Assembly: GCA_027064745.1 (NCBI GenBank)
Contig: JAMOPD010000226.1
Location: 1 to 11,517, forward strand
Reading direction: 5' to 3'
Length of the DNA stretch: 11,517 nt
Source of the DNA: Thermococcaceae archaeon
Lineage (GTDB): Archaea > Methanobacteriota_B > Thermococci > Thermococcales > Thermococcaceae
A model generated the notes under the pieces. The model did not search any database. It saw only the letters and a list, made by a program, of their open reading frames with translations, and was not told where the DNA came from. The position numbers were made by a program, and so were the translations under genes. The first letter of the stretch is position 1; every line of letters starts with the position of its first letter. Below, in pieces: positions 1 through 11,517 of the stretch.

Positions 1-75
1 GAGGACATAAACCGCCGGGACTATCAGGCCTGTCAGATGGAGTGCCTTCCTCTTAAGCTCTCTTTTTATGCTCAT
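1..75 (-). CDS. Partial CDS: N-terminus of a probable polyprenol/diacylglycerol kinase-family membrane protein
   Basis: Only the first 25 codons are inside the window; the gene continues past base 1. Reading leftwards from ATG 75-73 there is an open frame beginning MSIKRELKRKALHLTGLIV and continuing PAVYVL. A GGGGGTGAT ribosome binding site lies just upstream (about 80-89 on the complementary strand). The basic start with an E-x-x-RK-x-x-H-x-x-G pattern leading into a hydrophobic helix is typical of the SEC59/DGK1/VTE5-like lipid kinase family (archaeal 'dolichol kinase' annotations) and of some CTP-dependent cytidylyltransferases. The start lies 27 nt after the stop of the HAD gene, so the two are probably co-transcribed. 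Function is inferred from 25 residues only; that a gene starts here is much surer than its family. Confidence 0.6.
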   Translation of the reverse strand, partial: MSIKRELKRKALHLTGLIVPAVYVL

Positions 76-141
76 GCTTTATCACCCCCATGGCTCTTTC
101 TCTCATCCCTTCGCCAAATCAGCTTTATGCTCATGCTTTAT
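65..141. repeat. Short direct repeat duplicating a translation-start region
   Basis: The 18-mer TTTATGCTCATGCTTTAT occurs at 65-82 and again at 124-141, offset 59 bp. One mismatch further on, both copies continue into a complementary-strand ribosome binding site (GGTGAT in the first, GGAGGTAAT in the second). The left copy is the start of the lipid-kinase-like gene; the right copy lies in the last codons of the HAD gene (the KHEHK stretch). It looks like a small duplication of the initiation region of the downstream gene, or an ancient slippage event. Confidence 0.6.
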
Positions 142-804
142 TACCTCCAGAGCTTCCATGAGATTTCTCACAACATAATCTGCATTTTCTGCTCCCCTAC
201 CTCTGAAATAGCCCCGGTTCACGAGTATCGTGACTGCTCCGATGGCCTTCCCTCCCTTCATGTCCGTCTCATCCCTATCGCCTACCATGTATATTTCAGA
301 CTCCTCAGGGAAGAGCTTCTTTGCGAGAATGAAGTTATGAAGCTCAAATTTGCTGTATCCGGTTTCCCCACTTATTACAACACTGTCAAAATATTCCTTT
401 ATTCCAAGATATTCAAGCTTTTTCCTCTGCCAATAGCTTGATGAATCAGTTATGAGGACAATTTTAGCCCCCATATTTTTAAGCTCCTCCAGAAAGGGCT
501 TTGCATCGGGAAAGAGCTTCAGATTTGAGAAGAAAACCCTATCAACGAGACCAAACATCTCATCGAGTTCATTTTGTGGAATGTGAGAATACACCTTTTT
601 CATAGCTTTTTCAAGGATTTTATCCAAATCCATCAAATGAAGCTCCCTGATCTGCTCCAAATCCCGGTATCTACTCGTCAGAATATAGAAGAGTGCTTTA
701 AACTTCCTTTTTTTAAGCAGATAGGGAAGCAATCGGAGGATAGTATATTTCCCAGCTTCCCATGTATTGCACAGAGTGTCATCGAGATCAAGGAGCACAA
801 GCAT
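103..804 (-). CDS. HAD-superfamily hydrolase (phosphoglycolate phosphatase-like, C1 cap)
   Basis: A 233-residue soluble protein with all four HAD motifs in order. Motif I is DLDDT at residues 6-10 (nucleophile D6, acid/base D8). Motif II is LITDSS around T119. Motif III is a lysine at 152 (YSKFE). Motif IV is GDRDETD at 175-181, supplying the Mg2+-binding acids. The roughly 80-100 residues between motifs I and II form an alpha-helical C1-type cap, as in phosphoglycolate phosphatase, beta-phosphoglucomutase and haloacid dehalogenase relatives. Members hydrolyse phosphate esters in the cytosol; the substrate cannot be read from the sequence. Start ATG 804 is preceded by a strong GGAGAGGT site. 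It is transcribed away from the DUF131 gene and is followed within 27 nt by a lipid-kinase-like gene. The last ten residues are encoded by a duplicated segment (see repeat 65-141), so the C-terminus may be recently extended. Confidence 0.9.
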   Translation of the reverse strand: MLVLLDLDDTLCNTWEAGKYTILRLLPYLLKKRKFKALFYILTSRYRDLEQIRELHLMDLDKILEKAMKKVYSHIPQNELDEMFGLVDRVFFSNLKLFPDAKPFLEELKNMGAKIVLITDSSSYWQRKKLEYLGIKEYFDSVVISGETGYSKFELHNFILAKKLFPEESEIYMVGDRDETDMKGGKAIGAVTILVNRGYFRGRGAENADYVVRNLMEALEVIKHEHKADLAKG

Positions 805-849
805 ATTAAAACCTCTCCACTTCTGTTTTTAATTTTTGGGTTTTGGGTT

Positions 850-934
850 AGGGGTTAGATACTGTCAGGAGTTAGACAGCCCTATACCGGATTTATCATT
901 AGCTCACAGATTATGCTGACAGTATGAGGGGTTA
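850..934. mobile_element. Candidate MITE / solo IS ends with terminal inverted repeats and 8-bp direct repeat
   Basis: ATACTGTCAG at 859-868 and its exact reverse complement CTGACAGTAT at 916-925 bound a 67-bp segment. Immediately outside (one G on each side) the octamer AGGGGTTA occurs at 850-857 and again at 927-934 in the same orientation. Inverted ends inside an 8-bp direct repeat is the signature of a transposon insertion. The ends, read as GATACTGTCAG, resemble the GNNACTGT-type tips of IS6-family elements, which duplicate 8 bp and are known in Pyrococcus. There is no room for a transposase. An inner CTGTC/GACAG pair (862-866, 875-879) could form a small hairpin. The alternative is a palindromic operator serving the two divergent genes. 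Confidence 0.5.
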
Positions 935-940
935 TTGGGT

Positions 941-954
941 TAAGATTTAAAAAA
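941..954 (+). promoter_or_regulatory. TATA-like promoter element of the DUF131 - antiporter cluster
   Basis: An A/T-rich element (AGATTTAAAAAAG at 943-955) lies about 28-35 nt upstream of ATG 975/981. This is where an archaeal TATA box would place transcription start almost on the initiation codon. It sits just right of the inverted-repeat element. Confidence 0.4.
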
Positions 955-980
955 GAATGTATAATTTTTATGTGATGGGT

Positions 981-1223
981 ATGAGAGGAGAACTGCTAAT
1001 AGCTGGCGGAATAATCCTAATATTTATCGGATTCATGATGATTTTCCTAGGAATGATTATGAGCGCCAGTGGCCAAGGTGAAGTCGAGGGCGGCGGAGTT
1101 ATAATGATCGGCCCTATTCCAATAGTTTTTGGAACGCAGAGAGGTGCAACCCTAGCGATGGTTCTGGCCATAATCCTGATGCTCCTCTGGATTGTAGGAG
1201 CACTGCTCTGGAGGAGGGGATGA
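981..1223 (+). CDS. DUF131 (TIGR00304-type) small archaeal membrane protein
   Basis: A membrane protein of about 80 residues starting MRGELLIAGG. There are two hydrophobic helices (residues about 4-27 and 58-75) separated by a Gly-rich loop that contains the family hallmark GGVIMIGPIPIVFG. It ends in an Arg-rich WRRG tail. This matches the archaeal DUF131 family, whose function is unknown. The reading frame is open from ATG 957, with further ATGs at 975 and 981. I prefer 981 (or 975) because the TATA-like element at 943-955 puts transcription start near 973-980, giving a leaderless or nearly leaderless mRNA, and because GTGAT precedes 981. The stop TGA 1221-1223 is one base from the GTG start of the next small gene, so this is the first gene of a translationally coupled set ending in the Na+/H+ antiporter. 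Confidence 0.85.
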   Translation: MRGELLIAGGIILIFIGFMMIFLGMIMSASGQGEVEGGGVIMIGPIPIVFGTQRGATLAMVLAIILMLLWIVGALLWRRG

Positions 1224-1224
1224 A

Positions 1225-1401
1225 GTGAAGCATTTTTTTAAGCAAATTAAAGAATGGAATGGAGTAACTTACTTTTTTCTCATTATTACCCCCCAAACAT
1301 GGTGTTGTTACGGCTTGGAGGGCAACAATCCATACCAACCATACACCAGCTATGAAACAGTCCTTGAGCAGAGAGCATATTCACAGGAGGGGATTAAGTG
1401 A
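1225..1401 (+). CDS. Small conserved-looking protein of unknown function (58 aa)
   Basis: A GTG-initiated frame of 58 codons beginning VKHFFKQIKEWNGVTYFF and ending AYSQEGIK. I do not recognise the family. Three things argue it is real. It has a strong GGAGGAGGGGATGAA site directly upstream. It starts one base after the stop of the DUF131 gene. Its TGA (1399-1401) overlaps the GTG start of the antiporter by 4 nt (GTGA, 1398-1401). So it exactly fills the gap between two coupled genes with no stop codon. There is a short hydrophobic stretch at residues about 14-22, a CC pair near residue 27-28, and a polar Tyr/Asn/Gln-rich second half (EGNNPYQPYTSYETVLEQ). No classic transmembrane span or metal motif is evident. 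The position suggests a role with the membrane proteins on either side. Confidence is high that it is translated, nil for function. Confidence 0.7.
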   Translation: MKHFFKQIKEWNGVTYFFLIITPQTWCCYGLEGNNPYQPYTSYETVLEQRAYSQEGIK

Positions 1402-2579
1402 ACTATCTCTTTGCCCTCGCTGTTCTTCTCGTGGTTGCAAAGAGCCTGGAGTGGCTTTTTGAGAAGAAAAGTATTCCACCAATAATAGCCCATGTTTTAA
1501 CTGGAATAATCCTCGGACCCTTTATCCTTGGAGTTATCCAACCTTCGGGAGAGCTCAAGGTTTTATCAGAGTTTGGGCTCCTCATGATGATGCTCTACAT
1601 GGGATTGACAAGCAACTTCTCTGCAATAGCTCAGAATACGAAGAAATCTGTCGTTGTTGCGGCAATGGGCGTTGCTTTTTCATTCCTCCTCGGCTTTACC
1701 ACTGTAATAATCTTTGGAGAAGGTTTGGCAGCTGCTATATTCGTCGGTATAACCCTTGGGAACACAGCTATAGAGGTCACAAGTGGTATCCTCGTTAAAG
1801 AGCGAGTTAAGAGAGAGGTATCTTCAATTCTGATGGGAGCTGCTTTCGTCGATGATATTATAGCCGTCTATCTAATTGGTATAATCACTGCCCTAGCCAG
1901 AGGAGAGTTCAACACGTACCCCTTACTCCTGCTCACGATTAAAATCGCCTTGTTTATAACTGGCACTCTCCTGCTTTCGGAGTTTGTTTTTAAGCGTGCC
2001 AAGAGATTCAGCATCATAATCAAAAATCTGAACGTGTTCTTCACATTCACGCTGATTCTGATGTTCTCGCTGGCTCTTCTTGCAGAAACTGTTGGGCTAC
2101 ATTACATCATAGGCGCATATCTAGCTGGACTGACCATCAGTAGGCTGAGGGAAAGGAAGGACCCCATGATAATAAGCCGTATAAAGCTGAATGAGCTTAT
2201 AGAGAACTTGCAGGTTGTCCTTACAGAGTTCTTTATTCCCCTGTTTTTCATCTATGTTGGGTTGATGTTTAACCCCAAGGTCAGCGAAATAAACCTCGCC
2301 CTCATAATACTCCTATATCTGGCCGCGGTGATGGGAAAGCTGATAGGCTGCTCGCTGGGAAGCAGAATGTTCAGGCTTGAATGGAAGGATTCCATACTCA
2401 TCGGAATAGGCATGGGGGGAAGAGGAAGTCTTGAATTAGCAATCTTAAAATTTGGTTTGGATACAGGCATAATAAACCAGCCCCTCTTTGCAGGGGTTGT
2501 AACGGTTTCCATGATGACAGCATTAACAACACCCTTCTTCTTCAAGAGCTATCTCAAGAGAATAAAAGGCAAAGCTTAA
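1398..2579 (+). CDS. CPA2-family cation:proton antiporter (Na+/H+ antiporter, NapA/KefB-like membrane domain)
   Basis: 393 residues with about 12-13 hydrophobic helices and no C-terminal TrkA-N/RCK domain, so this is the bare transporter core. Family marks are the N-terminal IPPIIAHVLTGIILGP stretch (about 26-41), the GNTAIEVTSG segment (121-130), the paired aspartates FVDDIIAVY (D152, D153) that carry ions in the electrogenic CPA2 exchangers, and a Lys in a late helix (K314 in VMGKLIG) comparable to the NapA lysine. The segment MGGRGSLELAIL (339-350) is the conserved penultimate helix. The paired Asp suggests Na+ or Li+ exchange for 2 H+ and a part in pH/sodium homeostasis of the cytoplasmic membrane. 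Start is GTG 1398, overlapping the stop of the 58-aa gene. The 3' end (AAAGGCAAAGCTTAA) is repeated 92 bp further on in the intergenic region. Confidence 0.92.
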   Translation: MNYLFALAVLLVVAKSLEWLFEKKSIPPIIAHVLTGIILGPFILGVIQPSGELKVLSEFGLLMMMLYMGLTSNFSAIAQNTKKSVVVAAMGVAFSFLLGFTTVIIFGEGLAAAIFVGITLGNTAIEVTSGILVKERVKREVSSILMGAAFVDDIIAVYLIGIITALARGEFNTYPLLLLTIKIALFITGTLLLSEFVFKRAKRFSIIIKNLNVFFTFTLILMFSLALLAETVGLHYIIGAYLAGLTISRLRERKDPMIISRIKLNELIENLQVVLTEFFIPLFFIYVGLMFNPKVSEINLALIILLYLAAVMGKLIGCSLGSRMFRLEWKDSILIGIGMGGRGSLELAILKFGLDTGIINQPLFAGVVTVSMMTALTTPFFFKSYLKRIKGKA

Positions 2580-2671
2580 GCAAAACTGGTTTTTCCATGA
2601 TGGCGCCATTCTTCAGGGAAATACCTCAGGAGACTCAGGATCAAGAGTTAGAGTATAAAGGCAAAGCTTAA
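2565..2671. repeat. 15-bp direct repeat of the antiporter 3' end
   Basis: AAAGGCAAAGCTTAA, encoding the last residues KGKA-stop of the antiporter (2565-2579), recurs at 2657-2671. The second copy closes a 24-codon frame from ATG 2597 that also ends in YKGKA-stop. That mini-frame lacks a ribosome binding site and I do not call it a gene. The copies probably record a small duplication, or loss of the original C-terminal tail. Confidence 0.55.
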
Positions 2672-2705
2672 ATTGAAAAGTTGAAAGCTTAAACAAGCGG
2701 GTGAG
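2663..2705 (+). promoter_or_regulatory. Probable mfnA promoter with duplicated AAAGCTTAAA motif and RBS
   Basis: The decamer AAAGCTTAAA occurs at 2663-2672 and at 2684-2693, 21 bp apart, which is two helical turns. The first copy is 37-46 nt before ATG 2709 and could act as the TATA box, placing transcription start near 2695. A GGGTGAG ribosome binding site follows at about 2699-2705. The second copy would then overlap the start site and may be an operator half. This is inferred from position only. Confidence 0.35.
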
Positions 2706-2708
2706 AAA

Positions 2709-3860
2709 ATGCTCATGTTTCCAGAGAAAGGCGCGGATGAGAATGAGGTTCTGGCAGAGCTTGAAAAGAAAACTGAGAAAGATTTAACTTTTGATTCCGG
2801 GAAAATTCTGGGATCAATGTGCACATATCCTCACCCATTTGCCCGTAAGATAATCACCAGATACATTGACAGGAATCTCGGCGATCCGGGACTTCATCTC
2901 GGCAGTAGAGAAATCGAATATGAAACTGTTCAAATGCTCGGTTCCCTTCTTCATCTGAAAAGAGCCCACGGAAATATAGTTTCCGGCGGCACCGAGGCAA
3001 ACATACTGGCAGTAAGGGCTTTCAGGAATGTTGCGGATGTTGAAGAACCAGAAGTGATACTTCCAAAAAGCGCCCATTTCTCATTCCTTAAGGCCAGTGA
3101 TTTGCTCAGGGTAAAGCTCGTCTGGGCAGAGCTGAAGAAGGATTATTCGGTCAATGTTAAAGACGTTGAAACTAAGATTACAGACAACACGATCGGAATC
3201 GTGGGCATAGCCGGAACCACTGGCCTTGGAGTTGTCGATGATATCCCTACCTTAAGCGACATAGCATCTGATTATGGGATACCCCTTCACGTCGATGCCG
3301 CTTTTGGGGGCTTTGTAATACCTTTTGCAAAGGCTCTTGGCTATGATCTACCTGATTTTGACTTCAAGCTGAAAGGAGTGCAGAGTATAACAATAGATCC
3401 GCATAAAATGGGCATGGTTCCTATCCCGGCAGGAGGGATAATATTCAGAGAAAAGAAATTTTTAGAGGCAATAAGTATCCCTGCGCCGTATCTGGCTGGA
3501 GGAAAGGTCTGGCAGGCAACCATAACTGGGACGAGGCCCGGAGCAAATGCCCTAGCTGTGTGGGCCATGATAAAGCACCTCGGATTTGAAGGCTATACGA
3601 AGATTGTGAAGGAGGCTATGGAACTCTCAAGATGGTTTGCCTCAGAGCTGAAGAAAATTCCAGGGGTTTACCTCATCAGGGAGCCCGTTCTCAATATCGT
3701 CTCATTTGGAACCAAGGAGCTTGAAAGGATCGAGGGAGAGCTTAAAAACAGGGGCTGGGGAATAAGCGCTCACAGGGGCTACATCAGGATTGTTATGATG
3801 CCACACGTGAGGAGAGAACATTTAGAGAAGTTTTTGAACGATTTGAGGGAAATTCTGTAG
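2709..3860 (+). CDS. mfnA: MfnA-type PLP decarboxylase (L-aspartate / L-tyrosine decarboxylase)
   Basis: 383 residues, full length for archaeal group II PLP decarboxylases of the MfnA family. Visible features are a substrate/PLP loop YPHPFARKI (40-49), GGTEANILA (93-101) for phosphate binding, the ring-stacking His in KSAHFSF (H123), the PLP N1-binding Asp in HVDAAFGG (D196), and the Schiff-base Lys in IDPHKMG (K233). In methanogens MfnA makes tyramine for methanofuran. Thermococcales lack methanofuran, and the Thermococcus kodakarensis homologue (TK1814) has been assigned as aspartate decarboxylase, giving beta-alanine for pantothenate/CoA. That role is the likelier one here, though it is not provable from the sequence. 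ATG 2709 has a GGGTGAG site 4-10 nt upstream. The gene is 129 nt after the antiporter and probably has its own promoter. Confidence 0.92.
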   Translation: MLMFPEKGADENEVLAELEKKTEKDLTFDSGKILGSMCTYPHPFARKIITRYIDRNLGDPGLHLGSREIEYETVQMLGSLLHLKRAHGNIVSGGTEANILAVRAFRNVADVEEPEVILPKSAHFSFLKASDLLRVKLVWAELKKDYSVNVKDVETKITDNTIGIVGIAGTTGLGVVDDIPTLSDIASDYGIPLHVDAAFGGFVIPFAKALGYDLPDFDFKLKGVQSITIDPHKMGMVPIPAGGIIFREKKFLEAISIPAPYLAGGKVWQATITGTRPGANALAVWAMIKHLGFEGYTKIVKEAMELSRWFASELKKIPGVYLIREPVLNIVSFGTKELERIEGELKNRGWGISAHRGYIRIVMMPHVRREHLEKFLNDLREIL

Positions 3861-3885
3861 GATATAGAACTATAACTTAATATCC
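3860..3885 (+). terminator. Possible weak hairpin after mfnA
   Basis: GGATAT at 3860-3865 and ATATCC at 3880-3885 can pair around a 14-nt A/T-rich loop directly at the mfnA stop. There is no clear following U-run, so a terminator role is only a suggestion. Confidence 0.25.
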
Positions 3886-3907
3886 ATTGATGGATTTAAA
3901 CAAAAGA

Positions 3908-3949
3908 GTTTTATATACACTACACTCACCATTATTAAAGGTGCTTGGG
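3908..3949 (+). promoter_or_regulatory. TATA box and RBS of the secreted glycosidase-like gene
   Basis: GTTTTATATACAC (3908-3920) is a good archaeal TATA box with an A/G-rich BRE-like flank (AAAAGA). It predicts transcription start near 3938-3942. AAAGGTG (3937-3943) is a ribosome binding site six bases before ATG 3950. Together they argue that the open frame upstream of 3950 (ATG 3890, with no RBS) is not translated. Confidence 0.6.
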
Positions 3950-6217
3950 ATGTTTGTCAATCTAAGCACTAAGAGAATAGCAGTATGTCTCATGATTTTT
4001 GTATTAATGGCAAATATATCAACAGCAACCCAATGGAATGACCCAATTGTTGTGGGAGATGCTTTCAGGATTGAGTTCTACGGAGATATGCTGAACGAGA
4101 TAAAAAACGATTATCAGCTTGAATTTCTTCATAACACCGTTCAAGCATGGATAGACTACCGACCATGGATGAAGTATCCGGGAGAGTGGAGACATATACA
4201 GTCACTCATTTCACTTTCTCATGCATATGACATTCCCGTTGGAATAGCCGTGGGATGGCATGTTGGAGATTCTGTTGATGATCCATACAATTCCCAGATT
4301 GGCTTTTTGTATTATTACCAGCATGTAATGCCCTACTCTAAAAAATGGAGATATCCAAACGGAACCATATCTTCAGACCCGTATACCGTGGGACTATCCC
4401 GCTCATTCTCAGGTTATCTCACCATTAGAATTCTGGGGGAGGAACTTGGCAGAAGGGATTTTTACGGAATAATGCAACCCCAAAATCCATACTGGAGAGA
4501 TTTTCTTCTGTATTGGACAAGAAAAGCCGTTGATTCTGGAGCCGATGCAATATTCTTTGACAGCCCTGATGCTATTTTTACATTCGTTTGGGGTGGAGGT
4601 TGGGGCTGTAAGGATACATGGGAAGGTAGGGGGTTTATAGAGTACCTAAAGTCCAAATTCACCAAAAGTCAGCTTTCAGAGCTGGGGATTAAAGATGTTG
4701 ATAATTTCTGTTTGAGAACCTACTTGGAAAATAAATATCCTCTAAAAGGAGCGCATCCAGTTCCCACCCCGTTTAGGGAGAGATTTTTAACATCCTGGCC
4801 ATTTGAACTGGTAGAATTTGAGAATAACAGCGAAGTTTTATCGGACCCTATTGTAAAGGAAGCACTGTTATACTGGTATCAGTCTGCAATAGCTCTTGTC
4901 AAAAATGTTTCAGCAGAGACCAGAGAATATGCAGAGAAAAGCCATAGAAAAGTTTTGCTGTCAACAAACGAATTCTACGCATGGATTCCTCACATAACCC
5001 TAACACCATATATGGATGTTGTTTATGTTGAAGACAGCCAACTCAGACCGTTTCCATACCAGACCAACGGGCTGGTGTGCAAACTTGCTAGGGCTTCCTC
5101 CAACTTTACAAAGCCAGTTTGGATCGGTGAATGGACCCTCTGGTTTGCAAATCCCTTCGAACCAGAATCACCGCCCGGGGATATCTCCACTCTTATAAAG
5201 CTCAGAATTGCAGAAATATACAGCAACCCTGATTGTAGGATGCTCATACCCTTCGGAACAGGCTCTTCCGATGAAGGATGGCCACCCCATAGATTGGTAA
5301 GCTCACGGGAGAAAAAAGAAGTGTCAAAATACTATCGCTTCATCTCAAATATGCGGGAGTTATTTGAGAATACTCATTCCTATTCTAACGTTGCCCTCTT
5401 AGTTTCTCTTCCAACAGCAATCTGGCAATATTTCCCGGCTTTTGGAATATGTGATAGTGATGAGTATTATAACGAAATTCGAGGCTGGGCACGAGCATTA
5501 GAAGAGATGCATATTCCGTACGATGTGCTATTCCTTGGAATGAATGGTATATTGAGCACAGATTCCTACAAAAGACTAAAGAATTACAAACTGCTGATAG
5601 CCCCCGGATTAAGCAGGATTTCTTCCCGTGACTTAAATGAGATAGAGATGTTCCTAGAAAGTGGAGGCCGATTAGTTACCACCGCTGATTTTGCTCTCTA
5701 TGATGACATGAATAACAAGCGGAATAGCATAATCAACAACAAAAATGTCATTGTTATTGATAAAGTTGGTAAGTCTTACTGGGATTCTCTCGGAGAAAAA
5801 AAGCCTGACAACAGTTTATTCAATTACATGATGAAAAAGATAAGCCCCATTTGGAATACAAATAAAATCCTCCACACAAATGCCTCAAATGATGTAATGA
5901 TAACCCCTCTCAAAAAATCTGATACCGATGAATTTATCCTGAGCTTGGTTAATTACAACTACCATTATGATAAGATTCACGACTGGACAACCCCAGAGAA
6001 AAACATAAAAATCGAGCTGAGGATTCCAGAGAATTACGAAATCATGCAGATTTTCTCCATATCCCCTGAGGAAGGTAAGAACTATTTGAAATACACTAGA
6101 CGTGGGAACTGGATAATACTAAATATTGATAATTTAATCACGTGGAAACTTGTGGTAATCGAGCCAGTAAGAAAGAGTTCCCCACCAGCTTTAGATGGCA
6201 GAATCTATGCCGTATGA
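3950..6217 (+). CDS. Secreted multidomain protein, GH42-like architecture (putative glycoside hydrolase)
   Basis: 755 residues from ATG 3950. The start gives a clean signal peptide: MFVNLSTKR, a hydrophobic core IAVCLMIFVLMANIS, then a small-residue site STA-TQ. The frame is open further up (ATG 3890), but that start lacks an RBS and would bury the signal. Residues about 30-460 look like a (beta/alpha) barrel, with acid-bearing strand ends at DAIFFDSPD (D204, D207), STNEF (E341), VVYVED (E361, D362) and WIGEWTLW (E394); I cannot tell which pair is catalytic. Residues about 475-585 (YDVLFLGMNG, LLIAPGLSRIS, FLESGGRLVTTADF) match the glutamine-amidotransferase-like domain of GH42 beta-galactosidases. 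Residues about 640-740 form a beta-strand-rich C-terminal domain. Several N-x-S/T sequons fit an exported glycoprotein. It is visibly more A/T-rich than mfnA. The substrate is unknown and I recognise no exact family. Confidence 0.75.
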   Translation: MFVNLSTKRIAVCLMIFVLMANISTATQWNDPIVVGDAFRIEFYGDMLNEIKNDYQLEFLHNTVQAWIDYRPWMKYPGEWRHIQSLISLSHAYDIPVGIAVGWHVGDSVDDPYNSQIGFLYYYQHVMPYSKKWRYPNGTISSDPYTVGLSRSFSGYLTIRILGEELGRRDFYGIMQPQNPYWRDFLLYWTRKAVDSGADAIFFDSPDAIFTFVWGGGWGCKDTWEGRGFIEYLKSKFTKSQLSELGIKDVDNFCLRTYLENKYPLKGAHPVPTPFRERFLTSWPFELVEFENNSEVLSDPIVKEALLYWYQSAIALVKNVSAETREYAEKSHRKVLLSTNEFYAWIPHITLTPYMDVVYVEDSQLRPFPYQTNGLVCKLARASSNFTKPVWIGEWTLWFANPFEPESPPGDISTLIKLRIAEIYSNPDCRMLIPFGTGSSDEGWPPHRLVSSREKKEVSKYYRFISNMRELFENTHSYSNVALLVSLPTAIWQYFPAFGICDSDEYYNEIRGWARALEEMHIPYDVLFLGMNGILSTDSYKRLKNYKLLIAPGLSRISSRDLNEIEMFLESGGRLVTTADFALYDDMNNKRNSIINNKNVIVIDKVGKSYWDSLGEKKPDNSLFNYMMKKISPIWNTNKILHTNASNDVMITPLKKSDTDEFILSLVNYNYHYDKIHDWTTPEKNIKIELRIPENYEIMQIFSISPEEGKNYLKYTRRGNWIILNIDNLITWKLVVIEPVRKSSPPALDGRIYAV

Positions 6218-6220
6218 GAG

Positions 6221-6945
6221 CTACCCCGTCACACCCTGAATATCAACATCCTCCAGCTCTCCTATTCTCCTCTTTACCCATTGGCCTCTTTTAAGGTGAG
6301 TTCGGGTGAAACCTGCTCCCGACGTAGCGAGCACGTAGGTCATGAACACCAGGCACACTTACAGAGCTCAAAATGATGACCTGACCTGTTAGATATCCCA
6401 GATTCTCCAGGATTATACTGAAGGCAACTTTAACGAGGAAAAATGCAACTATCAAACCTGCTAGTGCATCCCCATATTCAAAGCCCAGCTTTTGGACTCC
6501 CAATCCAAAGAGAACAGCAACACTGCTGAGGGCATAGCTTCTGTGGTGGTATGCATCTGCTATATCTAACTGTTGAGCTTTTTGCCCACGTATATGGAGT
6601 ACCTCGCCATTGCCTCTTTGGAGAGAATGGAAAGGATGGAATTTACCCCTATGGTACTTTTATGGAGTATCCTGAAAACAGCGTCCCTCCCTATTTCATA
6701 TGCAACTATCAGAAGAGCAACACCTATTAAAAAGGCCACCAGCGGCTCAAAACGGGAATGACCGAAGGGATGGATTTCATCAGGAGGTTTTGAGGAAATC
6801 CTTATCCCAATGATGCTTATGATGACATCAATAGATTCCATCAGAAATCAGGGCGATGCTTGACTGCAAAAAGTCAATTAGAAGCTTGAGCACTGAAAGA
6901 AGGATATACCGTCCGGGATTAGAAATCCGAACTTTATTAAATTTT
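6221..6945 (-). pseudogene. Cation diffusion facilitator (CDF) transporter, heavily decayed
   Basis: Pieces of one CDF zinc/iron/manganese exporter lie in order on the minus strand but in different frames. First is an N-terminal helix ending SSIALISDGI (about 6842-6910). After a frameshift near 6838-6843 comes a stretch with SSKPPDEIHPFGHSRFEPL and helix LVAFLIGVALLIVAYEIGRD (6566-6841). After a TAG and a small deletion comes ADAYHHRSYALSSVAVLFGL, continuing to SVPGVHDLRARYVGSRFH (6291-6560). A second shift and deletion lead to a tail reading WVKRRIGELEDVDIQGVTG that ends at TAG 6221-6223. The metal-binding HxxxD of helix 5, normally HHRSD, reads HHRSY here (Tyr codon 6534-6536). Intact members have about 290 residues; this locus has lost well over 100 bp. 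No start codon is evident; a TATA-like TTTAATAAA lies near 6936-6944. It converges on the glycosidase-like gene with 3 nt between stops. Confidence 0.88.
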
Positions 6946-6989
6946 CTAGATTTGTTAGGAACCCCTAATTTCAATATAGGACAAAAGGA

Positions 6990-7050
6990 GACGGTCAGAC
7001 CGTCACTCCATCATCACGAGCCTCAGGCAAGGCTGAAGTCATCATCCCAA
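6990..7050 (-). ncRNA. C/D box sRNA, dual guide for 16S rRNA 2'-O-methylation
   Basis: Read on the minus strand from 7045 down: box C ATGATGA (7045-7039), 12-nt guide CTTCAGCCTTGC (7038-7027), box D' CTGA (7026-7023), 6-nt spacer, box C' TGATGA (7016-7011), 12-nt guide TGGAGTGACGGT (7010-6999), box D CTGA (6998-6995). Two 12-nt guides between consensus boxes is the standard archaeal layout. The D' guide pairs over 11 bp with GCAAGGCUGAA of archaeal 16S rRNA (h27 region). The D guide pairs over 11 bp with CCGUCACUCCA, just after the universal ACACCGCC sequence in h44. By the box-plus-five rule the modified bases would be about G902 and U1406 (E. coli numbering, reckoned from universal primer sites). 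rRNA sequences are recalled, not searched. A minus-strand TATA-like element lies about 25 nt upstream. Bound by L7Ae, Nop5 and fibrillarin in the known family. Confidence 0.9.
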
Positions 7051-7065
7051 GAAAAGTATGAGGAG

Positions 7066-7078
7066 GGATTTAAAAGGC
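7066..7078 (-). promoter_or_regulatory. TATA-like element for the C/D box sRNA
   Basis: On the minus strand the sequence reads CCTTTTAAATCC. Its centre (about 7071) is 25 nt before the first bases of the sRNA (about 7046-7050), the spacing expected for an archaeal TATA box. Confidence 0.5.
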
Positions 7079-7252
7079 TTGCTCAGAGATCACCTTTCCT
7101 TCCTCATCAATCGGTTCGCCCATCACTCATCATCGCAGTTGGAAATTCTCCCCATAGCTTAAAGGGTTTGCCATTACCGTTGGTATGTTACCTTCTTTAT
7201 CAACTTTTGTTATTGAGAATATGCTCCTGCTTGCCGTTTATCAGCCTCATCA
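7072..7252 (-). pseudogene. Remnant of an unidentified minus-strand gene
   Basis: Directly after the TasA-like gene, one minus-strand frame reads SIFSITKVDKEGNIPTVMAN, then PLSYGENFQLR, two TGA codons in tandem, then VMGEPIDEEGKVISEQAF and a TAA. The composition looks like protein, but two stops break it and no proper start remains. A separate GTG/ATG start overlapping the TasA-like stop (GTGATG, about 7247-7253) runs only 16-18 codons before its own stop. The parent family is not recognised. If real, it was a second gene of the same transcription unit as the TasA-like gene. The final codons overlap the sRNA promoter element. Confidence 0.35.
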
Positions 7253-7849
7253 CTGTTCTGCATAGATTTTGAGGGCGATTTTGGAGATATCTGTCTGGCA
7301 TTCATTCCCCGCATTCTCTGAAAGCTTGAGGGATATTGAAACCTGCACTGAGCTGCCTTCCTTCAGTTTTCCGCTGAAGAGTGTTATCTTGGTGTTGTTA
7401 AGTTCTGCAAGCGTCTTGCCCACATAGTCATCCAGAGATGTCGTCTGTCCGTTATGTTTGACCTCAAAGCTTGTTATCACAATATTCCTGCTTAGTTCCC
7501 CGGTGTCAGGTGTATTGTCAACCAGTGCCTCTGCTCCCGAAAGCTCGCCCTTCTCGGCATCTGTGATGTTGAAGGTCATGGAAATCCTGGAAACTGGATA
7601 ATCCCCCCGGTTCTTTATGTAAAAACTGATTGTCTTTTCCTCACCGGGTTTAAGATTTGAGAATTCGAACAGCCTGTAATCGTCATAGTATCTGCTACCA
7701 TCCCTGCTTATTCCTATATCAAACTCTCCTGTGGAGATTTCATTTCCCGTGGATGTGGCAACATCCGTGAAGTATGAGACTCCAACTTTAATTCCCCCGA
7801 CAAACAGGAGCATAGACATTCCCACTGCTACCAGCCAGAGTCGTTTCAT
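7250..7849 (-). CDS. Secreted TasA/camelysin-like protein with SipW-type signal peptide
   Basis: 199 residues from ATG 7849, chosen because GGTGGT sits four bases upstream; GTG 7858 would overlap that site. The N-terminus MKRLWLVAVGMSMLLFVGGI is a signal/transmembrane segment. It is followed by VSYFTDVATSTGNEISTGEF, the YF(S/T)D...N.(F/I)..G pattern of SipW-dependent exported proteins such as TasA, CalY/camelysin and related archaeal proteins. The rest is a single beta-rich domain: NLKPGEEKTISFYIKNRGDYP resembles the Ig-like strand that follows 'pGd' turns in this group, and it ends KIYAEQ. These proteins are surface or fibre-forming in bacteria; the archaeal role is not established. The lack of a membrane anchor after cleavage suggests release or self-assembly outside. 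It appears intact amid pseudogenes. The gene that followed it has decayed. Confidence 0.8.
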   Translation of the reverse strand: MKRLWLVAVGMSMLLFVGGIKVGVSYFTDVATSTGNEISTGEFDIGISRDGSRYYDDYRLFEFSNLKPGEEKTISFYIKNRGDYPVSRISMTFNITDAEKGELSGAEALVDNTPDTGELSRNIVITSFEVKHNGQTTSLDDYVGKTLAELNNTKITLFSGKLKEGSSVQVSISLKLSENAGNECQTDISKIALKIYAEQ

Positions 7850-7887
7850 ATGTACCACCTTCAGGAGTTATTATATGAAGTTCCACC

Positions 7888-7908
7888 TTAATACTTTATA
7901 TGTTTTTC
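7888..7908 (-). promoter_or_regulatory. Probable promoter of the TasA-like gene
   Basis: On the minus strand CCGAAAAACATATAAAGTATT combines a purine-rich BRE-like flank with a TATAAAG core about 45-50 nt before ATG 7849. Transcription would start near 7870 and leave a leader holding the GGTGGT site. Confidence 0.45.
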
Positions 7909-7909
7909 G

Positions 7910-8235
7910 GTTATTTAAAAGTAAAATAGCCACGTTCTTTTTGCCCTTTGCAATTCTATTTATGTTTCTTAATTCACTTTTTAGGAGTTACACAAACACA
8001 ACAGAGAAAGAACTGACGTTTACGAAAATAAATAGATTTACGGTCTACTGAACGTGATCTTAGATCATTAGGAATAATACTACACTACAAAGGCAAAGGA
8101 AGTTACTGTGGTCGCAGTGGTGATTCAGGTGACACTAACTTTAAGCGTAAGTTAAATTTATTAAAATTAAAGTAATACCGTATAGATTAGACACAACATT
8201 CAAACATTTCGAAAGGACATTTAGTACAAAAATGA
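7910..8235. other. Intergenic stretch without recognisable genes
   Basis: No coding frame with family resemblance is seen on either strand. It holds an exact 13-bp palindrome TGATCT-T-AGATCA at 8055-8067. It also holds a TATA-like AAATTTATTAAAAT near 8154-8167 that could have been the promoter of the decayed plus-strand gene set starting about 8236. Confidence 0.5.
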
Positions 8236-8392
8236 GATATTCCTAGTAGGGACAGAACTCCAGTTATGAACGAGCTGGTACTCTTCTACGTGATTAAAGG
8301 ACATCATCGAAGCAGAAATTCATGAAACTGGCAGGGTAATCGTTAGATGTAACGCCAAAACTTGAAAAAAGGCTGAGCTGAGCAAGGGGTGA
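8236..8392 (+). pseudogene. Remnant of unknown gene A (3' part)
   Basis: Two protein-like pieces occur in adjoining frames. DIPSRDRTPVMNELVLFYVI begins at 8236, and DIIEAEIHETGRVIVRCNAK begins at 8300. The second piece meets an in-frame TGA at 8363-8365 and then continues KKAELSKG to TGA 8390-8392. The final TGA overlaps the GTG of the next reading frame by 4 nt (GTGA), the layout of a functional archaeal operon. I recognise no family. The 5' end is not identifiable. Confidence 0.4.
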
Positions 8393-8626
8393 TAGGCGAG
8401 AGAGTTTATCTACACAGAGAGAAGAATCAAGGAGCTTTAATCACGCTTTGTAGTACTAGTAATGGGAAGACAGTGTATACAAAGGTGAAACACATACATG
8501 TCCTGAACTATGGGGGCAGAATAATCTGGAACAACTTGGATTTTGAATTAAATATTAATATTGAGGAAACAACTAACCTTGGAGGAGGCAATTGAGAGAG
8601 TTGGTGTTTTTGAGGTGGTTCAATAA
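8389..8626 (+). pseudogene. Remnant of unknown gene B (about 78 aa, frameshifted)
   Basis: GTG 8389 opens a frame reading VIGERVYLHRE, then after a disturbed stretch KTVYTKVKHIHVLNYGGRII and WNNLDFELNINIEE. In that frame it ends at TGA 8593-8595. Shifting frame near 8571-8578 gives TLEEAIERVGVFEVVQ and a TAA at 8624-8626, which reads as a natural C-terminus. Loss of frame also seems likely around 8425-8455. The start overlaps gene A by 4 nt and the end abuts the DUF4258-like gene, so this was the middle of a coupled set. Family not recognised. It might still encode a shortened product, but the intact continuation in another frame argues for decay. Confidence 0.5.
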
Positions 8627-8860
8627 AAAGAATCGATCTTTAGAGTATATGCACCTAAAGAGACTGAAAGACAAAAACTCTAAGAAACTCCGTAGTTCAT
8701 GCTGTTAACTATCAGATCACATCATAATAGACTACTTGGGGAGAAAAAGTTGCTCAAGATGTTCTGAGCAAGAAGTTGGTCTTCATAAAGAGATGAAGGA
8801 TGAGAGATTGATCATCACAGCATATATAACTTCCAAAATCAAGAAATACACAAGGGGTGA
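8623..8860 (+). pseudogene. DUF4258-like (putative toxin) gene, frameshifted
   Basis: Fragments fit DUF4258 order. H-LKRLKDKN at about 8652-8677 corresponds to the HxxxRxxxR region. VVHAVNY then DHIIIDYLGRK follow (about 8692-8747). After one extra A in the A5 run (8744-8748) comes VAQDVLSKKLVFIK, and after another shift RLIITAYITSKIKKY (about 8805-8850), the typical DUF4258 ending. The likely original start is at 8623-8625, now ATA, behind GAGGTGG. The original stop is probably TGA 8858-8860, missed today by a one-base shift, so the frame now runs on into the following DUF2283 gene. DUF4258 proteins are small RelE-like putative toxins often encoded next to DUF2283. Family match is from memory of the consensus. 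Confidence 0.65.
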
Positions 8861-8864
8861 GAAA

Positions 8865-9010
8865 ATGGAGATAACGTATGATTCAAACCATGATGTTATG
8901 TGCATCAGGTCTAGAGAGGTAAAAATAGTTGACACCATCAAGATCGTAGAGGGGTGTTCATAAACGTTGAGAAAAATAGGATAATAAAGAATTTTGTTAA
9001 TAATGATTAG
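8865..9010 (+). pseudogene. DUF2283-like (putative antitoxin) gene with one-base frameshift
   Basis: ATG 8865 follows a strong GGGGTGAG site. The frame reads MEITYDSNHDVMCIRSREVK then IVDTIKIVEG, very like the DUF2283 pattern (M-I-Y-D...D-YI...T..I..G). It ends prematurely at TAA 8961-8963. One added base in the G4 run at 8951-8954 restores VFINVEKNRIIKNFVNND and a stop at TAG 9008-9010, giving a DUF2283 of about 48 residues, the normal size. A single homopolymer deletion therefore explains the break. It is the downstream partner of the DUF4258-like remnant. Confidence 0.7.
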
Positions 9011-9079
9011 GTGAGAGGTTTAGATTCTTTATAGACCATAGTTTTAAGTGGGACGTATAATCAAAACGGGTGGTTCAGT

Positions 9080-9939
9080 ATGGGAATTGCAATAATAGGA
9101 GCAGAATACCAACTTGGAAGCTATTTGATTAATGCACTTGGAGAAGAAGCAATTCCTTCAACCCATGAGGAATTAGATGTTATAGACATGGAAGATCTGA
9201 ATATCCTAAAAGAATTTCAGTTGAATATGATTATCAACATCCCACCGTATCTCAAGACATGCAAATGCAACGAGAATCCAGAAAAAACTTTTCTCGTTAA
9301 CGTCGTTGAGATGTTGAATATTACCAAGGACACAGAAGAAATTGGTGCTATCAGGAGTTACATAACTAACTACATCTTTGAGGGAGAGAAAGGAAAGCTG
9401 AATACCGGAGAAGATGCTCTAAACCTAATAAGCATCTATAAGACAAGCAAGCTCACCGGGGGAGTTTTCACGAGGAACTACCCTGACAGATACTATATTA
9501 TCAAAGTAGCCAGTTCACTCAGTGTTGCTGGAGCAAATGGAAAAGGTGGAAACCTCGCTAACTGGGTGATTGAGAAGGCCAGAAAGGGCGAGAAACTCAG
9601 GATAATAAACGACCATGTGATGAGCCCAACCTATACCCCCCAAGGTGACGAGCGCACTTGCAAATTCCTTCAGAATTCAGCCGAAGTCTGGAGGTCTACC
9701 ACATGGTAAATGAAGGCTTTTGCTTGTGGTATGAGTCCACCAAGGCCATATTCGGAATCCTAGGCTGGAACCAGCTAGTGAGGAGGCCAAGATTCTCAGC
9801 TCTAGAGAACAAGATGCTTCACAACCTTGGTCCGAGAATGATGGAGTGGAGAGCTAAATTAAGAGAGCATTTAAACGAAATAAAGCTCCTTCAAACTAGC
9901 AGAGATCAACACAAGCAAACAGGGGATTCAAATGGATGA
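9080..9939 (+). pseudogene. rmlD: dTDP-4-dehydrorhamnose reductase (rmlD/rfbD), frameshifted and degenerate
   Basis: Two frames together give one RmlD, the NADPH-dependent last step of dTDP-L-rhamnose synthesis. Frame 1 (9080-9709, 209 aa) starts MGIAIIGAEYQLGSYLINAL, carries ENPEKTFLVN, the Y-x-x-x-K pair (Y120, K124), RYYIIKVAS and IINDHVMSPTY, then turns to nonsense after about 9655. The C-terminal part resumes in another frame at about 9690 with VYHMVNEGF, WYESTKAIFGILGWN, and RPRFSALENKMLHNLG to TGA 9937-9939. Substitutions also hit key sites. The Gly-rich nucleotide motif reads GAEYQLG instead of GxxGQLG. The usual STDYVFDG reads ITNYIFEG, shortened and without its Asp. About 15 residues seem to be missing after GWN. 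GGGTGGTT precedes the ATG and a TATA-like CTTTATAG lies at about 9025-9033. The frame overlaps the flippase start by 8 nt. Confidence 0.87.
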
Positions 9940-11476
9940 AGTAAATCAAGCACTCCACAAAATAGCCAGAGGAACAGGGATAATCTTCATGGGTACAATA
10001 ATCTCAATGACGCTGGGGTTTGCAAGCAGAACACTTCTCGCGAGATTCTTTTCAACATCTCAGTACGGTGTGTTCAACCTCGCACTAACTATTTTTAGCA
10101 TAAATCTCACAGTGGCAACATTAGGCCTTCCAGCTGCGTTGCCAAGGGAGATTGGATTCTACAGGAAAAAAGACCCAAGCAAGATGGAGAGCATAATCTC
10201 AACATCACTCGTCATTGTCACTATAAGTAGCACCCTAGGTGCCCTGATTTTGGCCCTAGCCTCCGGAGACATTGCGGGGGTGTTTCAAGAGCCCCGCCTT
10301 AACTCAAGCCTGAGGATATTGGCACTCGCTCTGCCGTTTTCCGCTTTGACTGGCGTACTGATTGCAATCTCCCAGGGATTTGGCAGGGTCCGAGAAAAGG
10401 TGTACTTTCAAAATATAATATACCCCCTACTGTGGCTAACGTTGGTTGAATTGCTTGTAGGTTTCAGTTTTCCATTTGAATGGGTTTTCTATGCATACAT
10501 AACTGCTCAAATATTGAGATTTCTGACCATGATGATCGATATAAACAGACTCAAACTTATCCGTATACAGCCTCGATTCAACATTCAAATAGGAAAACAG
10601 CTGATTCTCTTTTCGATACCCCTTTTCATGAGTGGAATCCTTTCATTCATCATGAACTGGACGGACACATTGATGCTGGGATATTACAAAAACTCTGAGG
10701 TAGTGGGAATTTATAATGCAGCTACACCCCTAGCAAGGTTAATCCCGGTGTTCCTGAATTCTGCTGCATTTTTATACTCCCCCATTGCTGCTCAGTTGTA
10801 CGCTCAGAGAAAAATCGGCGAGATAAAACGACTCTATCAAGTTCTAACAAAGTGGATATTCATGTTGACCCTCCCAATTTTTAGTGTAATGTTTCTCTTT
10901 CCGGAGGCCACAATAAACTTCCTATTCAGTTCTAAGTATGCCCAAGCAGCACCTGCTCTTCAGATACTATCTTTTGGTTTTATGTTTCACACAATTTTGG
11001 GGCTAAACGGAACAAGCATAATAGTTATGGGGAAGACAAGGTTTTTCATGATAGCCAATTTTATTTCGGCAGGCCTGAATATAATACTAAATACATTATT
11101 AATCCCCCAATATGGCGCTAATGGAGCCGCATTAGCAACAGCTGTTTCGTATCTGACTGTCAATATCTTGAATTCGACAAAGTTGTACAAAATTACAAAG
11201 ATTCATCCATTTTATCGCAATTACAACAAGGTTATGTTTACATGCATAACCACATTAATTTTGTTCAGAATTATGATAAGATTCCACTCAAAAAACCTAA
11301 ACTTACTATGGCTTGGGTTTATAGAGGGGTTGTTAATCTTGATTTGGATTATATTAGTAATCATCAATAAAAGTATAGACAAAGAAGATATTGAACTAAT
11401 ATTAGCAATAGAACGGAGCACTGGAATTAGACTAGATAAAATAAGGGAAATCTTGAAAAAGCTAACAAGATTATAG
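9932..11476 (+). CDS. Wzx-like polysaccharide flippase (polysaccharide biosynthesis protein, MOP superfamily)
   Basis: 514 residues with about 14 hydrophobic helices, the usual size and shape of Wzx/RfbX O-unit flippases (PF01943). The N-terminal signature is clear: GTGIIFMGTIISMTLGFASR, LLARFFSTSQYGVFNLALTI, then LGLPAALPREI. The second half has RLIPVFLNSAAFLYSPIAAQ and a helix pair near LIPQYGANGAALATAVSYLT, typical of the MVF/MATE-related fold. It moves lipid-linked oligosaccharides across the cytoplasmic membrane for surface glycan, exopolysaccharide or N-glycan assembly. ATG 9932 is preceded by a modest AGGGGATT site and overlaps the end of the rmlD frame by 8 nt, so translation may originally have been coupled to it. 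It ends with a cytosolic tail of about 30 residues (IDKEDIELILAIERSTGIRL). It appears intact although the gene before it is broken. Confidence 0.9.
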   Translation: MDEVNQALHKIARGTGIIFMGTIISMTLGFASRTLLARFFSTSQYGVFNLALTIFSINLTVATLGLPAALPREIGFYRKKDPSKMESIISTSLVIVTISSTLGALILALASGDIAGVFQEPRLNSSLRILALALPFSALTGVLIAISQGFGRVREKVYFQNIIYPLLWLTLVELLVGFSFPFEWVFYAYITAQILRFLTMMIDINRLKLIRIQPRFNIQIGKQLILFSIPLFMSGILSFIMNWTDTLMLGYYKNSEVVGIYNAATPLARLIPVFLNSAAFLYSPIAAQLYAQRKIGEIKRLYQVLTKWIFMLTLPIFSVMFLFPEATINFLFSSKYAQAAPALQILSFGFMFHTILGLNGTSIIVMGKTRFFMIANFISAGLNIILNTLLIPQYGANGAALATAVSYLTVNILNSTKLYKITKIHPFYRNYNKVMFTCITTLILFRIMIRFHSKNLNLLWLGFIEGLLILIWIILVIINKSIDKEDIELILAIERSTGIRLDKIREILKKLTRL

Positions 11477-11493
11477 TCAGCTAAACACGAACG

Positions 11494-11515
11494 AAATACG
11501 ATTACATTTATTAAG
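11494..11515 (+). promoter_or_regulatory. Possible promoter of the next gene
   Basis: GAAATACGATTACATTTATTAAG has an A-rich flank followed by a TATA-like TTTATTAA, just after the flippase stop. The gene it would serve lies outside the window. Confidence 0.25.
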
Positions 11516-11517
11516 TG

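Follow-up and report, generated by a model that had tools for sequence, protein, structure and literature searches.

Within the window, as we call the whole 11,517-nt stretch of DNA analysed here (contig JAMOPD010000226.1 of assembly GCA_027064745.1, Thermococcaceae archaeon), there is on the minus strand a box C/D sRNA, the orthologue of sR60, that very probably guides methylation of 16S rRNA, the sites predicted from its base pairing being U1406 for the D guide and G902 for the D' guide. It matches the Rfam model RF01309 over the full length and above the curated gathering cut-off of 50 bits, a match that settles the identity as sR60 without the need of shuffle odds. The novelty implied by a preliminary description of this locus has to be dropped: a novel sRNA is ruled out given that sR60 is already catalogued in Rfam, and the family is near-universal in the Thermococcaceae. 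The element is thus a genuine, well-conserved but ordinary member of a known RNA class.

Results

Architecture of sR60 in the window

Sequence analysis revealed the boxes C, D', C' and D in the order typical of an archaeal box C/D sRNA, with a guide of 12 nt directly before each of D' and D (Table 1). The preliminary description had claimed these four boxes and two guides on the minus strand, and each of them lies exactly where it was placed. Read along that strand, the RNA runs from TGGG through box C, guide, D', loop, C', guide and D to a closing CC. A TATA-like element, TTTTAAAT, is centred about 23 nt before the start of sR60, which agrees with the properly spaced TATA box described earlier. 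The single-strand folding energy of the window copy is nothing special (z -0.39), a value that says little for an RNA so short.

Table 1. Features of the window in and around sR60
Feature	Position	Strand	Basis
sR60 box C/D sRNA, whole	6993..7049	-	Rfam RF01309, 60.6 bits, E 4.1e-13, full length
Box C (ATGATGA)	7039..7045	-	sequence
D' guide, 12 nt, to 16S h27 (predicted G902, N+5 rule)	7027..7038	-	11 Watson-Crick pairs with G011 16S
Box D' (CTGA)	7023..7026	-	sequence
D'-C' loop, 6 nt	7017..7022	-	sequence
Box C' (TGATGA)	7011..7016	-	sequence
D guide, 12 nt, to 16S h44 (predicted U1406, N+5 rule)	6999..7010	-	pairing in relatives
Box D (CTGA)	6995..6998	-	sequence
sR60 closing CC	6993..6994	-	sequence
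TATA-like promoter element TTTTAAAT before sR60	7068..7075	-	sequence
sR1 box C/D sRNA, D' guide to 16S h44 (predicted C1402)	7081..7137	-	Rfam RF01152, 56.4 bits
Broken cation-efflux (CDF) gene, adjoins sR60	6280..6905	-	homology in three frames, in-frame stops and gaps
Camelysin/TasA-like protein gene, upstream of sR1	7250..7858	-	PF12389, E 3.8e-7

The genes of the partner proteins fibrillarin and a Nop-domain protein lie side by side on contig C161 of the same bin. By analogy with the established class, L7Ae would bind the C/D and C'/D' motifs of sR60, and Nop5 and fibrillarin would join the complex. The D guide would then hold 16S h44 for the enzyme to methylate the ribose of U1406, and the D' guide would hold h27, leading to methylation of G902.

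Conservation of sR60 across Thermococcaceae

Among 94 Thermococcaceae genomes searched with the Rfam model, 90 carry sR60 above the cut-off, and all six genera are represented. Three of the other four genomes are 53-75% complete, and the fourth, G030, is 98% complete. G030, a member of the Thermococcus genus, gave no sR60 match, and the RNA was not found on the two G030 contigs examined.

We parsed 72 of the 91 over-cut-off matches, corresponding to 71 genomes with the window's own bin represented twice; the two G030 contigs and G112, whose match reaches only 24.9 bits, stand outside this set. The box-and-guide pattern was fitted in all 72 loci, so the conservation of boxes and guides in related genomes, on which the preliminary description had made its reading depend, is borne out. 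Box C reads ATGATGA in 49 loci, ATGAAGA in 15 and ATGAGGA in eight. The D' and C' boxes change jointly, with CTGA plus TGATGA in 54 loci, CCGA plus TGACGA in 16 and mixed forms in two; D' and C' variants are therefore matched in 70/72 loci, and the loop between them measures 4-6 nt, as in a short K-loop. Beside boxes C and D lies a closing stem, as in a K-turn, in which two pairs covary (GG/CC, CC/GG and AA/TT) and are standard in every locus (G-C in 52, C-G in 16, A-T in four), and a third pair is standard in 64/72. Variation in the guides is confined to their ends. In the D guide, positions 3-11 are invariant in 72/72 loci and position 2 in 71/72; in the D' guide, positions 4-11 are invariant throughout. 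The D guide of G115, a genome not among the 47 with a 16S sequence considered below, carries a C at position 2 that would break a pair.

Pairing of the two guides with 16S rRNA

The bin of the window is without a 16S gene, and the pairing of the guides was therefore tested on the 16S rRNA of relatives. The 2'-O-methylated nucleotide was predicted by the N+5 rule. The E. coli 16S numbers and helix names used here are anchored on C1402, which we take to be P. abyssi 1376. We likewise take G088 to be P. abyssi, and group g12 is hence regarded as Pyrococcus-like.

G011 is taken as T. kodakarensis, since the coordinates of its 16S gene are those of the rRNA operon given in PMC9014305. Against the 16S rRNA of G011, the window D' guide pairs at positions 1-11 and the D guide at positions 2-12, the base of the latter adjacent to box D being a mismatch. 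Each guide thus forms 11 consecutive Watson-Crick pairs, as had been claimed, and the N+5 rule leads to the same predicted sites, G902 and U1406. In 20,000 letter shuffles of each guide, a run of at least 11 occurred in G011 16S with a frequency of 0.001 for D' and 0.00085 for D. These odds bear on the possibility of a chance resemblance in an intergenic stretch, which is conceivable in that boxes so short are, by themselves, frequent in DNA. Together with the Rfam E value of 4e-13, the conservation in 90/94 genomes and the covariation of the closing stem, they rule out such a resemblance; we regard it as having virtually no likelihood, and the preliminary description was right to call chance very unlikely.

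For 47 of the 71 genomes, both the 16S rRNA and sR60 were in hand. In all of them, positions 2-11 of the D guide form an unbroken 10-bp helix with h44, and U1406 lies opposite position 5. The D' guide pairs with h27 at positions 2-11 in 31/47 genomes, at 3-11 in 9/47 and at 4-11 only in 7/47, the last seven all belonging to g12 and one of them extending to 4-12; in 16/47, position 2 or 3 is thus mismatched. Of the two targets named in the preliminary description, the one in h44 has strong support and the one in h27 is less secure. On the strength of these pairings, h44 with the predicted site U1406 is very likely the target of the D guide, and h27 with the predicted site G902 is likely the target of the D' guide. 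The part of PMC4644070 consulted counts helix 27 with the regions where conserved predicted methylation is densest in seven other archaea.

Instead of the h27 site or in addition to it, the D' guide might serve a second place in 16S rRNA that lies about 110 nt further downstream. In all 47 16S sequences, both places carry AGGCTGAA, to which the invariant 8-nt core of the guide, TTCAGCCT, can pair; at the second place, the window D' guide pairs in 11 of 12 positions with a mismatch at position 3. Dual-target guides are described in the consulted part of PMC4644070. Position 3 itself is the discriminating one: the T found in 64/72 loci pairs in h27 but not at the second site, and the A of the remaining eight pairs at neither. 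We accordingly consider service at the second site unlikely, and retain h27 as the likely target.

Check against the ribosome of P. abyssi

For the 16S rRNA of the P. abyssi 30S subunit, the section of PMC7005279 consulted gives Am373, Cm1376 and ac4Cm250 as ribose-methylated, and this list includes neither U1406 (P. abyssi 1380) nor G902. G088 has an sR60 with a perfect 10-bp D guide. Given that the list comprises three positions and the map has a resolution of 3.2 A, sites may have been missed; the missing methyl groups are weak evidence against guiding at U1406 and G902, and are compatible with methylation being partial or with a role as chaperone.

Such a role would make sR60 mainly an rRNA folding chaperone that joins h27 and h44 during 16S assembly, methylation being partial or absent. 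The two targets are separated by about 500 nt (positions 848 and 1354 of G011 16S), Dennis et al. 2015 (PMC4644070, in the part consulted) propose a chaperone function for sRNAs whose targets lie far apart, and the P. abyssi section of PMC7005279 gives neither site as methylated. This reading is nevertheless improbable, as the D guide pairs perfectly round the catalytic position in 47/47 genomes, just as methylation demands, and the few modified sites published are probably not all that exist. Guided methylation thus remains our preferred function for sR60. RiboMeth-seq data of P. furiosus are said to be deposited in GEO, according to the part of PMC7758197 consulted.

A literature search covering article texts returned no paper linking sR60 to Pyrococcus, and none of the ten papers listed in a wider search on archaeal snoRNAs contained the name. 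Word searches found neither 1406 nor sR60 in PMC7994747 and PMC4644070; the predicted methylation sites were also sought in passages of PMC4247193, PMC12558985 and PMC3124441, and the sR60 position of G011 is absent from the circular-RNA table of PMC9014305. The targets of sR60 are not claimed here as unpublished.

Tandem partner sR1

Just upstream of sR60, on the same strand, lies a second box C/D sRNA, sR1, scoring 56.4 bits against a cut-off of 45 in the window search and 43.8 bits, below that cut-off, in the genome-wide setting. The preliminary description, correct in its dual-guide reading of sR60, was silent on this partner and so missed the tandem. A pattern built on the sR1 D' guide found sR1 upstream of sR60 in 55/72 loci; it is fixed on TGATGGGCGA, and a diverged sR1 would escape it. 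In the stretches examined, sR1 was not found near sR60 in the genera g11 (three loci) and g13 (13 loci, one incomplete) and in the genome G061, the last of which has a match to the sR1 part of contig C51 about 1.8 kb away.

The sR1 D' guide fits its h44 site in 40/40 genomes with both in hand, pairing at positions 3-11 with one G-U and, in 28/40, at position 12 as well. For the sR1 of G088, the N+5 rule points to C1402, which corresponds to Cm1376 of the P. abyssi 30S model in the consulted section of PMC7005279. The sR1 D' guide covers a part of h44 that overlaps the sR60 site, the sites for C1402 and U1406 sharing about 7 nt. Near its D box, the D guide of sR1 contains AGGTGATC (window 7087-7103, minus strand), a sequence identical in 55/55 sR1 copies and matching over 8-9 bp the 16S 3' end GATCACCT beside the anti-Shine-Dalgarno sequence.

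As a doubtful but conceivable extension, sR1 and sR60 may form a conserved decoding-centre module in which sR60 is in part a chaperone and the pair sets the time at which the decoding site folds. Three of the four guides would then be directed to h27 and, twice, to h44, and the fourth to the 16S 3' end; in such a module, the overlap of the h44 sites means that the two RNPs must act in turn.

Promoter and transcription

A regular-expression search found a TATA-like element before sR60 in 63/72 loci. Six loci of the Thermococcus genus have a gap of 738-761 nt between sR1 and sR60, and all six keep the element before sR60, so that sR60 seems to have its own promoter there. In 7/9 loci of g12, no such element was found by this pattern in the gap, suggesting joint transcription. 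The probable picture is one of independent transcription in Thermococcus, where sR60, lying directly behind sR1, would use a promoter of its own, and of a joint sR1-sR60 transcript in several Pyrococcus-like genomes in which the element is not seen.

On contig C51 of the bin (L154, 505-1163), sR60 and sR1 are separated by a PIN-domain gene together with a small upstream ORF that matches no Pfam family. A homologous stretch occupies the same place in five other Thermococcus-genus genomes.

Genomic setting

The window is contig C226 of the 424-contig bin G000, which is 85% complete with 3.9% contamination. A decarboxylase gene, presumably mfnA, occupies 2709-3860, its best relatives among the matches listed, from Thermococcus and Thermococcaceae records, being 79-87% identical. 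Between this gene and the broken transporter gene, a 776-aa protein (3887-6217, plus strand) shows a marginal beta-galactosidase trimerisation domain (26.0 bits against a cut-off of 25.8) and is a possible glycoside hydrolase.

The preliminary description had placed the sRNA inside a pseudogene region. The cation-efflux gene next to sR60 is indeed broken, its longest piece matching PF01545, and sR60 itself sits in the gap beside that gene and not inside it. Within about 1.5 kb on each side of sR60 in 30 loci of relatives, cation-efflux homology was found in 23 (one of them C51 of the bin itself, with the N-terminal part only) and a TasA-like homologue in 10. Given that this arrangement is old and that the transporter is intact in the relative G075, the sRNA is not part of the pseudogene; rather, its neighbour has decayed here.

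Second copy of sR60 in the bin

The bin contains two sR60 and two main sR1 matches, in loci of differing affinities. The second sR60, on C51, scores 66.1 bits against 60.6 for the window copy. On C51, a 598-nt piece representing a flippase gene shares 99% identity with G023; on the sR60 side of that contig, identity to other genomes does not exceed 83%, and the nearest relatives of the window are about 80% identical. These differing affinities, with 2.38 Mb at 85% completeness, suggest a mixed bin. G000 may mix two Thermococcus species, which better explains the two copies than duplication, without amounting to proof, and a true duplication within one genome is unlikely. The decarboxylase gene adjoining the window sR60 has one copy in the bin, which decides nothing because C51 breaks inside the transporter gene.

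Were both copies from one genome, the window copy could be a spare or decaying one in place of the working sR60. Its lower score and the broken transporter gene beside it speak for this. The window copy nevertheless retains intact guides, boxes, closing stem and promoter element, and the signs of mixing, namely the affinities of C51 to G023 and of the window to relatives at about 80%, lend support against a shared genome; this support is modest, as the flippase piece could have moved alone and C51 on its sR60 side has no match to other genomes above 83%. We judge a spare copy very unlikely, and continue to treat the window element as a working sR60.

Discussion

In summary, this study establishes the identity of an sRNA found in nearly all Thermococcaceae and names its likely targets. 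The guide over U1406, a nucleotide of the decoding site, has kept an unchanged core across six genera. The pair of sR1 and sR60 provides a testable case of tandem guide RNAs with overlapping 16S sites, and this tandem with its overlapping h44 sites adds a little interest to an RNA of otherwise known kind.

Compared with the Rfam consensus of RF01309, the window copy has the same boxes, guide cores and closing stem, and differs in a D'-C' loop of 6 nt instead of 4 and in the outer guide positions. The tandem partner sR1 (RF01152) is, like sR60, a dual-guide box C/D sRNA fitting 16S rRNA; its guides differ, the D' guide being directed to C1402 and the D guide to the 16S 3' end. The combination of two guides for distant parts of one rRNA is reminiscent of sR15 and sR17 of N. 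equitans, as described in the consulted part of Dennis et al. 2015 (PMC4644070), which address other helices (h28 and h30) in other organisms and belong to the archaeal sRNAs whose targets, though distant in sequence, are near each other in space.
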